A stretch of 64,000 nt of DNA from a virus, in the IMG/VR virus record IMGVR_UViG_3300040809_000188, positions 1-64,000 of that record. One strand, written 5' to 3'. The number at the start of each line of letters is the position of its first letter. The stretch's first letter is position 1. The translations under genes were made by a program, and so were the position numbers. Under the pieces are notes generated by a model that was not told the origin of the DNA, did not search any database, and saw nothing but the letters and a program-made list of their open reading frames with translations. Positions 1-64,000 of the stretch are shown piece after piece.

Positions 1-918
1 GCCTTCTTAAATGAAGAACTTGTCGATGTTTCTAATATCGATTCGGATAATGAGTTCTTTTCACAAGGAGCAAGAGTCAACGTCAATCCGGCTTATTTCG
101 GTATTCGTTCAGATATTGAACAGAATGGATACTCACTAGCGCAACTTCCAATCATGCTGATGAAGTTGAAGAGCGGTAAGTACGTTGTCCTTGAGGGCCG
201 TACACGATTTAATATTCTTATCAATATGGGTTGTACTAACATCATTGCTCATGTTTTTGATGAGACAACACCAGCAAATGCTCTACGTTTTGCTACTATG
301 ATGAACTCTGAAAACAAGCCATATGGTGAAGCAACCGTTATGGACATTGAGAAGACAATCCTTCGTTTAGTTGAGTATGGAGAGATTTCAAACGAACAGT
401 CTATGGAATCTTTTGTTGATCAGGTCTTGTATGAGATCAATATTATTTCCACAAAACTAAATGCAACACAAGTAAGTACGATTTGTCACAAAGCAAGAGA
501 AATCAAAGAAGGTGTTCAGCAAATCATTTCTTTTCCAGAAGGAAGAGGTGCTAAAGAGTGGTTGGATAAACATGGATATACCGATAATCGTGAAGTGGTA
601 TATTTTCCGATTGCGTCTTACATTGATAAGACTTTCAGTCGTATCATTAAGGCAGAAGAGTACTATGGTCCAGACGTAAAAGAAATTCGTTTGATTGTTC
701 ACACTGGAACTCCTGATGGAAGAAACCCAGAAAATCACTGGATCAAGAAGGGTGTAGATTTCAAGAAACGATTTGATATGTTTGAACGACAGATTTCTAA
801 GTATCGGTTTGGTAACGCAAAACCAATCGAAGGTCGTACCGTTCTTTATGGAGTAATTCCACAGGTCAAGTCACTTTCTAAAAAGTATCCTATGAACTCT
901 CTTCATATTTACAAATAA
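1..918 (+). CDS. ParB/Srx-fold nuclease-like protein, 5' truncated
   Basis: The frame is open from the first base of the window, so the gene begins upstream and only its C-terminal part is seen. Near the start a segment reads KSGKYVVLEGRTRFNILINM. The G-x-(H/R)-R type motif, here EGRTR, is what ParB N-terminal and sulfiredoxin-like domains use to bind CTP or DNA. The rest is charged and not recognised. ParB-like domains in phages often act as nucleases or regulators, but the role here is unknown. A box-type promoter follows the stop codon directly. The family call is moderate. Confidence 0.6.
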   Translation, partial: AFLNEELVDVSNIDSDNEFFSQGARVNVNPAYFGIRSDIEQNGYSLAQLPIMLMKLKSGKYVVLEGRTRFNILINMGCTNIIAHVFDETTPANALRFATMMNSENKPYGEATVMDIEKTILRLVEYGEISNEQSMESFVDQVLYEINIISTKLNATQVSTICHKAREIKEGVQQIISFPEGRGAKEWLDKHGYTDNREVVYFPIASYIDKTFSRIIKAEEYYGPDVKEIRLIVHTGTPDGRNPENHWIKKGVDFKKRFDMFERQISKYRFGNAKPIEGRTVLYGVIPQVKSLSKKYPMNSLHIYK

Positions 919-923
919 GGCCC

Positions 924-960
924 TTGACATTCTTCTCTACTTATGGTAAGGTGATTCGTT
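924..960 (+). promoter_or_regulatory. Early-type promoter with leader box
   Basis: TTGACA at 924-929, a 17-base spacer and a weak -10 (TAAGGT, 947-952) are followed by TGATTCGTT, a variant of the leader box repeated through the window. The ribosome site AGAGGT lies downstream of the box, before the nuclease-like gene. Confidence 0.7.
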
Positions 961-981
961 AATGAGAAATAGAGGTAACTT

Positions 982-1848
982 ATGTACTCCAAAGAACTAG
1001 AATCTCGTATCGACACCTTACTTGAGAATAGAGGTATCGCAGGTCACACAGCCGCTGATCGCTTTATCTCTGACTTCAAATCATATCTGTGTTACTATGA
1101 TGTTACGACAAATGGTAACGCAGAATACACACTTACACTTTTAGAGAATGATGCTAATCTTGTTAGTAACACTGTTCTCTATTCAAACTTTCGTACAACT
1201 TTTGATGATCTGATTCCAGAAATCTTACGTCAAGATATCATCTTTCCTTTGCTGTTCAAGAAACTGATTGGTAGTAATGGTACGGCCATTGGTATTGGTG
1301 AACTTGCATTTCCACTCATCATTGCGGGCTACAGTTTCAGCAATGATAGTGATGGTGTTTTGGATAATGGTGCTAAAGTCGAGATTAAAAAGAATGGTGC
1401 TAGTCTGAAGCCTGTAAAGACAGGTCTTACTGACAAGGGTTTGGTTGATAAACTCAATGCTAAGTATTTTGCTGGAACAGCGCCTGGTATGAAACTTCCA
1501 AAGAAGTTCGATGAACACATTGCAACTGTCTCTGATCCAAGCGTATATGCAGACTACTTTAAGGAACTGTATGTCGGCTGTGATACTACAGAACTCGCTA
1601 AAGAGATTGCTGAATGTTATACTGATGCAGTTGCTTTCAATACCGCTGTTGGTAAGTTTGCTTTGAAAAACTATAAGCGTGTTGATGGTTGGAACAACAT
1701 CATATACATAGATGATGAGAAAATGACACTTGTGAATATTGCTGATTTGACTGATATCGATAAACTTGGATTGAAGTTTACTCCAAAGTTCAAGCGTGGC
1801 GGTGATACACGAGCAATCGCAGATGGTTATGTGAATGTGGCTATATAA
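982..1848 (+). CDS. Putative PD-(D/E)XK-type nuclease paired with methylase
   Basis: This 288-residue protein is not securely assigned. Around residues 100-150 a GELAFPLII segment is followed by an Asp/Gly turn and then AKVEIKKNG. That layout resembles the E...D...E-x-K core of PD-(D/E)XK nucleases found in phage proteins. Its stop overlaps the start of a Dam-type DNA methylase (TAATG), so the two are translated together. A nuclease and its matching methylase is the natural reading, but a virion or regulatory role cannot be excluded. The start follows AGAGGT at a good distance. Confidence 0.5.
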   Translation: MYSKELESRIDTLLENRGIAGHTAADRFISDFKSYLCYYDVTTNGNAEYTLTLLENDANLVSNTVLYSNFRTTFDDLIPEILRQDIIFPLLFKKLIGSNGTAIGIGELAFPLIIAGYSFSNDSDGVLDNGAKVEIKKNGASLKPVKTGLTDKGLVDKLNAKYFAGTAPGMKLPKKFDEHIATVSDPSVYADYFKELYVGCDTTELAKEIAECYTDAVAFNTAVGKFALKNYKRVDGWNNIIYIDDEKMTLVNIADLTDIDKLGLKFTPKFKRGGDTRAIADGYVNVAI

Positions 1849-2711
1849 TGACTAAACCTTTATTCATCTGGGCTGGTGGTAAGAACAAGATGCTAAAGCA
1901 TTACTTACCACTTATGCCTGATCAAAATATAGAAACATACTCTGAACCATTTTTCGGTGGTGGAGCAATGCTTCTATATGTCGTTGAGAGATACAATCCA
2001 AAAGAGATTTGGATAAACGACATCAATAAAGGATTGGTAAGTATCTACACACACATTCGTGATAACAAACAAGAGTTTTGCTCCATTCTTGATGACTATT
2101 CCAAGCAGTACCTACCACTATCAAAAGAAGATAGGAAGAAGTTTTACTACGACTTGAGGGAAGAGAATGCTTGGAACTATCAAACTTGGGGTGAGGTAAA
2201 AGAATCTGCTGTTCTGTACTTCCTTATGAAGACTGGATTCAATGGTATCTGGCAGATCAACAAAAACACAAACAATCGATATGGTACGCCTGCTGGATTG
2301 CTAAACCAAAAAGACAAGGTTTACGATAAAGGTGTGGTAGACTACTGGCACAAAATGATGAACGAGAGAACGACTCATTTGTTGTGCGGTGACTGGAGTG
2401 AAGCACCAGTTTGTGATTTCACATATTATGATCCACCTTATCGTGGTAGTTTTGCGGATTACAATCAGCCATTCTCTGATGAAGAGTGTGAGAAGTTGAT
2501 TGCTAATGTGGAAAACAACAGCAACGTATGGTTAGCAAATCGTGATATCGGTGATGGTTTTTTTGACAATCGAAATGCGATATGTAAGAAGTTTCCTGTT
2601 ACATATACCGCTGGTAGAAGAAAGAAAACCGAAGAAGGTCATGAAGCAAAGAAAGCAACTGAGATTTTGCTTTACAATACATCAAATAGAACTATTGACG
2701 ATTTCTTCTAA
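1848..2711 (+). CDS. dam: D12-class DNA adenine-N6 methyltransferase (Dam-like)
   Basis: The protein transfers a methyl group from S-adenosylmethionine to adenine N6 in DNA, probably in a GATC-like site. Visible motifs are FIWAGGKNKM at the N terminus, the SAM-binding FFGGGA near residue 35 and the catalytic DPPY near residue 195. Length (287) is normal for the Dam family. It overlaps the preceding putative nuclease gene. It may protect phage DNA or form a restriction-modification-like pair with its neighbour. The target site cannot be read from the sequence. Confidence 0.9.
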   Translation: MTKPLFIWAGGKNKMLKHYLPLMPDQNIETYSEPFFGGGAMLLYVVERYNPKEIWINDINKGLVSIYTHIRDNKQEFCSILDDYSKQYLPLSKEDRKKFYYDLREENAWNYQTWGEVKESAVLYFLMKTGFNGIWQINKNTNNRYGTPAGLLNQKDKVYDKGVVDYWHKMMNERTTHLLCGDWSEAPVCDFTYYDPPYRGSFADYNQPFSDEECEKLIANVENNSNVWLANRDIGDGFFDNRNAICKKFPVTYTAGRRKKTEEGHEAKKATEILLYNTSNRTIDDFF

Positions 2712-2719
2712 AACAGCCC

Positions 2720-2777
2720 TTGACATATGTAAACCATTATGATAGATTCAACAAGTAATGAGAGAGGTGATTCGCAA
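2720..2777 (+). promoter_or_regulatory. Early-type promoter; leader box adjoining start codon
   Basis: TTGACA at 2720-2725 and TAGATT at 2743-2748 are spaced by 17 bases. The box TGATTCGCAA at 2768-2777 sits between the GAGAGG ribosome site and the ATG at 2778. The promoter shares the stretch TTCAACAAGTAATGAG with the promoter of the MoxR gene. Confidence 0.8.
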
Positions 2778-5006
2778 ATGGTAAATATCCAGTCTAAAGA
2801 AGTCCTTGCTCGTCTGCTTGCTACTGAGAATCTTACGGTAGTTCATGAGAATGTGCAGACTGCTTCATTTAATGTTGAAGATCGTGTTTTGACACTGCCA
2901 CTTTGGGATGGCATGGAAAACTACACTTATGATCATCTAGTGGGTCATGAGATTGCTCACGCTCTTTACACGCCCGCTCAGAAGTGGATGGACGCCGCTG
3001 GTAATGGTGGTAGAGGATTTCAGTCTTTTCTGAACGTAGTCGAGGACGCCCGTATTGAGCGGATGGTTCAAAAGCGGTATCCCGGCCTTCGTAAGTCATT
3101 CATCAAGTCTTACAAGAAAATGCTTGCTGATGGCTTCTTCGGAAAAAGTTCTGAAGAAATAAATAGTTTCAAACTCATCGACCGTCTGAACGTATTCTTC
3201 AAGTGTGGACAAACTGTCGGTGTTGAGTTCAGTAAAGAAGAGAAGTCTTGGATTTCTGAGATTGACAAGGCTGATACGTTTGAGCAAGTAATCGATATTG
3301 CTACTCGTCTTTATGGTAAAGCAAAAGAAGAACATGAGGAAGAGCAACAGGCGATGTCTGAGGCTTTTGCTCAAATGCAACAGGAATACGGCGATGAAGA
3401 CACTTCCGATGAAGGCGAATACGATATTTCTGAAGGTTTCGGATACGAATCTGACATGGAGACAGAGAGCAATGATCAAGCGAAAAGCGGCTCTGAGGAA
3501 GGCGATTCGGAAGAAGACAATCAATCATCAGTAGGTACTAAAGACACCACTGGTGACGCTTCTAAGAGCGATTCAGAGGGGTCTCAGAACACTACTAGCG
3601 GTCATGACGGTGGTGAGCATGGTCCTGAATCTGTTACCGATAAGTCACTGAATGAAAACATTTCTAATGAGTTTGGTGCTGATCCTGATAAGAGATTCTT
3701 CAATCTGACACTTCCAACCAACAAAACTAAAGTGACAACTGATCGTATTGTCGATTACAAAACAGTACTGTCTCTGTTCGATGATCGTCCAGAGGCTTTT
3801 GATGATGGTGCTGAACTGCTTAAAGTCTTTCAGCGTGACAACAAAAAGACAATCAACTACCTTGTCAAAGAGTTTGAGATGAAGAAAAGAGCCGCTGAAT
3901 ACAAGCGGGCTACTATCTCTAAAACTGGTGTCATCGATACTCTCAAAATGAACAACTACATGTACAGTGATGATATCTTCAAGAAAATGACTGTGTTGCC
4001 TGAGGGTAAGAACCATGGTCTGCTGATGTTCATCGACTGGTCTGGCTCTATGGTGTCTGAGATAAAGAACACCATCGAACAGTTACTAAACCTTGTACAG
4101 TTTTGTAAGCAAGTAAACATTCCTTTCGAGGTCTATGCTTTCACCGATAGATGGGATCGTAATAACAGATATTATCATCGTGATATATTCGATCTCTATG
4201 AGATTGGCTATGACGGCGACTTTCGCTTGGTTCAGTTCTTCTCAAACAAGATGAGCCGGAATGATTATCAGAAAATGTGTAAAGCAATGCTTGCAATGGG
4301 CGAGTTCTTTGATCGGTGGAGTAATCGCTACACTATGAAATGGACTTTGCCTGGTCCTCTTTACCTTGGCGGTACACCACTTGATGATGCTATTGTTGCT
4401 GGTATGATCATTCATGATATCTTCAAAAACAAAAATAGATTGGATGTAGTGAACACAATCTATCTGACAGATGGTGCAAGCGCCGCTATGGAGTTTAGTT
4501 CCAAGGAAAAAACATTTACAGGTAAGGACGAGTACACCACCGAAAGACATTTGGACTTCGGTCGGTATTCTGGACTCGATAAGAATGTAGTATGTTACAT
4601 GACTGATCCAGTAACTAAAAAGCGGTATCGGTACAACAACGGTGAACGTGCCACGCCTCAACTGCTGAGAATCTTTCGGGATCACACTGGTTCTAACGTG
4701 ATTGGATTTCATATCTTACCTTATCGGAAGCCTTCTGCTTTGCGTGAGATTCCAACTGGTGATTATTTTGAGCGAGAGAATATGTGGGGTGATCTAAAGA
4801 AGGATAACTACTGCATCATACCGAACTTTGGATACAGTGCATATTTTGGCATTCTAGGTGGTAAAGCACTTGAGACATCTAATGGTGCAATCGAAGTCAC
4901 TGAGGATGCTACCAAGGCTCAGATACGTTCTGCTTTTAAGAAAGCAAACAAAACACGCAAGGGCAGTCGAGTTATGCTTTCCAAGTTTATCGACTTGGTA
5001 GCATAA
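2778..5006 (+). CDS. Zincin and VWA-domain protein (CobT-like)
   Basis: The protein combines two recognisable parts. Near residues 50-60 is HEIAHAL, an HExxH zinc-metalloprotease motif. In the C-terminal half MFIDWSGSMVSE is the MIDAS DxSxS metal site of a von Willebrand A domain. A long acidic Ser/Glu/Asp-rich linker separates them. Marine T4-like phages carry such genes beside a MoxR ATPase, often annotated CobT and CobS, although cobalt chelation is unproven. The start at 2778 is chosen because GAGAGG and the leader box lie just upstream; an in-frame upstream ATG at 2739 would fall inside the promoter. Confidence 0.8.
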   Translation: MVNIQSKEVLARLLATENLTVVHENVQTASFNVEDRVLTLPLWDGMENYTYDHLVGHEIAHALYTPAQKWMDAAGNGGRGFQSFLNVVEDARIERMVQKRYPGLRKSFIKSYKKMLADGFFGKSSEEINSFKLIDRLNVFFKCGQTVGVEFSKEEKSWISEIDKADTFEQVIDIATRLYGKAKEEHEEEQQAMSEAFAQMQQEYGDEDTSDEGEYDISEGFGYESDMETESNDQAKSGSEEGDSEEDNQSSVGTKDTTGDASKSDSEGSQNTTSGHDGGEHGPESVTDKSLNENISNEFGADPDKRFFNLTLPTNKTKVTTDRIVDYKTVLSLFDDRPEAFDDGAELLKVFQRDNKKTINYLVKEFEMKKRAAEYKRATISKTGVIDTLKMNNYMYSDDIFKKMTVLPEGKNHGLLMFIDWSGSMVSEIKNTIEQLLNLVQFCKQVNIPFEVYAFTDRWDRNNRYYHRDIFDLYEIGYDGDFRLVQFFSNKMSRNDYQKMCKAMLAMGEFFDRWSNRYTMKWTLPGPLYLGGTPLDDAIVAGMIIHDIFKNKNRLDVVNTIYLTDGASAAMEFSSKEKTFTGKDEYTTERHLDFGRYSGLDKNVVCYMTDPVTKKRYRYNNGERATPQLLRIFRDHTGSNVIGFHILPYRKPSALREIPTGDYFERENMWGDLKKDNYCIIPNFGYSAYFGILGGKALETSNGAIEVTEDATKAQIRSAFKKANKTRKGSRVMLSKFIDLVA

Positions 5007-5012
5007 TAGCCC

Positions 5013-5070
5013 TTGACATCATCGTTGTATTATGTTAGATTCAACAAGTAATGAGAAAAGTGATTCGCAA
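5013..5070 (+). promoter_or_regulatory. Early-type promoter with leader box
   Basis: TTGACA at 5013-5018, 17 bases, TAGATT at 5036-5041, and the box TGATTCGCAA at 5061-5070. Here the box precedes the ribosome site GAGAGAGGA. It lies between the VWA and MoxR genes, so the ATPase can be expressed separately. Confidence 0.8.
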
Positions 5071-5087
5071 CTGAGAGAGGATTTGTT

Positions 5088-6239
5088 ATGCGTAAACTGA
5101 ACAAGACCCAGAAAGCATTTGTAGCGTTGGCCCAGAAAGAGTTTGGTTCAACAGTCACACGGGCTGAAGCAATCAAACTTGCTGAGAACAATGGATTTCG
5201 CCGTCCAACATGGCTCCTCAACAAGCCAGACTATCGTGTAGGTCACGGTATGTATGAACTGCCTGGCGTTGCTAAAGTAGAAAAGCCAGAGGCAGAAGTT
5301 GCACTTCTTCCAAACACACTTGTCACAAACATGAATGTCGAAACTGAATCATTCACTGAGAACTTGATTCCAGAAGAAGATGAGTTGTTTGTTCCATTTG
5401 GTGATTTCAAAAAGATTAAGCAAATCATCAAATCAGGTATGTTCTATCCAGTTTATGTGACAGGTCTGTCAGGTAATGGTAAGACATTCGGTATCGAACA
5501 GGCTTGCGCTCAAGCAAAGCGTGAAGTTATCCGTATCAACTTTACAGTTGAGACTGATGAAGATGACTTGATTGGTGGCTTCCGTCTAGTAAACGGTGAA
5601 ACCAAGTTCTTCAAAGGTCCAGTTATTAAAGCCATGGAGCGTGGCGCCGTTGCACTGCTAGATGAACTTGATCTCGCTAATCCAGCGAAGGTTATGTGCT
5701 TGCAGTCAATCCTCGAAGGCAAAGGCTACTTCATCAAGAAGACTGGTGAGTATGTCAAGCCTGCTCCGGGCTTTACGATCATCGCCACTGCCAATACCAA
5801 GGGTAAAGGTTCTGACGATGGTCGTTTCATCGGCACTAACGTGATGAATGAAGCGTTTCTTGAGCGTTTCCCTATCACTGTCGAGCAGTCTTATCCACCA
5901 GTTGCTACTGAGAAAAAGATTCTCGGTAAAGTGTTTGATGATCTCGGCATCGATGTGATGGACAACTTTGAAGAGTTGCTTGTTGACTGGGCTGACATCA
6001 TTCGTAAGACTTACTATGATGGTGGTGTCGATGAGATTATCTCAACACGGCGTCTGGTCCACATTGCAAAAGCATACAGCATTTTCGGTGATCGTATGAC
6101 TGCGATTGAGATGTGCATCAATCGGTTCGATGAAGATACTAAGACCTCGTTCCGTGATCTCTACACTAAGGTAGATGCTGATGCTGAGTGTGAGGAAGAG
6201 TTGAAGAAGTCAGAGTTGACTGAAGAAGTACCATTCTAA
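5088..6239 (+). CDS. MoxR-family AAA+ ATPase (CobS-like)
   Basis: This 383-residue ATPase has Walker A GLSGNGKTFG near residue 127, Walker B VALLDELDLANP near residue 190 and a sensor segment IIATANTKGKG. MoxR ATPases work with VWA proteins as metal-insertion or protein-remodelling chaperones, and the preceding gene encodes such a partner. The N-terminal 60 residues resemble a small basic DNA-binding segment seen in phage CobS-like proteins. In bacteria CobS is part of cobaltochelatase. The phage substrate is unknown. Confidence 0.87.
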   Translation: MRKLNKTQKAFVALAQKEFGSTVTRAEAIKLAENNGFRRPTWLLNKPDYRVGHGMYELPGVAKVEKPEAEVALLPNTLVTNMNVETESFTENLIPEEDELFVPFGDFKKIKQIIKSGMFYPVYVTGLSGNGKTFGIEQACAQAKREVIRINFTVETDEDDLIGGFRLVNGETKFFKGPVIKAMERGAVALLDELDLANPAKVMCLQSILEGKGYFIKKTGEYVKPAPGFTIIATANTKGKGSDDGRFIGTNVMNEAFLERFPITVEQSYPPVATEKKILGKVFDDLGIDVMDNFEELLVDWADIIRKTYYDGGVDEIISTRRLVHIAKAYSIFGDRMTAIEMCINRFDEDTKTSFRDLYTKVDADAECEEELKKSELTEEVPF

Positions 6240-6264
6240 GTCACATAAATAACTGAAAATATTT

Positions 6265-6305
6265 AAGAAAGTGCCTTGACATTGGGTGCTTTCTTACTAT
6301 ATAAT
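6265..6305 (+). promoter_or_regulatory. Promoter with -35 inside a terminator-like hairpin
   Basis: TTGACA at 6276-6281 and TATAAT at 6300-6305 form a strong promoter with 18-base spacing. AAGAAAGTGCC and GGTGCTTTCTT flank the -35 and can pair in RNA from upstream, putting TTGACA in the loop. No leader box is present. The next gene has an AGGAG site and a TTG start. Confidence 0.65.
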
Positions 6306-6337
6306 CTACACAATGTTTTTATTATAGGAGTTTTGAG

Positions 6338-7201
6338 TTGGAAATCACAATCGAACTAGAGCAGTTGCGAAAGAAAAAAATCTTTGTTGCAACGCCCATG
6401 TATGGTGGTAACTGTCATGGCATGTACACAAAGTCAACTGCTGATCTAGCAAAACTTGGTGCCATGTATGAGATGGATATCAAGTTCTTTTATCTCTTCA
6501 ATGAATCTCTAATCACTAGAGCAAGAAACTATTGCGTAGATGAGTTCATGCGTGGTGACTATACGCACCTTATGTTTATCGACTCTGACATTGGTTTTGA
6601 TCCTAACGATGTCATCACACTAGCCGCTTTGTCTAATCCAGATGAGCCTGATGATAGTAAGCGCATGGATATCCTATGTGGTCCTTATCCAAAGAAGACT
6701 ATTGCTTGGGAAAAGATTAAACGTGCTGTTGATAAAGGCTGGGCTGATGAGAACCCAGGCGATCTAGAAAAATTTGTTGGTGACTATGTTTTCAATCCAG
6801 ATACAGATAGCGCAAAAGTAAGACTTGATGAGCCTGTTCCAGTTCTTGAAGGTGGTACTGGTTTCATGATGATCACTAAGAATGCTTTCAAAAAGTTCGA
6901 TGAAGCATATCCAGATTACTCATATCTACCTGATCATGTTCGCACAAAGCACTTTGATGGTAGTCGTGAAATCATGATGTACTTCCAAGCACTGATTGAT
7001 CCTGAGTCAAAGCGTTATCTGTCCGAAGACTACATGTTCTGTCAGTGGATGCGTAAGATTGGTGTCAAGACTTGGATGTGTCCATGGATGCGTCTGCTTC
7101 ACACTGGTTCATATACATTCGGTGGTAGTTTGAGTGATCTCGCTCAACTTGGCGCAACTGCAACCGCTGATCCTGATGAAATTAAGATGATGAAAAAATG
7201 A
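6338..7201 (+). CDS. Glycosyltransferase, GT2-like
   Basis: The protein (287 aa) starts with IFVATPMYGG, typical of nucleotide-sugar transferases of the GT-A fold, and carries FIDSDIGF near residue 88, a DxD metal-binding motif. Relatives are common in marine T4-like phages. It could act on modified bases, virion proteins or host glycans; the sequence does not tell. TTG is used as start, supported by TAGGAG seven bases upstream. It overlaps the next gene by four bases (ATGA). Confidence 0.75.
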   Translation: MEITIELEQLRKKKIFVATPMYGGNCHGMYTKSTADLAKLGAMYEMDIKFFYLFNESLITRARNYCVDEFMRGDYTHLMFIDSDIGFDPNDVITLAALSNPDEPDDSKRMDILCGPYPKKTIAWEKIKRAVDKGWADENPGDLEKFVGDYVFNPDTDSAKVRLDEPVPVLEGGTGFMMITKNAFKKFDEAYPDYSYLPDHVRTKHFDGSREIMMYFQALIDPESKRYLSEDYMFCQWMRKIGVKTWMCPWMRLLHTGSYTFGGSLSDLAQLGATATADPDEIKMMKK

Positions 7202-7497
7202 GTAAGAAGTTTAAGTTTGACGAAGACAAGATTATAAAAGAGATATACGACTATGTGGCCGCCACTTATGATGGCCACTACTCTTTCAACAAGTTCCAGT
7301 CTACTGAGTTTATTATCGATAGTGGACATGGTGAAGGTTTCTGTATGGGCAATATCATCAAGTATTGTCAGAGATACGGAAAGAAGGACGGTAAGAACAG
7401 AAATGACTTGCTCAAGGTCGTCCACTATGCTATAATGGCTCTTTATATTGATTCACTTGAAAATAGAACTGAGGTAAATGATGATGAGAATCAGTGA
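7198..7497 (+). CDS. DUF3310-like protein
   Basis: This 99-residue protein matches the plan of DUF3310: an aromatic/acidic N-terminal part, then GNIIKYCQRYGKKDGKNRNDLLKVVHYA, a GN-x-IKY...K...DL-x-K pattern. DUF3310 proteins are widespread in phages and sit near nucleotide-metabolism genes, but their function is not established. The gene is coupled to the glycosyltransferase before it and overlaps the sliding clamp gene after it. Confidence 0.7.
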   Translation: MSKKFKFDEDKIIKEIYDYVAATYDGHYSFNKFQSTEFIIDSGHGEGFCMGNIIKYCQRYGKKDGKNRNDLLKVVHYAIMALYIDSLENRTEVNDDENQ

Positions 7498-8155
7498 TGC
7501 TACGATGAATGTGTTGAAGAACTTTTCAACCATTAATCCTTCTCTTGCATTCAAGCAAGGAAACACAATCCGCACTGTAAGTGAGCAAAAGAACATCCTT
7601 GCTCAAGCGGTGGTGGAAGAAACCTTTCCAGTAGATTTTGCTATATATGAACTGAACCAGTTCCTTGGACTTGCAAGTCTCTTTGATAATGCTGACTTTG
7701 CATTTGGTGAAATGGATGTGACAATTCGTGATGAACACAACAAGTCACGTTCACGATATACATATACTGATCCTTCTATGGTGACATCACCACCAGAGAA
7801 GAATATTGATATGCCTGATCCAGAGATTGTATTCTCTGTTACGGCTGATGATTTGAAAGCAGTAGTATCTGCGGCTAATCAACTGGGTCTTCCAGAAGTT
7901 GTTGTTCGTGGTGGTACGATGGGTATTTCTCTTGTCGCTACTGACACAAAGAACCCAACATCAAATGAATACAGTCGTGATGTTGCTCCTAGCAATGGTG
8001 ACGTATTCAACATGGTTTTCAAAACTGAAAATCTTAAATTCATCACTGGCGATTACGATGTGAAAATATCTAAAGCTGGTATCTCTCATTTTAAAAATAT
8101 CTCAGGCTATATCGAGTACTGGGTCGCAACAGAAACAAATTCGGAGTATAACTAA
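7478..8155 (+). CDS. 45: DNA polymerase sliding clamp gp45
   Basis: The 225-residue product is the processivity clamp that encircles DNA and tethers the polymerase; in T4 it also activates late transcription. It is recognised by length, by N-terminal segments such as FPVDFAIYELNQFLGLASLF and by position directly before the clamp loader. Three ATG codons stand in a row and the GAGGT site fits the first two. The presence of gp45 agrees with the T4-like late promoters seen elsewhere in this window. Confidence 0.88.
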   Translation: MMMRISDATMNVLKNFSTINPSLAFKQGNTIRTVSEQKNILAQAVVEETFPVDFAIYELNQFLGLASLFDNADFAFGEMDVTIRDEHNKSRSRYTYTDPSMVTSPPEKNIDMPDPEIVFSVTADDLKAVVSAANQLGLPEVVVRGGTMGISLVATDTKNPTSNEYSRDVAPSNGDVFNMVFKTENLKFITGDYDVKISKAGISHFKNISGYIEYWVATETNSEYN

Positions 8156-8156
8156 A

Positions 8157-8363
8157 ATGGCACAAGTAGAACCTCAAATGATGGCAAATATGGTACAAAT
8201 CATTGATGTTTGTACAAAACGTGGCGCCTTTGAAGGGCAAGAACTAGCTGGTGTAGCAACAGTAAGACAGTTCTTGATCGAAAAAATTCAAGAAGATCAA
8301 CCTGCACAAGACCCAGTTGGTCAATCTGTAGCTGATCTTCCAGCGGAAGCCACAGAACAATAA
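8157..8363 (+). CDS. Small protein between gp45 and gp44
   Basis: This 68-residue acidic protein has no recognised domain. A first half predicted helical (MANMVQIIDVCTKRGAFEG) is followed by a Pro/Ala/Gln-rich tail. It starts one base after the clamp stop and is followed by the clamp loader, so it is part of the replication operon. Small proteins of this kind occur at the same place in marine T4-like phages. Function unknown. Confidence 0.65.
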   Translation: MAQVEPQMMANMVQIIDVCTKRGAFEGQELAGVATVRQFLIEKIQEDQPAQDPVGQSVADLPAEATEQ

Positions 8364-8390
8364 GTCAAACTTTTATATTATGGGAATGTA

Positions 8391-9332
8391 ATGCGTGATA
8401 ATTTTTTATGGGTAGAAAAGTATCGTCCTAAGATGGTAAAGGATGCTGTTCTGCCACCCTCTCTGAAAGAAACCTTTCAGACCTTTGTGAACAACAAAAA
8501 CATTCCAAACCTCCTTCTAACTGGCTCTGCTGGTGTTGGTAAGACAACTATCGCTAGAGCCATGTTGGAAGAGTTGGACTGCGACTATATCGTAATCAAC
8601 GGTTCTGATGAAGGACGTTCTATTGACGTTCTGAGAAATGAACTGAGAAACTTTGCGTCATCTGTATCTTTTTCAGGTGGACGTAAGTATGTGATTCTAG
8701 ATGAAGCAGACTATCTCAATGCTAACTCTGTACAACCAGCACTGAGAAACTTCATGGAAGAGTATAGCAACAACTGTGGATTCATTCTTACTTGTAACTT
8801 TGTCAACAAGATTATTGCACCGCTACAAAGTCGATGTTCTGTGATTGAGTTCAAGATTAGCAATGCTGACAAACCACAGATGGCTAAAGAGTTCTTTCAG
8901 AGAATACAAAAGATTCTATTGCTAGAACAAGTCACATATGACAATAAGGTTGTAGCAGAAGTTGTCAAGAAATATTTTCCAGACAATCGTAGAGTACTCA
9001 ATGAACTACAAAGATACTCTGCTACTGGTACTATCGATACTGGTATTCTGTCTACTTTCTCCGACAAGAATCTAAACTCTCTCATCGAGGCTTTGAGAAA
9101 CAAAGAGTTCAGCACGGTTCGTAAATGGGTTGCACAGAATGTTGATGGTGATGTAGCACCACTCTTTCGTAAAATCTATGAAGGTATGAATGAATACATT
9201 CAGCCTCAGAGCATACCACAGACAGTTGTGACAATCGCTGACTATCAATACAAGTCTGCTTTTGTTGCTGATCAAGAGATCAATATCATGGCTTGTCTAA
9301 CTGAACTGATGGTAGAGGTTGAGTGGAAATGA
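8391..9332 (+). CDS. 44: Clamp loader large subunit gp44
   Basis: This AAA+ ATPase (313 aa) loads the gp45 clamp with gp62. It shows Walker A GSAGVGKTT near residue 46, Walker B VILDEADYL near residue 100 and the SRC arginine finger in LQSRC near residue 147. Synteny with gp45 upstream and gp62 downstream is T4-like, but here two oxygenase genes are inserted before gp62. Confidence 0.93.
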   Translation: MRDNFLWVEKYRPKMVKDAVLPPSLKETFQTFVNNKNIPNLLLTGSAGVGKTTIARAMLEELDCDYIVINGSDEGRSIDVLRNELRNFASSVSFSGGRKYVILDEADYLNANSVQPALRNFMEEYSNNCGFILTCNFVNKIIAPLQSRCSVIEFKISNADKPQMAKEFFQRIQKILLLEQVTYDNKVVAEVVKKYFPDNRRVLNELQRYSATGTIDTGILSTFSDKNLNSLIEALRNKEFSTVRKWVAQNVDGDVAPLFRKIYEGMNEYIQPQSIPQTVVTIADYQYKSAFVADQEINIMACLTELMVEVEWK

Positions 9333-9877
9333 TTACAGGTGTGAACGTAGATCAAATATTCTATACCGAAATGATTACCATGTCCGTATCTCAAGACACG
9401 GCTCAAGAAGTTCTACAAGAGGTTCATGCTAACAAGGATAAAATCAAACTTGTAAGTGATGCTACAAGAGAAGAGAATCCAGAGACATATGCAACAGACT
9501 GGTCCAGTCCAGTAAAAATCAAATCCTTTGAAAATCTTTTTGAGAATGGGATTGTAAGCGTATTCAAAGAAAATGGGCTGAACGTCAACCTAAAAACATA
9601 CTGGACTGCTATTTACAATCAGAATGCAGTTCATTCTATGCATAATCATGCAGATGTAATTTATGATAATAATCTCTTGTCTGGAATATTGTATCTGACA
9701 AGCATAGGTGAGACTGATTTTTTTGCTAATAGTATGTCTGCTAAATACACGCATTATAGACAAAATAGTGAGTTTGGAAGGATTGTCATCTTTCCCTCAA
9801 CGCTTTTACACAGTGTAAACTATCATCATAGTGATAAAGATAGGTATATTATTGCTTTTAATATGGGAGTTGAATAA
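9329..9877 (+). CDS. 2OG-Fe(II) oxygenase
   Basis: The protein has the features of the phage 2-oxoglutarate/iron oxygenases. An HAD iron-binding pair lies in MHNHADVI, followed by GILYL strands, IVIFPSTLLHSV with the distal His, and a late Arg (DRYIIAFN) that binds 2-oxoglutarate. The substrate is unknown. The ATG at 9329 overlaps the gp44 stop (ATGA); an in-frame GTG six bases earlier is the alternative. It is inserted between clamp loader genes, so it is likely expressed early with replication. Confidence 0.72.
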   Translation: MITGVNVDQIFYTEMITMSVSQDTAQEVLQEVHANKDKIKLVSDATREENPETYATDWSSPVKIKSFENLFENGIVSVFKENGLNVNLKTYWTAIYNQNAVHSMHNHADVIYDNNLLSGILYLTSIGETDFFANSMSAKYTHYRQNSEFGRIVIFPSTLLHSVNYHHSDKDRYIIAFNMGVE

Positions 9878-10458
9878 TGCAAACTAAAGTATTTGATAAT
9901 AACTTTACACCAGATTTTCTAGTCAAACTTTATATTGCTAGTGTTCAAATACCATGGGAATACACAAACACTTCAAACAGAGTGACATATCCACACAAAT
10001 CAAAACTGTCAGTTGGTAATCTACCCTTTTTCTTTGGAAATAGATTATTTAATAAAGAAAACAGTTTAAGAGTAACAAACTGTGATGTTGATGATGTTTT
10101 TTGGGAAGTATTAGAGCATTTCTGTTTCAATCTTTATACAGAAGAAAAACTTGAGTTGATCGCTATTGACGCAAACTTACAACTACAGGGTATGGATGGT
10201 GACTGGCATTCAGACGTTATGATTAGTCCTGATGATGGTTCAAGCAGAACGATTATGTTTTATCCAATGTATGAATGGTTTGATGATTGGGGTGGACAAC
10301 TAGAGATTCAGAATGATGATGGTGGTATTGATAGTCTTCTACCAAAGCCAGGTCGCTTCATATATTTCAACTCTAAGGAACTTCATAGAGGATTAGCGCC
10401 AAAGATACCAAACAAACCTAGAATGTCGATTGCTTATCGCATGAGAGTTGTGGGTTGA
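9877..10458 (+). CDS. 2OG-Fe(II) oxygenase, prolyl-hydroxylase-like
   Basis: The 193-residue protein has HSD (WHSDVM) as the first iron ligands, a DDWGGQLEIQ segment typical of prolyl 4-hydroxylase-like folds, a distal His in ELHRGLAP and an Arg in MSIAYRMR. It immediately follows another oxygenase, with TAATG coupling. The two are not close copies, so they are distinct branches and not a recent duplication. Its stop codon overlaps the -35 of the gp62 promoter. Confidence 0.78.
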   Translation: MQTKVFDNNFTPDFLVKLYIASVQIPWEYTNTSNRVTYPHKSKLSVGNLPFFFGNRLFNKENSLRVTNCDVDDVFWEVLEHFCFNLYTEEKLELIAIDANLQLQGMDGDWHSDVMISPDDGSSRTIMFYPMYEWFDDWGGQLEIQNDDGGIDSLLPKPGRFIYFNSKELHRGLAPKIPNKPRMSIAYRMRVVG

Positions 10459-10483
10459 CATTTTGATCAAAGAGTGATATATT
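10455..10483 (+). promoter_or_regulatory. Promoter giving a near-leaderless gp62 mRNA
   Basis: TTGACA at 10455-10460, exactly 17 bases, TATATT at 10478-10483. The gp62 ATG begins six bases after the -10 hexamer, at the expected transcription start. No ribosome binding site is possible. TTGACA also contains the stop codon of the preceding gene. Confidence 0.75.
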
Positions 10484-10489
10484 ATTGTA

Positions 10490-10888
10490 ATGACAAATCC
10501 ATTCGATTATGTAAACGCCATCAATACGACTAAGAAGAATATCATGCGAGGTACAGAGAACGATTATCTTGCTGAAAAGTCTTACTCTGTCTTTATGACA
10601 AATCGTGCATTGTCCTATCATATGGACACTATAGGCGCCGCTAACGAGATGAACAAGCGGTGGGAAACAGACAATCTCCTTCAGTTCGAGTATTTACTAA
10701 ATACTGTTAGACCCAAAAAAAGGTTTGCTAAATGGGTGAAGAAAGATGATGAAGGCGATCTGTCTATGGTGAAGCAATATTATGGTTACAATGATGCTAA
10801 AGCACTTCAAGCCTTATCTATCCTTTCTTCAGAACAGTTGACAATAATAAGAAACACACTGGAAAAAGGTGGGAGTAATGACGGTTGA
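10490..10888 (+). CDS. 62: Clamp loader small subunit gp62
   Basis: The protein (132 aa) completes the clamp loader with gp44. The conserved stretch MTNRALSYHMDTIGAANEMN and the later RPKKRFAKW identify the family. Its mRNA appears almost leaderless because the start lies at the expected +1 of a strong promoter. The gene overlaps regA. Confidence 0.85.
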   Translation: MTNPFDYVNAINTTKKNIMRGTENDYLAEKSYSVFMTNRALSYHMDTIGAANEMNKRWETDNLLQFEYLLNTVRPKKRFAKWVKKDDEGDLSMVKQYYGYNDAKALQALSILSSEQLTIIRNTLEKGGSNDG

Positions 10889-11276
10889 TATTAGTAATCT
10901 CGTAGAGGTGACACTAAAAGAAGACGATGATTTTCTAAAGATTAGAGAAACACTAACTCGTATCGGTGTCGCATCACGCAAAGACAAGACAATCTATCAG
11001 TCTTGTCATATTCTTCACAAACAAGGTAAGTATTATATCGTACACTTCAAAGAGTTGTTTGCGCTTGACGGAAAGCCTAGCAACTTTACTGAAGACGATA
11101 TTGCAAGACGTAACACGATTGCTAACCTGCTTGCTGAGTGGGGATTGATTGGATTGGTAGACGACACTAAGTCTTCTGATCCTGTAGCACCACTATCACA
11201 AATCAAGGTGCTACCTTACAAAGAAAAAGACGAATGGATTCTGACAGCAAAGTATAATATTGGGAAGAAAAAATAG
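10878..11276 (+). CDS. regA: RegA translational repressor
   Basis: RegA binds the ribosome-binding region of many phage early mRNAs and blocks initiation. The length, the N-terminal VEVTLKEDDDFLKIRETLTR and position after gp62 match T4 regA. The ATG at 10878 is preferred over a GTG nine bases earlier. Its presence makes the shared leader elements in this genome plausible targets of RNA-level control, although no binding site can be proved here. Confidence 0.85.
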   Translation: MTVDISNLVEVTLKEDDDFLKIRETLTRIGVASRKDKTIYQSCHILHKQGKYYIVHFKELFALDGKPSNFTEDDIARRNTIANLLAEWGLIGLVDDTKSSDPVAPLSQIKVLPYKEKDEWILTAKYNIGKKK

Positions 11277-11279
11277 ATT

Positions 11280-11714
11280 ATGGAAAAAAGATTGATATAC
11301 TCTAACTTTCGTAGTGTAGAGGACTTTATGAATGCATTTGGGCAAGAGGTAAAAGAAGAGCCTGAGTTTCCAGATGAATCCACACAGCAGTTGAGGATTG
11401 AGTTGATTGAAGAGGAACTTGATGAACTTAAAGAAGCCATTGAAGCCAAGAATATCGTGGCGGTTGCTGATGCTCTCACTGATATTCTATATGTCACTTA
11501 TGGGGCTGGTCACGCTTTTGGCCTCGATTTAGACAGATGTTTTGCTGAAGTGCAAAGAAGTAATATGAGTAAACTTGGTGCAGACGGTAAGCCAATCTAC
11601 CGTGAAGATGGTAAGGTGCTGAAAGGGCCTGACTATTCTGAACCAAATCTTTACGAAATCTTGTTCTCAACATATCTTGATAAAAGAGCAAAAAAGATAT
11701 CAGAGAACTCTTGA
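11280..11714 (+). CDS. MazG-like nucleotide pyrophosphohydrolase
   Basis: The 144-residue all-alpha protein shows ELIEEELDELKEAI followed by DALTDILYVTYGAG, the ExxE...D...D metal-binding pattern of MazG/HisE/dUTPase-2 folds. Such enzymes hydrolyse NTP or dNTP to the monophosphate and pyrophosphate. Marine phages use them in nucleotide pool control or ppGpp-related modulation. It lies three bases after regA. Substrate not determined. Confidence 0.8.
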   Translation: MEKRLIYSNFRSVEDFMNAFGQEVKEEPEFPDESTQQLRIELIEEELDELKEAIEAKNIVAVADALTDILYVTYGAGHAFGLDLDRCFAEVQRSNMSKLGADGKPIYREDGKVLKGPDYSEPNLYEILFSTYLDKRAKKISENS

Positions 11715-11715
11715 A

Positions 11716-11738
11716 ATATATGCTAATGATGCATATAT
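11716..11738 (+). repeat. Hairpin between mazG-like and hsp20 genes
   Basis: ATATATGC and GCATATAT are perfect inverted arms around TAATGAT. No T-run follows, so it is not a clear terminator. It may be an mRNA-processing or operator site. Confidence 0.4.
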
Positions 11739-11800
11739 AAGTCGTAAGCGCCTTTATGGGCTTATTTACAAAACAATCTTGCTTAATAGGAGATTAGCAA

Positions 11801-12229
11801 ATGACACATTTAACTACTTTCGATATTAATCGACTCACCCCATATGCCGTTGGTTTTGACAGAATGTTCGACAATCTACAGAGATATGCTGAACACCAAA
11901 AACAATCAACAGGCTTTCCACCATACAACATTCGTAAAGAATCAGAGACAGACTTCTACATTGACATGGCAGTAGCAGGCCTGAGCAAAGAAGATGTTGA
12001 AGTGGAGTATAAACAAGGTGAAGTCACAGTTCGCTCTACATACGATAAACTTGATGAAACTAGCGAAATGATTCACAGAGGTATCTCTATGAAGAAGTTT
12101 GACCGTAAGTTTACACTTGCTGATGATATCGTAGTGAAAGATGCTGAACTGACAAACGGTATGCTCACCATTCAACTTGAGCGTATTATTCCAGAAGAAA
12201 AGAAGCCTCGGCTGATTGAAATCAAATAG
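11801..12229 (+). CDS. Hsp20 small heat-shock protein
   Basis: The 142-residue protein follows the IbpA plan: an N-terminal YAVGFDRMFDNLQ, an alpha-crystallin domain (TDFYIDMAVAGLSKEDVEV) and a C-terminal acidic/basic tail. It holds unfolded proteins for refolding. Marine T4-like phages carry it, probably to help scaffold or tail folding. A good AGGAG site precedes it, and a terminator follows the stop. Confidence 0.9.
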   Translation: MTHLTTFDINRLTPYAVGFDRMFDNLQRYAEHQKQSTGFPPYNIRKESETDFYIDMAVAGLSKEDVEVEYKQGEVTVRSTYDKLDETSEMIHRGISMKKFDRKFTLADDIVVKDAELTNGMLTIQLERIIPEEKKPRLIEIK

Positions 12230-12231
12230 TT

Positions 12232-12238
12232 CTAAATA
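12232..12238 (+). promoter_or_regulatory. T4-like late promoter CTAAATA
   Basis: CTAAATA matches the late -10 element known from marine T4-like phages. It lies upstream of the endolysin gene and overlaps the left arm of a terminator, so RNA started here would lack most of that arm. Confidence 0.55.
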
Positions 12239-12263
12239 GGGGGTGTAAGGCCCCCTATTTTTT
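12234..12263 (+). terminator. Rho-independent terminator after hsp20
   Basis: AAATAGGGGG and CCCCCTATTT pair perfectly over ten bases around a seven-base loop, followed by a T-run. It ends the hsp20 transcript ahead of the late endolysin gene. Confidence 0.85.
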
Positions 12264-12280
12264 TATAAGGAGAATGTATA

Positions 12281-12796
12281 ATGGCGGCAGAAAACTGGCA
12301 GAAATGTTTAGAGACTATCCTTCATCACGAAGGTGGTTATGTTAATCACCCTGACGACCCAGGCGGTGAAACCAATCTTGGTGTCACGAAAAGAGTTTGG
12401 GAAGAATGGGGTGGAACTAAAGATATGAAAGACTTGACAGTAGAAGATGTCGAGCCTATCTACAAGAAGAACTATTGGGATAGAGTGAAAGGTGATGACT
12501 TGCCTTCTGGTCTAGACCTTTGTGTATTTGATTTTGGTATCAATGCTGGAACAGGTCGTGCGGCGAAGTATCTACAAGGACTAGTTGGTGCTGGACAAGA
12601 CGGCGCAATCGGACCAGGCACACTAGGTAAACTTGCTGAGTATCTAGAGGAAAACAGTGTTGAAGTAGCAATCGGCGAATATCAACATCGTAGACAAACT
12701 TACTATGAAGGTCTGAAAACTTTCGCCACATTTGGTAGAGGTTGGACACGGCGTGTGACTGAAACTACTGAACTTGCACTTGAGATGATGGATTAA
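12281..12796 (+). CDS. Endolysin, GH108 N-acetylmuramidase
   Basis: The enzyme cuts peptidoglycan glycan strands to release progeny. The motif HHEGGYVNHPDDPGG with catalytic Glu17, followed by TNLGVT, defines GH108. The later DFGINAG and GAIGPGTLG segments belong to the same family and its peptidoglycan-binding end. There is no signal peptide, so it needs a holin. A late promoter lies upstream. It stands far from the spanin genes at 36 kb. Confidence 0.92.
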   Translation: MAAENWQKCLETILHHEGGYVNHPDDPGGETNLGVTKRVWEEWGGTKDMKDLTVEDVEPIYKKNYWDRVKGDDLPSGLDLCVFDFGINAGTGRAAKYLQGLVGAGQDGAIGPGTLGKLAEYLEENSVEVAIGEYQHRRQTYYEGLKTFATFGRGWTRRVTETTELALEMMD

Positions 12797-12830
12797 CTTT
12801 TGTAACATTTGTGCAAAAAAAGTCTAAGTT

Positions 12831-12837
12831 CTAAATA
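12831..12837 (+). promoter_or_regulatory. T4-like late promoter CTAAATA
   Basis: CTAAATA stands just before a terminator hairpin and 67 bases before pstS. The layout copies that in front of the endolysin gene. Confidence 0.5.
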
Positions 12838-12839
12838 CG

Positions 12840-12880
12840 AAAAGAGACACCAAAGTGCGAAGATGGGTGCCTCTTTTCTT
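12840..12880 (+). terminator. Terminator between endolysin and pstS
   Basis: AAAAGAG-CACC and GGTG-CTCTTTT pair with one internal mismatch, and the T-rich side ends in TTTTCTT. It likely stops endolysin transcription. Confidence 0.65.
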
Positions 12881-12903
12881 GTCTTAACAATAGGAGAACG
12901 ATT

Positions 12904-13932
12904 ATGCGTAAATCGCTCGTAGTATTATTTAGTATGATGATGCTTTCAACTGCCGCTCATGCTAGAGATTATATCAGCATTGCTGGCTCATCAACAGTCC
13001 TTCCATTTGCAACAATCATTGCTGAAAAACTAGGTAACAACCCTGCAATCAAAACACCAGTAGTAGAATCTGGTGGATCATCTGTAGGTAAGAAGAATGT
13101 ATGTCAAGGTGTTGGCACTCAATACATCGACATTGGAAATGCTTCATCTCGTATGAAGGTAAAAGAACTAGAATACTGCAACGCACAAGGCGTTGATTTG
13201 ACAGAAATCAAAGTTGGTTACGATGGTATCGTTGTTGCTAACTCAAGAAAAGCACCACAACTTGTAATCAGTCGTGCAGACTTGGGTAAAGCACTAACTG
13301 CTAAGATTCCACAAGAAGACGGCACTTGGATCGATAATCCATACACACATTGGAATCAAGTCAATCCAGACTTGCCAAATATTCCAATCAAAGTCATGGG
13401 TCCGCCAACGACCTCTGGAACAAGAGCATCTTTTGTAGAGATGATTAATGAGAAGGCTTACTGCGGAAAAGATGAACTTGCTAAGAAAGCATTGAAGATT
13501 GCTGGCGAGAAAGCAAAAGTTTGTCGTGCTATGAGAACAGATGGTGCATACATCGAGGCTGGTGAGCAAGACAATCTGATTGTTCAGAAACTACAAGACG
13601 ATCCAGAAGCGTTTGGTATTTTCGGCTTCTCATATCTGGATCAAAACTCTGACACAATACAAGGTGCTGTGCTAGATGGTGTTGAGCCTTCTTTCGACTC
13701 TATTGCTGACGGACAATACAAAGCAAGTCGTGCGCTTTACTTCTATGTCAAGCACAATCATATTGGTGTAGTGCCAGGCATTGAAGAATACATGAAAGAG
13801 TGGACGAAGCATTGGACAGATGATGGTGTTCTTGCTGATGCTGGTATGATTCCTTTGCCAGAAGAAGAGATGTCTGAGATGAAGTCTCGTATCTCATCGC
13901 TACCAAAACTAACTGTTGAAGACTTGAAATAA
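12904..13932 (+). CDS. pstS: Phosphate ABC transporter substrate-binding protein PstS
   Basis: This 342-residue secreted protein has a signal peptide ending at AHA-RDY, then the PstS fold with SIAGSSTVLPF for phosphate contact, ESGGSSVGKKN and SGTRASF. It captures phosphate in the periplasm for the host transporter. Marine phages use it as an auxiliary gene to raise phosphate supply. The preceding CTAAATA suggests phage late control; I see no clear Pho box upstream. An AGGAG site supports the start. Confidence 0.93.
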   Translation: MRKSLVVLFSMMMLSTAAHARDYISIAGSSTVLPFATIIAEKLGNNPAIKTPVVESGGSSVGKKNVCQGVGTQYIDIGNASSRMKVKELEYCNAQGVDLTEIKVGYDGIVVANSRKAPQLVISRADLGKALTAKIPQEDGTWIDNPYTHWNQVNPDLPNIPIKVMGPPTTSGTRASFVEMINEKAYCGKDELAKKALKIAGEKAKVCRAMRTDGAYIEAGEQDNLIVQKLQDDPEAFGIFGFSYLDQNSDTIQGAVLDGVEPSFDSIADGQYKASRALYFYVKHNHIGVVPGIEEYMKEWTKHWTDDGVLADAGMIPLPEEEMSEMKSRISSLPKLTVEDLK

Positions 13933-13936
13933 TGTC

Positions 13937-13965
13937 TTGACATTTCGTATGGATTTTGATATAAC
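13937..13965 (+). promoter_or_regulatory. Promoter giving a near-leaderless gp43 mRNA
   Basis: TTGACA at 13937-13942, exactly 17 bases, TATAAC at 13960-13965. The polymerase ATG lies six bases after the -10 and no ribosome site fits between. Confidence 0.75.
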
Positions 13966-13971
13966 TACAGC

Positions 13972-16473
13972 ATGAGATTCTATACAAACACATACACTCG
14001 TGGCAATCTTGTCTACATCCGAGGCTATGATAATGGTCGGCGCTTTGTAGACAAGATTCCATACTCTCCCACATTCTATCTTGCAAGCAAGCGAGACAGT
14101 GATTGGAAGACTGTCAATGGTACGCCTGTTGAACCAGTTGTCCAAGGCTCTATTCGTGAAGCAAGAGATTTCGTCAAGCGATATGCTGATGTCGATGGGT
14201 TTACCGTCTATGGTTCAAACCTGTACGAGTATGCTTGTCTGAATGAGGAGTATGGTAACGATTACGATATCGAACACATTCGTGTTGCTAACATTGACAT
14301 TGAGGTTGGTTCTGAGGAAGGATTTCCAGAGCCGTCTGATGCTAAACAACCTATCACTGCTATCACTGTAAAGATGAATGGTAAGGTGTTCGTGCTTGGT
14401 GTTGGTGAGTATCACAATACCAGAGATGATGTTCGCTATCTCAACTGTCTGACTGAAGGCAGATTGATTATGAAGTTTCTCGACTTGTGGGAAAAACTTG
14501 ATGCTGATATCGTCACTGGTTGGAATGTTCGCTTCTTTGATATTCCCTACCTTGTCAATCGTATCACTCGTCTGTTCGATGAGAAGATGGCTCAAAGGAT
14601 GTCTCCACATCGTAGTCTGAACTATCGACATATACAGCAATGGAACAGACAACAAGAGTGCTATGAACTCGCTGGTGTCTCTATCCTCGACTATCTTGAA
14701 CTCTATCGTAAGTTCACATACTCACAGCAAGAATCTTATCGACTTGACCATATCGCTCATATAGAGATTGGTGAGAAGAAACTCGACTACTCTGAGGTTG
14801 GAACACTGCATGAGTTGTATCGAACTGACTATCAGAAGTTCATTGACTATAACATCAAGGATGTGGAACTTGTCGAGCGTATTGATGACAAGATGAAACT
14901 GATTGAGATGGCTCTCGCTATCGCATACGATGCAAAGGTGAACTACAACGATGTGTTCACACAGGTGCGTCTGTGGGATGTTCTCATTCACAACTATCTT
15001 CTAAAGAAGAAGATGGTGATACCACCAAAGAAGTCTAGCATCAAGACGCAAGCGTATGCTGGTGCTTATGTCAAAGACCCGCAAGTTGGACAACACAAAT
15101 GGGTGGTGTCGTTTGACTTGAACTCGCTGTATCCACACCTGATTATGCAATACAATATCTCGCCTGACACTTTCGTTGAGGGTAAGTTTGCACAGACATC
15201 TGTTGACAAACTGATTGCTAGTGAGACACCAGAGTGTCCAAAAGACATGGTGTTGACTGCAAATGGACACTATTATAACCGAACCTTCCAAGGCTTCCTT
15301 CCTGAGATGATGCAGACAATGTATGATGAGCGTTCTCTCTATAAGAAACAGATGATTGAAGCGGAGAAAGAACTTCAGAAATCTAAATCGAATGAACTGG
15401 TGAAGAAGATATCCAAGTATAAGAACTTGCAAATGGCCAAGAAGGTTCAGTTGAACTCTGCTTATGGTGCGCTTGGTAATCAATACTTTCGGTTCTTTGA
15501 TGTACGACAAGCGGAATCTATCACACTATCTGGTCAGTTGTCTATTCGGTGGATTGAGAAACGCTTGAATGAATATTTGAACAAACTGTTGGATACGGAG
15601 GATGAAGACTATGTTATTGCGTCAGATACGGATTCAGTATACATTACTTTTGACAGGTTGGTTGATAAGGTGCTACGAGAGCGAGAGGAGGAGTCGAAGG
15701 ACAGTTACTGTGGGAGGGTGGTTGACTTCCTCGACAGAGTTGCTACAGAGAAGGTTGAACCTTTTATTGATAAGGCTTATCAAGACCTTGCTGATATGAT
15801 GAATGCTTATGAACAGAAGATGTTCATGAAGCGTGAGGTGATTGCTGACAAGGGTATATGGACTGCTAAGAAGCGATATATGCTGAATGTTCACGATAGT
15901 GAGGGTGTTCGTTTCTCCACACCTAAACTAAAGATGATGGGTATCGAAACTGTCAAGTCTTCAACGCCTGCGTCTTGTCGTGACGCTCTGAAGGAAGCGA
16001 TTGAGATTACTCTGAACAAGGATGAAGAGACTGTTCAGAAGTTCATCGCCGACTTCAAAGAGCAGTTCAAGTCTCTACCGTTTGAGGACATTGCTTTCCC
16101 TCGCTCACTGTCTGATTTGAATAAATATGATAGTAAGGATAAAGACAACCTCGTCCTAGCAAAAGGAACACCTATCCATGTAAGAGGTGGACTGCTATAC
16201 AATCATCTCATTCGTCAGAACGGATTGGAGAAGAAGTATCCGACTATCAAAGATGGTGAGAAGATTAAGTTCTGTTATCTCAAAGAGCCGAATGGCACTG
16301 GACAGAATGTCATCTCAATCATCAACAATCTTCCATCTGAGTTTGGACTTGAAAAGTTCATTGACTACGAACTACAGTTCGCTAAAGCGTTCACTGAGCC
16401 TTTGAAGGTTATCCTTGATGTCATCGGATGGAGTACCGAAAAGAAATCAACACTGGAGAATTTTTTTACATGA
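13972..16473 (+). CDS. 43: Family B DNA polymerase gp43
   Basis: This 833-residue replicative polymerase has all the expected motifs. The exonuclease sites are NIDIEVG and NVRFFDIPYL. Polymerase motif A is FDLNSLYP, motif B is NSAYGALGN and motif C is ASDTDSVY. It extends primers with the gp45 clamp and proofreads. Around motif C the codon use changes to AGG, GGG, ACG and TCG triplets unlike the neighbourhood. The 3' end overlaps an oxygenase gene by four bases. Confidence 0.96.
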   Translation: MRFYTNTYTRGNLVYIRGYDNGRRFVDKIPYSPTFYLASKRDSDWKTVNGTPVEPVVQGSIREARDFVKRYADVDGFTVYGSNLYEYACLNEEYGNDYDIEHIRVANIDIEVGSEEGFPEPSDAKQPITAITVKMNGKVFVLGVGEYHNTRDDVRYLNCLTEGRLIMKFLDLWEKLDADIVTGWNVRFFDIPYLVNRITRLFDEKMAQRMSPHRSLNYRHIQQWNRQQECYELAGVSILDYLELYRKFTYSQQESYRLDHIAHIEIGEKKLDYSEVGTLHELYRTDYQKFIDYNIKDVELVERIDDKMKLIEMALAIAYDAKVNYNDVFTQVRLWDVLIHNYLLKKKMVIPPKKSSIKTQAYAGAYVKDPQVGQHKWVVSFDLNSLYPHLIMQYNISPDTFVEGKFAQTSVDKLIASETPECPKDMVLTANGHYYNRTFQGFLPEMMQTMYDERSLYKKQMIEAEKELQKSKSNELVKKISKYKNLQMAKKVQLNSAYGALGNQYFRFFDVRQAESITLSGQLSIRWIEKRLNEYLNKLLDTEDEDYVIASDTDSVYITFDRLVDKVLREREEESKDSYCGRVVDFLDRVATEKVEPFIDKAYQDLADMMNAYEQKMFMKREVIADKGIWTAKKRYMLNVHDSEGVRFSTPKLKMMGIETVKSSTPASCRDALKEAIEITLNKDEETVQKFIADFKEQFKSLPFEDIAFPRSLSDLNKYDSKDKDNLVLAKGTPIHVRGGLLYNHLIRQNGLEKKYPTIKDGEKIKFCYLKEPNGTGQNVISIINNLPSEFGLEKFIDYELQFAKAFTEPLKVILDVIGWSTEKKSTLENFFT

Positions 16474-17144
16474 TTTGCCATAGAATGACTAAGGGAGTAT
16501 ATTTTTTTGAAAATGTGTTTTCTCCTACTACACATATGTTCTTAGAGAACTATACCAGCGATGGAATAAAATATAAATTGGATGGTAGAATGGGGTCATT
16601 AGACACACAGACGTTTAATGAAAGTCCTGATCCCACACTGTTTCCTCTTTTTCTTGATGCTAGAGACAGAATGGTTCAACATATGTTTTATGATTCGCCA
16701 GAGTTTATGGAGATGTTTACATTTGATATACGCATAATGGATTGGATAAATTGTTTAGCAAAAGCGCCAAACACTTTTAGCGAGACAGAGCCTCATTATC
16801 ATGTCGATAATGATGGGGTTAATTTAAGCATTGTATATTATCCACATACAACATGGGATGACTCTTGGGGTGGAAAGTTGGCAATGGGGTCTTCTTTGAA
16901 GATAAGTCCTGTTCCTAATGGTGCTGTGATGTTTATGTCTCACATCCCCCATAAAATAGAATCCATAACTACCAAAGCACAGTCATGGAGAAAAACAATA
17001 TTCGTCAGAACTAAATTGCATTGTGATATAACAAAACTTGGTGATTTCATGAGTGATGTAGTGAAAGAAACTATGGATACAAAATATATTAAACCAAAAA
17101 AAGTCACTTTACCACAGGGTCAAAGTGTATTAAATTTCGAGTAA
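16470..17144 (+). CDS. 2OG-Fe(II) oxygenase
   Basis: The start ATG overlaps the gp43 stop (ATGA); an in-frame ATG further upstream would overlap gp43 more. Iron ligands are HVD (HYHVDNDG), followed by DDSWGGKLA, the distal His in HIPHKIES and an Arg in RKTIFVR. It belongs to the phage prolyl-hydroxylase-like group. Its AT-rich codon use differs slightly from gp43, consistent with a later insertion between gp43 and uvsX. Substrate unknown. Confidence 0.75.
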   Translation: MICHRMTKGVYFFENVFSPTTHMFLENYTSDGIKYKLDGRMGSLDTQTFNESPDPTLFPLFLDARDRMVQHMFYDSPEFMEMFTFDIRIMDWINCLAKAPNTFSETEPHYHVDNDGVNLSIVYYPHTTWDDSWGGKLAMGSSLKISPVPNGAVMFMSHIPHKIESITTKAQSWRKTIFVRTKLHCDITKLGDFMSDVVKETMDTKYIKPKKVTLPQGQSVLNFE

Positions 17145-17157
17145 CTTGGAGAAGGAT

Positions 17158-17421
17158 ATGTCTGATTTCGATTTCGGTTTCACAGCCGTCACAGAAGAAG
17201 AACTTGCAGTTGTACAACAAGCAAAAGAAACTGTCGCATCGACCACAGAAGGGCTTGACAAACTGCAAGAAAAATGCGATACTCTGTATAACATGATAAA
17301 GCCATTGCTAAACAATCTAGCCGCAAATCCTGACAAGGATTACATCTACTGGCCGGGGGATTTACGCATGACAAAGATCGAAGAATTTAGTGACAAACTT
17401 GATGGAGTTTATAAAGGATGA
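17158..17421 (+). CDS. Conserved small protein next to uvsX
   Basis: This protein of about 87 residues has a helical, coiled-coil-prone middle and the segment PDKDYIYWPGDLRMTKI. Proteins with this ending occur directly before uvsX in marine T4-like phages. Function unknown; co-operation with recombination is a guess from position. GGAGAAGG before the ATG at 17158 decides the start against an upstream TTG. It overlaps uvsX by four bases. Confidence 0.75.
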   Translation: MSDFDFGFTAVTEEELAVVQQAKETVASTTEGLDKLQEKCDTLYNMIKPLLNNLAANPDKDYIYWPGDLRMTKIEEFSDKLDGVYKG

Positions 17422-18467
17422 GTTTTCTTAATAATGTGATTGCTGGTATTGATAATACACATGTAGCCAGCAGTGGTGAGAATAGTTCAGAGTTTTCTGG
17501 AACTATTGATACAGGTTCATACATTCTCAATGCGGCTATGTCTGGTAGTCTGTATGGGGGTGTGCCTAATAATAAGATAGTAGCATTCGCTGGTGAAAGT
17601 GCAACTGGTAAGACCTTTTTCGTTCTAGGTGTTATCAAGCAGTTTCTTGATGATAATCCTGATGGTGGTGTTATCTACTTTGATACAGAAGCCGCTGTTA
17701 CTAAGAACATGATGACCACTAGAGGCATTGATGTAGATAGAGTTGTTATCAGTGAGCCACAATCTATTGAAGAGTTTCGGACAAATGCTGTTCGTATGCT
17801 TGATTCATACAATGATAGTAGCGAACAACCACCTATGATGATGGTGCTTGATTCACTTGGTATGTTATCATCTGTAAAAGAACTGGAAGATACTGCTTCT
17901 GGTAAGCAAGCAAGAGACATGACAAAGGCTCAACTATTGCGTGGTACTTTCCGTGTTCTATCTCTGAAACTTGCAAAAGCGAATGTGCCTCTGCTTGTAA
18001 CTAATCATGTCTATGATGTGGTCGGTGCTTACATACCTACTAAAGAAATCTCTGGTGGTAGTGGATTGAAATACGCCGCTTCATCCATTGCTATGCTTAG
18101 TAAGAAAAAGGACAAAGATGGTACTGATGTTGTTGGTAATATCATCAAGGTCACTATGCACAAGTCTCGCTTCACTAAAGAGAACAAGAAAGTGGAAGTG
18201 AAACTGTCCTATGATACTGGTCTAGACAGATACTATGGCTTGCTAGAACTTGCAGAGAAGTATGATATCATCAAAAAGGTATCAACTCGTTACGAACTAC
18301 CTGATGGTACAAAGGTGTTTGGTAAGAACATCAATGAAGACCCTGAGAAGTACTTCACAGAAGAAGTAATGGCTCAACTAGAAGAAGCGGCTCATAAAGA
18401 GTTTATGTATGGTCGTGATGAAGATGAAGAAGTAGTAGAAAATGATGAAGAGGTAGTTGTGCAATGA
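17418..18467 (+). CDS. uvsX: UvsX RecA-like recombinase
   Basis: The 349-residue recombinase forms filaments on single-stranded DNA and promotes strand invasion for recombination-dependent replication. Walker A is FAGESATGKTFF near residue 57 and Walker B is MMMVLDSLG near residue 138. The C-terminal tail is strongly acidic, as in T4 UvsX. Coupled to genes on both sides through ATGA overlaps. Confidence 0.94.
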   Translation: MSFLNNVIAGIDNTHVASSGENSSEFSGTIDTGSYILNAAMSGSLYGGVPNNKIVAFAGESATGKTFFVLGVIKQFLDDNPDGGVIYFDTEAAVTKNMMTTRGIDVDRVVISEPQSIEEFRTNAVRMLDSYNDSSEQPPMMMVLDSLGMLSSVKELEDTASGKQARDMTKAQLLRGTFRVLSLKLAKANVPLLVTNHVYDVVGAYIPTKEISGGSGLKYAASSIAMLSKKKDKDGTDVVGNIIKVTMHKSRFTKENKKVEVKLSYDTGLDRYYGLLELAEKYDIIKKVSTRYELPDGTKVFGKNINEDPEKYFTEEVMAQLEEAAHKEFMYGRDEDEEVVENDEEVVVQ

Positions 18468-18715
18468 CGATAACTTTTTTGAAAAAACTTGGTAAAAATC
18501 TATTCACACTTCTCGCATTGTGTGGATTGATATACTCTTTCCTTGTTGTTAGCGACAAGTATTTCGGTGAAGCACTATATGGTCTCATTGCTTTTGTTGT
18601 ACTATTCACTGCGTATTGGATAACAGAGCGCAGTTGGGATGAAGCAAAGGAAGATCATAAAGAAGTTAGATATGTAAACTATTTGGGTGGAAAGAAGAAC
18701 GATGACTCAGTATAA
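18464..18715 (+). CDS. Small membrane protein between uvsX and gp41
   Basis: The 83-residue product has two predicted membrane spans (about residues 13-30 and 38-53) and a charged cytoplasmic tail. It overlaps uvsX by four bases and the next gene by about 14. No family is recognised. A membrane protein inside a replication operon could anchor the replisome, but this is only inferred from position. Confidence 0.65.
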   Translation: MTITFLKKLGKNLFTLLALCGLIYSFLVVSDKYFGEALYGLIAFVVLFTAYWITERSWDEAKEDHKEVRYVNYLGGKKNDDSV

Positions 18716-18998
18716 TATCATTCAACATAAAGATGCGTTTCATGAAGACTTGATGTGTATTGAAGTTGAAGACGGCCCATATAAAGGAGTTGTCTTTCAA
18801 TATGACAATCTAAGATTGGATGAGGATGAAGACGATGACGCAAAGGTTAGTTTCAACTTTATCACTGTCAAAAACGAACAAGGTCTTGACTTGACATCTG
18901 AAGACTTTATTGATATACTTGGCGAGATACTAAACGAACTACTAAGGGATTTTGTTGATGCGAATCGAACTGATGGTGCTGAAGCACCTTCTGAATGA
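18702..18998 (+). CDS. Conserved acidic hypothetical protein
   Basis: The protein (98 aa) is acidic, with a DEDEDDD stretch, and shows GVVFQYDNLRLDEDED and DFIDILGEILNELL segments. Similar proteins lie just before gp41 in marine T4-like phages. It overlaps the helicase gene start. Function unknown. Confidence 0.7.
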   Translation: MTQYNIIQHKDAFHEDLMCIEVEDGPYKGVVFQYDNLRLDEDEDDDAKVSFNFITVKNEQGLDLTSEDFIDILGEILNELLRDFVDANRTDGAEAPSE

Positions 18999-20370
18999 TG
19001 AAGGTTATGCTAGACGTACATTGCCATATCTCAAGTCAGATTATTTTCAAGAACGACATGAGAAGACTATCTATCAAGAGATTGACAAGTACATTTCACA
19101 GTACAATGCTTTGCCTACTAGAGAAGCACTTGTCATTGAACTAGATAATAATGGTAAGATTTCTGATGAAGATTTTACTGAATGTAGTTCGATTATTGGT
19201 GAACTAACAATCACAGAAGAAGTCGATAAAGAATGGCTTATTGAAAAGACTGAGAAGTTCTGTCAAGAGAAGGCTATCTACAATGCAATCATGCAGTCGA
19301 TATCAATCATTGAAGGCGATACAAAAAGCGAGAAAGGAGAAATCCCTGAACTCCTATCTGATGCGCTTTCTGTGTCTTTTGACCCTAGCATCGGTCACGA
19401 CTTTTTGGATGACAGTGATGATCGGTGGGATTTTTATCATCGCATTGAAGAGCGCATTCCATTCGACATTGACTACCTTAACAAGATTACTAAAGGTGGT
19501 CTTCCGAAGAAGTCATTGAATATTATTCTTGCTGGCACAGGCGTAGGTAAATCACTTGCGATGTGTCATATGGCTAGTGCGAATCTTCTAAACGGTAAGA
19601 ATGTTCTCTATATCACAATGGAAATGGCAGAAGAGAAGATTGCAGAACGTATTGATGCTAATCTATTGAATGTATCACTAGATGATTTGCAATCACTGTC
19701 AAAAGAGATGTATGACAAAAAGATTACCAGAGTAAAAGGTAAGACATCTGGTAAACTGATTGTCAAAGAGTATCCAACTGCATCTGCACACACTGGACAC
19801 TTTCGTCACTTATTGAATGAACTGCGACTAAAGAGATCGTTTATTCCAGATATTATTTACGTTGATTATCTAAATATCTGCATGTCATCACGAATCAAGT
19901 CTGGTGCTAATGTCAACTCATACACCCTCATAAAAGCGATTGCAGAGGAACTGAGAGGACTTGCGGTGGAAAGAGTGGTTCCTATTGTGTCTGCAACACA
20001 GACAACTCGTAGCGGCTACACAAGTTCAGACATTGGACTTGAGGACACATCTGAATCATTTGGTTTGCCTGCTACTGCCGACTTTATGTTTGCTCTTATC
20101 TCTACTGAAGAACTTGAAGAGTTGAATCAGATTATGGTAAAGCAGTTGAAGAATAGATACAATGATCCTACACTCTACAAAAGATTTGTGGTGGGTGTAG
20201 ACAGAGCAAAGATGCGTCTGTATGATGTAGAACAAGAAGCCCAAGGTGATGTTCTTGACGGCCCAGTCATGGACAACTCAGAGTTTGGACAAAGAGACAA
20301 CGAAGAACAAATGATGAAATGGGCAACAAAAACGATGGGTAGAAAGGACTTTAGTGGACTAAAGGTATGA
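18958..20370 (+). CDS. 41: Replicative DNA helicase gp41 (DnaB family)
   Basis: The hexameric helicase unwinds the fork and interacts with primase gp61. The N-terminal domain begins MRIELMVLKHLLNDEGY. The C-terminal RecA core has Walker A ILAGTGVGKSLA near residue 195 and a Walker B segment IIYVDYLN near residue 300. The ATG at 18958 is chosen over in-frame TTGs because AAGGGA lies upstream. The start overlaps the preceding gene. Confidence 0.93.
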   Translation: MRIELMVLKHLLNDEGYARRTLPYLKSDYFQERHEKTIYQEIDKYISQYNALPTREALVIELDNNGKISDEDFTECSSIIGELTITEEVDKEWLIEKTEKFCQEKAIYNAIMQSISIIEGDTKSEKGEIPELLSDALSVSFDPSIGHDFLDDSDDRWDFYHRIEERIPFDIDYLNKITKGGLPKKSLNIILAGTGVGKSLAMCHMASANLLNGKNVLYITMEMAEEKIAERIDANLLNVSLDDLQSLSKEMYDKKITRVKGKTSGKLIVKEYPTASAHTGHFRHLLNELRLKRSFIPDIIYVDYLNICMSSRIKSGANVNSYTLIKAIAEELRGLAVERVVPIVSATQTTRSGYTSSDIGLEDTSESFGLPATADFMFALISTEELEELNQIMVKQLKNRYNDPTLYKRFVVGVDRAKMRLYDVEQEAQGDVLDGPVMDNSEFGQRDNEEQMMKWATKTMGRKDFSGLKV

Positions 20371-20561
20371 TAGAACTTGCATATGCTGGAATGGTAATAT
20401 GTAAACTTGTATCACAAGATATCGATGAGAACAGTACTGACAAAGATAGATTATGTGAGTACAAATGTCAGGACAAAAGAAAGAATGAAGTGGTGTACAC
20501 ACCTAACATTTACAACTGTCCTACAGTATTATATGTTGACAAACTAAAGGATGATTCATGA
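20367..20561 (+). CDS. Small Cys-containing protein after gp41
   Basis: The 64-residue protein contains four Cys residues (in MVICKL, CEYKC and YNCPT), which could bind metal. It is coupled to gp41 and to the next gene by ATGA overlaps. A similar short protein follows gp41 in marine T4-like phages. Function unknown. Confidence 0.6.
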   Translation: MIELAYAGMVICKLVSQDIDENSTDKDRLCEYKCQDKRKNEVVYTPNIYNCPTVLYVDKLKDDS

Positions 20562-20758
20562 ACTACGAAGTACGAAGACACGGCGAAAACTACAAGATTT
20601 ACGAAATACCAACACAACAATACATCTATAAAGATAGTCAGCGAATCACCGCCGAATCACTTTGCGATTCGCTGAATAAGGGTTCAGGATTTGATGGAGA
20701 AACTCCTCGATTTTTCAACAACTTAGCAAGTGGGGTTGACATCAGTGAGTTTACTTGA
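20558..20758 (+). CDS. Small hypothetical protein
   Basis: The 66-residue protein is Tyr- and Arg-rich at the N terminus and not recognised. Its coding sequence holds a ten-base perfect palindrome built on the leader-box core, and its 3' end contains the promoter of the next gene. Confidence 0.6.
   Translation: MNYEVRRHGENYKIYEIPTQQYIYKDSQRITAESLCDSLNKGSGFDGETPRFFNNLASGVDISEFT
20638..20675 (+). repeat. Intragenic hairpin with leader-box core
   Basis: TCAGCGAATC and GATTCGCTGA are perfect arms around 18 bases. The left side contains GCGAATCAC, the exact complement of the leader-box core GTGATTCGC, and CGAATCAC is repeated once in the loop. Confidence 0.6.
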
Positions 20759-20764
20759 TATATT
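20736..20764 (+). promoter_or_regulatory. Promoter giving a near-leaderless metalloprotease mRNA
   Basis: TTGACA at 20736-20741, 17 bases, TATATT at 20759-20764. The next ATG starts six bases after the -10. The promoter lies inside the preceding coding sequence. Confidence 0.7.
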
Positions 20765-20770
20765 ACAACC

Positions 20771-21139
20771 ATGCTGATGATTGAGGTACATGGTGCTAGA
20801 AAGACTAAAGCGGCTCTCGCAAGGGATGCCGCTATCTTTGCTTTTGAATACTTGATGCCTAGAATGAGAAAGCAAGTAGACGTTGAGATTACCTTCACTA
20901 GAATGTATGATGTCTATGGTTATCAAGCAGAGGTCGGTGATCGTGAGTTTGAGATTGAGTTAGACAACAGATTAAAGGGTGATGATCTTTTGACTGCTAT
21001 CTTTCATGAGGTAACTCACTGTGTTCAAGACTTGAGAGGTCAGAAGGGTGGTTGGGAACTGCCTTATGAAGAGCGTCCTTTTGAGATTGAAGCGTATGCT
21101 ATGCAAGAAGAAATCTTAGAAAAGTGGAAAAAAAGATAA
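20771..21139 (+). CDS. SprT-like small metalloprotease
   Basis: The protein (122 aa) carries FHEVTHCVQD, an HExxH zinc site, near residue 80 and a downstream Glu-rich segment (FEIEAYAMQEE) that can give the third ligand. The size fits minimal gluzincin or SprT-like domains. Related small metalloproteases exist in phages, but their substrate is unknown. The mRNA appears leaderless; a second in-frame ATG two codons on is the alternative start. Confidence 0.72.
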   Translation: MLMIEVHGARKTKAALARDAAIFAFEYLMPRMRKQVDVEITFTRMYDVYGYQAEVGDREFEIELDNRLKGDDLLTAIFHEVTHCVQDLRGQKGGWELPYEERPFEIEAYAMQEEILEKWKKR

Positions 21140-21147
21140 AAAAGACC

Positions 21148-21205
21148 TTGACATTTTCCGAAAATATGGTATAAATGTAAAGTAAGTTAGTTAAGTGATT
21201 CGCAA
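21148..21205 (+). promoter_or_regulatory. Early-type promoter with leader box
   Basis: TTGACA at 21148-21153 and TATAAA at 21170-21175 are followed by GTAAGTTAGTTAAG and the box TGATTCGCAA at 21196-21205, then ATGAGAGAGGT. Both GTAAGTTA and GAGAGAGGT are complementary to the loop of the hairpin at 23.1 kb. Confidence 0.85.
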
Positions 21206-21221
21206 TGAGAGAGGTTTGATT

Positions 21222-21575
21222 ATGGCTTATATTTCACAAGAACAGAAGAAAGAACTTGCCCCTGCTATTAAAGCGGTTCTCAAGAAGTACAATATGAAGG
21301 GTAGCATCGGCATTGACAATCACAGTAGTCTGCGTGTTCGTGTTACTGAAGGCCCTTTGAAGTTTGATGATTATGAGCAAGTCAACACTTACCACATTGA
21401 AAAGTTCTACGGTAAAGACACTAAAGAAACTGCTTTTCTGACTGAACTTGTCGCCGCTATGAAAGGCACTAAGTGGTACAACAACAGCGACTACATGACT
21501 GACTATTTTGATGTCGCTTATTGGATTGATGTTCATGTTGGTCGGTGGGATAAAGCCTACCAGCAGACTGTTTAA
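21222..21575 (+). CDS. LPD29-like hypothetical protein
   Basis: The protein (117 aa) has a beta-rich core SIGIDNHSSLRVRVTEGP and a C-terminal NSDYMTDYFDVAYWIDVHVG. These resemble the LPD29-type domain found in large polyvalent and plasmid or phage accessory proteins, where an anti-defence role is suspected. This is a weak family call. The start is fixed by GAGAGAGGT nine bases upstream; an earlier in-frame start would lie inside the leader. Confidence 0.6.
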   Translation: MAYISQEQKKELAPAIKAVLKKYNMKGSIGIDNHSSLRVRVTEGPLKFDDYEQVNTYHIEKFYGKDTKETAFLTELVAAMKGTKWYNNSDYMTDYFDVAYWIDVHVGRWDKAYQQTV

Positions 21576-21589
21576 GAAGAGAGGTTATT

Positions 21590-21787
21590 ATGAAAGAACT
21601 TTGGATTGAAGCGGAAAATCGGGTCTATTATGCACTCGCTGATGCTATTGTCACTGGTTGTGAACATGTCACTGAGATGGTTGAAAAGGCCGAAATCCTT
21701 GAAACTGATATTGAGTTTCTTGGTGAGGATATGGTTCAAGATATCGCAACTGAAGTTTGGAACGAATATTGGACACAGTTTGAATAA
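21590..21787 (+). CDS. Small acidic hypothetical protein
   Basis: The 65-residue acidic and helical protein has no recognised motif. It follows the preceding gene by 14 bases with its own AGAGAGGT site, so both are likely on one transcript. Function unknown. Confidence 0.55.
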   Translation: MKELWIEAENRVYYALADAIVTGCEHVTEMVEKAEILETDIEFLGEDMVQDIATEVWNEYWTQFE

Positions 21788-21792
21788 AGCCC

Positions 21793-21840
21793 TTGACAAA
21801 TTCTGTAGTTGTGGTAATATATCAGTATAGTGATTCGCAA
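21793..21840 (+). promoter_or_regulatory. Early-type promoter with leader box
   Basis: TTGACA at 21793-21798, TAATAT at 21815-21820, the box TGATTCGCAA at 21831-21840 about four bases into the transcript, then AGAGAGGTG. Confidence 0.82.
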
Positions 21841-21853
21841 GAGAGGTGAAAAT

Positions 21854-22042
21854 ATGTGGGTAGCAAAACCAAATTTGAATAACAACACAGGTCTCAAAGA
21901 GTTTGAGAATGTGAAAGAAGCAGTTGCATACTTGGAAGAGTACACTGGTATTGAAATGGCTTATGAGCGCAATCGCAAGACAAAAAAGATCACTTACGAT
22001 TGGGAACTGATTGGTAAACTTTGGGAGACTGCTAATGTCTAA
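21854..22042 (+). CDS. Small hypothetical protein
   Basis: The 62-residue protein has FENVKEAVAYLEEYTGIEM followed by a basic stretch. It is not recognised. The ATG at 21854 is placed after GAGAGGTGAA. It overlaps the next gene. Confidence 0.55.
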   Translation: MWVAKPNLNNNTGLKEFENVKEAVAYLEEYTGIEMAYERNRKTKKITYDWELIGKLWETANV

Positions 22043-22382
22043 GATGTGGAAACTTCATCAGATTGTTCTGACCAATGATATTGTTGACTTGATCAACCAA
22101 GAGGGTTTTCAAGCCCATGTAAAAGGTGTTGCTTACACTGAAGCATTGATGAAGGGTGATCCTAAGATTGGTTTGATGCACAAGTGTTATGATCATGTCG
22201 CCAACATTATTGCTGATGATTTAGAGCATTGCTTTGAGGTTGGTAACATCGGTCCTGAAGATCGGATTGAGAAGTTGGATAAGATGCACTCGATTTCTGT
22301 TGGTGACATTCTTGAGGATGACACGGGCAAGAAGTTTGTTTGTGCGAAGTCTGGTTGGGAAGAAGTGAAAGAGGTGGCATGA
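22035..22382 (+). CDS. Hypothetical protein
   Basis: The 115-residue, mixed alpha/beta protein has no recognised motif. It overlaps genes on both sides (TCTAATG and ATGA-type junctions), so it belongs to the operon driven from 21.8 kb. Function unknown. Confidence 0.55.
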   Translation: MSKMWKLHQIVLTNDIVDLINQEGFQAHVKGVAYTEALMKGDPKIGLMHKCYDHVANIIADDLEHCFEVGNIGPEDRIEKLDKMHSISVGDILEDDTGKKFVCAKSGWEEVKEVA

Positions 22383-22600
22383 TGAGTAATCAACGAGGTT
22401 TGAAACGCAACAAAGCGGTTTTTAATGACGGTGGTTCTATGCTCCGACAGATCATCAACTTTGCGGAAGAGGCAGAAGAACTGCTAGAGAAGCAAGGTGA
22501 GGAAGACGCCGCTTTTTACTTTGGACAGTTGAAGGATTGGTTGCGTGATAATCCGGCTAAAGGTTTTTCTGTTCCAACTCATACTATTTTGGGTTTGTAG
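22379..22600 (+). CDS. Small hypothetical protein
   Basis: This protein of about 73 residues has a helical middle (LRQIINFAEEAEELLEKQGE). The first of two ATGs overlaps the preceding stop. Function unknown. Confidence 0.5.
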   Translation: MMSNQRGLKRNKAVFNDGGSMLRQIINFAEEAEELLEKQGEEDAAFYFGQLKDWLRDNPAKGFSVPTHTILGL

Positions 22601-22611
22601 TAAAAAAGGCC

Positions 22612-22660
22612 TTGACAAACTAGTCAACATTTGCTATAAAGTAAGTATAGTGATTCGCAA
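22612..22660 (+). promoter_or_regulatory. Early-type promoter with leader box
   Basis: TTGACA at 22612-22617, 17 bases, TATAAA at 22635-22640, the box TGATTCGCAA at 22651-22660, then AGAGAGAGGTG. It is a near-consensus member of the family. Confidence 0.87.
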
Positions 22661-22676
22661 AGAGAGAGGTGAAGAA

Positions 22677-23021
22677 ATGAACGAAGTAATGACCCAGAAA
22701 ATCGAAAAGTTGTTTGACGCTATTACTAAAGATTACGAAGATTGGGCCCGCCGTGCAAACATTAAACGCCGAACCGCTCAAGATTTTCGTGACAGCCTTG
22801 GTGTGATCGTAGGTAATAAATACATCAAAGTTACAGAGAACGGTAATCAGATGCGTGTTTGGGGTTTTGTTGTCAACACCGAAACTGATAAGAAGTTCAA
22901 GTTTGGTGACATTCTCATGGCGGCTGGTTGGAAAGCGCCTGCTCGTAACACTGCCCGTGGCAATGTTATGACTGAAGAGTTCAGTGCGGTTCAGTGGACT
23001 GGACCTGCTTACTTGCGCTAG
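22677..23021 (+). CDS. Basic hypothetical protein upstream of CU-loop RNA
   Basis: The 114-residue protein has a basic segment ARRANIKRRTAQDF that could contact nucleic acid and a beta-rich second half. It is not recognised. It is strongly expressed if promoter and ribosome site are a guide. A short hairpin (CTTGCG/CGCAAG) spans its stop codon and the CU-loop hairpin lies 100 bases downstream on the same transcript. Confidence 0.6.
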   Translation: MNEVMTQKIEKLFDAITKDYEDWARRANIKRRTAQDFRDSLGVIVGNKYIKVTENGNQMRVWGFVVNTETDKKFKFGDILMAAGWKAPARNTARGNVMTEEFSAVQWTGPAYLR

Positions 23022-23115
23022 TCGCAAGCGTGATACGAGGCGGTCGGTCACGAAAATAGAATCAAAAAGCCCTGCCTAGGAAGTGGGTTGCCGTCTAAGT
23101 TTCAGAGTTTGGTTT

Positions 23116-23184
23116 GCCCGGCTACCTCTCTCTCATTAACTTACAAGCCGGGCGGTGGGCAGTTTATAAAACGTAAGACCCACC
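23116..23184 (+). ncRNA. Candidate antisense RNA with CU-rich loop
   Basis: GCCCGGCT (23116-23123) and AGCCGGGC (23146-23153) form a perfect GC-rich stem. Its 22-base loop contains ACCTCTCTCTCAT and TAACTTAC, complementary to the GAGAGAGGT ribosome site and GTAAGTTA segment of several phage leaders. A second hairpin, GGTGGG/CCCACC, follows at once. No separate promoter is visible, so the RNA would be processed from the upstream gene's transcript. It could also act in cis by pairing with AAGAGGTA, the ribosome site of the next gene. Confidence 0.5.
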
Positions 23185-23202
23185 ATTTCATAAGAGGTAA
23201 AG

Positions 23203-23607
23203 ATGAAAAAGATTGTATTTGGATTGCTTGGTGTATGCGCTTTTGCTACAACAGCATATGCAGAAACCGTCACCGATCATTATAAAACGGTTATCAATCG
23301 CACACCATATCAAGTTGAAGTATGCACAGATAAGCAAGTTTCTGGTGATAAGACTGGTGACATGCTCAAAGGAGCAATCATTGGTGGTATCATAGGAAAC
23401 AATATCAAAGGAGAAGAAAATGGCGGTGCTATGGGCGCTATTCTCGGCGGCATGCTTGGTCATTCAAATAGCACTGCTACTGGCGGCACTGCAAGGCAAT
23501 GCGAAGTAGTAACACGCTATAATGAAGAAGCGATTCAAGTTTATTCGCATTCTACAGTGACATTTTATGATGATGGTAAACAATATACAGTGAGGTTTCA
23601 GAAATGA
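23203..23607 (+). CDS. Secreted glycine-zipper protein
   Basis: The protein (134 aa) has a signal peptide ending near AYA-ETV and then a glycine zipper (GAIIGGIIGNNIKG...GGAMGAILGGMLG). This matches the glycine zipper 2TM domain of outer-membrane antigens such as the rickettsial 17 kDa protein. It probably associates with the cell envelope. In a phage it might alter the infected cell surface or exclude other phages, which is inference. Its ribosome site AAGAGGTA can pair with the CU-rich loop upstream. Confidence 0.78.
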   Translation: MKKIVFGLLGVCAFATTAYAETVTDHYKTVINRTPYQVEVCTDKQVSGDKTGDMLKGAIIGGIIGNNIKGEENGGAMGAILGGMLGHSNSTATGGTARQCEVVTRYNEEAIQVYSHSTVTFYDDGKQYTVRFQK

Positions 23608-23849
23608 GTTTTGATTGGCCAAGAATACATAAATGGGAAGAACGCATTGAGTCAGATGTAACAGATTCAGTTTATGAATATGTTATGGAACACTATGGTG
23701 TCGATGAAATCGTAGAGTTGACAGAAGAACAAATCAAAGAAGTTGAAAACTTCAGAGATGAACTAAATGAATATAGTCCAATGCAATGGGGCTTCTCTAA
23801 CCTGATTAATCATTGGGAAAGTGAAACTTGGGAAGCAGAGAATGAATAG
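23604..23849 (+). CDS. Small acidic hypothetical protein
   Basis: The 81-residue protein is acidic and helical, overlapping the glycine-zipper gene by four bases. It is not recognised. Confidence 0.55.
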   Translation: MSFDWPRIHKWEERIESDVTDSVYEYVMEHYGVDEIVELTEEQIKEVENFRDELNEYSPMQWGFSNLINHWESETWEAENE

Positions 23850-24066
23850 ACGATATAGAATCTTTGGTGCTAGATATGAGTTGTCTGAAAAACTGATGGA
23901 GAATGACGATCAGTCATGGCCAGAAGAGATTACAGCGAAACCAAAAGTGTTTCATGTGGAAATCACTGAAGACAAAAAGAGAGTTGCTTTTCTAACTCGT
24001 AATACATATGATGAAGCGAGAGCGATTGCAGAGGATTTTTGTAGTTATGGCAAGACGACTGTTTAA
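23842..24066 (+). CDS. Small hypothetical protein
   Basis: The 74-residue protein overlaps the previous gene (ATGAATAG) and the next one. It has an alternating beta/alpha pattern and no recognised motif. Confidence 0.5.
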   Translation: MNRRYRIFGARYELSEKLMENDDQSWPEEITAKPKVFHVEITEDKKRVAFLTRNTYDEARAIAEDFCSYGKTTV

Positions 24067-24307
24067 GAATCGACATGGTGACACACAGTCATTTGAGTGG
24101 ACAGAAGATAGAAACATTCTCTGGCGTGGTTCTCGCAGTCATGAAAGGATTACTTGGGACCCTCATGCTGATATCATTACAATGGTTGATCCCGCTGGTG
24201 GCCCCTATCTCGCAAAAGGTGATGTCATTGACTTTCCAGAAGAGTTTGCTGGATATACGATTAAACACTTTGAGCAACACGATGAGGGCTATATAATACA
24301 TGTGTGA
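24047..24307 (+). CDS. Hypothetical protein before tRNA cluster
   Basis: The 86-residue protein has a basic N terminus (MARRLFKNRHG) and a beta-rich body. It starts within the preceding gene with only a weak ribosome site, so translation probably depends on coupling. It ends seven bases before the first tRNA. Confidence 0.5.
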   Translation: MARRLFKNRHGDTQSFEWTEDRNILWRGSRSHERITWDPHADIITMVDPAGGPYLAKGDVIDFPEEFAGYTIKHFEQHDEGYIIHV

Positions 24308-24313
24308 TAGTTT

Positions 24314-24396
24314 GCGCCTATGGTGAAATTGGTAGACACGCTAGATTTAGGTTCTAGTGCGAAAGCGTGGGAGTTCGAGTCTCTCTAGGCGCACCA
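24314..24396 (+). tRNA. tRNA-Leu (TAG)
   Basis: Acceptor arms GCGCCTA/TAGGCGC pair fully, the anticodon TAG lies in GATTTAGGT, a long variable arm is present as expected for Leu, and CCA is encoded. Confidence 0.93.
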
Positions 24397-24402
24397 AATT
24401 AT

Positions 24403-24478
24403 TCCCTGTTAGTTCAGTTGGTAGAACGGTGGACTGTTAATCCATATGTCGTTGGTTCGAGTCCAGCACAGGGAGCCA
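24403..24478 (+). tRNA. tRNA-Asn (GTT)
   Basis: Arms TCCCTGT/ACAGGGA, anticodon GTT in GGACTGTTAATCC, T-arm GTTCGAGTC and an encoded CCA. Confidence 0.94.
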
Positions 24479-24481
24479 TTT

Positions 24482-24557
24482 GCTGAAGTAGCACAGTTGG
24501 TAGTGCAGTTGATTTGTAATCATCAGGTCGGGAGTTCGAGCCTCTCCTTCAGCACCA
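24482..24557 (+). tRNA. tRNA-Thr (TGT)
   Basis: Arms GCTGAAG/CTTCAGC, anticodon TGT in the loop TTTGTAA, T-arm GTTCGAGCC and an encoded CCA. Confidence 0.93.
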
Positions 24558-24558
24558 T

Positions 24559-24632
24559 GCGGTTATGATGTAAGGGTAGCCTATCTCGTTGCCAACGAGA
24601 ATGTGAGAGTTCGATTCTCTCTAACCGCTCCA
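24559..24632 (+). tRNA. tRNA-Gly (GCC)
   Basis: Arms GCGGTTA/TAACCGC, anticodon stem TCTCG/CGAGA around TTGCCAA with anticodon GCC, and an encoded CCA. Confidence 0.92.
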
Positions 24633-24683
24633 TAAAGTAGTGTCATTCCTACTTAATAATCGAATGACTGGTGCCACCTGGGC

Positions 24684-24714
24684 AAAAGGGTTGACTTTGT
24701 TCAGCCCTTTTTCT
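24684..24714 (+). terminator. Terminator after the tRNA cluster
   Basis: AAAAGGGTTGA and TCAGCCCTTTT pair with one wobble around a six-base loop, followed by T's. A smaller inverted repeat, GTCATTC/GAATGAC (24642-24668), lies just before it. Confidence 0.85.
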
Positions 24715-24718
24715 ATTT

Positions 24719-24726
24719 TATAAATA
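24719..24726 (+). promoter_or_regulatory. T4-like late promoter TATAAATA
   Basis: TATAAATA is the canonical T4 late -10 sequence. It lies just after a terminator and 29 bases before the next gene. Confidence 0.8.
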
Positions 24727-24754
24727 GTGAGTAAATAAAACATACGAGGGTATC

Positions 24755-25552
24755 ATGCTTACATTTACTGAGCATCAAAATCTACAAGAGACAATCGGGC
24801 AGGCTGGACTTGACTATGAAATAAAGGTTCACTCTGCTATGAAAGCGGCGAACATTGCAGGTCTAAATGCTGGTGACAAGCCAGGCGCTGGGTTTTCTAA
24901 TGTTGGTGCTGGAGATATTGAAGCATCCTATAATGGTAAACCTTTCAACATCGAAATCAAAGCAGGCGCCAAGGATCAAATGGGTGGTGGTTCTTTTCGT
25001 TATGACATGGCTACTGGAACATTTACACCAGCAAAAGAGATGGACCCAGAAGACTTGGACTTGTTGTTAGCGGCGGCTAAAGAAAAGACTGACGATATTA
25101 ACAACTACATCAAGGCCGCTAGAAAGATTGAACCAGTTCAGTTTCACAAAAACATTTCTGGTATCCCTCTAAAAATATCTGTTGATGGTCGTGCAGAACT
25201 AAAGAAAAGAGGACTGCTTGCCAAAATCAACAAGAACATCAAATCATCAACCGCATTTATCATTAAACACTACAACAAAAAGGGTGTGTATTACATCAAT
25301 GTGGGTGGTGCTGGACTGTTCTATATGGGTAAAAATCCATTGAAACTTGATGTGCCAGAACTAAAAGGTGAGATTCAGATTGAAATGAGACTTGGTTTTG
25401 GTGGTGGTAAACTATCATTCCCTACACAACCAGAGCCTACATCCGCTCGTTCTGCTGGACTAAGACTTCAAGGAAGACTCTTGACAAGAGGTAAATCTCC
25501 GTATAGTCTAGACAATGTAGAAGATATTAAGAAACTGTTTGGTGTGAAATGA
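24755..25552 (+). CDS. Putative PD-(D/E)XK-type nuclease
   Basis: In this 265-residue protein, NVGAGDIEASYNGKPFNIEIKAG near residue 50-75 has the D...(I)E-x-K spacing of the PD-(D/E)XK core. Middle and C-terminal parts are not recognised but include RSAGLRLQGRLL, a basic segment near the end. It is driven by a late promoter and overlaps the ligase-like gene by four bases. That suggests DNA end processing late in infection, though a structural role is possible. Confidence 0.55.
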   Translation: MLTFTEHQNLQETIGQAGLDYEIKVHSAMKAANIAGLNAGDKPGAGFSNVGAGDIEASYNGKPFNIEIKAGAKDQMGGGSFRYDMATGTFTPAKEMDPEDLDLLLAAAKEKTDDINNYIKAARKIEPVQFHKNISGIPLKISVDGRAELKKRGLLAKINKNIKSSTAFIIKHYNKKGVYYINVGGAGLFYMGKNPLKLDVPELKGEIQIEMRLGFGGGKLSFPTQPEPTSARSAGLRLQGRLLTRGKSPYSLDNVEDIKKLFGVK

Positions 25553-26778
25553 AAAAGTTTTCGTCCTATCTAATCGAAGAAAAAAACACACACATGGAGC
25601 ATATTGAAGACAATGTGCTAAATGGTGGTGTGCAAGGTGCTAGAGAAAGCATCAACTTTCTTAGAGGCATCAGAGATATGCTTGCTGGTAGTAGCGATGC
25701 ATCAGTCAGTGCTAGTGTCAAGTGGGATGGTGCGCCTGCAATCTTTGCTGGAACCGATCCTTCTGATGGACAGTTCTTTGTAGCAAAGAAGGGTGTATTC
25801 AATAAGAATCCTAAAGTCTACAAAACAGATGCAGACATTGATGCTGATACTTCTGGTGATTTGAACACCAAACTCAAACTTGCACTGAAGTATCTACCAG
25901 ACTTGAATATCAAAGGTGTGATTCAAGGTGACTTTTTGTTTGCTAAGAGAGACTTGAAGAAGCAGAAGGTTCAAGGCAAATCATACATCACGTTTCATCC
26001 TAACACCATTGTCTATGCAGTTCCTACTGATGTGCCACTTGCTAGAGAGATATCTAAAGCAAAGATAGGTATTGTCTGGCACACCAAATACACAGGCAAC
26101 TCTTTTGAGACAATGAAGTCATCATTTGGTGAAAACATTGCTAACAGTCTGACATCATCAAATGCAGTCTGGTCAGTTGATGCTGAATACAAAGATGTGT
26201 CTGGTAATGCTACACTTACAAAGAAACAGACAAAAGAGATTACAGATATTCTCTCAAATGCTGGTAAAGTATTCAATAAGATTGATGCGGCTGGTCTAAA
26301 TGGTATTTCAGATAACAGCGAACTACTAATGCGTATGAAGACTTTTCTGAATACTAAAGTAAGAAAACAAGAAAAGGTTACAAATGTGAAAAAAGCAGTC
26401 ACAGATATGATTGACTATTTTCACAACTACTATCAGATTGAAACAGAAAAGCGTAAATCTGAAAAAGGTAAAGCGGCTGTTGATGAAAGAAAAAGAGAAG
26501 TAATGAAATACTTTTCAGATACAAACAGAGCAAACCTAGAGAACATTCTCACTCTAATGAATCTTATGGTTGATGCAAAAGAAATACTTATCAAGCAGAT
26601 GAACAAAGTAAAATCTCTTGATACCTTCTTGCTTACAGATAAAGGTTTCAAAGCAACAGGACAAGAAGGTTTTGTTGCTATTGACAGAGTGGGTAAGAAT
26701 GCTGTAAAACTAGTTGATAGAATGAACTTCAGTTATGCTAACTTTAGTCCTAATGTCAAAAAGGGATGGCAAAGATAA
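25549..26778 (+). CDS. Ligase-like nucleotidyltransferase
   Basis: The protein (409 aa) shows nucleotidyltransferase-ligase signatures: KWDG (motif I, AMP-accepting Lys, near residue 61), FFVAKKGVF (motif III-like), VIQGDFLF, and at the C terminus GQEGFVAIDRVG followed by AVKLVDR (motifs IV and V-like). Covalent ligases use this order to join DNA or RNA ends. A long insertion of charged helices lies between the motifs. Proteins like it occur in marine T4-like phages without an assigned role. The preceding gene encodes a possible nuclease. Confidence 0.6.
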   Translation: MKKFSSYLIEEKNTHMEHIEDNVLNGGVQGARESINFLRGIRDMLAGSSDASVSASVKWDGAPAIFAGTDPSDGQFFVAKKGVFNKNPKVYKTDADIDADTSGDLNTKLKLALKYLPDLNIKGVIQGDFLFAKRDLKKQKVQGKSYITFHPNTIVYAVPTDVPLAREISKAKIGIVWHTKYTGNSFETMKSSFGENIANSLTSSNAVWSVDAEYKDVSGNATLTKKQTKEITDILSNAGKVFNKIDAAGLNGISDNSELLMRMKTFLNTKVRKQEKVTNVKKAVTDMIDYFHNYYQIETEKRKSEKGKAAVDERKREVMKYFSDTNRANLENILTLMNLMVDAKEILIKQMNKVKSLDTFLLTDKGFKATGQEGFVAIDRVGKNAVKLVDRMNFSYANFSPNVKKGWQR

Positions 26779-26784
26779 AGTTAT

Positions 26785-26792
26785 TATAAATA
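26785..26792 (+). promoter_or_regulatory. T4-like late promoter TATAAATA
   Basis: Canonical late -10 element 73 bases before the adenylyltransferase fusion gene. The leader box TGATTCGCAG (26821-26830) lies in its transcript. Confidence 0.75.
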
Positions 26793-26833
26793 CTGTAAAG
26801 ATAACAGAATCATTCTACACTGATTCGCAGTAT

Positions 26834-26869
26834 ATGTCAAGCGTTAAGTCTAAGGAAAACACGCAATGA
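26834..26869 (+). CDS. Possible 11-residue leader peptide
   Basis: An ATG four bases after the leader box opens a frame encoding MSSVKSKENTQ, whose stop overlaps the next start (ATGA). There is no Shine-Dalgarno site, so translation is uncertain. The arrangement would couple it to the large gene downstream. Confidence 0.3.
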   Translation: MSSVKSKENTQ

Positions 26870-29340
26870 AAAAACTAGTATTTACATTCGGGCGTATGAA
26901 CCCACCTACTATTGGTCATGAGAAACTGGCGAATAAGATTAAGTCAGTAGCGAAACAGGAGAAAGCCGATGCTCGTATCTATCTCTCCCATACACAGAAC
27001 CCAACTAAAGACCCGTTATCCTACAAGCAAAAACTTGCTTTTGCTAAAAAGGCATTTGGAATTGCACACCAATCAAACGCAAAGCAAATCTTCCAAATCC
27101 TCAAAGAAATCTACGCCGACAAATACACAGACATCGTTATGGTGGTCGGTTCTGATAGGGTAAAAGAGTTTAGCACACTTCTAAACAAATATAACGGCAA
27201 AGGTGACTATGAGTTCGATAGCATCAAAGTCATTTCTGCTGGTGAGCGTGATCCTGATGCACAGGGTGTCGAAGGTATGTCTGGCACCAAACTCAGAGCA
27301 ATCGCAAAGGCTGGTGACTTTGATACATTCAAACAAGCCGCCGCATCTAAACTGTCTGACAGAGACAAGAAGAAGATGATGGACATGGTGCAGAAAGCAC
27401 TATCAGAAGAAGTCCTAGAAGACTGGTCAGACGATGACACTGCTCTATATGAAGAACTAGAACTACTAGACATCAATGAAGCACCGTTGACACCACAGCA
27501 AAGACGCAAGAGAGCAATGATTATGAAGCGTCTTGCTCCTAAACTTGCTAGACAGCGTAAGATTAAAGCAAAGCAAAAGGCTGGCGGTGAGAAACTTCAG
27601 CAAAGAGCAAAGAAGCAGGCTATTCAGATAGCGAGAGAAAGAATCGCTGGTGAAAAGGGTGCAAAGTACAAAGACTTGTCACCATCTGCTAAACAGGCTA
27701 TCGACAAGAGAGTTCAGAAGCAGTCTGGTATTGTCAACAAACTTGCAAAGAAACTATTACCGTCAGTAAAGAAGAAAGAGATGGAAAGAGTAAAGCAAGC
27801 AAGAACACAGTCAGAAGATTTTGATGCACTAGTAGAATCAGCACTAAAAACTATCAAGGTTGGTGAAGATGCGATTGGTGCAAAAGACACACAATATGCT
27901 CTAGTCAAAGAACGCAAGGTTATTGCTATTGGTTTGAAAAGCGAAATGCAGAGACTTTCTATGAAAGAAGGCGGCAGAGTTTGGAAAGTCAGTGCTGAAA
28001 ATAAAGTTGGTGATTTGGTAGAAGCAAAGACTAGACAAGACCCTGAGATTAAAGATATTGAAGGCACACAGCCAGCAAAGTATTATACTGGTGATATGTC
28101 TAAGTCTACTAAAGAAAAGAGAGCGGCTTACTTTAAGAAGCAAGCAAAGAAAGACGATGATAGCAAAGCGGCATATAAACCAGCGCCCGGCGATGCTGAT
28201 GCAAAGACTAAGCCATCTAAACACACTCTAAAATATAAGAAGATGTTTGGTGAAGAGATTGAAGGTCTAAAGAAGAAAGCAGAGAAGTCTGGCATCTCTT
28301 ACGGCATTCTAAAGAAAGTCTACGACAGAGGCATGGCGGCATGGAAGTCTGGTCATCGCCCAGGCACAACACCACAACAGTGGGCGTTTGCAAGAGTAAA
28401 CTCATTTATCACTGGTGGTAAAACTCGCACAACTGCTGATGCAGACTTATGGGCGAAGCATAGCGGCAAGTCTGAAGCAGTGTCTCCAGCACAGCAAGCG
28501 GCTATTGCTATCGCTAAGAAGAAGTCTGGCAAGTATGATAAAGACGGCAAACGTATTGATGAAGCATATGAGTTCGGAACAGATGAATATGCAAATCATA
28601 CAAAAGATATGACGCCCGGTCAGACAGATGAGATGACTGTCAAAGACAAGAAGTTGCCTAATCTAAAGATTGCGACAGGTAAGTCTGCAAGACAAGCAAA
28701 GCAAACTCTTGCAAGAAACAAAGCAAGAGCAGAGCGCAAGAAGGGAACTGGACTAGCGGCGGCATACAATCCTGATGATGATTTTAGTGGTAAGCCAGTG
28801 AAGAAGTTTAAAGACTTTAAAAAAAAGAATCAAATAAGTGAGGGTATACAGTATCATTTAGACACAGGTGTGCCGTTTGCTGATAATATTTTTCGTCATG
28901 ACTCACCATCGTTCTATATGTTCTTTCAAGAAGCAAGAGTAAGATGGAGAAATGGTGAACTAGAACCAGATGCTACAGACAAGCAAATACTGATGACTGA
29001 CATTGGTTTGTTTGGTATCTATGAGGGCAAAGAAGTTCCACTTGATTGTCCTCTAATGGAAGCAGATAAAGATGTAGAACTCAACTCACCAAAACGAGGT
29101 GGTTCTAAGAAGTTCTATGTGTATGTGAAGAACGATAAGGGTAATGTGGTAAAAGTGGAGTTTGGTGATACTTCTGGATTGAAAGCAAAAATCAATGACA
29201 GAGAAGCGGCACGAAACTTTGCAAGTCGTCATCAGTGTGATACAAAGAATGATAAGACAAAGCCTGGATACTGGGCGTGTAGATTGCCTTGGTATGCAAA
29301 GTCACTAGGACTAGAAGGCGGAGGTAAATACTTTTGGTAA
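26866..29340 (+). CDS. Adenylyl/cytidylyltransferase fused to phage-specific domains
   Basis: Residues 1-185 form a nucleotidyltransferase domain with FGRMNPPTIGH (HxGH-type TIGH) and the later MSGTKLR motif. Enzymes of this type include NMN adenylyltransferase and cholinephosphate cytidylyltransferase. A long Lys/Ala-rich middle follows, then AAWKSGHRPGTTPQQWAFAR, a domain seen in phage proteins, and an end with TKPGYWACRLP and GGGKYFW conserved in marine T4-like phages. At 824 residues it is far longer than any single transferase. NAD synthesis or protein adenylylation are options; none can be decided. Confidence 0.7.
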   Translation: MKKLVFTFGRMNPPTIGHEKLANKIKSVAKQEKADARIYLSHTQNPTKDPLSYKQKLAFAKKAFGIAHQSNAKQIFQILKEIYADKYTDIVMVVGSDRVKEFSTLLNKYNGKGDYEFDSIKVISAGERDPDAQGVEGMSGTKLRAIAKAGDFDTFKQAAASKLSDRDKKKMMDMVQKALSEEVLEDWSDDDTALYEELELLDINEAPLTPQQRRKRAMIMKRLAPKLARQRKIKAKQKAGGEKLQQRAKKQAIQIARERIAGEKGAKYKDLSPSAKQAIDKRVQKQSGIVNKLAKKLLPSVKKKEMERVKQARTQSEDFDALVESALKTIKVGEDAIGAKDTQYALVKERKVIAIGLKSEMQRLSMKEGGRVWKVSAENKVGDLVEAKTRQDPEIKDIEGTQPAKYYTGDMSKSTKEKRAAYFKKQAKKDDDSKAAYKPAPGDADAKTKPSKHTLKYKKMFGEEIEGLKKKAEKSGISYGILKKVYDRGMAAWKSGHRPGTTPQQWAFARVNSFITGGKTRTTADADLWAKHSGKSEAVSPAQQAAIAIAKKKSGKYDKDGKRIDEAYEFGTDEYANHTKDMTPGQTDEMTVKDKKLPNLKIATGKSARQAKQTLARNKARAERKKGTGLAAAYNPDDDFSGKPVKKFKDFKKKNQISEGIQYHLDTGVPFADNIFRHDSPSFYMFFQEARVRWRNGELEPDATDKQILMTDIGLFGIYEGKEVPLDCPLMEADKDVELNSPKRGGSKKFYVYVKNDKGNVVKVEFGDTSGLKAKINDREAARNFASRHQCDTKNDKTKPGYWACRLPWYAKSLGLEGGGKYFW

Positions 29341-29612
29341 AACCATATAAAGACATACATTTAGCACCAAATGTCTTTGTTCGTGAGTTTGATCCAGAAA
29401 TAGATAGTGATGAACTAGTATGGCACAGAGACAAAAAGAATAGACACTTTGCAGTGTTAGAAGGTAAAGACTGGTGGTTTCAAGAAGACGATAAGATGCC
29501 AGTCGAACTAGAAAAAGGTAAGATTTACGAAATAGAGAAGGGTGAATATCACAGACTTCTCAAAGGAACAAAAGCAACTCAACTTAGAATAAAGATATGG
29601 GAAGAAGAGTAA
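29334..29612 (+). CDS. Small cupin-like protein
   Basis: The 92-residue, beta-rich protein has the pattern GKDWWFQEDDKMPVELEKGK then EKGEYHRLLKG, resembling one cupin-like barrel with a single His. Similar short proteins occur in marine phages. The start is a TTG after GGAGGT, overlapping the preceding gene. Function unknown. Confidence 0.55.
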   Translation: MVKPYKDIHLAPNVFVREFDPEIDSDELVWHRDKKNRHFAVLEGKDWWFQEDDKMPVELEKGKIYEIEKGEYHRLLKGTKATQLRIKIWEEE

Positions 29613-29613
29613 A

Positions 29614-30819
29614 ATGTCACTAGAAAGCACAATAAGAATGATGACTGAAAGTAAAGTCGTCAAAGAAGATGGACACACAGATGTCGCTTCTGCTAAGAGA
29701 CAGTGCAAAACCGCTATGGAAGATGCTCAAGCCATCATAGGTGTTCTAGATGGCATGAACGATGAAGATGCGCTACCTACTTGGTGGACAAACAAACTTG
29801 CGATTGCGGCCAATAGCATGAACAAGTTGAACGACTATCTGTCAAATCCAACAGAGCAAAAAGAAGAAGTTACAGAGGAAGTAGAAATGACTGACATAAA
29901 TGAAGGACGCATGAAAGAACTTCATGGATACATGGAAAAAGGTATGTCTGCAAAAGAGATTGCCAAGAAAATGAAACTCGATGTTAAGACTATCAAAGCA
30001 CTTATCGGTGAAGAAGTCGAAATCGAAGAAGAGTTTATTGACGACCTAATCGAAGCAGTTGAACTTGATGAAGCGCCAAAGATGAAGTATGCTCTTGTCG
30101 GCAAAGATATGAAAATCTATTCAATGGGTAGTGATGAGCGAGACTTGAGATTGGACAGGCGTTCTCTTGAAAAAAGATTCAAAGATGTTGCACCACTAAA
30201 AATGGCAAGACTTAAAACTGCACAAACTATTGGTGACAAAGTAGATAAATCCCAACTAAAGGAGGAGACAGTGAACGAACATACACACTATAAGATGGAG
30301 CCGTTTGGTGTTTCCAGAAGTCTAGTTGACTCTGTAAAAGCAGTTCTTGCCGGTAAACCAAGCAGAGAAAACATCCCAGAAGAGATTCTAGACGATGATG
30401 TTGCTGACTTTATCGGAGCGGCTTCTAAAGCGGCTGCCGCTGGTAAGAAGAAGTTCAAGTTTGGTGACAAAGAATATCCAGTAACAATCAAAAAGTCTAC
30501 TGCTGATAAAGTTTCTAAGAAGATGGAAGAATCAGTAAAGAAAGAAGAAGAAGGCGAAGAAGATGCACCTTCTGACGACAAGAAAGCAAAGGAGAAGAAG
30601 GACGAGAAGAACGGCAAGAAAGAGCCTATTGAAATCGATCCTGAAATCAAAGAAGAAGCAGAAGGCGAAATGACTGATGCTCAAATGAAGAAGCGTGAAG
30701 AGATTGTCAAGTCAATGAAAAAGCGTGAGCAAGAGTTCAAAGACAAATATGGCGACAGATGGAAAGAAGTCATGTATGCTACTGCTACTAAGATGGCAAT
30801 GAAAGAAGCAAAGAAGTAA
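29614..30819 (+). CDS. Charged late protein, possibly scaffold- or virion-related
   Basis: The 401-residue protein is very rich in Lys and Glu, with coiled-coil-prone and low-complexity stretches, and ends KYGDRWKEVMYATATKMAM. That ending is conserved in several marine T4-like phage proteins. A short helix-turn-helix-like segment (MSAKEIAKKMKLDVKTIKAL) lies near residue 110. A structural or prohead-core role is inferred from composition and late context. It overlaps the phosphatase gene by one base. Confidence 0.6.
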   Translation: MSLESTIRMMTESKVVKEDGHTDVASAKRQCKTAMEDAQAIIGVLDGMNDEDALPTWWTNKLAIAANSMNKLNDYLSNPTEQKEEVTEEVEMTDINEGRMKELHGYMEKGMSAKEIAKKMKLDVKTIKALIGEEVEIEEEFIDDLIEAVELDEAPKMKYALVGKDMKIYSMGSDERDLRLDRRSLEKRFKDVAPLKMARLKTAQTIGDKVDKSQLKEETVNEHTHYKMEPFGVSRSLVDSVKAVLAGKPSRENIPEEILDDDVADFIGAASKAAAAGKKKFKFGDKEYPVTIKKSTADKVSKKMEESVKKEEEGEEDAPSDDKKAKEKKDEKNGKKEPIEIDPEIKEEAEGEMTDAQMKKREEIVKSMKKREQEFKDKYGDRWKEVMYATATKMAMKEAKK

Positions 30820-31298
30820 TGAAAATATACTGCGACATGGATATGGTTCTATGTAACTTTCTCAAAGGAGCAGAGAAGGTTGCTGGTGAACCATTTCCAG
30901 AGAAAAATGGAAAATATTCTAAAGACGAAAAGAAAGCCATGATTGCGGCTACGAAAGGTTTTTGGGATAATCTTGAGTGGATGCCTGGGGGTAAAGACTT
31001 GTGGAACTATCTAAACAGCATCGAAGGTGCTGAAGTCAATATTCTATCAGCATACGCATCGTGGGACCCAAGTTGTAAGAGGGGTAAAAGAGTTTGGATT
31101 GCAAAGAATCTAAAACCAAAGCCCAATAAAATCCATTTGGTTCGCAGAGAAGACAAACAGAATTACGCTGATGCAGATAGCATCCTCGTAGATGACCATG
31201 GGAAGAATACAAGTGAGTTCAAAAGAGCAGGCGGACAGGCTGTCACGCATATAAATACTAGTAAAACAATATCCGAATTAAAGCGGATACTCAAATAA
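30819..31298 (+). CDS. HAD-family 5'-nucleotidase-like phosphatase
   Basis: The protein (159 aa) has the HAD motif I CDMDMVLCNF near the N terminus, a motif II-like NILSAYA, and ILVDDHGKNTSEF as motif IV. Phage relatives include 5'(3')-deoxyribonucleotidases and the phosphatase half of polynucleotide kinase. Its neighbours include ligase- and nuclease-like genes, so an end-healing role is possible, but nucleotide salvage is equally likely. Confidence 0.7.
   Translation: MKIYCDMDMVLCNFLKGAEKVAGEPFPEKNGKYSKDEKKAMIAATKGFWDNLEWMPGGKDLWNYLNSIEGAEVNILSAYASWDPSCKRGKRVWIAKNLKPKPNKIHLVRREDKQNYADADSILVDDHGKNTSEFKRAGGQAVTHINTSKTISELKRILK
31250..31257 (+). promoter_or_regulatory. T4-like late promoter TATAAATA
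   Basis: Canonical late element in the end of the phosphatase gene, 57 bases before a virion protein gene. Confidence 0.7.
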
Positions 31299-31314
31299 GA
31301 CAAGGAGAATAGAA

Positions 31315-31806
31315 ATGTCACTTTGGGGAATGAATGACGGAAAGGCCACCGCTGGCAGTATTGTTGTAACAGCGGCGAACAGCACAGTGGTTGGTACTTC
31401 CACAACTTTCACTAACTTTGCGGTTGGTGATTTTCTAAACGTAGGTAAGAACGACTATGTGATTACTGCTATTGCGAATGCAACAGTAATGACAGTTCGT
31501 GCTGGCGAAACTGGTGGAACTCTTGTAGGCGCACAATCAAACAGCACCTACTATGTTCAAGAGAAGCCTCTTTATGTTGCTTACTCTTCAGTTGGACTAG
31601 ATGCTAACAACGTCTACGGTGTATCAACATCTGAAATGAACTTTGCAAACACCGCTGGTACAGAGTCAGACAATGTACCTCACGCTGGTTGGAATCTAAG
31701 AACTGAAGGTTCTGGTGGTCGTGCTGGTCGTGTGTTCTATGAGACACTCGTAGCCGCATCATCTATCACTGGTGACGCTGGTGACGATAGCAAACTTCCA
31801 GAATAA
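31315..31806 (+). CDS. Putative virion structural protein
   Basis: The 163-residue protein, Thr/Asn/Gly-rich, begins MSLWGMNDG and has beta-rich repeats such as VVTAANSTVVGTSTTFTNF. Proteins with this start are virion components in marine T4-like phages. A late promoter lies upstream. Possible head decoration or tail-fibre attachment; not resolved. Confidence 0.6.
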   Translation: MSLWGMNDGKATAGSIVVTAANSTVVGTSTTFTNFAVGDFLNVGKNDYVITAIANATVMTVRAGETGGTLVGAQSNSTYYVQEKPLYVAYSSVGLDANNVYGVSTSEMNFANTAGTESDNVPHAGWNLRTEGSGGRAGRVFYETLVAASSITGDAGDDSKLPE

Positions 31807-31830
31807 GTTCTGATTGATTAGGAGTAGAAA

Positions 31831-32862
31831 ATGGCAGACAAGAAGGTCAGCGCATTAACAGCCATTACAAATATGTCTAGTGACGATTTGCTAATGGTTG
31901 TAAATGATCCTTCTGGCACACCAGCCAGTAGGAAAATAACACATGCAAACTTCTTTGCAAATGTGCATACGGTTTCTGATTTCACATCGAATGTTACTAT
32001 TAGTAGCACGACAGCAACCGTGTCTGCCAATACTACTTTTAACGGTAGTGTAACTTATAACGGTGGTATTACCTTTAGCAGTGGTGTGACGTTTGCAAAT
32101 AGTACAATCAACGTACTTGGAGCGAATACCATTGTCAATGGTAACTTGACTGCAAATGGCGCATTGGTTCTAAGAAGTTCAGTATCATCTAGTGGTTTAA
32201 ATATCATTGGAAGCAACGGTAAAATCAATGCTAACAATGCTATCACCGCTGGAACTATTACTGAAGCAATGATGCAGACAAAGCCTATTGCTAATACAAC
32301 AGCAAGAACTTTGATTTCAGATCGTATGCAAGTTGCTAATACAACAGCACTTGTCAATGATCGTATGCAAGTTGCTAATACGACAACTAACTTTTTAAGC
32401 AAGACATCGCTAGATACACAGATTACGTCTGCAAATGTTGTCATCGATGCTGGTCCAACAGTATCAAATACTGGTGTTCATATCTCAAATGGTGCTATTA
32501 ATATCTTCAGTGATAGCGGCCGATCTTCATTGGTTGATTTTTACTGTGAAGTTGCAAATCAGCACAAGGTAAGACTACAAGGACCAGCACACGCTAACTT
32601 CAGCGGTGATGTTGTGGTTACTCTGCCAGTTAAGTCTGGTAATGTTGCTACAACAAACAGTGAAGTGTTCACTGGAACCACATCAGCAGAAAATCTGACA
32701 GTCAATAGTCTTTTCAGACTTACAAATAAAGTTTCAGACTTTGCTACATCTAATGCTGTGACTGAATCTGTCACCGCAGGCTCTGTATATTACAGTAATA
32801 CATATTTGTATGTCGTTACTGACAGCAACACAATAAAAAGGGTTCTATTGAGTACTTGGTAA
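31831..32862 (+). CDS. Tail-fibre-like virion protein with repeats
   Basis: The protein (343 aa) begins MADKKVSALTAI and DDLLMVVNDPSGTPASRKIT, an N-terminal attachment pattern of many phage fibre proteins. The body is Asn/Thr/Ser-rich beta repeat, with two copies of DRMQVANTT near residues 170-185. The C-terminal part is beta-rich. It probably forms a trimeric fibre or collar protein. It lies among late structural genes. Confidence 0.65.
   Translation: MADKKVSALTAITNMSSDDLLMVVNDPSGTPASRKITHANFFANVHTVSDFTSNVTISSTTATVSANTTFNGSVTYNGGITFSSGVTFANSTINVLGANTIVNGNLTANGALVLRSSVSSSGLNIIGSNGKINANNAITAGTITEAMMQTKPIANTTARTLISDRMQVANTTALVNDRMQVANTTTNFLSKTSLDTQITSANVVIDAGPTVSNTGVHISNGAINIFSDSGRSSLVDFYCEVANQHKVRLQGPAHANFSGDVVVTLPVKSGNVATTNSEVFTGTTSAENLTVNSLFRLTNKVSDFATSNAVTESVTAGSVYYSNTYLYVVTDSNTIKRVLLSTW
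32320..32381 (+). repeat. Direct repeat inside fibre-like gene
   Basis: GATCGTATGCAAGTTGCTAA occurs twice, 39 bases apart, keeping the frame and giving two DRMQVANTT units. Such repeats can change copy number by recombination. Confidence 0.7.
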
Positions 32863-33258
32863 ATGTTTGAAAACTTGAATGATGATAACTATATGTTATT
32901 TGCCGCAAAATATTATGAAAATGCACACTGCACAGATTTATTAGAGTTTCATGATGATTTGAAAAGAATAAGATATATTAAGAGACTATTTAAAAAGTAT
33001 GAACAAACTGGTGAGTTGAAAGATAGGTTGATATTCAATCATCTAATCGTTTTGTATAATGTATTTGAACACAGAGCAATGACACGAATGCTTTGTTATA
33101 AGTTATATGATCAGTTACAATACTTGAAACCATTTCTGATATTCCTGAACTATTGGAGAACAGATGTTGGTTTACTTGATGGAAAAAGAATAAGAGATAG
33201 TGATATTCCCATTGATATGGGTATTGTCAAGAGATTAAGAGAGTTAAATGGCCAGTAA
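32863..33258 (+). CDS. Conserved phage protein
   Basis: The 131-residue helical protein is rich in Leu, Tyr and Arg (LIFNHLIVLYNVFEHRAM). It has a conserved place between fibre-like and other virion genes in marine T4-like phages, but no assigned function. It overlaps the next gene. Confidence 0.6.
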   Translation: MFENLNDDNYMLFAAKYYENAHCTDLLEFHDDLKRIRYIKRLFKKYEQTGELKDRLIFNHLIVLYNVFEHRAMTRMLCYKLYDQLQYLKPFLIFLNYWRTDVGLLDGKRIRDSDIPIDMGIVKRLRELNGQ

Positions 33259-33823
33259 GTTTGGAGACCTATTATTAGCGTATAACTTTATCAAGAGGTT
33301 AGTCACACCTTTTGATGAAACTGATGCGTTCAAACTAGGTATCATCGATGAGCGTGGTAAGAAGATTAAGGACCCGAAGACTTCTGAAGAAGAACTTTCG
33401 TTCTCGACTTTCAATCGTCTTGTCTTCAATATCAAAAAAATCATCGAAAGACTTCCAGGCGGTAAATCAAAACTTGCATCATATGGTGCCGCTTTGTTTT
33501 TGATTAAAGAAAGCGCAAATCCAAAAGAACATTACACAGACGAAGAAATCATGCAAGCGTTGGAGGAGAACATGGACTACCTTGCAAAGCACGATAAAAT
33601 GACATACAAGAAACTTTTCGAGGATGCTCCAGCAACTTCAACTGCTGGTGTAGCAGGCACAGGCGATGATGCTGATACTGTTCCAGTAAAGAAGAAAAAG
33701 CAAATCGAAAAAGATGGTCGTAAGAAAGAAATGAAAGCATATCTCAAAGCATATCTTGAGCGTAGAGCAAAGCGTGAAGAACTTGCTAAGAAAGAAGAAA
33801 TGAGAAAGCGTTTAGGATTGTAA
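33248..33823 (+). CDS. Putative virion-associated protein
   Basis: The protein (191 aa) begins MASKFGDLLLAYNFIKRLVTPFDETDAFKLGIID, a start kept in marine T4-like phages. A charged C-terminal coiled coil (KKQIEKDGRKKEMKAYLKAY) follows. It may be a head or neck assembly protein. No catalytic motif. Confidence 0.6.
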   Translation: MASKFGDLLLAYNFIKRLVTPFDETDAFKLGIIDERGKKIKDPKTSEEELSFSTFNRLVFNIKKIIERLPGGKSKLASYGAALFLIKESANPKEHYTDEEIMQALEENMDYLAKHDKMTYKKLFEDAPATSTAGVAGTGDDADTVPVKKKKQIEKDGRKKEMKAYLKAYLERRAKREELAKKEEMRKRLGL

Positions 33824-33824
33824 A

Positions 33825-35123
33825 ATGGCACAGTATCGCAGAGACAGACACGAATATCTTCCGAATGGTAACACTATCTTTGAGGTAGTGATGCTTGCTG
33901 ATGAATATGGTAATCGTATTGGTCCTGCGAATCCATCTGGCATGGCAGTAGATGCTTTTGGTAGAGCAAGAGTGTCACAGCCATTTACACTTTTTGATTC
34001 TTCACATCGTTTTGATGATAACGAAGCGTTTGCAACATCCAATACAGCAACAGCAACTTATGAACATTTCGCTAATAATGGTCTTGTTGTATTAGATGTT
34101 GATACAACAGATGGTGCTGAAGTTGTTCGTGAAACCAAGAGAGTATTCTCTTACCAACCGGGCAAGTCTCTGCAAGTATTAAATACTTTTGTTATGGATA
34201 CAGCAAAGACTGGTCTAAGACAAAGAGTTGGATACTTTGGTGCTAATAATGGTATCTTCATAGAGCAATCAAACTCTGACATCTACTTTGTAAAGAGGGC
34301 AATAAACTCTGGCACTGTTGCTGAAACAAGAGTTTCTAAAGCAAACTGGAATCTTGATACACTTGATGGAACAGGTCCATCTCGTAAGACACTAGATTTA
34401 ACAAAAGCACAGATTCAGTTTATTGATGTCGAATGGCTTGGTGTAGGAACAGTAAGAACAGGTTTTGTTATTGATGGACAGTTTATTCACTGTCACTCTT
34501 TCCATCACGCAAATGAAATCACTGATACCTATATGCAGACTGCATCTTTGCCTATTAGATATGAAATCAAAAATACTGCCGCAACTGCTAGTGCAAGTCG
34601 AATGAAACAGATTTGCTCTTCTGTTATTTCAGAAGGCGGTTATGAGTTGCGTGGAGAAAAACACGCTGTAGCAACACCAATCGCAACACCAAGAAATCTT
34701 ACACCTGCCGCAACATATCTTCCAATCATTTCACTTAGATTAAAAGCAAGTGAGTTGGATGCTGTTGTCATTCCTGTCGGTGGTGCTTTGTCTGGTGTTG
34801 GTAATAATGCTTACTTCTCTTGGAGACTTGTTCGTGGTGGAACGACAAGTGGTGGTAGTTGGTCTTCAAATGGAAACTCTAGTGTTGAATACAATACTTC
34901 AGGAACATCATTTAGTGGAGGAAAAGTAGTTCGCTCTGGATTTGTAACATCGACAACACAGTCTGTTGGAGCAACAGATTTGATTGGTGAGAACTTCTTT
35001 AATCTCCAGTTGAGAAGAGATGGACTAGCAGATACAGCAGAAGAGTTTACACTTTTGGTAGCATCAAAGGTTGATAACGATGACATTTATGCATCTCTTG
35101 AGTGGGAAGAGATTACACGCTAA
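33825..35123 (+). CDS. Putative virion structural protein
   Basis: The 432-residue beta-rich protein starts MAQYRRDRHEYLPNGNTIFE and is rich in Thr, Ser, Gly and Val. It has no enzyme motif and resembles conserved virion proteins of marine T4-like phages, perhaps a tail-fibre or baseplate component. It abuts the preceding gene. Confidence 0.62.
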   Translation: MAQYRRDRHEYLPNGNTIFEVVMLADEYGNRIGPANPSGMAVDAFGRARVSQPFTLFDSSHRFDDNEAFATSNTATATYEHFANNGLVVLDVDTTDGAEVVRETKRVFSYQPGKSLQVLNTFVMDTAKTGLRQRVGYFGANNGIFIEQSNSDIYFVKRAINSGTVAETRVSKANWNLDTLDGTGPSRKTLDLTKAQIQFIDVEWLGVGTVRTGFVIDGQFIHCHSFHHANEITDTYMQTASLPIRYEIKNTAATASASRMKQICSSVISEGGYELRGEKHAVATPIATPRNLTPAATYLPIISLRLKASELDAVVIPVGGALSGVGNNAYFSWRLVRGGTTSGGSWSSNGNSSVEYNTSGTSFSGGKVVRSGFVTSTTQSVGATDLIGENFFNLQLRRDGLADTAEEFTLLVASKVDNDDIYASLEWEEITR

Positions 35124-35668
35124 TGTATATGACAGAGAAAACAATCACTCGCTCAGACTTGGCGCAGATAGAAAAGTATGCTGACAAGTTGTTTGCGAAA
35201 GTAGGGATTGATGTGGAATTTACAAAACATTTCTTGGATCGTGTAAACGATGAAAGAAATAAGAAGCAGATAACAACTGCTGAACTAACTCGTATCTTTA
35301 AACAGGTCTTCAGTAAGCACGGCAAACCGATTGCAAGACTAGGACCTGATGCAGAAGCAGTAATGAAAGATATGAGAACTGACATCAACATGCCTTTTGT
35401 TCTGAAGTTGTCTGGAAACGAACTTGAACTTGTCGCTAAGACAGTCATGCGTAAGAAGGACTTTAAGACCTCTAATAAGACATTTGCAGTAGAAGAAACT
35501 CTGCAAATCTTACATAGAGAGTCAAACAAACAAGGTAAAAAGACTTTTAAGGAGTTTACCGATGTTAAAACGATGGATACAAAAAAGAGTATCAGAGAGG
35601 ACATCATGGGATGGCGGAATGCTCATCGCACTTGGCCTTCTCGTACTATTCCTCTCACCTCTCGCTAA
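35123..35668 (+). CDS. Conserved phage protein
   Basis: The protein (181 aa) has the segment FTKHFLDRVNDERNKKQITT followed by a basic helical C-terminal half. This part is widespread in marine phages, sometimes in larger virion proteins. Its stop region overlaps a small membrane protein in another frame. ATG at 35123 or 35129 is possible. Function unknown. Confidence 0.6.
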   Translation: MYMTEKTITRSDLAQIEKYADKLFAKVGIDVEFTKHFLDRVNDERNKKQITTAELTRIFKQVFSKHGKPIARLGPDAEAVMKDMRTDINMPFVLKLSGNELELVAKTVMRKKDFKTSNKTFAVEETLQILHRESNKQGKKTFKEFTDVKTMDTKKSIREDIMGWRNAHRTWPSRTIPLTSR

Positions 35669-35726
35669 GATTGCGGCTGGTATTGCAATAGCATACGGTC
35701 TATGGACAATCTTTAAGAGCGAGTAA
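35562..35726 (+). CDS. Small membrane protein overlapping previous gene (holin candidate)
   Basis: This 54-residue frame lies largely inside the end of the preceding gene, with AAGGAG seven bases before its ATG. The product has a basic N terminus (MLKRWIQKRV) and a membrane region that can make two spans (MLIALGLLVLFL and AAGIAIAYGLWTIF). It opens the lysis region, so a holin or antiholin is possible. No family is recognised. Confidence 0.6.
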   Translation: MLKRWIQKRVSERTSWDGGMLIALGLLVLFLSPLAKIAAGIAIAYGLWTIFKSE

Positions 35727-35824
35727 GGACTACTCTACCCACATAGTATTTTAGACTACTACAACTCACATGCGATTTTGTATGCGTGGTGGGCTTTTGT
35801 GTCCTATTTCCAAAGGAGAAAAAA

Positions 35825-36058
35825 ATGGAAGTACTAAATAACATTAAAGGATGGGCTGGATCACTTGCTGACGTAGGTGTAAGTCTAGCCGCATTAGCAA
35901 TCGTTGCTGAAGTTCTAGGTCTAGGCAATATGCCTTTCATGCCTGAAGGACTTAGCGTGGTTGATAATGTATCTGCAATGATTAGCAATCTTGGCGCACA
36001 AGGTGTGATGGGCTTGATTGCTATTTGGGTACTTTATAGCATCTGGCAAAGGAAGTAA
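35825..36058 (+). CDS. Small membrane protein (holin candidate)
   Basis: The 77-residue product has two predicted membrane spans (residues about 15-35 and 55-72) and ends in basic residues (WQRK). It lies directly before the spanin pair. Size, topology and position fit a class II holin, but no sequence match is claimed. AAAGGAG precedes the ATG at about 35825. Confidence 0.55.
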   Translation: MEVLNNIKGWAGSLADVGVSLAALAIVAEVLGLGNMPFMPEGLSVVDNVSAMISNLGAQGVMGLIAIWVLYSIWQRK

Positions 36059-36059
36059 A

Positions 36060-36563
36060 ATGTTGAAACTCTATATTATGGTTGCTTTAATTGCGGTACT
36101 TGGCGCTGTTGGATACGGCGCCAAGTATTACTATGATACAACGCAAGCGACCATTGGAACATTGAGAGAAAATAATGCTCAACTTGAAGTAGCAGTTCAG
36201 ACTGCAAATGAAAGCGTTGAGTCATTGCAACAGGATATGGTAAAACTAGGTGAACTAAATAATAAACTTCAAGGCGATTTGCAAAAAGCAGAAGCGTATG
36301 GTGATAATCTAAGAAACAAACTTAGACAAATGGACTTGGTTGCAGACGCAATCAGAGATGCGGAAAATTTGGAAGGAAGAATGAATGGTGCTACAGCAAA
36401 AATATGGCGTGAACTTGAGCGTGACACTGGCGGTGCTGGTGACAAGCCTCTTCCTAGTTGGTTGCAGCCTCCCTCAACCAGAACCACAGATCAAAGTGGT
36501 GACGAAGGTGGAGAAGACGCAGATTCCAGTGGTAGCCAGACCGAAACCGATACAACTAACTGA
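36060..36563 (+). CDS. Inner-membrane spanin (Rz-like)
   Basis: The protein (167 aa) has one N-terminal anchor (MLKLYIMVALIAVLGAVGYG) and a long periplasmic coiled coil. This is the i-spanin plan: it joins a lipoprotein partner and fuses the membranes at lysis. The ATG at 36060 overlaps the preceding gene's end; an earlier in-frame start would cut off the anchor's position. The last 179 bases also encode the start of the o-spanin in another frame. Confidence 0.8.
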   Translation: MLKLYIMVALIAVLGAVGYGAKYYYDTTQATIGTLRENNAQLEVAVQTANESVESLQQDMVKLGELNNKLQGDLQKAEAYGDNLRNKLRQMDLVADAIRDAENLEGRMNGATAKIWRELERDTGGAGDKPLPSWLQPPSTRTTDQSGDEGGEDADSSGSQTETDTTN

Positions 36564-36825
36564 TACAAAGATATACGTTGTAAACAAAGATAACTTAGAT
36601 AAGTTTGTAGAAGAGTTTAAAGAGGTCAATGGTGATCTCGCATTCGTAGCACTGAGCATTCGTGATTACGAAAATCTAGCATTAAATGTCGCAGAGTTGC
36701 GCCGTTTTATAAATCAACAAACACAAATAATCCTTTATTATGAACAAGCCGTGACACCAGACGGAGAGGAAAATAAAGGAAATGCTGAATCTACAGATAG
36801 CCAGTCGGATGGCAAAAGCGAGTGA
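36385..36825 (+). CDS. Outer-membrane lipoprotein spanin (Rz1-like)
   Basis: The protein begins MVLQQKYGVNLSVTLAVLVT and has the lipobox LVGC at residues 23-26. The mature part begins CSLPQPEPQ, Pro-rich as in Rz1. It is nested out of frame in the i-spanin gene, with GGAAGGAAGA upstream, the classical overlapping spanin arrangement. At 146 residues it is long for an o-spanin, and its C-terminal part lies beyond the i-spanin gene. It overlaps the lipase gene. Confidence 0.78.
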   Translation: MVLQQKYGVNLSVTLAVLVTSLFLVGCSLPQPEPQIKVVTKVEKTQIPVVARPKPIQLTDTKIYVVNKDNLDKFVEEFKEVNGDLAFVALSIRDYENLALNVAELRRFINQQTQIILYYEQAVTPDGEENKGNAESTDSQSDGKSE

Positions 36826-37519
36826 GATAGCATATTTGGATGATGCAGAAAAGCAATATGTTGAACTAGGATATTATGGACACACATTCTTTGATATTGA
36901 TGGCGCACAATGTCATGCAGTATGGAATGACACAGAATATGCATTATGCTTCAGAGGAACAGAACCATCAGAGATTGGTGACATTCTTGCTGATCTAAAT
37001 GCTATACCAAGAGGTGCAATGACACATGGTCTTGTTCATTCTGGTTTCATGGGTGAACTGGACAAACTATGGCAAAACGTAGTAGAGCATCAAGCAAAAC
37101 ATCAAGATAAAACATTCTACATTACAGGACATTCTCTAGGCGCCGCAATGGCGACTATTGCTACATCTCGTTTTGAAGAGTTCACAAAGGTTCATGAACT
37201 GTACACGTTTGGATCACCAAGAGCAGGCACCAGAAGTTTCGTGAAGAATATCACTACACCACATTATCGTTTTGTGAATAACAATGACATTGTGACAGCA
37301 GTTCCACCAAGACTTATGTTCTATCGTCATCATGGAAACTTGACATACATCAATCATTATGGTAATATACGAAAACTAACACCATGGCAAAGAATGAAAG
37401 ACAAGTGGAGAGGTCGCTGGAGAGCATTCAGAAAAGGCATGCCTTTCGATGGTGCATTCGATCACTCAATGACATTGTATAGAGAAAAGGTTGTTAAGAA
37501 TGCAGAGGAAGATAAATAA
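36782..37519 (+). CDS. Class 3 lipase
   Basis: This 245-residue alpha/beta hydrolase shows CFRGTEPSE and the nucleophile elbow ITGHSLGAAMA (Ser within GHSLG, near residue 117). Asp and His candidates lie in NNNDIVTAVPP and YINHYG. Class 3 lipases cut acylglycerols or phospholipids. It overlaps the o-spanin start of lysis genes, so a role in lysis through membrane lipid attack is plausible but inferred. There is no signal peptide. Confidence 0.85.
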   Translation: MLNLQIASRMAKASEIAYLDDAEKQYVELGYYGHTFFDIDGAQCHAVWNDTEYALCFRGTEPSEIGDILADLNAIPRGAMTHGLVHSGFMGELDKLWQNVVEHQAKHQDKTFYITGHSLGAAMATIATSRFEEFTKVHELYTFGSPRAGTRSFVKNITTPHYRFVNNNDIVTAVPPRLMFYRHHGNLTYINHYGNIRKLTPWQRMKDKWRGRWRAFRKGMPFDGAFDHSMTLYREKVVKNAEEDK

Positions 37520-37905
37520 TGCTTGAGAGAATGTTTGAAGATACGCTGTGGATTTACACAGCAATAGGAGGTTCTCTCATTGGTGCGGCTTTTCTCGCAT
37601 ACTTCAAAGAGACTAGAGCCGGACTATGGTGTTATGCCAAGTTAGATCAGTTTCTCGATTATCTTGTAGAGAAGTACGGACTGACTTGGTTTGAACAACC
37701 AACAGACGCATGGAGAAAGAAGTATCCATATGTCACAAAGAAGATAGACGAACTAGAAGCAAGGATAGCCGCTATGGAAGCACCAACTAAAAAATGTGAG
37801 TGTGGACATGACTGTCATTGTGGTAATGAATGTCAAGAGTGTGTAAACGATGTTTGCACAGAGTGTAAGTGTGAGGATAGTCGTGGACAATCAGCAGATT
37901 TTTGA
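37519..37905 (+). CDS. Membrane protein with Cys-rich metal-binding tail
   Basis: The protein (128 aa) has a single N-terminal span (IYTAIGGSLIGAAFLAYF), a charged helical middle (KKIDELEARIAAMEA) and an unusual end with CECGHDCHCGNECQECV and further Cys pairs. The Cys/His spacing suggests metal or redox chemistry. I know of no phage lysis protein with such a tail. It overlaps lysis-region genes on both sides. Confidence 0.6.
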   Translation: MLERMFEDTLWIYTAIGGSLIGAAFLAYFKETRAGLWCYAKLDQFLDYLVEKYGLTWFEQPTDAWRKKYPYVTKKIDELEARIAAMEAPTKKCECGHDCHCGNECQECVNDVCTECKCEDSRGQSADF

Positions 37906-38155
37906 TTACATCAACGACTTGAGAAAAGAGTCAAAAAAGGAACACGAGTTGTTGCATAAGCGTATATCTGACATGAAGGACGAACTTCTTGCAGAAATGA
38001 AAGAAATTCGTAATGAGCAAGCGGCTGTAAACAGACGCATGGACAATCGTGTGACTGCACTTGAGCGTTGGAAGTGGACTATCGTTGGTGGTGCTATCGT
38101 TCTAGGCTTTGTCTTATCTGGTGGAGTCGAAGCAATACGGAATCTTTTGTCTTGA
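37883..38155 (+). CDS. XhlA-like holin-associated membrane protein
   Basis: Starting at a GTG (37883) after GAGG, the 90-residue product has a coiled-coil N-terminal part (RISDMKDELLAEMKEI) and a C-terminal span (WTIVGGAIVLGFVLSGGVEA). This resembles hemolysin XhlA proteins, which act with holins. The assignment is by topology. Its stop codon lies within the -35 of the primase promoter. Confidence 0.6.
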   Translation: MDNQQIFDYINDLRKESKKEHELLHKRISDMKDELLAEMKEIRNEQAAVNRRMDNRVTALERWKWTIVGGAIVLGFVLSGGVEAIRNLLS

Positions 38156-38180
38156 CATCATAACAGTTTTACCATATAAT
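38152..38180 (+). promoter_or_regulatory. Promoter for primase with very short leader
   Basis: TTGACA at 38152-38157, exactly 17 bases, consensus TATAAT at 38175-38180. The primase ATG is ten bases after the -10, leaving about four leader bases and no ribosome site. Confidence 0.8.
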
Positions 38181-38190
38181 CTTTTACATT

Positions 38191-39198
38191 ATGAGCAACT
38201 ATATTGACTTGAAATACCTGAATCAACTTTCAGGGCAACTTTCGCAGTTCAAGCGGAAGGATAACAATCTATTCAACTTTCGCTGTCCATTCTGCGGCGA
38301 TAGCGAAAAGAACAAACTCAAAGCAAGAGGCTATGTGTTTCTTGTTGAGGGTGCTTATTTGTACAAGTGTCATAACTGTGGTGTATCAGCAAATATTGAC
38401 AAACTTATCAGTCATGTAAGTCCTGATATGTACAAAGAATACCGCACAGAGCGGTTCATAGACAAGCGTAGAGAGCCTGTGACACCGGCTAAGACTTCAA
38501 CAGGTATAAAGTTCCGCAACCGAAATTATCATCTAAAGACCCCCCTCAAATCGTTGAAGAAGATTTCGCAGTTAGAGCATAATCATCCAGCGAAGCAATA
38601 TGTAGAGAAGAGAATGATACCAAAGGAGTATCATCGTAAGTTGTTCTATGCTCCAAAGTTTGCAAAGTGGGTGAACACAATCATTCCAAACAAACTGGAT
38701 GAGAAGTATGATGAACCTCGTTTGATCATACCGTTCTTTGATGAGCAAGAAAGGTTGTTTGGTTTTCAGGGTAGAGCGTTTGGTAAAAGTGCTGTCAAGT
38801 ATATCACCATCATGCTTGACGAGGGTGCTATTAAGGTGTTTGGACTAGAAGATGTGGATAAGACAAAGCGCATCTACATCACTGAAGGGCCTATAGATAG
38901 TATGTTCCTACCAAATAGTCTCGCAATGGCTGGTGCAGATATGAAATCTCTGAACCTACCAGATGTTGTATACATATATGACAATGAACCAAGAAGTAGT
39001 GAAATACTGAAGAAGATTGAAAAAAATATTTCCGCTGGTGCCTCTGTATGCGTCTGGCCAAGTTTTTTGAAAGAAAAAGATATTAATGATATGATACTAG
39101 CCGGATTGAGCATTTCAGAGATTCTAGGAATTATAAATGATAACACATTTTCTAAATTAAGAGCGAAAGTAAAACTTGCAGAGTGGAGAAAAGTATAG
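38191..39198 (+). CDS. 61: DNA primase gp61
   Basis: The 335-residue primase makes RNA primers on the lagging strand with helicase gp41. An N-terminal zinc ribbon is visible (CPFCGD at about residue 34 and CHNCG at about residue 63). The TOPRIM-like core has ITEGPIDSMFL, and a later YIYDNEPRS gives the acidic pair. Length matches T4 gp61. It is transcribed from a strong promoter with almost no leader. Confidence 0.9.
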   Translation: MSNYIDLKYLNQLSGQLSQFKRKDNNLFNFRCPFCGDSEKNKLKARGYVFLVEGAYLYKCHNCGVSANIDKLISHVSPDMYKEYRTERFIDKRREPVTPAKTSTGIKFRNRNYHLKTPLKSLKKISQLEHNHPAKQYVEKRMIPKEYHRKLFYAPKFAKWVNTIIPNKLDEKYDEPRLIIPFFDEQERLFGFQGRAFGKSAVKYITIMLDEGAIKVFGLEDVDKTKRIYITEGPIDSMFLPNSLAMAGADMKSLNLPDVVYIYDNEPRSSEILKKIEKNISAGASVCVWPSFLKEKDINDMILAGLSISEILGIINDNTFSKLRAKVKLAEWRKV

Positions 39199-39199
39199 T

Positions 39200-39859
39200 A
39201 TGGAAGTGACTTTGATTGATAGTATGGGAACTGACTTGACTGTTGTGAATGCCGCAAGAGTTTCATTCTCTAAAACGTCTACATGGGCTAGAAACATTCC
39301 TCAATCTGAGACATATGAACTTTCAGATAGGGATAAGAAACTGATTCGATATCTAGCAGAACACAATCATTGGTCGCCTTTTGGACATGCATCATTGCAG
39401 TTCCATATCAAAGCACCTGTGTTTGTTGCAAGACAACTTGTAAAGCATCAAGTGGGTCTTGTGTGGAATGAAGTAAGTCGTAGATACGTTGATGATGAGC
39501 CAGAGTTTTACATTCCTAAAGAATGGCGCTTGAAAGCAGAAGATAAGAAACAGGGTAGTAGTAACGAGACAGTGGAATACAGCATCGATTCAACGATGAT
39601 GTGGTGTAAAGAGACTTATCAGAATCTACTCAATAAGAACATTGCGCCAGAGATGGCACGAATGGTACTACCACAAAACATGATGACTGAATGGTATTGG
39701 AGTGGTACACTATTCGCATTTGCGAGAGTATGTAACCTTAGATGTAAGGAGGATACACAAGCAGAGACAAGAGTTATAGCAAATCAAATAAGCGAACTAG
39801 CAAAGAAAAAGTTTCCAGTTTCGTGGGAACATCTAACAGACGGAGAAATCGATGAATAA
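39200..39859 (+). CDS. thyX: Flavin-dependent thymidylate synthase ThyX
   Basis: The 219-residue enzyme makes dTMP from dUMP with FAD and methylene-tetrahydrofolate. NAARVSFSKT and HWSPFGHASLQFH are conserved. The signature region reads RQLVKHQVGLVWNEVSRRY, where KHQ stands in the place of the common RHR and one residue is added before NE. The ATG at 39200 follows GGAGAA and the primase stop. It overlaps the reductase gene; together they supply dNTPs. Confidence 0.88.
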   Translation: MEVTLIDSMGTDLTVVNAARVSFSKTSTWARNIPQSETYELSDRDKKLIRYLAEHNHWSPFGHASLQFHIKAPVFVARQLVKHQVGLVWNEVSRRYVDDEPEFYIPKEWRLKAEDKKQGSSNETVEYSIDSTMMWCKETYQNLLNKNIAPEMARMVLPQNMMTEWYWSGTLFAFARVCNLRCKEDTQAETRVIANQISELAKKKFPVSWEHLTDGEIDE

Positions 39860-41762
39860 CTATCTACCAACAGAATATCAATCCTTTATTCACCTATCAA
39901 GGTATTCACGCTGGCAACCAGAACTAGGTCGCAGAGAAACTTGGGATGAAACTGTTAGTAGATATTTTGACTTCTTTACTGAGCATTTGAAAGAGCAGTG
40001 TGACTTTGATCTTGATCCAAAAGACAGAAAGCGTCTTGAAGAGTCTGTACTATCATTGAACACAATGCCTTCTATGCGTTGTCTGATGACTGCTGGTGAA
40101 GCACTAAAGCGTGAAAATATCGCAGGCTATAACTGTTCTTATATTGCTGTGGATTCACCAAGAGCATTTGATGAAATCCTATACATTCTTATGAACGGAA
40201 CTGGTGTCGGTTTCTCTGTTGAGCGTCAAGATGTAGCAAAACTTCCAGTAGTAGCAGATGAACTTCATCCTACAGATACAACGATTATTGTGCCAGACAG
40301 CAAACTAGGATGGGCGAAATCTTTGAAAGAACTCATTCATCTTCTATACTCTGGTCAGATTCCAAAATGGGATTTGAGCAAGGTTCGTCCAGCAGGCGCT
40401 CCATTGAAAACATTTGGTGGTAGAGCATCTGGTCCAGAACCACTAGATCAACTGTTTCGTTTTGCAGTAAATATCTTTACACACGCACAAGGACGCAAAC
40501 TCTCTTCACTAGAGTGTCATGACTTGGTGTGTAAGATCGCTGAGATTGTTGTTGTCGGTGGTGTTCGCCGTTCAGCACTTATCTCTCTTTCAAATCTAAG
40601 CGATGATCGTATGAGAGTTGCTAAATCAGGACAATGGTGGGAAGACAATGCACAAAGAGCCCTTGCGAATAACTCGGCCTGTTACACGGAAAAGCCAGAA
40701 ATCGGCATCTTCATGGACGAATGGAAATCCCTTTACGACTCGAAATCTGGAGAGCGGGGCATCTTCAACCGTCAGTCTGCCAAGCAACAGGCTGAACGTA
40801 ACGGTAGACGAGAATCTGAATGGGATTTCGGTACGAACCCCTGTTCAGAAATCATCCTAAGAAGCAAGCAGTTTTGTAATCTTTCAGAGGTTGTTGTTCG
40901 TGCATCAGATAGCATGAACACATTGAAGAAGAAAGTTGAGATTGCTACAATCCTTGGTACATTTCAGTCTACACTAACTAACTTCAAGTATCTGTCAAGT
41001 TCATGGACAAACAATACGAGAGAAGAGAGACTACTTGGTGTATCTCTGACTGGTATTATGGATAGCACACTTACCAATGGTAAAGAAGATGGACTTGAGA
41101 AGAGACTAGATGAACTAAAGAAAATCGCTGTGAAGACAAACGAAGAATGGTCAGAGAAACTTGGTATTCCACAGTCTGCGGCTATCACTTGTGTAAAGCC
41201 ATCAGGCACAGTATCACAGTTGGTTGATTCTGCGTCTGGCATTCATGCTCGTCATAATCCTTATTACATTCGTACTGTTCGTGCAGACAAGAAAGACCCT
41301 CTTGCACAGTTCATGCGTGATGCAGGGTTCCCTGTAGAGGATGATGTAATGAAGCCTGAGCATACCTATGTGTTCTCTTTTCCAATGAAAGCACCAGAAC
41401 ATGCTGTAATGCGTACTGACATGACTGCACTGGAGCAACTAGAACTATGGTTGCAGTATCAGAAGCATTGGTGTGAGCATAAGCCATCTGTGACAATCTC
41501 TGTCAAAGAGCATGAGTGGATGGAAGTTGGTGCATGGGTTTACAAACACTTTGATTGGATGAGTGGTGTATCATTCCTACCATTCTCTGAGCATGTATAC
41601 AAGCAAGCACCATATCAAGACTGTGACGAAGCAACTTATGAAGCAGAACTTGAGAAGATGCCTAAGAATGTTGACTGGTCAGCACTAACTCTATACGAGC
41701 AGTCAGACATGACAGAAGGCGCACAAGAACTTGCTTGTGTAGCAGGCGCTTGCGAAATCTAA
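39852..41762 (+). CDS. nrdJ: Class II (B12-dependent) ribonucleotide reductase NrdJ
   Basis: The 636-residue enzyme reduces ribonucleotides using adenosylcobalamin. The active-site pattern NCSY near residue 113, the NPCSEI loop near residue 331 with FCNLSEV, and the C-terminal CVAGAC thiol pair mark the family. No class I reductase is seen in the window. About 200 bases around the NPCSEI region use GCC, CTC, TCC and CCC codons unlike the rest of the gene. Electrons may come from the glutaredoxin at 48.5 kb. Confidence 0.92.
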   Translation: MNNYLPTEYQSFIHLSRYSRWQPELGRRETWDETVSRYFDFFTEHLKEQCDFDLDPKDRKRLEESVLSLNTMPSMRCLMTAGEALKRENIAGYNCSYIAVDSPRAFDEILYILMNGTGVGFSVERQDVAKLPVVADELHPTDTTIIVPDSKLGWAKSLKELIHLLYSGQIPKWDLSKVRPAGAPLKTFGGRASGPEPLDQLFRFAVNIFTHAQGRKLSSLECHDLVCKIAEIVVVGGVRRSALISLSNLSDDRMRVAKSGQWWEDNAQRALANNSACYTEKPEIGIFMDEWKSLYDSKSGERGIFNRQSAKQQAERNGRRESEWDFGTNPCSEIILRSKQFCNLSEVVVRASDSMNTLKKKVEIATILGTFQSTLTNFKYLSSSWTNNTREERLLGVSLTGIMDSTLTNGKEDGLEKRLDELKKIAVKTNEEWSEKLGIPQSAAITCVKPSGTVSQLVDSASGIHARHNPYYIRTVRADKKDPLAQFMRDAGFPVEDDVMKPEHTYVFSFPMKAPEHAVMRTDMTALEQLELWLQYQKHWCEHKPSVTISVKEHEWMEVGAWVYKHFDWMSGVSFLPFSEHVYKQAPYQDCDEATYEAELEKMPKNVDWSALTLYEQSDMTEGAQELACVAGACEI

Positions 41763-42016
41763 GTCCTTGTATTAGGATTTGTACACTTGAGAAATCAAAC
41801 GAAGACATCTCATATTGCGTGGGATGTTTTCGTACTCAAGATGAAATTCGTGATTGGCTCATAATAACAGATGAATCAAAGATTGACATCATGAACGATT
41901 GTCAGAAACGAAGGAAATCTTATGAAGAAAGTTTTACATTCAGTCCTGAAAACAGGACAGATTATAAAATCAAAGTCGGGCGAGAAAGAATGGGTGGTAG
42001 TAGAAACAGGAGATGA
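41750..42016 (+). CDS. DUF1289-like protein
   Basis: The frame reads SPCIRICTLEK, then YCVGCFRTQDEIRDWLIITD and QKRRKSYEES, matching the PC-x2-x-C...C-x-GC-x-RT-x-EI-x-W pattern of DUF1289, a small zinc-finger-like family common in Proteobacteria. The gene starts from TTG inside the reductase gene; TTG at 41735 is the alternative. It overlaps the next frame. Function unknown. Confidence 0.7.
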   Translation: MRNLSPCIRICTLEKSNEDISYCVGCFRTQDEIRDWLIITDESKIDIMNDCQKRRKSYEESFTFSPENRTDYKIKVGRERMGGSRNRR

Positions 42017-42116
42017 AGAAGTTCTACTAGCCGCTATTTCGTCTTACAAGAAACTGTCAACAAAAGATGCCATGGATTGGAATCTGCTTGAAGAAGAAGA
42101 TTTAAAGCATCTATAA
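41922..42116 (+). CDS. Small hypothetical protein
   Basis: The 64-residue, beta-rich protein (VLKTGQIIKSKSGEKEWVVV) overlaps the end of the DUF1289-like gene. AAGGAA lies before the ATG. It is followed by a late promoter. Not recognised. Confidence 0.6.
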   Translation: MKKVLHSVLKTGQIIKSKSGEKEWVVVETGDEEVLLAAISSYKKLSTKDAMDWNLLEEEDLKHL

Positions 42117-42135
42117 GTGTCAAAAATTTGAATCA

Positions 42136-42142
42136 CTAAATA
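42136..42142 (+). promoter_or_regulatory. T4-like late promoter CTAAATA
   Basis: CTAAATA stands 32 bases before the zinc-ribbon gene, with no stronger promoter nearby. Confidence 0.55.
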
Positions 42143-42174
42143 CTCACGAATCTTTAACGGAAAAGGGTGTCAAT

Positions 42175-42387
42175 ATGCGTCAAGTCGATGAAATGGTATA
42201 CGAACTAGAGTGTGACTCTTGTGGTGTATCATACGAACTTATTGTAGATGGTGCTGAGAAGAACGAACCAGTTTACTGTGCGTTCTGTGGCGCTGATATC
42301 GATATTGAACCTGACGAAGATGAAGATTTCATACATGATATTGATGATGAGTATGATGAGTTAGATTTTGACGATTATAGAGACTGA
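42175..42387 (+). CDS. Zinc-ribbon protein with acidic tail
   Basis: The 70-residue product has CDSCG and CAFCGAD Cys pairs 22 residues apart, a zinc ribbon, then a run of Asp/Glu (DIEPDEDEDF...DDEYDELDFDD). Such proteins may bind basic proteins or polymerase. In T4-like phages, small acidic zinc proteins can be transcription-related, but this is only a suggestion. It overlaps the GIY-YIG gene. Confidence 0.65.
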   Translation: MRQVDEMVYELECDSCGVSYELIVDGAEKNEPVYCAFCGADIDIEPDEDEDFIHDIDDEYDELDFDDYRD

Positions 42388-42823
42388 TTACGAAAATCCT
42401 TGGACATTTAACGGAAAACCATTTACTTCAGAAGACATAGGAAAATATGTAGGGTTCGTTTATGTCATTATTCACAAAGATAGTGGCCGACAATATATCG
42501 GCCGAAAGTATTTCCACACATTACGCAAAACAAAGGGCAAGACGAAACGAGTTCGCAAAGAGTCGGACTGGAAGAAGTATTACGGCTCTTCAGGAGACTT
42601 GTTGTCTGATGTTCAGACGTTGGGAAAAGAAAACTTTCAAAGAATAATTTTGTCTTTACATACGACAAAAGGTGATGTAAACTATGAGGAAGTAAAACAA
42701 CAGTTTAAGTACGATGTCTTAGAAGACACTAAATATTACAATGATAACATTAATGGAAAGTGGTATCGCAAAGCGGATCACATAGTTGAAGGAAGACTAT
42801 ACAATGAAGATTTCAGACTTTGA
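42368..42823 (+). CDS. GIY-YIG-like endonuclease
   Basis: The protein (151 aa) shows FVYVIIHKDSGRQYIGRKYF, a GIY-YIG-type start, then basic residues (RKTKGKTKRVRKESDWKKYY) that bind DNA. GIY-YIG proteins in T4-like phages are homing or repair nucleases. No intron is seen around it, so it is free-standing. It overlaps the methyltransferase gene and lies just after the reductase gene, which carries an atypical tract. Confidence 0.7.
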   Translation: MTIIETDYENPWTFNGKPFTSEDIGKYVGFVYVIIHKDSGRQYIGRKYFHTLRKTKGKTKRVRKESDWKKYYGSSGDLLSDVQTLGKENFQRIILSLHTTKGDVNYEEVKQQFKYDVLEDTKYYNDNINGKWYRKADHIVEGRLYNEDFRL

Positions 42824-43496
42824 AAAAGTAAAAAAGTTCCCATATCTATCAGACGACAAAGACACAATGCAGGCTAGGTTCAGAGAACTAGACTGGCTTG
42901 CACCTATGATCAATGACAAAGGTTGGAATCTTGAGTTTGGTGTACACACTGGACAAACCATTAACTGTATTGCTACCATGCGACCTGACTTGGAGTTCGT
43001 AGGATTTGATTCCTTTGAAGGACTTCCAGAAGATTGGGATATGGGTCAGAAGATGGTAAAGAAGGAAGCATTTGACAGAGGTGGCGAACTACCAGAAGTC
43101 GCAGATAATGTGTCTCTTGTCAAAGGATACTTTGATGCTACACTTCCACAATGGCTAAGAGAACAAGCGGAGGATGGATATGAACGGCCCAAACCAGAAA
43201 GTCAGAGCATATCTTACCTACACATTGATAGCGATATTTATTCTTCTTGCGTCACAATCTTTGAGCATCTAAACGACTATATCAAGCCTGGCTGTATCAT
43301 TCGATTTGATGAACTGTCATGCTGGCGTTATGTATTCCAAGAGGCATCACCCAAAAGTTTGCAACGAGTTTTCTATACAACATGGAAAGAGCATGAGTGG
43401 AAAGCACTGCATGAGTGGATGTCTAAATGTGACAGAAAAGTAGCACCTTTGTGTCGAAACTGGTTTCAGTCTGGTACGGTGATTGTTACACAATGA
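42804..43496 (+). CDS. TylF-like O-methyltransferase
   Basis: The 230-residue enzyme shows the SAM site LEFGVHTGQTI, then EFVGFDSFEGLPEDW and IHIDSD-type metal residues (YLHIDSDIYSS). These are hallmarks of macrocin/TylF sugar O-methyltransferases. The start at 42804 is after AAGGAAG. It begins a cassette of sugar-modifying genes joined by ATGA overlaps. Confidence 0.82.
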   Translation: MKISDFEKVKKFPYLSDDKDTMQARFRELDWLAPMINDKGWNLEFGVHTGQTINCIATMRPDLEFVGFDSFEGLPEDWDMGQKMVKKEAFDRGGELPEVADNVSLVKGYFDATLPQWLREQAEDGYERPKPESQSISYLHIDSDIYSSCVTIFEHLNDYIKPGCIIRFDELSCWRYVFQEASPKSLQRVFYTTWKEHEWKALHEWMSKCDRKVAPLCRNWFQSGTVIVTQ

Positions 43497-44104
43497 TTAT
43501 CTCACACAAATACAAGTTTATCTTTGTAAAGACCCGTAAAACTGCTGGCTCAACATTTGAGAAGTTGGTGTCTCCGTACTTGGGTGAAGATGATATTTGC
43601 ACTGGTTCAAGTAGAGATGGAACTCCAGCACTTAACTGTGCGCCAGATACAAATGGTCATATTCCTCTTAGAGATATTATGTCTAAGTATTTTCCATCAG
43701 GCACCAACTACGATATCATCACAATCGAAAGAAATCCATACGATAAGGTAGTAAGCAGTTACTACTGGCATCAACACATCAAACCCCATCAGTTCGGTGA
43801 TATGTCTTTTGGTGTCTACATGAAGACTTGCAACTTGCTTCCACGAGATTGGAAACTCTACACGATTAATGGATCACTGCAATATAAAACCAAAGTTTTC
43901 AAATACGAGAATATGAACGACATATATGTTTGGTTAAAAAAGATGCGTGGACTTCATATTCCACTTGACAAACTGGGTCAAACTAAGTTAAAATCAGGCA
44001 TTAGAAAAGTAAAAGATTATAGAGAACTACACAATGACAATACGAAGAAAATTGTATTAGACTTGTTTCCAGATGAAATAAAGGAGTTTCGTTATGAGTT
44101 CTGA
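43493..44104 (+). CDS. Sulfotransferase
   Basis: The protein (203 aa) contains FIFVKTRKTAGSTFE near the start, the 5'-phosphosulfate loop for PAPS, and TIERNPYDKVVSSYYWH, the 3'-phosphate-binding motif. It would move sulfate from PAPS to a hydroxyl, most likely on a sugar because of its neighbours. Coupled by ATGA to the methyltransferase. Sulfotransferases occur in a number of marine phages; the acceptor is unknown. Confidence 0.83.
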   Translation: MIISHKYKFIFVKTRKTAGSTFEKLVSPYLGEDDICTGSSRDGTPALNCAPDTNGHIPLRDIMSKYFPSGTNYDIITIERNPYDKVVSSYYWHQHIKPHQFGDMSFGVYMKTCNLLPRDWKLYTINGSLQYKTKVFKYENMNDIYVWLKKMRGLHIPLDKLGQTKLKSGIRKVKDYRELHNDNTKKIVLDLFPDEIKEFRYEF

Positions 44105-44822
44105 TCCTATCAGACTATTCATCGGCACATCAGCAAACGGCGAAGATGCTAAGATTGAGATGGCTTATGAGTATTCGCTGAGAAAGAATACAGATAGAGA
44201 TATTGAGATTGTTTGGATGCGTCAGACAAATGACACTGAATCATACTGGCATGGCTGGGAAGACAAACGCTGGTCAACGCCTTTCAGTGGCTATCGTTGG
44301 GGCATTCCAGAATACTGCAACTTTGAAGGTCGTGCAATCTACACAGACTGTGATATGATCAATCTACGAGACATTGGTGAACTATTCGATATGGATATTG
44401 CTGATGACAAATGGATGCTTGCAAGAGACGGCAAGCGTTTTGGTGGTAAAGAGTTCTGTGTTATTCTATTTGACAATGCAAAGTTCAAAGGAAACATGCC
44501 TCCTGTAAATGAATGGAAGAAAGTAGATTCAGCACATCATCAGTTTATGCAGTTGTTCATTCAGAACAATCTAGTTGGTGACTTAGACCCTCGTTGGAAC
44601 AGTCATGATGGTGATGCAGAACCTATCTATCATCTACACTACACACATATGCCTACACAGCCTTGGAAGCCTGCTTGGTTTACTGGTACACCAGAAGAGC
44701 ATCCAAGACAAGACTTGGTAGAACTGTATCATAACACATATGAAGAAGCACTTGCAAATGGATACAAACTTGAAGACTATCAAGTCAATCGTGGTGTGAA
44801 CTATGGGATTATCGGCAAATGA
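44094..44822 (+). CDS. GT-A glycosyltransferase (GT8-like)
   Basis: The 242-residue protein has an N-terminal RLFIGTSANGED, a DxD motif in YTDCDMINL near residue 85 and a later DxD-like region. These fit GT8-type transferases. Overlaps its neighbours and likely works in the same glycan pathway. The sugar donor is unknown. Confidence 0.7.
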   Translation: MSSDPIRLFIGTSANGEDAKIEMAYEYSLRKNTDRDIEIVWMRQTNDTESYWHGWEDKRWSTPFSGYRWGIPEYCNFEGRAIYTDCDMINLRDIGELFDMDIADDKWMLARDGKRFGGKEFCVILFDNAKFKGNMPPVNEWKKVDSAHHQFMQLFIQNNLVGDLDPRWNSHDGDAEPIYHLHYTHMPTQPWKPAWFTGTPEEHPRQDLVELYHNTYEEALANGYKLEDYQVNRGVNYGIIGK

Positions 44823-45547
44823 GCATTTATGGTGAAGTGCCAACACATCCTGTGGTGTTTGCGGCATGTGATAAACACTACTTCAAAGAACACGGACCAT
44901 CTTTTATCTACTCCTGTAATGATGCTGGCAAAGACGTTCATGTTCATGTCACAGAAGCAGAACAAGAAACATATAACATTGCAAACATTCTGAACACAGA
45001 TACAGATGTAAAATGCACCTTCTCATACAACGAGTTTGAGAATATGGGAAGAGGACAGCGCACATACTACGCTTGTCTGAGGTTTCTTGTTCTACCAATC
45101 ATTCTACAACACGCAAAGAAAGTCATGACACTTGACATTGACTGTATGGTTATGAAAGACTTTGACTGGCCTGATAAGCCTGCTGGTTACTTTCCAAGAG
45201 AGCCTATTGCTGGAACAACGGGCTGGGAAAATCAAGGAACAAGAGTAGCCGCTGGTGCTGTGTATATGGATGACAGAGCATTGCCTCTTGCTCAAGCAGT
45301 TGTTGAGCGTATTCAACAAGGACCATGGCAATGGTTTCTAGATCAGATTGCATTGTCTGAATCTTTCGCTAGAGTAAGTGAAGACGATGTGGTAAAGTTT
45401 GATGCTGAGTTTATGGATTGGGAGTTCAAAGAAGGCACAACTATCTGGACTGGTAAGGGTCCAAGAAAGTTTGAAAATCCAATATATGTAGCAAAGAAGA
45501 ATGAGTTCAATCGTCTTCCTACAGCAACGACAAGGTGTTGGGCATGA
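44819..45547 (+). CDS. Glycosyltransferase-like protein with DxD
   Basis: The protein (242 aa) starts HPVVFAACDKHYFKEHGPSF and has TLDIDCMVM, a DxD motif in a GT-A setting, near residue 105. It resembles GT8-like transferases but is distinct from its neighbour. It overlaps both sides. Acceptor and donor are unknown. Confidence 0.65.
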   Translation: MSIYGEVPTHPVVFAACDKHYFKEHGPSFIYSCNDAGKDVHVHVTEAEQETYNIANILNTDTDVKCTFSYNEFENMGRGQRTYYACLRFLVLPIILQHAKKVMTLDIDCMVMKDFDWPDKPAGYFPREPIAGTTGWENQGTRVAAGAVYMDDRALPLAQAVVERIQQGPWQWFLDQIALSESFARVSEDDVVKFDAEFMDWEFKEGTTIWTGKGPRKFENPIYVAKKNEFNRLPTATTRCWA

Positions 45548-46518
45548 GTAAAGTATTGATTTTAAGACCTCGTTTAGACTTACCTTTCAAGAAGTTTGGA
45601 CTAGAGATTGCTAATAAGAATCTACCAGACATTCGTGTGTGGTGGGATAAGTTTATAACTGCACTTGAAGTACATCACGAAATGAAAGGTGATGATGTTG
45701 TAGTTGTAGAAGCCCAGAGATTCCAGTTTCACAACAGTCTTGTTGAGCAATACAAGCCAGATGTTGCATATGTACCACACGTTGAAAAACACAACTTTGG
45801 TGGTGGTGATGAGTGTCGTTACTATATGCAGACTGTTGTTCCTTGGCTCTTTACAATCGATCACAAAGGCTGGGCTGGTGGTGGTTCATTTGTCGGTGAA
45901 GCATACGATACTCTGCCTGATGACAATGGTGCTACTTTTGCAAAGTTTCAAGAACGCATGAAGCGTGGTGAAAGCAAGTATGAACAACCAAATCATGATT
46001 CTTTCAACTGCACTGAAGACTTTATCTTCTGTCCACTTCAGATTCCACATGATGAGACTATCAAATGGCACAGCAAAGTAAAGATGGAAGAACTTGTAGA
46101 AAAACTCTGTCACTGGTCAAACACAAGTGATCACGCAGTTGTATTCAAAAGCCATCCTATGAATCCAAAGAGTATGGAAGAGATGAAGAAGATTGCATCT
46201 GGTCACAATAAGGTAATGTGGATCGATCATGCAAACATTCACAATGTCATACCAAAAGCAAAAGCAGTCTATGTTATTAACTCTGGTACAGGTATGGAAT
46301 CAATGTGTCATGAAGTTCCTGTTGTACGCTTTGGTGATGCTGAATACAATGATGCTGTAATCGCTGGTAACATCAATGATTTGAACGAAACCTTCAAAAA
46401 AGTTGAAAAAATTGATAAAAAAATAATGACTGAAAAATACAAGCAATTTTATAACTGGTTTGTCAATAAGATTTGTTATGATGCTACTGATATGGGAACC
46501 TTTATGAAAATAAAATAA
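45544..46518 (+). CDS. Capsule-type transferase (KpsC/S-like)
   Basis: The 324-residue protein has VVFKSHPMNPKS and VIPKAKAVYVINSGTGMESMCHEVPVVRFG, a pattern of capsular polysaccharide Kdo transferases. It probably adds sugar in a surface or virion glycan. It closes the cassette; a strong terminator follows. Assignment is by motif layout and should be checked by a profile search. Confidence 0.6.
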   Translation: MSKVLILRPRLDLPFKKFGLEIANKNLPDIRVWWDKFITALEVHHEMKGDDVVVVEAQRFQFHNSLVEQYKPDVAYVPHVEKHNFGGGDECRYYMQTVVPWLFTIDHKGWAGGGSFVGEAYDTLPDDNGATFAKFQERMKRGESKYEQPNHDSFNCTEDFIFCPLQIPHDETIKWHSKVKMEELVEKLCHWSNTSDHAVVFKSHPMNPKSMEEMKKIASGHNKVMWIDHANIHNVIPKAKAVYVINSGTGMESMCHEVPVVRFGDAEYNDAVIAGNINDLNETFKKVEKIDKKIMTEKYKQFYNWFVNKICYDATDMGTFMKIK

Positions 46519-46567
46519 TGTCCGATATGATACTACTAGGTCAGCAATACTGACGGATTATATATAC

Positions 46568-46599
46568 AGGTGTCAGCGAACTAGTTGACACCTTTTTTT
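46568..46599 (+). terminator. Terminator after glycan cassette
   Basis: AGGTGTCA and TGACACCT form perfect eight-base arms around ten bases and are followed by seven T's. Confidence 0.88.
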
Positions 46600-46629
46600 C
46601 ACAAACAAAACCTTTTTAGGGAGACTACG

Positions 46630-46800
46630 ATGGCAGCCAGATTTTTTGGTGCCCTAGTAGATATGTTCGGTCGTCATCGTATGACAGGTAACCGGCAAAT
46701 CGATATCTGGGCAGAGACAGAATTTAAACACAACGCACAATGGGCTAAAAACTTTTATTACAGAACAGGGAGATTTCCAAGTGGCAAAGATGTTTGCTAA
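46630..46800 (+). CDS. Small basic protein
   Basis: The 56-residue protein (MAARFFGALVDMFGRHRMTG) follows AGGGAG. Its amphipathic N-terminal half and short length resemble small alphaproteobacterial proteins. No family is recognised. It is the first gene of a tiny-protein operon. Confidence 0.6.
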   Translation: MAARFFGALVDMFGRHRMTGNRQIDIWAETEFKHNAQWAKNFYYRTGRFPSGKDVC

Positions 46801-46918
46801 AGCAATGAATATTTTTGAACGTATCGGAACAGCAAGAGCGGCGCATCATCTAGCGACAATGGGTCGTTACGAAGAAGCAAGAAAACTCATGACGGAGTTT
46901 AAAAAAAATGATTATTAA
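46790..46918 (+). CDS. Tiny helical protein
   Basis: This 42-residue frame overlaps the previous stop and reads MFAKAMNIFERIGTARAAHH, a helix rich in Ala and Arg, like the N-terminal half of DUF1127-type proteins, but without their C-terminal motif. The resemblance is weak. Confidence 0.5.
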   Translation: MFAKAMNIFERIGTARAAHHLATMGRYEEARKLMTEFKKNDY

Positions 46919-47075
46919 TTTCTTTAGAATACTTACAAATGATTACTTCAAGGATATTGAAAGAAGAAGAGAAGAGGCTTGGCTCGCTAGGTCTACTGAT
47001 CTTGTTGACTTGGAACGCCGTCAGAGAGAACTCACTTACGGGTCGGGCAATTACAAGTTCTTTAATGAAAGGTGA
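46908..47075 (+). CDS. DUF3563-like small protein
   Basis: The 55-residue product reads KDIERRREEAWLARSTDLVD followed by LERRQREL. This matches the AYLA-x-x-DLVDLERR-x-REL pattern of DUF3563, a small bacterial family of unknown function. It overlaps the previous tiny gene. Confidence 0.68.
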   Translation: MIINFFRILTNDYFKDIERRREEAWLARSTDLVDLERRQRELTYGSGNYKFFNER

Positions 47076-47085
47076 GGATTGAACA

Positions 47086-47127
47086 ATGTGGCCATACACA
47101 GATGAAGAAAATGACTTTTTGTCATAA
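47086..47127 (+). CDS. Possible 13-residue peptide
   Basis: A frame encoding MWPYTDEENDFLS follows GAGG at a suitable distance and ends just before a terminator. It may be translated as the last member of the tiny-protein operon. Too short for any firm claim. Confidence 0.3.
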   Translation: MWPYTDEENDFLS

Positions 47128-47133
47128 AAAAAG

Positions 47134-47181
47134 AAAAGAGGTCTTGACACGGGCCTCTTTTTTTGATATAGTGATTCGTAA
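47134..47181 (+). promoter_or_regulatory. Promoter embedded in a terminator, with leader box
   Basis: AAAAGAGGTC and GGCCTCTTTT pair perfectly (one wobble) with TTGACA in the loop, followed by a T-run: a terminator. TTGACA (47144-47149) is also the -35 of a promoter with TATAGT (47167-47172), 17 bases apart, and the box variant TGATTCGTAA (47172-47181). Confidence 0.8.
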
Positions 47182-47262
47182 ATCGGAGAGGGCATTAAGG
47201 TTGGTTGGCCCACGGTGAAAGTTCCATGATGATGGTGTGGGATTGAAGTTGTCCTCTCCGAT
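47182..47262 (+). ncRNA. Candidate structured RNA near tRNAs
   Basis: Ten perfectly paired bases, ATCGGAGAGG and CCTCTCCGAT, enclose about 60 bases, within which CCCAC pairs with GTGGG. A strong promoter lies just upstream and no sizeable frame exists inside. The 5' arm holds a GGAGAGG ribosome-site-like sequence masked by the 3' arm. It could be a stable small RNA, or a leader for the membrane peptide downstream. Confidence 0.55.
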
Positions 47263-47282
47263 ACAATATTTTGGAGAAACCG

Positions 47283-47357
47283 ATGCTTTGGTTTTTATTT
47301 GGTATATTAGCAGGCATTGCTGGATATAACTTCTGGCTTGCTACTTGTATGCTCTAG
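47283..47357 (+). CDS. 24-residue membrane peptide
   Basis: The frame after GGAG encodes MLWFLFGILAGIAGYNFWLA, one hydrophobic span. It lies between the structured RNA and the tRNA-Arg. A small membrane protein is plausible but not proven. Confidence 0.45.
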   Translation: MLWFLFGILAGIAGYNFWLATCML

Positions 47358-47361
47358 TTAT

Positions 47362-47438
47362 GGCCTCGTAACTCAACTGGATAGAGTAACGGCCTTCTAA
47401 GCCGTAAGTTGCAAGTTCGAGTCTTGCCGAGGTCGCCA
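47362..47438 (+). tRNA. tRNA-Arg (TCT)
   Basis: Arms GGCCTCG/CGAGGTC (one wobble), anticodon TCT in GGCCTTCTAAGCC, T-arm GTTCGAGTC and an encoded CCA. Confidence 0.92.
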
Positions 47439-47440
47439 AT

Positions 47441-47514
47441 AGAGGTATGGTGTAGTGGAAACACGACAGTCTCCAAAACTGTAAACTGAGGTTCGATTCC
47501 TTGTACCTCTGCCA
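47441..47514 (+). tRNA. tRNA-Trp (CCA)
   Basis: Arms AGAGGTA/TACCTCT, anticodon CCA in the loop CTCCAAA, T-arm GTTCGATTC and an encoded 3' CCA. Confidence 0.92.
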
Positions 47515-47534
47515 TTTTTATTAAGGAGTTTAGT

Positions 47535-48158
47535 ATGGCAAATCATGTAACGAGTGGTATTGAAATCGTAGAAGGTAATGATGCGGTGAAAGAGTGGTTT
47601 GCATCTCTTTCAGAAAAACTTACCGTTCCAGCAGATGAGCGTGAAGGCTCTTTTGGTGGGGTGTATCGACCTGTATATGAAATGTTTGATGAATGGCCCG
47701 AATCAGAACATGATATGGACACCTATAGTTGGTTTCATGAAAACATCGGTCCTAAGTGGTGTCATGTATATGATGCTGATAGTGACAGACTTATGTTTGA
47801 ATCTGCTTGGTCCTTTCCAGAAGCATTATTCTTGCGTATTCACCAAGAGGCTTGCAAGATCGATCCTCTAGTAATCATGTCAGCGCATTATGATGATGAG
47901 ATGCCCAACTTCTTTGGTTCATGCGTGTATGCTGACGGTGAACTATACGATGAAGAATATTGGGATGAAAGCAACTATCATCATATCGAAGTAAAGTTCT
48001 GGTGGGATGAAGAAGAGGATGGTCCAGAACCAGATGACTTTGATTCTTCAGAAGCATATGAAAAAATGTGGGAAGTCATTCAAGACGACATTGATGGTAT
48101 GGTTCAGGGTGTAAAGGAATATCGTGCAGAAATGGCAGAAGAAGATGCATCCGATTGA
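47535..48158 (+). CDS. Api92-like conserved phage protein
   Basis: The protein (207 aa) begins MANHVTSGIEIVEGNDAVKE and has PKWCHVYDADSDRLMFESAW, which resembles the ferredoxin-like Api92/DUF1281 plan (xNHVTN start, Trp-rich middle, Asp-rich loops). It is strongly acidic. Function unknown; in other mobile elements Api92-like proteins are accessory genes. AAGGAG precedes the ATG. Confidence 0.6.
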   Translation: MANHVTSGIEIVEGNDAVKEWFASLSEKLTVPADEREGSFGGVYRPVYEMFDEWPESEHDMDTYSWFHENIGPKWCHVYDADSDRLMFESAWSFPEALFLRIHQEACKIDPLVIMSAHYDDEMPNFFGSCVYADGELYDEEYWDESNYHHIEVKFWWDEEEDGPEPDDFDSSEAYEKMWEVIQDDIDGMVQGVKEYRAEMAEEDASD

Positions 48159-48336
48159 ACTTACAGAAAGACGCATAGATAATGTTATGAAAATGATGAG
48201 CCACTTTGAAGAGGGTTCATGGGGATATAACTATTGGGGTAGTGTACTTGGCTATCTCTTGAGAAAACTAAATGGAGAAGTAAATGAGAGAACTACTGTT
48301 AGATGCAGTGATCAAACACGCTATCGGACACATTGA
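48145..48336 (+). CDS. Small hypothetical protein
   Basis: The 63-residue protein starts inside the preceding gene and overlaps the next by about 50 bases, where its own sequence becomes basic. The first 45 residues look conserved in character (MMSHFEEGSWGYNYWGSVLG). Confidence 0.5.
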   Translation: MHPIELTERRIDNVMKMMSHFEEGSWGYNYWGSVLGYLLRKLNGEVNERTTVRCSDQTRYRTH

Positions 48337-48490
48337 GAAGCATAAGGTAAACATTGAAGTTTATCTCAATCAGTCTGTTGGTATTGGTGAACACTCTGAT
48401 ATCATCGAAGCAATCGAAGTCGAACTTGAAGAGATTGCAAAATATGAAGATCAGTTGGATGTAGTCCGTAAGCACTTTGGTCGAGGCTAA
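48284..48490 (+). CDS. Conserved small phage protein
   Basis: The 68-residue protein contains VEVYLNQSVGIGEHSDIIEA-type sequence seen in marine T4-like phages beside nucleotide-metabolism genes. No known function. GGAG precedes the ATG. Confidence 0.65.
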   Translation: MRELLLDAVIKHAIGHIEKHKVNIEVYLNQSVGIGEHSDIIEAIEVELEEIAKYEDQLDVVRKHFGRG

Positions 48491-48491
48491 A

Positions 48492-48734
48492 ATGTCATAT
48501 GTAGTCTATGGTCGACAAGACTGTAACTGGTGCTATCGTGCTAAGAAGTTCTTAGAGCAAAAGCAAGAAGATTTCAGGTACATCGATATTGACGATGATG
48601 CTAGAACAAAAGCATTTCTTGTTAGTAAAGGTTTTAAGACAGTGCCTCAGATTTATCTTGACAATGAGCATATTGGTGGTTATACTGAACTAGTTGCATA
48701 TTTTGAAGAGGGCTCTTATGGAGACAACACCTAA
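48492..48734 (+). CDS. Glutaredoxin
   Basis: This small thiol oxidoreductase (80 aa) has VVYGRQDCNWCYRAK with the active-site CNWC in place of CPYC, and TVPQIYLDNEHIGGYTEL with the cis-Pro and glutathione-binding residues. It can supply electrons to the phage ribonucleotide reductase. The ATG at 48492 is preferred. It overlaps an oxygenase gene. Confidence 0.85.
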   Translation: MSYVVYGRQDCNWCYRAKKFLEQKQEDFRYIDIDDDARTKAFLVSKGFKTVPQIYLDNEHIGGYTELVAYFEEGSYGDNT

Positions 48735-49404
48735 AAATCAAATGATGATATATCCAATCACGGAAGGTGGATTGGATTTTCTTCATATTAAAAATATACC
48801 TGATAGTTTGCTTGATGATGTCAGAAAAGAATTTGAAGTTGCTAAAAACTTCATGTATTTTGATGATAAAAAAGGTGGCGCCGCTCACAATGATACTGGA
48901 GGGTACAAAAGAACTGGTGGTGCTATACTAGCACACGATATATTTCATCCTCACTTTGTTGAACACACTGCATCAGTACAGTATACAGTAAAGATGAGAA
49001 AAATCATTCTGAGCAATCTATGGCCAGTTCCACCCTTTAGTCACATAAACTATTTTAGATATCCAGAACAAGTTATTATAAACTATGCTGGATATCGTAA
49101 TGGTGAAGAGTATAAAGCGCATTGGGACCTAGGAACTCTAACACTGATTACTTGGCTGAGTGATCACAATGAGTTTAGTGGTGGAGAGATTGTCTTTCCT
49201 GAGTTTGACAACTATACAATAAAACCAGAAAAGAATAGTGCTATTTTGTTTCCATCACACTATCAGCATGAAGTAAGAAAGGTTATAACAGACAGTGACG
49301 AACTTGTTCGTTATACATTTTCAGCTTTTTTTCATACATTAGACCCTAGAGAAGCGGTTAAGCAGAGACCAATTAAAAAGAGACCAACAAATGATGAATG
49401 TTGA
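48718..49404 (+). CDS. 2OG-Fe(II) oxygenase, prolyl-hydroxylase-like
   Basis: The protein (228 aa) has the iron pair HWD (YKAHWDLGTL), then FSGGEIVFPEFD, the distal His in HYQHEVRKV and the Arg in RYTFSAFF, all as in P4H-type enzymes. It overlaps glutaredoxin. AT-rich codons differ from neighbouring genes. Substrate unknown. Confidence 0.8.
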   Translation: METTPKNQMMIYPITEGGLDFLHIKNIPDSLLDDVRKEFEVAKNFMYFDDKKGGAAHNDTGGYKRTGGAILAHDIFHPHFVEHTASVQYTVKMRKIILSNLWPVPPFSHINYFRYPEQVIINYAGYRNGEEYKAHWDLGTLTLITWLSDHNEFSGGEIVFPEFDNYTIKPEKNSAILFPSHYQHEVRKVITDSDELVRYTFSAFFHTLDPREAVKQRPIKKRPTNDEC

Positions 49405-50050
49405 AGGGTGGTTTTCAGCACCAGTGTTTTATGGAATACCTGATAATGTAGATATGTCCAAACTAGAAAGATTTTACAATTTTGCAAAAGAAGAAGACCC
49501 GTACGGCCGAAAGATTAGTAATGTTGGTGGTTGGCAATCTAGGGTCTATGAAAGACATGAAAACGAAGACTTTTTAGAATTTTCTAAAATAGTTGAAAAA
49601 TATGCAGATTATTGTCTACAAGAATACTATGCTGTAAATATAGAAAAATATGGTACATATATGAAAGGCGGATGGTTTTCAACAAATGTAAATACTGATC
49701 ATAATAGTATCCACATTCATGGAAATTGTTTTTTGTCTGGCACGTTTTATGTTAAAGTTCCTGAAAAAATAAGTGGGAATGAAGATTATGATAACCATGA
49801 TGGTTGTATTACATTTCATAGAGACTTTGGAGAAAAGCATTTTATGGAAGCAATAGAAATAGAAAAAAACACTTCATGGAATATCACCACAGTATCATAT
49901 AAACCCAAAAAGGGTCAGTTGATTATTTTTCCATCAATACTTCCTCATAGTGTTATGCCAAGTTTAACAAATGAAGAAAGAATTAGTTTGAGTTTTAATT
50001 TAGTAGTGGGGATTCGAGATACTAGGAGTGAACAATATGAATCTTACTGA
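49391..50050 (+). CDS. 2OG-Fe(II) oxygenase (TIGR02466-like)
   Basis: The 219-residue protein has HIHGNCFLSGTFYVKVPE, an H-x-H-x-N...SG-x-FYV pattern, followed by GQLIIFPSILPHSV and an Arg in ERISLSFNL. This fits the TIGR02466 subgroup. It follows another oxygenase, overlapping by 14 bases. Substrate unknown. Confidence 0.75.
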   Translation: MMNVEGWFSAPVFYGIPDNVDMSKLERFYNFAKEEDPYGRKISNVGGWQSRVYERHENEDFLEFSKIVEKYADYCLQEYYAVNIEKYGTYMKGGWFSTNVNTDHNSIHIHGNCFLSGTFYVKVPEKISGNEDYDNHDGCITFHRDFGEKHFMEAIEIEKNTSWNITTVSYKPKKGQLIIFPSILPHSVMPSLTNEERISLSFNLVVGIRDTRSEQYESY

Positions 50051-50348
50051 AAAAGAAAATGCAAAAGCAGAAGAGTTTGAAGAGCAAATCAGACAGAAGC
50101 AGACTATTATGTCTGGACTTCATGCTGGTGTAGTGAAGGTTGAGTTTATAAAGAAAGATGGCACAAGTCGCACAATGGTTTGTACTCTAAATAAACAATA
50201 TCTACCAGAACAGACAGATATTGAAGAGACAACTAAAACAAAGTCTTCAGAAGCGGTTGCTGTTTGGGATTTAGAGAAAGATGCATGGCGTTCCTTTAGA
50301 TGGGACTCTGTGAAGTCATACACCACTGGAGTTAGTTATGAAACTTAA
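50037..50348 (+). CDS. DUF2693-like SH3-fold protein
   Basis: The 103-residue protein contains VKVEFIKKDGTSRTMVCTLN and later VWDLEKDAWRSFRWDSVKS. This resembles SH3-barrel DUF2693 proteins of marine T4-like phages. ATG at 50037 is in frame after the oxygenase's end. Function unknown. Confidence 0.65.
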   Translation: MNLTEKENAKAEEFEEQIRQKQTIMSGLHAGVVKVEFIKKDGTSRTMVCTLNKQYLPEQTDIEETTKTKSSEAVAVWDLEKDAWRSFRWDSVKSYTTGVSYET

Positions 50349-51321
50349 CATTGTTGACAATAGAGAAGATAAGGATGAGTTCTCCATGGGTCCATCACTA
50401 GATGGAACCTACACCGAAGCAAAAGGTGGAACAGAACTGATGAACAAAGCACTGTACGAGCGAGTTGACAATGACTTGCTTGATCAGTTCTACATCATCA
50501 AATCAAGAGTTCGTTGGACTGATCCTAAGAAAAAAAATATCCTATGGCTACATGATACTTGGGATGATCCTGAGTCTCAACATCTGAAAGATGAAGAAAA
50601 GCGAAAGCGTTTTGCTAAACTTGTGTTTGTGTCAAACTATCAGTTGCAAACATACAATCTAGCACTTGGTGTACCATATGCTGAATCGTTTGTCTTGCGT
50701 AATGCGATTGATCCTATTCCATATAAAGATAAGCCAAAGGATCAGATTCGTCTGATTTATCATACGACACCGCATCGTGGACTTAACATTGCATACGCCG
50801 CTATTGAAGAACTTGCTAAGATACATGGTGATAAGATTCACTTTGATGTGTTCTCATCATTCCAAGCATATGGTTGGGAAGATGCGGATAAGCCATACTT
50901 AGAGTTGTTTGATAACATTCGTAATCATCCACAGATGACGTATCATGGTTTCCAAGAGAACTCTGTGGTTCGTGAAGCACTACAGCAAGCACACATCTAT
51001 GCTTATCCTAACATCTGGCCTGAGACTTCTTGTATCAGTGTTATCGAAGCAATGTCTGCTGGCTGTCAGATTGTGTGTCCAAACTTTGCGGCGCTACCAG
51101 AAACCACAGGTCACTTTGCAACGATGTATCAGTTCTCTGAAGATATGGGTTTCCATGCTAATGTCTTTGCGAACATGCTACACGCCGCTATCGAAAATCA
51201 CAACACAGAAGATATGCAGAGAAAGATGATGTTCCAAAAGAACTGGACTGATAACTTCTATAACTGGGATTTGCGAGCCGCTGAGTGGACAGGGTTCTTG
51301 CAGGGATTGTTGAAATCATGA
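50338..51321 (+). CDS. GT4-like glycosyltransferase
   Basis: The protein (327 aa) has the GT-B/GT4 ending: LIYHTTPHRGLNIAYAAIEEL, then IYAYPNIWPETSCISVIEAM with the E-x7-E pattern and GCQIVCPNFAALPET. It transfers a sugar from a nucleotide donor. It sits between two oxygenases, suggesting a modified-glycan role. Donor unknown. Confidence 0.83.
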   Translation: MKLNIVDNREDKDEFSMGPSLDGTYTEAKGGTELMNKALYERVDNDLLDQFYIIKSRVRWTDPKKKNILWLHDTWDDPESQHLKDEEKRKRFAKLVFVSNYQLQTYNLALGVPYAESFVLRNAIDPIPYKDKPKDQIRLIYHTTPHRGLNIAYAAIEELAKIHGDKIHFDVFSSFQAYGWEDADKPYLELFDNIRNHPQMTYHGFQENSVVREALQQAHIYAYPNIWPETSCISVIEAMSAGCQIVCPNFAALPETTGHFATMYQFSEDMGFHANVFANMLHAAIENHNTEDMQRKMMFQKNWTDNFYNWDLRAAEWTGFLQGLLKS

Positions 51322-51857
51322 TCTATGATATCATAGATGATTTACTTCCAAAGGAGTTCAATGCCATCTGTGAAAACAAGTTGATGAACTCACACAGATG
51401 GCATTTTCCTCCAAACGAGATGGGAGATGATAATCCTCATGGTTGGGAAAATAATGGGTTGGTTATCAGATCATATCCATCACAAGATGATAATCTCTTT
51501 GAGATAAATGTTCTAGGTTCTGTCATACTAGAGACATGTATCGCAAAACACGCCGGCACATTTTCTAATATATGTCTAGAAAGACTTGTATGGAATAGAT
51601 ATGATAGAAAATCGGGTTGTTCATTTCATCAAGATTCTGGATCAGGAATCCAAAGCACTGACGTACTTATGAGCATGATATACAATCTAAATGACAATGA
51701 TGGTCATAATATAATAGGTGAAGAAAAAATTCCTAGCAAAAATGGAAGATGTATTCTGTTTCAAAGCACAGACTGGCACAATGCAATGCCGCCGGTTGAG
51801 TATCCAACTAGACTTACATTAAACGCAGTATTCAGTTATTCTCATTATATCAAATAG
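51318..51857 (+). CDS. 2OG-Fe(II) oxygenase
   Basis: The 179-residue protein has HQD (SFHQDSGSG), the distal His in DWHNAMPP and an Arg in TRLTLNAVF. The ATGA overlap with the glycosyltransferase stop fixes the start. It belongs to the same broad family as the other oxygenases but is only distantly similar to them. Confidence 0.72.
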   Translation: MIYDIIDDLLPKEFNAICENKLMNSHRWHFPPNEMGDDNPHGWENNGLVIRSYPSQDDNLFEINVLGSVILETCIAKHAGTFSNICLERLVWNRYDRKSGCSFHQDSGSGIQSTDVLMSMIYNLNDNDGHNIIGEEKIPSKNGRCILFQSTDWHNAMPPVEYPTRLTLNAVFSYSHYIK

Positions 51858-51865
51858 GAGTAGAT

Positions 51866-52060
51866 ATGTATCCAGGCCACGACATGCGTGAAGGACACGA
51901 AGATTATATGAAACGCCGAATCAAAGAGATGGAAAAGACTACGATTCGGCGTTTAGCGACTTCTGACACACCAAACAGAAGTCCAGAAGCAGATTCTATC
52001 ACGCAAATACTTGAAAGGATTGAGAAAAAAATCGACAAATTAATTGAAAAAGGGGGTTGA
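51866..52060 (+). CDS. Small charged protein
   Basis: The 64-residue protein ends in a coiled-coil-prone QILERIEKKIDKLIEKGG. A perfect 12-base palindrome lies in its coding sequence and its stop overlaps a terminator/promoter. Confidence 0.55.
   Translation: MYPGHDMREGHEDYMKRRIKEMEKTTIRRLATSDTPNRSPEADSITQILERIEKKIDKLIEKGG
51911..51954 (+). repeat. Intragenic 12-base palindrome
   Basis: AAACGCCGAATC and GATTCGGCGTTT are perfect arms around 20 bases. The core GATTCG matches the leader box and also contains a GANTC site on each arm. Confidence 0.6.
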
Positions 52061-52114
52061 CATCAATCCCTTTTCTGCTATGATGTAACAGTAACAAAGA
52101 GAGGTGATTCGCAA
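52048..52114 (+). promoter_or_regulatory. Promoter embedded in a terminator-like hairpin, with leader box
   Basis: AAAAGGG and CCCTTTT, plus TTGA/TCAA, can pair with TTGACA (52057-52062) in the loop region. The -10 is TATGAT at 52079-52084, 16 bases away. The box TGATTCGCAA at 52105-52114 overlaps the next ATG, with GAGAGG before it. Confidence 0.72.
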
Positions 52115-52194
52115 TGTTGACTGCTTTGAAAATAATGATTGGTACTGTCGGTTTTACGATGGTTGTCGCACTTCCTATTTTGCTTGTTTGGTAA
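52114..52194 (+). CDS. 26-residue membrane peptide
   Basis: The frame encodes a single hydrophobic span (MLTALKIMIGTVGFTMVVAL). It is the first gene after a box-type promoter, with GAGAGG upstream of the box. Confidence 0.5.
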   Translation: MLTALKIMIGTVGFTMVVALPILLVW

Positions 52195-52204
52195 GGAGTA
52201 AGAG

Positions 52205-52354
52205 ATGAAAAAGTTTGTTATTACAGCCCATATGAAAAATGGTGATGCTTGGGAAACTACACGCCATACCAAAGAAGGTTTGGACAGTGTTATTTCAGAC
52301 ATTCTTAAAGATGATGCTGTAGCACGTTTTACGGTTGAGGAAAAAAATGCTTAG
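52205..52354 (+). CDS. 49-residue hypothetical protein
   Basis: The frame after TAAGGAG encodes MKKFVITAHMKNGDAWETTR and continues to an acidic end. It overlaps the next gene. No family recognised. Confidence 0.55.
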   Translation: MKKFVITAHMKNGDAWETTRHTKEGLDSVISDILKDDAVARFTVEEKNA

Positions 52355-52601
52355 AGATAATCTAACGCCTGCTGAAATGCTTGAAAAAGAGTTCATGGAT
52401 TGGATTTGGTCGCAAGAGACAATCAAAGGTAAAAAGGTTGTGAATCGTCATCTTGGTTTTGGTTCTTGGCCAGACATAAAACTCACACTGGAGGGTGGTT
52501 CTTTTGTGAGTGCTAAGAAACTCTTCAATGAAATTCTGGAAGAGATGGCTGGAGAAAATGAAGCAACGAGGATTATGGAAAATGGACAAAAACCGTTTTA
52601 A
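52347..52601 (+). CDS. Hypothetical protein
   Basis: The 84-residue protein is not recognised; it contains NRHLGFGSWPDIKLTLEGGS and a helical C-terminal end. ATG at 52347 follows GAGG. It overlaps the next gene. Confidence 0.55.
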   Translation: MLRDNLTPAEMLEKEFMDWIWSQETIKGKKVVNRHLGFGSWPDIKLTLEGGSFVSAKKLFNEILEEMAGENEATRIMENGQKPF

Positions 52602-52854
52602 CTGGAGAGCAATCTGCATTGGTGACTTTGTTCGCTTGAGGGGTAAAACTCGTCATGGTAAGAATCGTATCAATCAACATGGCGATGTATGGGAAGTTGT
52701 CGATGAACAACTGACAAAGATTCTCTTGCAGTCTCTTCAGAACACGTTCAAAGACACACCCAATCGTGTCGCAGAAAAAGACTGGAGATGGATTTCTTCA
52801 GTTGATGACAAAAACTTTGAAATCGTTGAGCATCTTAAAGGAGAAGCCGCATGA
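52582..52854 (+). CDS. Hypothetical protein
   Basis: The 90-residue protein has a basic N-terminal half (RLRGKTRHGKNRINQHGD) of likely SH3- or OB-like strands. Its first ATG lies within the preceding gene. Function unknown. Confidence 0.55.
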   Translation: MDKNRFNWRAICIGDFVRLRGKTRHGKNRINQHGDVWEVVDEQLTKILLQSLQNTFKDTPNRVAEKDWRWISSVDDKNFEIVEHLKGEAA

Positions 52855-53309
52855 ATAAAAAGGCTATCAAAAAGCAACTCATGAAAGAACTTGCACCAAA
52901 GCGCACTAAAGTAAAGCGCAGACGCAAGCCTATGACTGAGGAGCAGAAGAAAGCGGCGGCTGAACGCCTTGCTAAGGCTCGTGAGAAGCGTCAGAAGACA
53001 AATCCACCGAAGTATGCAAACATTCATCCTAGTGTGCTTGCAAAAGATGATGAGGATACGTTCTCACGAAAGAATGTGACTGCTTGGATCAAACATCAGA
53101 AAGAACTGCTGTCAGAGTATCGAAGACAGGAACGAATGAAGATGAAGGGTGCGCCTATGAAGGTTGCTGATTGTGTTGCATACATTCGACACTGTGAGTG
53201 GTATCTCAAGAATGGTGATTGGATCGATGGTTACTATGGTAAAGATGCGGATAAGAAAATCAAAATGCGAACTGTTGTGCCATCTGAAACAACTAAATAC
53301 TCTGAGTAG
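52851..53309 (+). CDS. Basic, possibly DNA-binding protein
   Basis: The 152-residue protein has a strongly basic Lys/Arg-rich N-terminal half (APKRTKVKRRRKPMTEEQKK), then an ordered part with VADCVAYIRHCEWYLKNGDW. Similar proteins occur in marine T4-like phages. It may bind nucleic acids. Overlaps the preceding gene by four bases. Confidence 0.65.
   Translation: MNKKAIKKQLMKELAPKRTKVKRRRKPMTEEQKKAAAERLAKAREKRQKTNPPKYANIHPSVLAKDDEDTFSRKNVTAWIKHQKELLSEYRRQERMKMKGAPMKVADCVAYIRHCEWYLKNGDWIDGYYGKDADKKIKMRTVVPSETTKYSE
53293..53299 (+). promoter_or_regulatory. Possible late promoter CTAAATA
   Basis: CTAAATA lies at the end of the basic protein gene, 23 bases before the next start. Short motif; weak on its own. 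Confidence 0.4.
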
Positions 53310-53322
53310 TAAGGAGTTTTGA

Positions 53323-53682
53323 ATGAATGTAATCAAGTTTCCTAAGACTAATCCTCGTATATCCGCCGAAGCATCTCTGAGTGAAGTGCAAGAGAAAATC
53401 GAAAAGGCAAAGCAGAAGTATGTCAATGCTCTTGTCGATCATCACTCAAGTCAACTATTAGCAAACATCATGCTGTCTGGTATTGAAGTCGAAACAGATG
53501 ACTTTATGAAGGACTTTGCTTTCACTGTCGAAACACTTAGATCATCGATGTATCGAAGCATGGGTATTGAACATCCACTACAAGAACAAATCGATGAAGC
53601 GGTGTCTTTAGTAGAGAAAGAAGAAGACGAAGACTTCAGCGATGAGGCTCTTATGCAGTGGGATGACGATGACGATGAGTAA
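53323..53682 (+). CDS. Conserved acidic phage protein
   Basis: The 119-residue protein begins MNVIKFPKTNPRI and ends in a WDDDDDE run. It resembles small conserved proteins of marine T4-like phages. Helical middle; no motif. AAGGAG precedes the ATG. Confidence 0.62.
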   Translation: MNVIKFPKTNPRISAEASLSEVQEKIEKAKQKYVNALVDHHSSQLLANIMLSGIEVETDDFMKDFAFTVETLRSSMYRSMGIEHPLQEQIDEAVSLVEKEEDEDFSDEALMQWDDDDDE

Positions 53683-53899
53683 CACTTACACTCAACGTCA
53701 ATGGGATAGAGAAGTGGGGTATGGTGTGGTGCCTAAGGAGTATAGAATGTCAAGTGAGGATTTATTGATTGAACGTATTTTGACAAATGAGTTGTTGCGA
53801 ATGGAATCATTACAGAAAGGTCTGTATACTGATCAGGATGTGGTTGTTCGCAACTGGATGGAAAAACGCATAAAAGACTTGACAAAAGGTTCAGAATAG
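53675..53899 (+). CDS. Small hypothetical protein
   Basis: The 74-residue protein is helical in its second half (IERILTNELLRMESLQKG). It overlaps the preceding gene and its end contains the RNase H promoter's -35. Confidence 0.55.
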   Translation: MSNTYTQRQWDREVGYGVVPKEYRMSSEDLLIERILTNELLRMESLQKGLYTDQDVVVRNWMEKRIKDLTKGSE

Positions 53900-53907
53900 T
53901 TTATATA
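53879..53907 (+). promoter_or_regulatory. Promoter for RNase H gene
   Basis: TTGACA at 53879-53884, 17 bases, TATATA at 53902-53907 (a TATAAT lies four bases later). The RNase H ATG is 31 bases downstream with AAGG before it, so this is a normal leader without the box. Confidence 0.65.
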
Positions 53908-53938
53908 TAATATAGGATGAAAAACGTGAGTAAGGATT

Positions 53939-54805
53939 ATGATACTCTTGGACTTGAATCAGGTGATGATTTCAAACCTGATGATGCAGATTGGAAACAA
54001 TCGTAATAATGAAATCGATGAAGACCTTGTACGACACATGGTGCTAAACAGCATCAGATTGTACAAAGGCAAGTTTGGTAAGAAGTTTGGTGAACTCGTC
54101 ATCTGTTGTGACGACAAGAACTACTGGCGCAAACAAATATTTCCCTATTATAAAGCACACAGAAAAAGTGACAGAGAGAAGTCACCATTAGATTGGAACA
54201 AAATCTTTACAGTTCTGAACACCATTCGTGATGAACTGAAAGAGTCTTTTCCATGGCGTGTACTACAAGTAGAAACCGCAGAGGCCGATGATATCATTGG
54301 TACTCTGTGTCATCGTTTTGGTAAAATACTCAAGGCAGATGATGATGAACCTATTTTAATTTTGTCTGGTGACAAAGACTTTGGACAGTTACAGAAATAC
54401 TCAAATGTCGAACAGTTCTCACCGATAACAAAGAAGTGGATTCGGATTAACAATCCAGAAGCATTCTTGCGTGAACATATTATGAAAGGTGATAGAGGAG
54501 ATGGTATTCCTAACTTTCTGTCTGGTGACAACTGTATTGTCGTTGGTCAGCGTCAGAAGCCACTTATGTCGAAGAAACTCGACACTTGGATTAGTCTTGA
54601 TCCAGTAGACTTTTGTAATGAAGTTATGCTAAGAAACTACAAGCGTAACGAGGCTCTAGTAAATCTTGATATGATTCCTGATGAGATTCAATCACAGATA
54701 AATAATCAGTACGATGAATATCAGATACCTGATAGAAAAGGTCTACTGAACTATTTTATCAAAAAGCGATTGAAAAACCTTATGGAACATATTGGAGAGT
54801 TTTAA
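53939..54805 (+). CDS. rnh: RNase H (T4-type 5'-3' exonuclease)
   Basis: The enzyme (288 aa) removes RNA primers and flaps. It resembles T4 RNase H of the FEN-1 family: MILLDLNQVMIS with the first Asp, ICCDDKNYWRK, the acidic EADDIIG, and LSGDKDFGQL. Length fits. It overlaps the next gene. It completes lagging-strand processing with primase and polymerase. Confidence 0.9.
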   Translation: MILLDLNQVMISNLMMQIGNNRNNEIDEDLVRHMVLNSIRLYKGKFGKKFGELVICCDDKNYWRKQIFPYYKAHRKSDREKSPLDWNKIFTVLNTIRDELKESFPWRVLQVETAEADDIIGTLCHRFGKILKADDDEPILILSGDKDFGQLQKYSNVEQFSPITKKWIRINNPEAFLREHIMKGDRGDGIPNFLSGDNCIVVGQRQKPLMSKKLDTWISLDPVDFCNEVMLRNYKRNEALVNLDMIPDEIQSQINNQYDEYQIPDRKGLLNYFIKKRLKNLMEHIGEF

Positions 54806-55236
54806 TGAGACAGACCTTCTACGAGATTTTTACAGAAGTAGAGAAATGTAAAACCAAGAAAGAAAAGATTGCTAAGTTGCGTGAACATAGTGGCGCACCA
54901 ATGAAGCAAGTTCTTGGTTGGACTTACGATCCAAACGTAAAGTGGTTACTACCAGAAGGTGATCCGCCTTACAAGCCTCTTGCAACAGGTATTGAAGCAG
55001 AAGGCAGACTTGTATCAGAGTTGAGAAGATTATATTTGTTTATCGATGGTTCTACAGATACACAAAAGAATTTAAAACAGGTTCGCAGGGAACAACTATT
55101 CATTGAGTTGTTGGAATCTGTTGATCCAGGCGATGCTAAAGTACTACTTGGTATGAAAGATGGTAAGTTGCCGTTCAAGGGTATTACCAAGAAACTAGTA
55201 GCAGAAGCATTTCCTAATCTTGCTAAGAACTGGTGA
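54805..55236 (+). CDS. Conserved phage protein after rnh
   Basis: The protein (143 aa) is helical and conserved in marine T4-like phages in this position, with LREHSGAPMKQVLGWTYDPN and KVLLGMKDGKLPFKGITKK. A replication-associated role is suggested by the adjoining RNase H. No catalytic motif. Confidence 0.65.
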   Translation: MRQTFYEIFTEVEKCKTKKEKIAKLREHSGAPMKQVLGWTYDPNVKWLLPEGDPPYKPLATGIEAEGRLVSELRRLYLFIDGSTDTQKNLKQVRREQLFIELLESVDPGDAKVLLGMKDGKLPFKGITKKLVAEAFPNLAKNW

Positions 55237-55256
55237 AAGGACGATAGGTCGCTACT

Positions 55257-55433
55257 ATGGCTAAAAGTAAAAGGTCTTCCCAAACAGAAGACGAAAGAGA
55301 TTTCAAGCGGATTAAAGAACAGCGTAAGCCGATTAAAAACTTTAAGACGCACTTGAACGATCTAGCACAAGCATACTTAGATGATGAAGAGTTTGATGAT
55401 GAAAACAGCATTTATCATAGGGAACGGCGTTAG
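55257..55433 (+). CDS. 58-residue hypothetical protein
   Basis: The charged frame beginning MAKSKRSSQTEDERDFKRIK lies between two genes and overlaps the next. GAAAGG precedes it at a distance. Its reality is likely from position and codon use but unproven. Confidence 0.5.
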   Translation: MAKSKRSSQTEDERDFKRIKEQRKPIKNFKTHLNDLAQAYLDDEEFDDENSIYHRERR

Positions 55434-55980
55434 TCGAAAACCTATTGACTTAAACACTCTTGTTGGTAAAGGAACCATTTTTGGTTGCAATGCTCTTTAC
55501 CGTGAGTTCAACAAATACGACTATCTGGTCTCAATCGATAAATCTTTTCAAACTATCATTGAAGCCAATGATGAAGTGTTTGGTACAGATGATCGAATCA
55601 TCTTTCCACCAGACAATGAGTGTTGGGAAGATGCTGAGTACAGTCCGAATCGAAGACGCAGTAATGCTGGTATGAATGCAATGCTTGAAGCGATTCGCAG
55701 AGGCCATGATAAACTGTACTGCTTGGGTTTTGATTTTTTATTGAAAGACAATGAGTTATCTGAAGATAATCTGTTTAAGAATCAGGCAGGATATGGACCC
55801 GAAACTCATGCGAATCACCAAGATAATGTTCATCGAATCGCATATTTAGAGTGGTTTATGCGTAAACACCACAAAACAAAGTTTACTTTTGTTCTACCAG
55901 ATAATGAACAATTTCAAACACTTACTGCCCCAAATGTGACAGGCATATTTATTTCAAAATTTATTGAAAAAAAGTGTTGA
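55399..55980 (+). CDS. Rossmann-like protein (DUF115-type)
   Basis: The 193-residue protein begins KTAFIIGNGVSRKPID, a G-x-G-x-S nucleotide-sugar-like loop, then GKGTIFGCNALYREF and LVSIDKSF. This resembles DUF115 or glycosyltransferase-like phage proteins. It is preceded by overlapping frames; ATG at 55399 is favoured from a run of nearby ATGs. Function not known. Confidence 0.55.
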   Translation: MKTAFIIGNGVSRKPIDLNTLVGKGTIFGCNALYREFNKYDYLVSIDKSFQTIIEANDEVFGTDDRIIFPPDNECWEDAEYSPNRRRSNAGMNAMLEAIRRGHDKLYCLGFDFLLKDNELSEDNLFKNQAGYGPETHANHQDNVHRIAYLEWFMRKHHKTKFTFVLPDNEQFQTLTAPNVTGIFISKFIEKKC

Positions 55981-56034
55981 CATATATCTCTCCAGTTGCT
56001 ATAAAGTATATGTAAGTTAGTTAGTGATTCGCAA
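55977..56034 (+). promoter_or_regulatory. Early-type promoter with leader box
   Basis: TTGACA at 55977-55982, 17 bases, TATAAA at 56000-56005. The leader carries GTAAGTTAGTTAG, the box TGATTCGCAA at 56025-56034 and AGAGAGAGAGA, giving strong complementarity to the CU-rich loop at 23.1 kb. Confidence 0.87.
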
Positions 56035-56046
56035 AGAGAGAGAGAC

Positions 56047-56301
56047 ATGACAAAAGAAACGATTTTCCTTGACGCTCAAAACGGTGCTGTTGCTGTCTAC
56101 AAAGGTGTAGCAAATCTTGTCGGTCTTGCTAAGAACGGTAAGACACTCAAGTACATCTTTGACACTTACAACATTGACTACATGAATGACACTGTGTTCT
56201 TTCAGAGTAGCATGGACTTTGCTGATGAAAACGGCTTTGCTACCGCTGACGGTGCTGTACAGATTGTCAATGAAATGATCAACGAACTGGAGACTGTATA
56301 A
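56047..56301 (+). CDS. Small hypothetical protein
   Basis: The 84-residue protein contains QNGAVAVYKGVANLVGLAKN and an acidic C-terminal end. It is the first gene of an accessory operon under a box promoter. Not recognised. Confidence 0.6.
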   Translation: MTKETIFLDAQNGAVAVYKGVANLVGLAKNGKTLKYIFDTYNIDYMNDTVFFQSSMDFADENGFATADGAVQIVNEMINELETV

Positions 56302-56774
56302 TGACTGCATTTGCTGTGAAAACTTCTGTTCTCGAAAACTATGCGGCTCATGATGATGATTGGGATGGTGTGACTACTCGCTGGAAAGCAAAGCCTGGCT
56401 CTACTTACATTGTTGAGACTGCTTGTATGCCAGATGTTCGTGAGGTTATGTCTCTCATCTGTGAAGAGAACAATGCTCTGATTGAGCGTATTGAGTCGAT
56501 TGATATGGTAGAAGATTCTAATCATGAATCTGAGTTTGTCAAATCACAGAAAGAGTATGATCCTGATGGCTGGGATACTCTCTATCTTGATCCTGTCATT
56601 CGCCGTGGTAAGAATGCTCATTGGTTCATGAAGCGTGGTTACATTGCTGGAACTCGCTTGAAGCATGAAGAAAAATATGCTCATCTCGCAGGCAAGTTCG
56701 TAGGTTGGGTTGACAATCTGAATACTGGCAAGTGTGTCGTCAAGATTGAGGGCGACACTAGGGAGACATTATAA
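56301..56774 (+). CDS. Hypothetical protein
   Basis: The 157-residue protein is mixed alpha/beta with an acidic middle. No motif recognised. It abuts the genes on both sides (TAATG junctions). Confidence 0.55.
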   Translation: MTAFAVKTSVLENYAAHDDDWDGVTTRWKAKPGSTYIVETACMPDVREVMSLICEENNALIERIESIDMVEDSNHESEFVKSQKEYDPDGWDTLYLDPVIRRGKNAHWFMKRGYIAGTRLKHEEKYAHLAGKFVGWVDNLNTGKCVVKIEGDTRETL

Positions 56775-56944
56775 TGAATGGTGATATTGGTTTAGCATGG
56801 GAGTTGTTACAGCCCTTGATAATCATGAGTGTAACAATCGGTGTGGTGCTTGCAGTTCTGTTTGGTTTTATCAGAATTGGTTTCAAGTTAGCACCATGGA
56901 TTGTGGTAGCGGCACTAGCAGTTTGGTTTTTTGGAGGCGTCTAA
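56774..56944 (+). CDS. Two-span small membrane protein
   Basis: The 56-residue frame begins MNGDIGLAWELLQPLIIMSV, with spans about residues 14-32 and 38-54. It has TAATG junctions at both ends, the usual spacing in this operon. No family recognised. Confidence 0.6.
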   Translation: MNGDIGLAWELLQPLIIMSVTIGVVLAVLFGFIRIGFKLAPWIVVAALAVWFFGGV

Positions 56945-57123
56945 TGGGATACAAAGCAAAAGTTTCTTGGGATGAGTTGAAAACAGAAGGCGTTCTGAAA
57001 GGACTCTATGTTCCCAAATCAATCAAGTGTGTCTCTTTGAAAGAGGCTTTTACACTTGCTTCAGAGTTGAAGAAAGAAAACGCACAGAGCATTAAGATTG
57101 AGAGGTACAAAAATGCTGTTTAA
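56944..57123 (+). CDS. Small hypothetical protein
   Basis: The 59-residue protein begins MGYKAKVSWDELKTEG and is basic at the end. Coupled to its neighbours by TAATG and overlapping the next gene. Confidence 0.55.
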   Translation: MGYKAKVSWDELKTEGVLKGLYVPKSIKCVSLKEAFTLASELKKENAQSIKIERYKNAV

Positions 57124-57403
57124 ATCATATATCGATTTCGATCCAGTTTGCGATTATCAAGGCTTCACCCTTGGTCGTTTTAGTCATGATGATTCTGATG
57201 GATTTGAAAAGTATGATTACGATGTCTATCAGATTGCAGAGCATATCACCTATGATGATGGTCCTGAGATAGAGACATACTTTCATATCAAATCGTTGGA
57301 TATCAGTCCATACGAAAAATCTGTTGAAACGATTAAAAAAGTCTTTAAAGAGTATATCGATGATTTTCTTAAACTAAATCACGGATTGGAAAAATCTCTA
57401 TGA
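57113..57403 (+). CDS. Small acidic hypothetical protein
   Basis: The 96-residue protein (YIDFDPVCDYQGFTLGRFSH) is acidic, with aromatic residues. Starts within the preceding gene. Unknown. Confidence 0.55.
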   Translation: MLFKSYIDFDPVCDYQGFTLGRFSHDDSDGFEKYDYDVYQIAEHITYDDGPEIETYFHIKSLDISPYEKSVETIKKVFKEYIDDFLKLNHGLEKSL

Positions 57404-57573
57404 TAGAAATAGGACTTCTTTTGTTTATAGCATTGTGTTCATACGCATCCTATAAGCATGGTTTCAATGATGGTGTCCTCACTGGAGTTGATGGCACCAT
57501 AAAGCATTTTGCAAGACACGGTCTTTTTTTGAATGATGAAATGAAAAAAGCCCTTGACAAACTAGAGGAATAG
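57400..57573 (+). CDS. 57-residue membrane-anchored protein
   Basis: The frame begins MIEIGLLLFIALCSYASYKH, one N-terminal span, followed by a soluble tail. The ATGA junction supports it, and its 3' end carries the promoter of the next gene. Confidence 0.55.
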   Translation: MIEIGLLLFIALCSYASYKHGFNDGVLTGVDGTIKHFARHGLFLNDEMKKALDKLEE

Positions 57574-57610
57574 TGCTACTAATAGAAGTAAAAAGAAGGA
57601 GTAATTCGTT
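57554..57610 (+). promoter_or_regulatory. Weaker early-type promoter with degenerate box
   Basis: TTGACA at 57554-57559, TACTAA at 57577-57582, then AAGGAG and the box variant TAATTCGTT (57602-57610) directly against the ATG at 57611. The order SD-box-ATG repeats that at 2778 and 52114. Confidence 0.6.
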
Positions 57611-57790
57611 ATGGGAAAAGTAAGTGATCTAATGATCGAAGCGCAAGAGTTTGTTCTAGGATATATGGATAATGAAGGTGCTTTGTTTATAACAGAGCCT
57701 GAACTATATACTCTAGCACATCAGTATCATGGAATCTTCTTTGCTGATTGTGTAAAGCAAGCATATAAGGATATGATGGAAGGTTGGTAA
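57611..57790 (+). CDS. 59-residue hypothetical protein
   Basis: The protein (MGKVSDLMIEAQEFVLGYMD) is acidic and helical. It follows the degenerate box promoter and AAGGAG. Not recognised. Confidence 0.6.
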   Translation: MGKVSDLMIEAQEFVLGYMDNEGALFITEPELYTLAHQYHGIFFADCVKQAYKDMMEGW

Positions 57791-57791
57791 T

Positions 57792-57986
57792 ATGGAAGGT
57801 GTTGGTGAAGGGCCCTTTAAACAGGGTTTACAATCTGACAAGACTGGTATTCAACGAGAGACTTATTCTCGTATCATTGAACGTGATGGCATGATGTTTG
57901 AAGAACGCTGGACACGACAGTGGTTTGGTGATGGAAACTATGTTGATCATTTCACTTCAATGCCTATTAGTAGGACTTGTTGGTAA
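57792..57986 (+). CDS. Small hypothetical protein
   Basis: The 64-residue protein is Arg/Trp-rich (MMFEERWTRQWFGDG) and coupled to the next by a one-base overlap. Unknown. Confidence 0.55.
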   Translation: MEGVGEGPFKQGLQSDKTGIQRETYSRIIERDGMMFEERWTRQWFGDGNYVDHFTSMPISRTCW

Positions 57987-58537
57987 TGAATATTTTCTAT
58001 CTACATGAAGAAGCAAAGACTTGTGCAATGATGCACAATGATAAGCACTGCGTAAAGATGATTGTTGAGTATGCTCAACTACTGTCAACAGCACATCGTG
58101 TTCTTGATGGTGAAGAGTACTATGACAAGACTGCAAACGGTAGACGTATCAAACGCTGGCGTATGAGCAATGCTATCATGGAAAAGGGTTTGATGAAAGC
58201 CTCTCATGTCAATCACCCATCAAACCAGTGGTTGCGTAAATCAAAAGCAAACTATGAATGGTTGTTTGAGATGTGGTGTCATCTACTTGATGAGTATTCT
58301 CATCGGTATGGTAAGATTCACAAATGTATTGAGCGGTATGAGTATCTCAAAAATCCACCAAAGAATATTCCAGTGAAGTCTTTTGAGTTCTCTTACGAAG
58401 ACTTAGCAATGTATGACGATGTGAAGTCAAATGATCCTGTAAAAGCGTATCGTGATTATTACAATAAATACAAAACACATTTTGCGGTGTGGACAAAGCG
58501 TCACATTCCAGAATGGTGGAATCCTGTTTCCGTATAA
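57986..58537 (+). CDS. Conserved His-rich phage protein
   Basis: The 183-residue protein has MMHNDKHCVKMIVEYAQLLSTAHRV, SHVNHPSNQWLRKS and HLLDEYSHRYGKIH. This pattern is conserved in marine T4-like phages. Repeated His residues suggest metal binding, and the family function is unknown. Confidence 0.65.
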   Translation: MNIFYLHEEAKTCAMMHNDKHCVKMIVEYAQLLSTAHRVLDGEEYYDKTANGRRIKRWRMSNAIMEKGLMKASHVNHPSNQWLRKSKANYEWLFEMWCHLLDEYSHRYGKIHKCIERYEYLKNPPKNIPVKSFEFSYEDLAMYDDVKSNDPVKAYRDYYNKYKTHFAVWTKRHIPEWWNPVSV

Positions 58538-58540
58538 ATA
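58533..58540 (+). promoter_or_regulatory. T4-like late promoter TATAAATA
   Basis: Canonical late element 24 bases before the next ATG, overlapping the end of the preceding gene. Confidence 0.75.
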
Positions 58541-58563
58541 CTCGTGAACAGTCAGGAGATATT

Positions 58564-58872
58564 ATGCCTACTTATGATTTTATGAATCGTGATACTGGTG
58601 AGCAATTCACCGAAATAATGAGTAATAGTGAACGAGTGAAGTTTCTGACTGAGAACCCTCACATTCAACAACTTATTACCCAAATGAACATGATTTCTGG
58701 TATACCTAAAAATGACGATGGATGGAAAGAAAATCTATCTCGTATAGCAGAAGCACATCCAACTTCAACTCTAGCAGAACGACACGGTAAACGCTCCTCT
58801 AAAGAAGCGAAGATATCTGGTATTCTGGAGAAGCATGGTGTGAGAAAGGGTAAATATTCAATGGACCTATAA
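58564..58872 (+). CDS. Small late-expressed phage protein
   Basis: The 102-residue protein begins MPTYDFMNRDTGEQFTEIM, like FmdB-type starts but without the Cys pairs. It continues with ERVKFLTENPHIQQLI. Similar proteins occur in marine T4-like phages. AGGAG precedes the ATG and a late promoter is present. Confidence 0.6.
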   Translation: MPTYDFMNRDTGEQFTEIMSNSERVKFLTENPHIQQLITQMNMISGIPKNDDGWKENLSRIAEAHPTSTLAERHGKRSSKEAKISGILEKHGVRKGKYSMDL

Positions 58873-58882
58873 AGGAGCGCCC

Positions 58883-59632
58883 ATGCCTGACAGTCTCTCA
58901 CTCGACTACGAAGATAACATTTATCCCATTTCAAAAAGACAGAGAAGACGACTACAAAGAAAGAAACAGCAAAACGGTTTACGATTACAAGATATCGAAC
59001 CTATTACTGATACACAAGAAAAGGTATTTGACTCATATCTAAGCGGTCAAAACATCATGTGTCACGGTGTTGCTGGTACAGGCAAAACATTCATATCATC
59101 CTATCTAGCGATTAGAGACATCATAGATAAGTATGATGATAAAGAAACACTACAGATTGTTCGTAGTGTTGTTCCTACAAGAGACATGGGATTTCTGCCC
59201 GGCTCTCAAAAAGAAAAAACAAAGGTTTATGAAGCACCTTACTATGCAATATTCAGTGAACTGTTTGGTAGAGGTGATGCATACGAAGTACTGAAAGCAA
59301 GAGGTCAAGTCCAGTTTACAACAACTTCTTTTGTAAGAGGCTTGACATTTAACGACAGTATTGTTATAGTAGATGAATGTCAGAACATGACATATCATGA
59401 GTTAGATTCAGTTATTACCAGACTGGGTGATAACTGTCGTGTTATATTTTGTGGAGATTTTAGACAGTCAGATTTCAAATGGGCTGATGAGCGCAAGGGA
59501 ATCATGGACTTCATGAAGATTATAAATAGCATGAAATCATTCGACTTTGTGGAGTTCCACAAGGAAGATATTGTTCGTAGTGAACTGGTTAAAGAGTACA
59601 TAATAAATAAATTAGAGTTAGGACTACTTTGA
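58883..59632 (+). CDS. phoH: PhoH-family ATPase
   Basis: This 249-residue protein has Walker A HGVAGTGKTF near residue 66 and Walker B IVIVDECQNM near residue 160, with IFCGDFRQSD. PhoH proteins are phosphate-starvation-linked ATPases with proposed RNA roles, common in marine phages. Basic N-terminal residues. A TATAAATA at 59521-59528 lies inside the coding sequence. Confidence 0.9.
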   Translation: MPDSLSLDYEDNIYPISKRQRRRLQRKKQQNGLRLQDIEPITDTQEKVFDSYLSGQNIMCHGVAGTGKTFISSYLAIRDIIDKYDDKETLQIVRSVVPTRDMGFLPGSQKEKTKVYEAPYYAIFSELFGRGDAYEVLKARGQVQFTTTSFVRGLTFNDSIVIVDECQNMTYHELDSVITRLGDNCRVIFCGDFRQSDFKWADERKGIMDFMKIINSMKSFDFVEFHKEDIVRSELVKEYIINKLELGLL

Positions 59633-59647
59633 AATGGAGAATAGATA

Positions 59648-60292
59648 ATGAGTTTTGGACCGCATATTGATCATTATATTGGGGTTTATGACAACGTATT
59701 TTCTGAACAGGAATGTAAATCGATAATTGAAAAGTTTGAGCATATTAATGGTGTTAGTGGTTATATAAACAATCCACAACATGATTATGCTAAACAAAGT
59801 GGTGACACTCAGTTTAATGAGGGTAAACTAGGTAGAAGTGATACTTCTCTATTTTTTGAAGAAGTGTCACAACAATATTCAAAGTGGATTCACGAGGGAA
59901 TCGTGAAGTGTGTTGATGAATACAAGAAGACTTACTTGGGTCTAGATGGATTACCTCTTGTATCAACAACATGTAAAATTCAAAGAACTGGATATGCTGG
60001 TGGTTATCATGTATGGCACTCTGAACATGGTGGCGATGAAACCTCTATGAGAAGAGTTCTAGTTTGGATGCTGTACTTAACAACACATGAAGAGAGTGGT
60101 GAAACTGAGTTTCTTCAACAGGGTATTAGAATTAAACCTCAGGCTGGAAGAGTTGTAATCTGGCCAGCATCGTTTACTCATCCTCATCGTGGAAATCCAG
60201 TGTATGATCACCATAAATATATTGCTACTGGTTGGTTTAATCATTACTACAATATAAATAGAGTTGATGCACAAACCCCAACAAGTCCATAA
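59648..60292 (+). CDS. 2OG-Fe(II) oxygenase with HxE-type pair
   Basis: The 214-residue protein reads YHVWHSEHGGDE, where the iron-binding Asp is replaced by Glu (H-x-E), then FLQQGIRIKPQAGRVVIWPA and the distal His in FTHPHRGN. This is a variant of the oxygenases elsewhere in the window. Function unknown, possibly virion-associated because tail-tip genes follow. Confidence 0.75.
   Translation: MSFGPHIDHYIGVYDNVFSEQECKSIIEKFEHINGVSGYINNPQHDYAKQSGDTQFNEGKLGRSDTSLFFEEVSQQYSKWIHEGIVKCVDEYKKTYLGLDGLPLVSTTCKIQRTGYAGGYHVWHSEHGGDETSMRRVLVWMLYLTTHEESGETEFLQQGIRIKPQAGRVVIWPASFTHPHRGNPVYDHHKYIATGWFNHYYNINRVDAQTPTSP
60253..60260 (+). promoter_or_regulatory. T4-like late promoter TATAAATA
   Basis: Canonical late element at the end of the oxygenase gene, 66 bases before the tail-assembly-like gene. 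Confidence 0.65.
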
Positions 60293-60326
60293 CTGTGGAT
60301 TCGGGGAGATAGCCAAGGAGTAATTA

Positions 60327-60746
60327 ATGGCACAATATGCAGTTTTAGATGACAACAACAAAGTCATAAACATCGTGGAGTCGGATGCTGACAATGCGGA
60401 AGAGTCTTGGATTCTTTTGGACTATTCTGAACAAGAAGCCATAAGAGATGCGGCTACGACTCTTGAAGAAGCGGCTAATGCACATTTTGAAGTTGCAACT
60501 ATTGGGTCTACATACAATCCTGATGATGAAACGTGGTCAGCACCAGTTGCTACCGCTGATGAAAATAAACTACAAGCGCAAATATCATTAGTTAGTACTG
60601 ATTGGACACAACTTCCTGATTGCGGATTGACTGATGCATGTGTCGCTTTGTTTGCAACATATAGAGCATCTCTAAGAACGATCAGACAAAGTGACGTTGA
60701 TGAAAACGTAACTTGGCCGGAAAAACCAGCAGAGGAGTGGGCATAA
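60327..60746 (+). CDS. Tail-assembly-like protein
   Basis: The protein (139 aa) begins MAQYAVLDDNNKVINIVES and ends TYRASLRTIRQSDVDENVTW with PEKPAEEW, like C-terminal parts of tail assembly chaperone or fibre-tip proteins. The module is common in myoviruses beside adhesin genes. AAGGAG precedes the ATG. Confidence 0.62.
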   Translation: MAQYAVLDDNNKVINIVESDADNAEESWILLDYSEQEAIRDAATTLEEAANAHFEVATIGSTYNPDDETWSAPVATADENKLQAQISLVSTDWTQLPDCGLTDACVALFATYRASLRTIRQSDVDENVTWPEKPAEEWA

Positions 60747-60747
60747 A

Positions 60748-61386
60748 ATGGCTTACATTATAGGAAACACAACTGTTATTACAAATAATGCGGCACTAGG
60801 TTCTGTCAGTGGTAACAGTCTTAATCTTGCGAACAATAACAACATTCCAGCAGGCGGTGCTACAATCAATCGCTTTACAAGTACAACCAACACATCAGTC
60901 GCAGGCTCAACAAATGGTTTTGTTATAGCACAAGCCGGCGGCGGCGGTGGCGGCTGGAATCAAAACTCGTATGGTGAGGGACCCGGCGGAAGTGGCTGGG
61001 GAGCGGCTGGTGCTGGTGGTATTGCTGTTGGTGATGTTTCTGGTGGGGGTAACGCTACTTTCACAGTCGGTGCTGGCGGACAGAGAGCAAACTCTCGAAA
61101 TGCTAGAGGCCAGTCTGGTGGAGCATCAAACTTCTCATACAACTTCAACATGCAATGTAATGGTGGAGGTGGTGGAGCGGCGGGTCAGAACGTCTATGGA
61201 CCTGGTAGTCCACCATCTGGCGCTGGTTTTGGTGGTACAAGAATGGAAACAACTAGTGGAAATTCTGGCCAAGCAAATGCTCAGAACTCAAACATTTTTG
61301 ATGGTTTTGGGAGAGGTGGTCGAGATGGTGGTATCCAAACGCAACCTCAGGCCGGTCAAGCAGGCATTATGTTTATGGTAGGATAA
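60748..61386 (+). CDS. Glycine-rich adhesin-like tail protein
   Basis: The 212-residue protein is rich in Gly runs (QAGGGGGGW, GGSGWGAAGAGG, NGGGGGAAG) separated by polar loops. This composition is that of the polyglycine sandwich domains in gp38-type phage adhesins, which set receptor specificity. It immediately follows a tail-assembly-like gene under late control. The match is by composition only. Confidence 0.6.
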   Translation: MAYIIGNTTVITNNAALGSVSGNSLNLANNNNIPAGGATINRFTSTTNTSVAGSTNGFVIAQAGGGGGGWNQNSYGEGPGGSGWGAAGAGGIAVGDVSGGGNATFTVGAGGQRANSRNARGQSGGASNFSYNFNMQCNGGGGGAAGQNVYGPGSPPSGAGFGGTRMETTSGNSGQANAQNSNIFDGFGRGGRDGGIQTQPQAGQAGIMFMVG

Positions 61387-61922
61387 TGTTCAAAAATTTG
61401 ATAAAGGCTCCTAGAGTCATAAAGTATGATGATAGAGATGGTGAAAGAACTGGTTATAATAAAAACTTTGGAATGTTTCAAGAAGAAATTATTCCAAGAG
61501 TTTTGCCTACCTTTCGCTGGTTAAGAGGTATTATTGATATCCATAACACCGCAGGTCTTTTTGATAATGCAGAAGATGATCCATATAGAAATGGCGTTGA
61601 CTACCATGCAACATGGGAAGACGCCTTTCTCTTCCAAGGATATGAGAACGGAGAAAAATCATTTCTGACAGCACTCGTTTGTCAGAACATCGATGCTCAT
61701 GGCTTCATCACCACAACAACAAATCATTGGCCTGAAAAGAAGAATCCAAAACTAGGAAAGAATGAAGTAATCGTTAGATTGCAGTTCAAAGGACAAGAAT
61801 GCATTCCAAGTCTTGACATTCAGGGAAATCCTGTTATAATAGGTAAAACTCATCCTAGACTGTATTTACCTAGAGAAGTGCAAAAACTGTTAGATAATGT
61901 CTTTGGATATGATTTAGATTGA
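61386..61922 (+). CDS. Hypothetical protein near tail genes
   Basis: The 178-residue mixed alpha/beta protein (LPTFRWLRGIIDIHNTAGLF) has no recognised motif. It abuts the adhesin-like gene by one base. It could be a virion or chaperone protein. Confidence 0.55.
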   Translation: MFKNLIKAPRVIKYDDRDGERTGYNKNFGMFQEEIIPRVLPTFRWLRGIIDIHNTAGLFDNAEDDPYRNGVDYHATWEDAFLFQGYENGEKSFLTALVCQNIDAHGFITTTTNHWPEKKNPKLGKNEVIVRLQFKGQECIPSLDIQGNPVIIGKTHPRLYLPREVQKLLDNVFGYDLD

Positions 61923-61940
61923 TAACAAAGCAGATATATT

Positions 61941-62687
61941 ATGAAAATTCTTTTGACTACGCCGAACGAGATAATGAAGGAACGTCTTCATGAGTTCTTT
62001 GATCCAGCCTTAAAAAATCTTCCAGATTGGTACAAAAATCTTTCAGACAAGAAGTTATCAACAGTAAACAAATGTCCAGCATTCATATGGACGTTTAAGA
62101 CTAGTTATTTGATCAGAACACCATGTGATATTATGATTAAAAAAACTGGTGATCAGATTTTATTTGAACCTTTAAATCGTGCTGTAATGAAAATAGATTT
62201 TCATGATATTGAATATCAAATGAGTAAGGAACAATATGGTGATTACTTTGCAGTAAAAGTTGAATATAGAATGTCTATTAAAACTTCAGAACCAGTTAAG
62301 GCGTTATTCTTATCACCATTTCAGATGTATCCAGAGAACAATAAACTTTTTACATCTGCTTCTGGTGTTATACCTTATGTTCACAAAAATACACCACTAA
62401 ACATATTTCTATTCTTTCATAAGCAAACTATTATTGATCTTCTTCAAAAGTATGATAATGAGTTTGTTATATACAAAGGTACACCAATAGCACTGTTGTA
62501 CTTTCCAACCGAAACTTTACCAAAAATAGAAGTGAAGATCGGAGATCACGGTGAAAATATGCTTCATGAAGAGCATCTTACATTAAAGGAGCCTAGCATA
62601 AAACATTTATCTAGATACTTTGATAAATGGAAAGAAAGAAATGTATTAGGAAAACTGATTTGGAGATATTTACTATGGCGCAGATAA
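61941..62687 (+). CDS. DUF6065-like conserved phage protein
   Basis: The 248-residue protein contains LPDWYKNLSDKKLSTVNKCP and AFIWTFKTSYLIRTPCDIMI, as in a family of marine phage proteins found near oxygenases. No catalytic site is evident. It overlaps the next gene. The family call is moderate. Confidence 0.55.
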   Translation: MKILLTTPNEIMKERLHEFFDPALKNLPDWYKNLSDKKLSTVNKCPAFIWTFKTSYLIRTPCDIMIKKTGDQILFEPLNRAVMKIDFHDIEYQMSKEQYGDYFAVKVEYRMSIKTSEPVKALFLSPFQMYPENNKLFTSASGVIPYVHKNTPLNIFLFFHKQTIIDLLQKYDNEFVIYKGTPIALLYFPTETLPKIEVKIGDHGENMLHEEHLTLKEPSIKHLSRYFDKWKERNVLGKLIWRYLLWRR

Positions 62688-63274
62688 ATGCACTTTTTCC
62701 TACACCACTGTATACAGAACAACTTGAAGTTAGACAAGATGAGGTAGATTTCATCGATGGACTTGAGTACAATGATGATGGTAGAATTACTAAGAACGCC
62801 TACATTTTGAATCTACCTGAACTAAAGACATTGAGAGATGAGATAGATTCACACGTTAAAAACTTCTTTTTTGAGATATATAAACCAAGGACTGAAGTAG
62901 ATATTTACATAACACAGTCTTGGGGATCAAAGTGTAAGGTTGGTTCTGGACATCACACACATTCTCATTCAAATAGTATCTTTAGTGGAGTGTATTATCC
63001 ATGCGCTGATGCTGAAGTAGATGAGATTGGATTTGCTAGAAATCGGCATGTACCATGGAAAGTATATAGTGATGAGTATACTATTTGGAATAGTGAAACA
63101 TGGTCATTTCCTGTTGGTACAGGAACACTGATTATCTTTCCTAGTCATCTTTATCACTACGTTAATCATGTTAGTCCAAGTGTAAACAGAGATGTTAGAA
63201 TGAGTCTAGCATTCAATACCTTCCTAAAGGGTAGAATTGGTGATTATGAAGGACTAGTAGAGTTGGATTTGTGA
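62675..63274 (+). CDS. 2OG-Fe(II) oxygenase (TIGR02466-like)
   Basis: The 199-residue protein has HTHSHSNSIFSGVYYPCA, GTGTLIIFPSHLYHYV and an Arg in VRMSLAFNTF. It fits the same subgroup as the one at 49.4 kb. The ATG at 62675 lies in the preceding gene. Function unknown. Confidence 0.77.
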   Translation: MAQINALFPTPLYTEQLEVRQDEVDFIDGLEYNDDGRITKNAYILNLPELKTLRDEIDSHVKNFFFEIYKPRTEVDIYITQSWGSKCKVGSGHHTHSHSNSIFSGVYYPCADAEVDEIGFARNRHVPWKVYSDEYTIWNSETWSFPVGTGTLIIFPSHLYHYVNHVSPSVNRDVRMSLAFNTFLKGRIGDYEGLVELDL

Positions 63275-63966
63275 TGTTCAATCATATGAACGTAGAAATA
63301 CCAGAAATCAAAACAGAGACAATCAACGGTGGGCGTTATTATGTAACGCCTACTGGAGAAAAATATCCATCTATTACAACAGTTCTGTCAATACTCTCCA
63401 AGAAAGCAATCATGGAGTGGCGTAAACGTGTAGGCGCAGAAGAAGCAAATAAAATCTCCACACAAGCGGCTCGTAGAGGCACCAATGTTCATCAGATGTG
63501 TGAGGATTATCTTAACAATAAAACTTACATAACAGAGAAAACAATGCCAGTTGACAAAGAAATGTTTGCAACTTTGAAGCCGATTTTAGATGAACGCATA
63601 AATAATATACATACTCAAGAGGCGACACTTTATTCTGATTATCTTGGTGTTGCTGGAAGAGTTGACTGTATCGCAGAGTTTGATGGTCGACTGTCTGTAA
63701 TAGACTTCAAAACCTCTCGCAAACTAAAGAAGAAAGAGTGGATTTCAAATTACTTTCAACAAGCATCTGCGTATTGTGTAATGTACGAAGAACGTACAGG
63801 AATACCTATAGACCAGATTGTCATTCTCATAGCAGTAGATGACGAACAACCACAGGTATTCATAGAAAAAAGAGACAATCACATACATGACTGTATAGAA
63901 ACGATTGCTCTTTATAAGGAACAATACAATGAAAAAACTACTAATCGCAATGGGGGTGCTTCTTAG
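63274..63966 (+). CDS. PD-(D/E)XK exonuclease
   Basis: The 230-residue protein contains GEKYPSITTVLSILSK, then LGVAGRVDCIAEFDG and VIDFKTSRKLKKK. GxxD...D-F-K-T is the RecB/Cas4-like catalytic pattern of PD-(D/E)XK exonucleases. Marine T4-like phages carry this gene. It likely processes DNA ends. Its end overlaps the next gene. Confidence 0.82.
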   Translation: MFNHMNVEIPEIKTETINGGRYYVTPTGEKYPSITTVLSILSKKAIMEWRKRVGAEEANKISTQAARRGTNVHQMCEDYLNNKTYITEKTMPVDKEMFATLKPILDERINNIHTQEATLYSDYLGVAGRVDCIAEFDGRLSVIDFKTSRKLKKKEWISNYFQQASAYCVMYEERTGIPIDQIVILIAVDDEQPQVFIEKRDNHIHDCIETIALYKEQYNEKTTNRNGGAS

Positions 63967-64000
63967 TTTTACAGTTACAGCGAATGCTAAACCAGAATGG
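63929..64000 (+). CDS. Secreted protein, 3' truncated by window
   Basis: The frame begins MKKLLIAMGVLLSFTVTANA, a clear signal peptide with likely cleavage after ANA. The rest lies outside the window. It overlaps the exonuclease gene by 38 bases. Confidence 0.6.
   Translation, partial: MKKLLIAMGVLLSFTVTANAKPEW

What the first reader, a model, noticed from the sequence alone, without database searches (positions are those of the whole stretch)
47134..47262. Strong promoter driving a closed-stem RNA with no gene
Between the tiny-protein operon and tRNA-Arg, a promoter with exact 17-base spacing is followed by the leader box and then a region closed by ten perfectly paired bases with a nested CCCAC/GTGGG hairpin. 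Only a six-codon frame (MMMVWD) lies inside. The 5' arm resembles the leader ribosome site (GGAGAGG) and is paired to CCTCTCC. It may be a stable small RNA, perhaps a decoy for an anti-leader RNA.
Basis: partly seen in the sequence, partly recalled or inferred. Interest (0 to 1): 0.7.

Follow-up and report, generated by a model that had tools for sequence, protein, structure and literature searches.

The report
New conserved phage small-RNA family

Summary
Window 47182-47262 folds into a 13-bp closing stem (P1), an inner 5-bp helix (P2) and a short P3, with near-invariant single-stranded segments UUAAGGUUGGUUGG and GUGAAAGUU. Pattern scans and a covariance model found the same RNA in over 60 other IMG/VR contigs. 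Those whose genes were examined are T4-like phages. P1 changes almost completely but stays paired: all 13 pairs show double compensatory changes, and the covariation score is 0.636 against 0.185 in shuffles. P2 also covaries. No Rfam family matches. Exact core patterns are absent from 84,980 bacterial and archaeal genomes, and blastn found nothing in INPHARED.

In one large set of phages, including this one, a strong sigma-70 promoter ends 4-10 nt before P1, so the RNA is the 5' end of a transcript. In the other lineages it sits inside noncoding or tRNA-type clusters, and in a few the stem runs into a U-tract.

Corrections: a gene does follow, a 24-aa membrane peptide at 47283-47357. The GGAGAGG likeness is not conserved, so the decoy idea fails. 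Most likely an autonomous small RNA that binds a conserved partner through its loops; a cis-acting leader is the main rival. Family well supported, function inferred.

The parts
47134..47164 (+). terminator-like hairpin AAAAGAGGTC/GGCCTCTTTT plus T-run of the upstream operon; the -35 box forms its loop
   Evidence: sequence; same composite layout with altered but paired arms in L001, L003, L017, L025, L033
47144..47172 (+). sigma-70 promoter TTGACA-17-TATAGT; predicted start about 47179
   Evidence: 11/12 matches; -10 ends 9 nt before P1; in relatives 4-10 nt
47171..47181 (+). leader box GTGATTCGTAA (initial transcribed sequence)
   Evidence: 7 exact copies of GTGATTCGCAA in window, 10 at up to 1 mismatch vs 1.35 expected; kept only in close relatives
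47182..47194 (+). P1 closing stem, 5' arm (13 nt)
   Evidence: 13/13 pairs with changes on both sides across 32 sequences
47195..47208 (+). J1/2 ultraconserved UUAAGGUUGGUUGG
   Evidence: mean pairwise identity 96% although P1 is 42%
47209..47213 (+). P2 5' arm CCCAC
   Evidence: 100% of cells paired; CCCAC/GTGGG to CTCAC/GTGAG, CGCAC/GTGCG, CCCAG/CTGGG
47214..47223 (+). J2/3 conserved RGUGAAAGUU
   Evidence: 87% mean identity
47224..47235 (+). P3 (CCA/UGG) with variable apical loop
   Evidence: 95% of cells paired; CGUU/AACG and CUC/GAG variants by eye
47237..47241 (+). P2 3' arm GTGGG
47242..47249 (+). J2/1, loosely conserved, ends in GU; may pair UUG of J1/2 (weak)
   Evidence: 88% paired, but 28/500 shuffles as good
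47250..47262 (+). P1 closing stem, 3' arm
47283..47357 (+). 24-aa hydrophobic (membrane) peptide ORF MLWFLFGILAGIAGYNFWLATCML, with GGAG site
   Evidence: counterparts MLWFLTGIFVGIAGYNFWLATCMV (L003) and MRGFLWFVCGLLLGASLFALWLVSIL (L001) at 20-25 nt after P1
47362..47438 (+). tRNA-Arg(UCU), downstream in the same direction
   Evidence: ARAGORN; also near the RNA in L001, L003, L007, L017, L025, L033
47441..47514 (+). tRNA-Trp(CCA)
   Evidence: ARAGORN

Best explanation
The element is a member of a new family of phage-encoded structured small RNAs (about 80-90 nt). Shown: conserved secondary structure and core, and promoter geometry. Inferred: RNA polymerase of the host starts at the sigma-70 promoter a few bases before P1, so the RNA is made as the 5' end of a transcript. 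A 13-bp P1 locks both ends together and makes it stable. It is then released, by intrinsic termination where a U-tract follows P1 (L012, L047, L050, L051) or by nuclease processing where an ORF or tRNAs follow, as in this window. Its near-invariant unpaired segments UUAAGGUUGGUUGG and GUGAAAGUU, held in place by P1, P2 and P3, act in trans by binding a conserved partner (most likely a protein) in the infected cell, in the way supposed for the stable RNAs encoded in the T4 tRNA cluster.
For: Covariation: 176 cells with double compensatory change vs 54.6 in shuffles, cells paired 94% vs 70%, register-shifted controls collapse. Core identity 96% (J1/2) against 42% (P1): structure is selected in P1, sequence in the loops. 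The model, built without L003, L033, L034, L053, L056, L060, L062, L064, L077, L104 and L105, still fits them, E about 1e-7 to 1e-23. The -10 box ends 4-10 nt before P1 in close relatives, in the L028/L032/L063-type phages, and in L012 and L060. In L012 a 12/12 promoter, the RNA and P1 followed by TTTTTTT form a complete unit, then a tRNA-Thr. In the other lineages it lies among noncoding or tRNA-type sequence with no ORF beside it. The genes that follow differ (membrane peptides, signal-peptide proteins, none), so it does not track one gene.
Against: No transcript was seen; start and end are predicted. In this window and in the L028-type phages an ORF starts 18-25 nt after P1, as for a cis-acting leader. 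Most members have no clear U-tract after P1. The partner is unknown: antisense pairing of the loops to E. coli rRNA was no better than shuffles. Members were found through core patterns, so the core's invariance is partly ascertainment; the P1 covariation is not.
Confidence: 0.5

Rival explanations
1. Cis-acting 5' leader: the folded RNA senses a ligand or protein, or simply stabilises the 5' end, and so sets translation or lifetime of the operon that follows (exported or membrane proteins, tRNAs).
For: In this phage, its close relatives and most L028/L032/L063-type phages the ORF starts a tight 18-25 nt after P1 with its own ribosome site, and most of these products are membrane or signal-peptide proteins. 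P1 3' arms are often CUCUC-like and could pair the GGAGA site. Several marine phage RNAs (wcaG, manA) are 5'-UTR riboswitch candidates, and Downstream-peptide RNAs precede short ORFs (PMC2864571).
Against: In the other lineages the complete RNA has no promoter beside it and no ORF behind it. P1 of 13-14 bp is very stable for a switching helix. Downstream genes share no pathway; in L057 the next ORF is a 57-aa non-membrane frame and in L059 there is none.
Confidence: 0.27
2. RNA-based processive antiterminator, like the put RNA of phage HK022: it forms as soon as transcription starts, stays bound to RNA polymerase and lets it read through terminators in the tRNA/early operon.
For: Promoter-proximal, structured, conserved unpaired bases; in L012 a terminator-like stem lies between promoter and tRNA-Thr.
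Against: In many lineages it is far from any promoter. Nothing here tests read-through. The put comparison is from memory.
Confidence: 0.1
3. tRNA-like RNA or tRNA relic: P1 as acceptor stem, J1/2 as D-loop, J2/1 (GGUUCAAGU) as T-loop.
For: tRNA neighbours; weak model hits (13-16 bits) in three cyanophages fall on tRNA-Leu genes; J2/1 of some members reads GUUCAAGU.
Against: E values 0.5-2; ARAGORN and the Rfam tRNA model do not call it; no D or T stem; the C of the T-loop is not kept (window AUUGAAGU); P1 is 13 bp and no CCA end.
Confidence: 0.05
4. One reading: the ribosome-site-like 5' arm soaks up an RNA that attacks leaders.
For: GGAGAGG in P1 of the window.
Against: The sequence is paired and is not conserved among relatives.
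Confidence: 0.02

Closest known systems
T4 stable RNAs C and D (rnaC, rnaD; species 1 and 2) of the T4 tRNA cluster
   Same: Small stable noncoding RNAs of a T4-like phage, next to tRNA-Arg, listed without a function
   Different: 119 and 139 nt; different fold and sequence; the model finds no match in the T4 cluster; not homologous by any test here
wcaG, manA, PhotoRC-II and Downstream-peptide/glutamine RNAs (Rfam)
   Same: Structured RNAs of marine T4-like phages or marine sequences, some ahead of short ORFs
   Different: No Rfam match even at E up to 10; other structure; not tied to photosynthesis, sugar or nitrogen genes
HK022 put antiterminator RNA
   Same: Structured RNA at the very start of a phage transcript (from memory)
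   Different: Different architecture; many members here are not promoter-proximal

Membership tests
Any Rfam 15 family | score above the family's gathering cut-off | tested here: not met
   Window: only tRNAs. 233-base stretch at E up to 10: two chance hits, SraG 13.3 bits and Thr_leader 12.2
tRNA | cloverleaf called by ARAGORN or RF00005 | tested here: not met
T4 RNA C / RNA D | sequence/structure similarity | tested here: not met
   No R1 match to rnaC/rnaD with filters off; folds differ
T4 RNA C / RNA D | location in a T4-like tRNA cluster | tested here: met
   tRNA-Arg(UCU) and tRNA-Trp downstream; similar in L001, L003, L007, L017, L025, L033
T4 RNA C / RNA D | discrete stable RNA in infected cells | not testable with these tools
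   needs RNA from infected cells
Riboswitch / cis leader | constant position ahead of a functionally coherent gene set | tested here: not met
   ORF follows directly in some lineages only, with unrelated products
Riboswitch / cis leader | ligand binding and expression platform | not testable with these tools
   experiment needed
Intrinsically terminated sRNA | own promoter, then structured RNA, then stem plus U-tract | tested here: inconclusive
   complete in L012; promoter but no U-tract in the window; U-tract but no adjacent promoter in L047 and L050
HK022 put RNA | read-through of downstream terminators | not tested
   experiment needed

The most novel reading that the evidence does not exclude
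A previously undescribed, phage-specific, trans-acting RNA of marine T4-like viruses whose GG-UU-GG-UU-GG loop binds a conserved host component (RNA polymerase, ribosome or a nuclease) and so serves host takeover or counter-defence; these phages carry it, with at least one further new structured RNA, in noncoding arrays beside their tRNAs.
Probability: 0.3. Interest if true: 0.85.

Novelty: new variant of a known kind. Interest (0 to 1): 0.68.

Why it matters
T4-like phages are among the commonest viruses of the sea, and few of their noncoding RNAs are known. A core of about 30 bases kept almost unchanged while the rest of the molecule is rewritten points to a specific, constrained partner. 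The covariance model makes the family findable in any virome or metatranscriptome, and the short RNA with its own promoter can be tested in E. coli. It may also give a handle on the old question of what stable RNAs in T4-like tRNA clusters are for.

Tried and rejected
Rfam at gathering and permissive thresholds: nothing but tRNAs and a glutamine riboswitch elsewhere. Coding origin: MMMVWD frame not conserved. Bacterial origin: exact core patterns absent from 84,980 genomes; diverged copies would be missed. Cultured phages: blastn to INPHARED empty, though the low-complexity filter may weaken a GGTTGGTTGG query; model search of 12 marine T4-like records gave only chance or tRNA-Leu hits, and a Melnitz hit of 12.8 bits lies in a CDS. 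Antisense to rRNA: J1/2 pairs 12 bases of E. coli 23S (within 2156-2171) at -16.8 kcal/mol, but 28/300 shuffles do as well. G-quadruplex: three GG doublets spaced by UU, but no conserved unpaired fourth. Extra helix between J1/2 (UUG) and J2/1: suggestive, not significant. Second copy in the window: none. Pattern hits in L027, L040, L044, L045, L048, L049 do not fit the model and L043 scores only 21.8 bits; these are chance matches.

Full report
Observation. The stretch reads: promoter TTGACA-17-TATAGT, leader box GTGATTCGTAA, then AUCGGAGAGGGCA-UUAAGGUUGGUUGG-CCCAC-GGUGAAAGUU-CCA(UGAUGA)UGG-U-GUGGG-AUUGAAGU-UGUCCUCUCCGAU. On its own it folds 3.7 sd below shuffles, which alone would be weak evidence.

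Comparative evidence. Two contigs found through the neighbouring 207-aa protein carry the same core with a different stem. Five pattern scans of IMG/VR brought in the rest. A covariance model from 32 sequences matches 67 places in 75 loci at E up to 1, plus L104 and L105. One of these (L043, 21.8 bits, E 0.037) is a chance match and L003/L031 are the same contig, so more than 60 distinct contigs carry the RNA, with 39 distinct sequences counting the window. Model E-values are rough, and training members match by construction. In the alignment all 13 P1 pairs have changes on both sides, 94% of cells pair against 70% in shuffles, the covariation score is 0.636 against 0.185 (0 of 500 shuffles), and sliding the partner by one column drops pairing to about 47%. 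P2 pairs in every sequence and covaries at two positions. P1 5' arms form about 10 unrelated clusters with 42% mean identity while J1/2 is 96% identical. G-U pairs outnumber A-C in P1 17 to 11, mildly favouring the strand given. L053 and L081 carry an extra hairpin in J2/1, so that side tolerates insertion.

Who carries it. Proteins from seven carrier loci (L009, L012, L026, L028, L047, L053, L064) and the window itself were scanned and give T4-like core genes: gp41-type helicase, UvsX, gp43-type polymerase, gp5 and gp6 baseplate, major head protein and portal. The nearest cultured kin in several searches are the Melnitz phages of OM43 methylotrophs and HTVC008M, which lack the RNA by the model. 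Exact core patterns do not occur in 84,980 bacterial and archaeal genomes.

Setting, first kind. In this phage and close relatives (L001, L003, L017, L025, L033), in the L028/L032/L063-type phages except L057, and in L012 and L060, a consensus promoter with -10 ending 4-10 nt before P1 makes the RNA the 5' end of a transcript; shuffled upstream sequence reaches the score at most 7 times in 300. In the close relatives the -35 box is the loop of a terminator-like hairpin whose arms differ but pair, so one short stretch seems to end the upstream operon and start the RNA. Downstream ORFs start 18-25 nt after P1 in the close relatives and nearly all L028-type phages, and encode 24-34-aa membrane peptides or 140-200-aa signal-peptide proteins. 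L012 has no such ORF: P1 runs into TTTTTTT and a tRNA-Thr follows.

Setting, second kind. In the remaining lineages (for example L005, L006, L021, L026, L047, L064, L072) there is no promoter beside P1 and no ORF just behind it. The RNA lies in noncoding sequence, in many of them together with another stem-closed element (A4), tRNA or tRNA-like genes, and a TATAAATG late-promoter-like box. L047 and L050 (and L051, reading its full stem) run P1 into a U-tract.

Mechanism. What is shown is a structured RNA under selection and a promoter that begins it in one set of lineages. What is inferred is that it acts as a separate RNA. The reasons are that the whole molecule is kept where no gene is attached, that L012 is a complete promoter-RNA-terminator unit, and that downstream genes are unrelated. 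The conserved loops are then the binding surface and P1 is a clamp whose sequence does not matter. The main rival, a cis leader, draws on the tight ORF spacing in the first kind of setting. I put 0.5 on the trans model, 0.27 on a cis leader, 0.1 on antitermination.

Small stable RNA: supported. Decoy by ribosome-site likeness: not supported, since that sequence is the unconserved clamp. No gene: wrong downstream.

Known or new. No Rfam family, no matching paper by motif string, and no homology to T4 RNAs C and D, which remain the best analogy: stable RNAs beside tRNA-Arg in a T4-like phage. I therefore call it a new RNA family within the known kind of phage structured RNAs. It cannot be excluded that it was described in literature not held here.

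Noticed in passing
L006, L008, L021, L026, L047, L052, L105, about 100-250 nt upstream of the RNA: A second stem-closed element, GAGAGACTTCTGGA-hairpin-TAGRYC...ACTGYTAGTCTCTC, often just after a TTGACA/TATAAT promoter; its inner hairpin appears to covary (A4). Possibly another unlisted phage RNA family.
   Followed up: partly
window 2767, 5060, 21195, 21830, 22650, 52104, 56024 (+): Exact copies of GTGATTCGCAA, several of them between a sigma-70 promoter and an ORF start and following a GAGAGG-type site; more than chance. A shared leader of one gene class in this phage.
   Followed up: partly
window 47134-47164: Promoter -35 box inside the loop of a terminator, with the terminator arm and T-run serving as promoter spacer; layout kept in five relatives.
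   Followed up: partly
L029 about 4120-4230 and L105 downstream of the RNA: tRNA-like sequence (in L029 ending GGTTCAATTCCTTACCCTTTCACCA) with long odd arms; ARAGORN does not call it in L029.
   Followed up: no
L077 2806-2858: Glutamine riboswitch (RF01739, 41.6 bits) in the same contig.
   Followed up: no
L034 1183-1513; L056 10613-10974: Two-piece tmRNA genes in L028-type phages, as reported for Melnitz (PMC9004378).
   Followed up: no
L035, L042, L054, L072, about 60-350 nt upstream of the RNA: Long conserved noncoding stretch (AAACCCCAGTTAAACCGTGAGTAGG...GAGAATTATATTTCCCC...), perhaps a larger structured RNA.
   Followed up: no
window 47535-48158: 207-aa protein with weak Pfam DUF1281_C (Api92-like ferredoxin-like) similarity, below the curated cut-off, and no INPHARED homologue.
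   Followed up: no
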